DNA from: Treponema sp.
GTDB lineage: Bacteria > Spirochaetota > Spirochaetia > Treponematales > Breznakiellaceae
DNA: 5,092 nucleotides
Reading direction: 5' to 3'
Assembly (NCBI GenBank): GCA_031254385.1
Contig: JAIRUO010000135.1
Coordinates: 1-5,092, forward strand
Below the pieces are notes generated by a model, which saw only the letters and a program-made list of their open reading frames with translations, was not told the origin of the DNA and did no database searches. The stretch's first letter is position 1. Each line of letters opens with the position of its first letter. This document shows, piece after piece, positions 1 to 5,092 of the stretch. A program made the position numbers and the translations under genes.

Positions 1-549
1 AAATGCGAGGCCGACAAGTCCGCAACAATAGTTTACGGCACCGAAGAAAGTTACGGCTATCTTGTAGAAAATGAGGTGAGGGACAAGGACGGCGTTTCCG
101 CAGCGGCCATGACCGCAGAAATGACCTTATACTGGCGCAGCAAGGGCAAGAGCCTGTTGGACAGGCTGGACGAGCTTTACGGCATTTGCGGTTATTGGCA
201 GGAAATGGGAATCTCCAAATACTTCCAGGGGTCCGAAGGCCCGGCAATAATGAAGGGCATAATGGAAGAATACCGGAAGAATCCCCCAAAGACTTTGGGC
301 GGCATCGAAATAAGCAAAGTCCGGGATTTGGAACACGGCGCGGAAGGACTGCCTCCAAGCGATGTGCTTCAGTTCTTCCTTAAAGACGGCACAGTCGTAA
401 GCGCTCGTCCCAGCGGCACAGAACCCAAGATTAAGTTCTATGCGTCCTGCTGCTCGGAAACAGGCGCAGGGCTCTCCGCCGCAAAAGCCGAAGCTGGCCG
501 CAAACTTGAAGCTATCAAGAGGGACATAAGGGCGGTGATTGGGGAGTAG
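1..549 (+). CDS. Phosphoglucomutase/phosphomannomutase family protein, C-terminal part
   Basis: This is the last 182 residues of an alpha-D-phosphohexomutase, open at the left edge of the window; the family is usually about 550-600 residues, so roughly two thirds lies upstream. Such enzymes interconvert hexose 1- and 6-phosphates in the cytoplasm through a phosphoserine, supplying sugar phosphates for glycolysis or cell-envelope sugars. Two family motifs are visible. The sugar-binding loop GTEESYGY is at codons 13-20, followed by VRDKDGV. The phosphate-binding loop RPSGTEPK is at codons 136-143 (406-429), in the C-terminal domain. The catalytic serine and metal-binding loop are outside the window. 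GTEESYG, rather than the GEESG of classical PMM/PGM, resembles the longer PgcA-like phosphoglucomutases of Firmicutes and spirochetes. The choice between glucose and mannose substrate cannot be made here. The DNA is clearly richer in GC than the genes that follow, and the stop TAG is 49 bases before the next gene. Confidence 0.93.
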   Translation, partial: KCEADKSATIVYGTEESYGYLVENEVRDKDGVSAAAMTAEMTLYWRSKGKSLLDRLDELYGICGYWQEMGISKYFQGSEGPAIMKGIMEEYRKNPPKTLGGIEISKVRDLEHGAEGLPPSDVLQFFLKDGTVVSARPSGTEPKIKFYASCCSETGAGLSAAKAEAGRKLEAIKRDIRAVIGE

Positions 550-598
550 ACAAACCAAACAAATTCAGGTGGAATATTTATAAACAGGAGACACTTTT

Positions 599-1102
599 AT
601 GGGTAATGAGAAAAGCGTTGTTATTACTGTATATGGCCACAGTAAGCTTATTGATAAAATCGCAGTAAGCCTGTTTGATGAACCAGAGAGCCTTAATAAT
701 GATGGTTCAAACGCAAAAATATATTGTGATAATATAAACAGCCTTGAATTACAGGGAGACGCATGGGTTTCTGCTCAAATTGTCACAAACAATAATACTC
801 AATACTCAATGGAAATGTTTTACCCGTTGGATTTTAATTTTCTGCTAAAATTAAATGACCGGGCCATTCAGAGAGTTATGCGGGATCTTGATTCTCAGGA
901 ATTGGCAAAAGCTCTCAAAGGTGCGGACACGGAAGTTCAGGATAAGATTTTCCAGAATATGTCAAACCGCGCTGCGACCATGCTCATGGAAGATATGGAA
1001 TATATGGGTACGATACGGTCAAAAGATATTAGAGAAGCACAGGAAAACGTGTTAAACATAGTCCGTCATTTAGAGCAAACTGGCGAAATTGTTATACCGT
1101 AG
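599..1102 (+). CDS. Stand-alone FliG C-terminal (torque) domain protein
   Basis: This 167-residue soluble protein is recognisable only in its second half. Residues 78-166 match the FliG C-terminal domain end to end: LNDRAIQRVMRDLDS, ALKGAD, NMSNRAATML, then AQENVLNIVRHLEQTGEIVI. In flagella this domain sits on the C-ring and takes torque from the MotA loop. The E. coli FliG charged residues K264, R281, D288, D289 and R297 correspond without gaps to K107, R124, E131, D132 and R140 here. The usual GPVR motif is GTIR (P to T). A true FliG is about 335-345 residues; its N-terminal MS-ring-binding domain and middle domain are absent, replaced by about 77 residues I do not recognise. AGGAG (586-590) lies eight bases before the ATG, which supports the start and argues against a simple truncation. 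The next gene starts 17 bases downstream, suggesting an operon with the two MotA-loop genes. Domain assignment is strong; a motor role is inference. Confidence 0.88.
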   Translation: MGNEKSVVITVYGHSKLIDKIAVSLFDEPESLNNDGSNAKIYCDNINSLELQGDAWVSAQIVTNNNTQYSMEMFYPLDFNFLLKLNDRAIQRVMRDLDSQELAKALKGADTEVQDKIFQNMSNRAATMLMEDMEYMGTIRSKDIREAQENVLNIVRHLEQTGEIVIP

Positions 1103-1119
1103 TCAAAAGGAGTAACCAA

Positions 1120-1596
1120 ATGACCCATAATGAATTTGTAAAAAAATATACTGAAATTGCATGGTGTACCCTGCAATGCTCTATGAAAGCCAGAAAAGAG
1201 GGCTTACTGGCATTGGAAGAAGAATTGGAAGATATTGATGAATGGATATTTAAAATGGGATTACGCCTTGTTATTGACGGGACTGATCCAAAATTTATTG
1301 AAAAAATTCTTTCAAACAAAATAAAACAGGAAAAAGATGAATATATGGTAATATTAAAAACTATTCAAAAAGAGGCAGCTCTTATGATTCAGGAGGGGTC
1401 AAATCCCAGATTGATTTATTACGTGATGAATTCTTATACCGACATAACATATAAGGAGGATGAGGTACTAAAAAAGCTGGAAAAAGCTATGCCGGAGGTC
1501 ATGGTAAGAATAGTCGGTCTGCAAGATGGGGTACGAAGAAAGTCGGAAAAAACTAAACAACAAGAGATAGACTTAGAAGAATTGGAATTGGAATAG
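1120..1596 (+). CDS. MotA cytoplasmic-loop-like protein, first copy (no membrane segments)
   Basis: This 158-residue protein resembles the cytoplasmic loop between TM2 and TM3 of the flagellar stator protein MotA. The clearest match is KARKEGLLALEEELED followed by GLRLVIDGTDPKFIEKIL, a hallmark of non-enteric MotA proteins. R25 and E33 have the eight-residue spacing of E. coli MotA R90 and E98, the two residues that contact FliG. MotA is normally 260-295 residues with four membrane helices. Here the protein begins about where TM2 would end, has no hydrophobic segment, and lacks TM3/TM4 with their conserved prolines, so it cannot conduct ions by itself. After the loop come IQKEAALMIQEGSNPRLI and a charged tail (about residues 115-158) not present in the next gene. 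AAGGAG (1107-1112) is seven bases before the ATG. The start is also supported by the second copy, which begins with the same MTxxEFxxKYxE pattern. A binding partner in the preceding FliG-like protein is an inference. Confidence 0.83.
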   Translation: MTHNEFVKKYTEIAWCTLQCSMKARKEGLLALEEELEDIDEWIFKMGLRLVIDGTDPKFIEKILSNKIKQEKDEYMVILKTIQKEAALMIQEGSNPRLIYYVMNSYTDITYKEDEVLKKLEKAMPEVMVRIVGLQDGVRRKSEKTKQQEIDLEELELE

Positions 1597-1610
1597 AAAG
1601 GAACTACAGA

Positions 1611-1988
1611 ATGACACGGAAAGAATTTTTCAATAAATATGATGAATTTGTGTCTCTTGCCATGGCCTGTTCTGAGAAAGCCAGAAGAGAAGGCTTCTTG
1701 GCATTGGAAGAGGAATTAGATCTGGATAAAATCAATGAAAGGGATATATTTTATTTAGGATTATCTCTTGCCATTGACAGAGTCGATAAAGAAATAATTG
1801 AAAAAATACTTTCAAACATTGTGAAACAGGAAAGGGATGAATATATGCTTTTGTTAAAGGATATCCAAAAAGAAGCTGTTTTTTCGATTCATGAAGGCTT
1901 TAACCCAAGGTTATTGGCTACCTTATTGCTTTCTTATTTAACAAAAGAAGAAGCAGATGAGATTGTGAGGAGGATATTGAGAGATTAG
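1611..1988 (+). CDS. MotA cytoplasmic-loop-like protein, second copy
   Basis: This 125-residue protein is a diverged tandem paralog of the gene before it; alignment runs from the first residue to about residue 110. It keeps KARREGFLALEEEL, with R25 and E33 again at the spacing of E. coli MotA R90 and E98, and it shares IEKILSN, KQERDEYM, IQKEA and NPRLL with copy one. It has three extra residues after the first helix (LDLDKINERDIF) and has lost the DGTDP signature, reading IDRVDKE. It ends soon after the shared region, without the acidic tail of copy one. There is no membrane segment, so like its neighbour it corresponds only to the stator loop that faces the rotor. AAAGGA (1597-1602) lies eight bases before the ATG and the gap to copy one is 14 bases, so cotranscription is likely. 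The family match is weaker than for copy one taken alone, but the paralogy is clear. Confidence 0.8.
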   Translation: MTRKEFFNKYDEFVSLAMACSEKARREGFLALEEELDLDKINERDIFYLGLSLAIDRVDKEIIEKILSNIVKQERDEYMLLLKDIQKEAVFSIHEGFNPRLLATLLLSYLTKEEADEIVRRILRD

Positions 1989-2028
1989 GGGATAACGGGT
2001 TCGTGGGATTTACCTGAATTACTCGTGC

Positions 2029-2246
2029 TCACTGCACCCCGCAAGACTTGCATTTTTTGGTATAAATGCCACTCATCTGCTCGCTGCAATAAATACATAA
2101 GCCTTGTTTCATACGCATACGCCGTTCTTCCGTAAATGGACCAATGTCACCCCAACCGCTGGTGTTGCATTGGTTATTCTTGATCTTGGTTAAAACCTTT
2201 TTTGCAGTATCGCTACATTGCCACAGTCATTACAATACTGCGACAC
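2029..2246 (-). pseudogene. Small zinc-ribbon protein gene with a frameshift, overlapping the kinase stop
   Basis: A GTG at 2246-2244 overlaps the kinase stop (TAGTG) and opens MSQYCNDCGN, a typical zinc-ribbon beginning, but this frame stops after 18 codons at 2190. The neighbouring frame then continues from the same region to a stop at 2029-2031. It carries GWGDIGPFTEERRMRMKQG and a second cysteine cluster, CIYC and CKSCGVQ. One added base, most simply in the six-A run at 2198-2203, joins the two into a 72-residue protein. Its cysteine pairs would be C5/C8, C51/C54 and C66/C69, with C27 extra. Zinc ribbons of this kind bind a structural zinc ion; no specific function can be given. AAGGAG inside the kinase end (2261-2266) is a possible but distant ribosome site. 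The break may be a real mutation, a programmed or phase-variable shift, or a homopolymer sequencing error. Part of the sequence also matches the kinase gene (see the repeat entries). Confidence 0.55.
2173..2214 (-). repeat. 42-base segment shared with the kinase gene (zinc-ribbon copy)
   Basis: Read in the frame of the zinc-ribbon C-terminus, this segment gives SDTAKKVLTKIKNN, identical to the kinase stretch at 11 of 14 residues. Similarity stops abruptly on both sides: the flanks encode cysteine-containing zinc-ribbon sequence here and kinase-domain sequence in the other copy. That fits a short recombination or gene-conversion patch, or a common exchange point between paralogs, better than independent origin. 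Confidence 0.72.
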
Positions 2247-4780
2247 TAGTATATATCCCCACTCCTTTTTTTTAGAATATAAACTATGATGTATGATGTC
2301 AAACTGCTAACACCAGCCACAACAACCATAACTGATACTGCAACACTAGCGCCTTCTAGCATAGATAAACCAATACAATTCAAAATAATAATCATAATTA
2401 GGAACACTATTCGCGGCGTTGAATTCCTATCAAGATCGAACAAACCTAAAGTCATAGCTAAGGATGGAAAAATAAATAAAGCTGCACAAACAAATGTAGA
2501 AATTATGTCAAAATAATCATCAGGTACATTTATGTGAACGGCAACAAACATAACAACGATAAGCACTGCAAAAAACCCAGGAAATATTAAAAACACAGGA
2601 AATGTACTGAATTTTAAAAAAAATTCATGCAAATTCTTTCGCCGTTGTTCTGCTTTTTTTTCTTTTTTCTCATGCTTCGTACTGCGTTCCAGTTCTTTCC
2701 GGTCTTTCTTTTCCTTAGCAGCACGTTGTGCAACAAGTTCATCATATTTTCTTCTATCCGCACCAACCTCAAGAAGCAGATTTACAAGATCGATATTATC
2801 TGGCACGTATGCATTGAGGAGAGGGTATGTGTCGTCGCCTGAATATTCGTTGACATCCGCCCCGAGTTTACATAGAATACGTATCAGGTTATTAACCGTA
2901 TCGGAACTTTGTTTGTTTTTTAATTTATTGAAGTTACGCACCACATAGTCGATGGGTGTTGTTCTTAAAGGATAATCCAGTATCGGCCCTTTAAGCGGCA
3001 AACCCTGCGCGACATATACCTCAAATAGATCGGAACGTCCCGGGTACTTATCTATCAAATTTTTTAATGCGGCCTCCCCGTTGTTTCCGGTAAGTTCCTT
3101 ATACGAAAGGAAGGGCAATAAGCCCAGCAGGAAAAACTGTTCTGTTACGTTAAGCTTGCCGAATTCATCGGTTGATTTGAAATAATCTCCGTATTGGGCG
3201 GAAAGCCACACCAGCAAAGGGGAATCTTTTTCCCTTACCGCTTTTTTGATAAGCTCTATCTGCGCGCCGTTTTTTTCCTGCGCGAGTTCGTCGGTACTAA
3301 GATAGCGTTTTGAGCCTATACCCACGCCGCCGTCGCTTTGCAATTTCAAATAAACAAGGGTAAGGGCGCGGTTGGGTGGGTATTGCTTAAAGTATTTGCA
3401 GAAAGAGTCCGCCACTTCCTTTCCATGCGAACCCTCGGTAACTGCAATGTAAACATACAAGCCAGCATTGGGTTTTTTAAGCTCATCCATGTAATGAGCC
3501 GAATCGTCCATTATCGCGTCCGCTATTTCTTCACTGCTCTTGCAGGCTTTTCCTTTCCGGCTTACAAAAGGTCTTTCAGGATCAAGCGTGTATATCGCCG
3601 CGGTAAGGCCGGCTTCACGGTCATTACCGTACAGTGATATGACATTTTTTATTTCGCTATATAGCGTAACATCGCCTGCTTCTTTAAGCGTGTCTGTTAT
3701 GAACTCATCGTAAAGACAGACTTTTCCTGCTTCTGGGTATTTTTCCATAAGGGCAGCCATCTCTTTATGGTTTGAAGCCAATTCATTGCCAAACTTTAAC
3801 GGCTTATAGACAGTACTGGCAACAGTAATTGGCTTTTTATTGTCAACCGCAAAGGTTTCACCTTTAAGCCACTTTTGTACGTGTACATTTCCCATGCGGT
3901 CTTTAGGCAGTGGATCGATAAGGCCCTGTATGAGTGCTTTGCAATCGTCCGGCATATCAACAGGAAAATCAACGTCCTTGTTTTGAATGCGGCGTTCTCG
4001 TGTGGTTGCTTTGATATCCTTAAAAGGTTGTTCGCCCAGCCAGAGTTCGTACATGGTTATTCCCAAGGCGAAATAATCGACAGCCGGGGTAACAATAACT
4101 TCCGTGCGTTTCCCTTTTATCGCCAGTTCGGGCGCTGCGTACAGATCTGTATTGCTGGCGATCACTTCGACTTCCTCACTATCGTCCTGCATAACGCTTG
4201 AAATGCCAAAATCGGCGAGAACAAGCGACGACCTTTTTGCATCTCTGAAAAAGACATTTTCTGGTTTTAAATCCTGATAAATAACTTTATAATATTCGTG
4301 AAGCTGCCGGAGACCTTCGTTTATCTGTTTTATTACAGCTTTCAATTTGGTATCTCGTATAGTACCGTTCTTCCTGATATATTCGCCGAGGGTGCCGCCT
4401 TCGGCGTACTCCATAATTTCAAAGTCCTGACCGTTATAACTGCCAAAGTCAAATATTCTAACAACCCTTTCCTTGGGGTTATCCCTGATTTTAGTTAAAA
4501 CATTTTTCGCAGTATCGCTGAGTGGCATATTCGGCTTGTAGTATTTCATAGCGTAAAATTGGCCGTCTATTTGAATTTTATAGATATCAGCCTCGCCGGA
4601 ATACATGCTAATAAGTTTTTCGATGACGCAGTTCTTGCCGTTTAAGACGATGGTCTGTCCGTCAGCAAAAATGGTACCTCCACTCGCCAGGCTTGTGCCT
4701 TGACTACCGCCCATGCGTGCGGTGCCAGCATCCATTCTGGCGGTACTGTCTGTGCTCATTCTAGCAGTGCTGTCGCTCAT
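2246..4780 (-). CDS. Membrane-anchored Ser/Thr protein kinase with ankyrin-like repeats
   Basis: This 844-residue protein has a bacterial Hanks-type kinase domain at about residues 50-305. The ATP-anchoring lysine is K79 (YAMKYY) and the hinge is EIMEYAEGGTL. The catalytic loop is Y168-Q-D170-L-K-P-E-N175, DFG is at 190-192, APE at 216-218, and the later DYFALGITMYELW is intact, so catalysis is expected. The glycine loop is degenerate (SMYSGEADIY) and HRD is YQD, so it lacks the arginine of RD kinases. Residues 1-23 hold three TARM motifs. Residues about 330-600 match nothing I recognise. Residues about 605-680 look like two or three ankyrin repeats (LCKLGADVNE, LLLEVGADRR). Residues 681-717 are a lysine/glutamate-rich linker. 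Four hydrophobic segments follow, near 727-750, 757-780, 790-808 and 812-836, so the kinase is probably cytoplasmic and tethered by its C-terminus, unlike PknB-type kinases with an extracellular sensor. The LRR gene ends 45 bases upstream, suggesting cotranscription. Substrates are unknown. Confidence 0.92.
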   Translation of the reverse strand: MSDSTARMSTDSTARMDAGTARMGGSQGTSLASGGTIFADGQTIVLNGKNCVIEKLISMYSGEADIYKIQIDGQFYAMKYYKPNMPLSDTAKNVLTKIRDNPKERVVRIFDFGSYNGQDFEIMEYAEGGTLGEYIRKNGTIRDTKLKAVIKQINEGLRQLHEYYKVIYQDLKPENVFFRDAKRSSLVLADFGISSVMQDDSEEVEVIASNTDLYAAPELAIKGKRTEVIVTPAVDYFALGITMYELWLGEQPFKDIKATTRERRIQNKDVDFPVDMPDDCKALIQGLIDPLPKDRMGNVHVQKWLKGETFAVDNKKPITVASTVYKPLKFGNELASNHKEMAALMEKYPEAGKVCLYDEFITDTLKEAGDVTLYSEIKNVISLYGNDREAGLTAAIYTLDPERPFVSRKGKACKSSEEIADAIMDDSAHYMDELKKPNAGLYVYIAVTEGSHGKEVADSFCKYFKQYPPNRALTLVYLKLQSDGGVGIGSKRYLSTDELAQEKNGAQIELIKKAVREKDSPLLVWLSAQYGDYFKSTDEFGKLNVTEQFFLLGLLPFLSYKELTGNNGEAALKNLIDKYPGRSDLFEVYVAQGLPLKGPILDYPLRTTPIDYVVRNFNKLKNKQSSDTVNNLIRILCKLGADVNEYSGDDTYPLLNAYVPDNIDLVNLLLEVGADRRKYDELVAQRAAKEKKDRKELERSTKHEKKEKKAEQRRKNLHEFFLKFSTFPVFLIFPGFFAVLIVVMFVAVHINVPDDYFDIISTFVCAALFIFPSLAMTLGLFDLDRNSTPRIVFLIMIIILNCIGLSMLEGASVAVSVMVVVAGVSSLTSYIIVYILKKRSGDIY
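4478..4519 (-). repeat. 42-base segment shared with the zinc-ribbon gene (kinase copy)
   Basis: This segment encodes kinase residues 88-101, SDTAKNVLTKIRDN, in the region of helix C between the ATP-binding lysine and the hinge. It matches 2173-2214 at 36 of 42 bases by hand alignment, in the same orientation and the same reading frame. Confidence 0.75.
4712..4771 (-). repeat. Three TARM motifs at the kinase N-terminus
   Basis: Residues 4-8, 12-16 and 19-23 of the kinase read STARM, STARM and GTARM. The motifs are encoded by different codons (ACT GCT AGA ATG, ACC GCC AGA ATG, ACC GCA CGC ATG), so the amino-acid pattern is preserved while the DNA is not a fresh duplication. The threonines sit in a short, probably unstructured leader before the kinase domain. 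This suggests autophosphorylation sites or a docking tag, by inference only. Confidence 0.8.
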
Positions 4781-4788
4781 TCTTCTTT

Positions 4789-4795
4789 CTCCTCT
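4789..4795 (-). promoter_or_regulatory. Ribosome binding site of the kinase gene
   Basis: AGAGGAG on the minus strand ends eight bases before the ATG at 4780-4778. It decides the start: three further in-frame ATG codons follow (residues 8, 16 and 23), each belonging to a TARM motif, and none has a comparable purine-rich site at the right distance. The TARM leader is therefore translated. Confidence 0.8.
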
Positions 4796-4825
4796 ACAGT
4801 TACTCTATTTTGGTACCCCGACCTG

Positions 4826-5092
4826 TTACCTTCGCGTCCATGTCGTACTGCCGGTATTCGGGCGCGTATAAGTCCCCGCCCTCATGCCATTGTTGGCATA
4901 GGCGGAATTAAACCCGGTACTCTGCCCCAGTATGCCATAGTTCCCATCCGCATCTCCGAGTTCTACATTTGCTCCCAATCTAATGCTTGTTACCGGGTTA
5001 CCGGAGAAGGCGTTAACTCCAATAGAGGTAACATTGTTGGGAATAACAATAGTAGATAATCTGTTGTTTCTGAACGCCCCATTCTCAATGGT
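4826..5092 (-). CDS. BspA-type leucine-rich-repeat protein, C-terminal end
   Basis: These are the last 88 residues of a protein entering from the right edge. They hold about one and a half LRR_5 (BspA-like) repeats: IENGAFRNNRLSTIVIPNN, VTSIGVNAFSGNPVTSIRLG. A C-terminal cap follows, with ANVELGDADGNYGILGQ and FNSAYANNGMRAGTYTRP, ending STTWTRR. Repeats with the IP.sVTSIG..AF pattern are typical of surface or secreted proteins of host-associated bacteria, including many in treponemes, and several are adhesins. The signal peptide and number of repeats lie outside the window, so location and length are unknown. The stop TAA is at 4826-4828 and the kinase starts 45 bases later on the same strand with no visible terminator between them. 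Confidence 0.87.
   Translation of the reverse strand, partial: TIENGAFRNNRLSTIVIPNNVTSIGVNAFSGNPVTSIRLGANVELGDADGNYGILGQSTGFNSAYANNGMRAGTYTRPNTGSTTWTRR

What the first reader, a model, noticed from the sequence alone, without database searches (positions are those of the whole stretch)
599..1988. Soluble rotor-stator interface cassette: FliG torque domain plus two MotA loops, with no membrane parts
Three consecutive, closely spaced genes encode only the two surfaces that touch each other in the flagellar motor. The known E. coli contact pairs (FliG R281 with MotA E98, FliG D289 with MotA R90) are all preserved: R124 and D132 in the FliG-like protein, E33 and R25 in both MotA-like proteins. 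All membrane helices and ring-binding domains are gone. Keeping the interface while losing the machine suggests selection for binding. Possible roles are a motor brake, clutch or decoy acting at the FliG-MotA contact as YcgR or EpsE do, or a reused protein-protein switch unrelated to swimming. I do not know of a described system of this composition.
Basis: partly seen in the sequence, partly recalled or inferred. Interest (0 to 1): 0.86.

Follow-up and report, generated by a model that had tools for sequence, protein, structure and literature searches.

The report
Membrane-free pieces of the flagellar motor
Some spirochaetes carry, beside their normal flagellar motor, small water-soluble proteins made of just the two motor surfaces that push on each other, often as neighbouring genes or one fused protein, and these may bind or tune the motor or may have been reused as a protein-to-protein connector.

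The parts
599..1102 (+). FliG-like gene, 167 aa: N domain plus FliG torque domain
599..829 (+). N-terminal domain, residues 1-77, strands 5-14, 17-27, 55-62 and helix 38-47; no Pfam family; found ahead of FliG_C in the 7 genomes (of 24) where it occurs
830..1099 (+). [not shown]
968..970 (+). codon of R124, equivalent of E. coli FliG R281
992..994 (+). codon of D132, equivalent of E. coli FliG D289
1108..1112 (+). AGGAG, likely ribosome-binding site of the first MotA-like gene
   Evidence: sequence
1120..1596 (+). first soluble MotA-like gene, 158 aa: MotA cytoplasmic loop (about residues 1-73) joined to MotA C-terminal tail (about 76-112); residues beyond about 120 are a low-confidence extension
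1192..1194 (+). codon of R25, equivalent of E. coli MotA R90
1216..1218 (+). codon of E33, equivalent of E. coli MotA E98
1597..1602 (+). AAAGGA, likely ribosome-binding site of the second MotA-like gene
   Evidence: sequence
1611..1988 (+). second soluble MotA-like gene, 125 aa, 54% identical to the first over 120 codons
1683..1709 (+). R25 to E33 stretch of the second MotA-like protein (MotA R90 and E98 equivalents)

Best explanation
SHOWN: spirochaetes of at least two orders encode a family of membrane-free proteins built from the MotA cytoplasmic domain (TM1-2 and TM3-4 absent, loop and tail joined) and the FliG torque domain, as neighbouring genes or as one chain; in the first order, where I checked, they come in addition to ordinary motor genes. 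INFERRED: the MotA-like and FliG-like parts bind each other as stator and rotor do, and each can also dock on the motor's own FliG torque helix or MotA loop. Being unable to anchor or carry ions, they compete with torque-generating contacts and act as a soluble clutch or brake. When paired or fused they mask each other, so a signal arriving through the attached part (CheY-P motif, TPR, LRR or DUF4116 repeats, or the unknown N domain in this window) would free the competing surface.
For: Fold and charged residues of both surfaces kept. MotA tail as well as loop kept, so the complete cytoplasmic domain is selected. Recurrent pairing: adjacent or fused in 14 of 21 decidable genomes (my tally over); 13 of the 120 proteins listed carry both domains. 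Purifying selection on the fused form of the second order, dN/dS about 0.04-0.06 with saturated dS. FliG-length ORF with FliG_C in 24 of 24 and MotA in 22 of 24 host genomes. FliM-type CheY-P motif in 14 of 283 family proteins, shuffled mean 0.18, several of the 14 being near copies. Unrelated proteins that act at this contact exist: YcgR and MotI (passages of PMC12713396).
Against: No binding or motility data. None of 20 neighbours scanned (17 from 9 loci of the first order, 3 from 2 loci of the second) has a flagellar Pfam family, and I saw no flagellar gene in the neighbour listings, read by eye from sequence starts. Without TM helices the MotA domain should not form the pentamer, so affinity for FliG may be low (inference). 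The fused clade members P0220, 0222, 0223, 0228, 0230 lost both R281 and E98, P0224 has K opposite T, while P0229 and P0236 are discordant; the separate proteins P0004 and P0012 lost R281 although the MotA-like protein on a contig of equal length keeps E98. MotA-like distances correlate with the N domain as well as (0.62 vs 0.58, 24 pairs) or better than (0.71 vs 0.59, 23 pairs) with the torque domain. Seven decidable genomes have soluble MotA without a neighbouring FliG_C. No motor check was made in the second order.
Confidence: 0.4

Rival explanations
1. The FliG-MotA contact was detached from swimming and reused as a general protein-protein connector (a dockerin-cohesin-like pair) that assembles repeat-rich cytoplasmic proteins; the motor is not its target.
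For: MotA-like and FliG_C domains are fused to LRR (L002, L113; MotA-like alone in L121), Sel1/TPR (L116) and DUF4116 (L113) repeats; some clusters also hold TPR, ankyrin, pentapeptide and zinc-ribbon proteins; no flagellar family among 20 neighbours scanned. Longer branches than motor FliG.
Against: Charged motor-contact residues are kept in most members; each of the 24 hosts has a FliG-length ORF; the CheY-P motif in some relatives points to the motility pathway. Binding untested.
Confidence: 0.33
2. The proteins are an extra structural or regulatory part of the spirochaete motor itself, e.g. stator or C-ring accessory subunits that add to, rather than compete with, the contact.
For: Same surfaces kept; hosts have motor genes; some relatives still hold FliG_M or FliG_N remnants (L114, L127, L131).
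Against: Patchy: at least 24 of 390 genomes of the order; no membrane or ring-binding part found in the window proteins.
Confidence: 0.1
3. Target-mimicking decoys that protect the host from something that attacks motor parts (phage protein, toxin).
For: Domains copied from house-keeping machines; one T. saccharophilum member also has a weak, sub-cut-off DnaN-like N-terminus; multi-copy, repeat-rich neighbourhoods in some genomes; a kinase with a sub-cut-off MAD6 hit lies next door in the window.
Against: No PADLOC hit at E 0.01 for the FliG-like and first MotA-like protein, and only two weak ones (E 0.0036 and 0.0074) for the second; no phage match for the first MotA-like protein. No attacker known.
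Confidence: 0.07
4. Neutral debris of duplicated fliG and motA genes.
For: The G299 copy has stops inside the aligned stretch; N-domain/MotA hybrid P0226.
Against: 92 relatives of the FliG-like protein over at least 82% of its length and 119 listed of the MotA-like one; both TM pairs missing with loop and tail kept; dN/dS about 0.05 in the fused form.
Confidence: 0.03

Closest known systems
MotA stator subunit (cytoplasmic, torque-generating interface domain)
   Different: No TM helices, hence no ion channel and presumably no MotB partner or pentamer
FliG, C-terminal torque domain
   Same: Fold and charged residues
   Different: FliG_N and FliG_M not found in the window protein; an unrelated N domain instead; 113.6 of the 226.7 bits needed for NCBIfam fliG
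YcgR, MotI (DgrA), EpsE motor brakes and clutches
   Same: Would act at the FliG-MotA contact; passages on YcgR and MotI read in PMC12713396, EpsE from the search listing of PMC3000366
   Different: YcgR bears PilZ and EpsE resembles a glycosyltransferase; they are not copies of the motor's own surfaces; no PilZ hit here
Spirochaete FliG1/FliG2 duplication
   Same: Extra FliG in a spirochaete, Borrelia (passage of PMC7225975)
   Different: Those are long FliG proteins; all 24 cassette hosts have a 346-368-aa FliG ORF and, as I read, 20 of 24 also a second FliG_C ORF of 373-455 aa (678 in one), which I take for FliG1
Zorya ZorA (MotA-like defence protein)
   Same: Non-flagellar use of a MotA relative (recalled; Zorya-type proteins named in passages of PMC12505986)
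   Different: ZorA is a membrane protein (recalled); no Zorya model among the PADLOC hits of the three cassette proteins

Membership tests
FliG torque domain (FliG_C) | Pfam FliG_C above gathering score | tested here: met
   108.9 vs 23.3 bits, residues 78-166
FliG torque domain (FliG_C) | charged torque-helix residues K264, R281, D288, D289, R297 | tested here: met
   K, R, E, D, R in the window protein
FliG rotor protein | FliG_N and FliG_M ring-binding domains | tested here: not met
   no FliG_N or FliG_M at E 1; NCBIfam fliG 113.6 of 226.7 bits
MotA stator subunit | four transmembrane helices | tested here: not met
   by alignment, not by a TM predictor: 81 of 85 MotA ORFs match loop and tail separately, median 80 residues between; the soluble protein starts after TM2 and lacks that stretch; fold aligns 8..119 to 75..259 of MotA over 111 residues
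MotA stator subunit | cytoplasmic torque interface with R90 and E98 | tested here: met
MotA stator subunit | whole-protein NCBIfam cut-off | tested here: not met
   54.7 and 35.7 of 340 bits
YcgR/MotI/EpsE brake or clutch | binds FliG or MotA and lowers rotation | not testable with these tools
   needs binding and motility assays
YcgR/MotI | PilZ c-di-GMP domain | tested here: not met
   no PilZ hit at E 1 in the three window proteins
FliM-type CheY-P target | LSQxEIDALL peptide | tested here: not met
   no window ORF among the motif hits; 14 of 283 relatives have a relaxed form
Zorya | ZorA/ZorB family hit | tested here: not met
   no Zorya model among PADLOC hits at E 0.01 for the three cassette proteins

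The most novel reading that the evidence does not exclude
Spirochaetes took the rotor-stator contact out of the membrane and made it a modular, signal-gated protein-protein switch: soluble stator and rotor surfaces, in pairs or in one self-masking chain, plugged into CheY-P-binding peptides and LRR, TPR, Sel1 or DUF4116 scaffolds, used to disengage the motor or to build other complexes on command.
Probability: 0.35. Interest if true: 0.9.

Novelty: new variant of a known kind. Interest (0 to 1): 0.76.

Why it matters
The FliG-MotA contact is the point where torque is made, and the control proteins I know to act there have unrelated folds. A family built from the contact's own two halves, freed of the membrane, would give a soluble two-protein system to measure that contact directly (affinity, structure, effect of each charge), which the membrane-bound motor makes hard. 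It would also show evolution removing transmembrane helices from an ion-channel subunit while keeping its cytoplasmic fold, and may explain how some spirochaetes with periplasmic flagella tune or park their motors.

Tried and rejected

Rows dropped: for the motif count I left out motor FliG, FliG1, real MotA and duplicate loci; for pairs on contig lengths 1237 and 1019, and for 1418 only the first MotA-like protein was kept; one search also drops length 807. In the 14-of-21 tally three genomes whose soluble MotA lies at a contig edge (G248, G262, G289) are set aside; the unpaired seven are G011, G115, G215 (FliG_C on the same contig about 11 kb away), G220, G224, G279, G299.

Full report
WHAT IS IN THE WINDOW. 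The window is a 5092-base contig with no host genome held. Left to right: the end of a phosphoglucomutase/phosphomannomutase gene, the three-gene cassette 599-1988 on the + strand, a convergent 844-aa Ser/Thr kinase gene, and the edge of a BspA-type LRR_5 gene. The cassette genes are 17 and 14 bases apart and each has a purine-rich site at the right distance, so one transcript is likely (inference; the promoter and terminator scan is little better than shuffles).

THE CONTACT. The pairs R90 with D288-D289 and E98 with R281 are in print (PMC12505986 and PMC4030992, passages). In the FliG-like family of 93: K264 88, R281 80, acid at 288 in 93, D289 88, R297 66. In 103 MotA-like: R90 94, E98 98.

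A FAMILY, NOT AN ACCIDENT. In 390 genomes of one spirochaete order I read 24 with a soluble-type match, i.e. nearly full length or cut by a contig end, in the listing; the other listed hits were loop-only matches, mostly in ORFs of about 260 aa, i.e. ordinary MotA. The listing was cut, so 24 is a lower bound. Layouts: N domain-FliG_C next to MotA-like (window, L001, L117, L119, L120, L124, L160); MotA-FliG_C fusions (L118, L127, L130, L171, the last with weak MotA hits); three MotA domains plus FliG_C (L114); MotA plus FliG_M stretches plus FliG_C (L114); FliG_C-LRR-MotA-MotA (L002, 633 aa; L113, 816 aa); LRR-MotA-MotA (L121); MotA-Sel1-TPR (L116); MotA-DUF4116 (L113); clusters of truncated FliG with soluble MotA (L128, L131, L170). 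Thirteen of the 120 proteins listed carry both domains. By my tally a soluble MotA lies next to, or in one chain with, a non-motor FliG_C in 14 of 24 genomes; in 7 it does not, and in 3 a contig edge hides the answer. The N domain occurs in 7 of these 24 genomes, each time before FliG_C, and in 6 of the 7 beside the MotA-like gene (with 21 and 60).

SECOND ORDER AND SELECTION. A scan of 392 genomes of the phylum found 8 at E 1e-15. Three of them, G580, G549 and G482, belong to another order (3 of 30 genomes held; the other 9 hits there match only the loop) and share a MotA-FliG_C protein of about 245 aa, 79 and 83% identical to G580's, keeping R90, E98, R281, E at 288 and D289 (read from the sequences). 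dN/dS is 0.043 and 0.056 for the two pairs with a finite overall dS; synonymous sites are saturated (dS about 2), so the exact value is soft, but the direction is not. For the window's own type dN/dS is higher: 0.37 between the two MotA-like copies, and 0.15-0.26 between FliG-like genes where dS is finite, again with high dS.

HOSTS HAVE A MOTOR. All 24 genomes of the first order hold an ORF of 346-368 aa with FliG_C at a motor-like score, and 22 of 24 a MotA match at 1e-20, one of them (G362) on a contig edge; G002 and G248 gave none. The three genomes of the second order were not checked.

CheY-P MOTIF. The peptide LSQxEIDALL is the CheY-P site of FliM and FliY (passages of PMC6700473, PMC9126983, PMC7595845). 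Matches to a relaxed form occur in 14 of 283 family proteins, against a shuffled mean of 0.18 and maximum of 2; several of the 14 are near copies of T. saccharophilum-type proteins. Three proteins of the same loci without either domain also match. The window proteins do not.

RESULTS AGAINST. MotA-like and FliG-like genes are co-inherited, but the MotA-like distances follow the N domain as well as the torque domain (0.62 and 0.58 in 24 presumed pairs) or better (0.71 and 0.59 after dropping one pair that cannot share its contig). In one fused clade R281 and E98 are both changed in six proteins (P0220, 0222, 0223, 0228, 0230 with N opposite T, S, N, T, T; P0224 with K opposite T), with P0229 (N, E) and P0236 (H, E) discordant; in separate genes P0004 and P0012 lost R281 alone. 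Some multi-domain relatives (L113, L114) lost further contact residues. Thus the charge pair is usual, not obligatory. Of 20 neighbouring proteins scanned, 15 have a Pfam family, none of them flagellar, and 5 have none; the remaining neighbours were only looked at by eye.

HOW IT MOST LIKELY WORKS. Shown: two interacting motor surfaces, kept in fold and mostly in charge, freed from membrane and ring, repeatedly encoded together. Inferred: they bind each other and compete at the motor's own contact, acting as a clutch or brake gated through attached modules. The main rival, nearly as likely, is that the contact was reused as a connector for repeat-protein assemblies. I give 0.40 and 0.33. Working like a clutch and belonging to a clutch family are separate: the PilZ and glycosyltransferase-like clutches are of other families.

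NOVELTY. Six searches of open papers found no description; this does not exclude subscription journals. The domains are known; their freeing from the membrane protein, their pairing and their fusions are, as far as I could find, not described. I rate it a new variant of a known kind because function is inferred.

Noticed in passing
window 2246-4780 (-): 844-aa Ser/Thr kinase convergent with the cassette; ankyrin-like stretch in its last third and C-terminal hydrophobic helices (by eye); best PADLOC hit is the MAD6 kinase model (1.6e-34), but NCBIfam MAD6 scores 81 of 460 bits, so probably a generic kinase.
   Followed up: partly
window 4826-5092 (-): End of a BspA-type LRR_5 protein; LRR_5 genes also flank soluble MotA genes in L132.
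   Followed up: no
L132 3085-4023 (-): T. saccharophilum-type protein with a weak, sub-cut-off DnaN (sliding clamp) N-terminus, a soluble MotA domain and an ISQDEIDALL peptide at the C-terminus.
   Followed up: partly
L132 7104-7946 and 9827-10681 (-): Two similar-looking 280- and 284-aa proteins with a FliM-like EIDSLL/EIDQLL motif near the N-terminus; the one scanned has no family hit.
   Followed up: no
P0226: Hybrid: the cassette's N domain runs straight into the second half of the MotA-like domain, losing both the torque bundle and the R90-E98 helix; looks like a deletion fusing the two neighbouring genes.
   Followed up: no
L168 1937-3301 (-): FliG-like 455-aa ORF with a second, degenerate FliG_C (E 0.0006) at its end, contact residues lost there.
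   Followed up: no
L002, L113, L121: DUF4116 repeat proteins (PF13475; 15 stretches in one 955-aa protein of L002) occur beside or in one chain with the MotA/FliG modules; no paper in the library holds both DUF4116 and Treponema.
   Followed up: no
L163 / G299:C156: A soluble MotA copy with two stop codons inside the aligned stretch, probably truncated or decaying.
   Followed up: no
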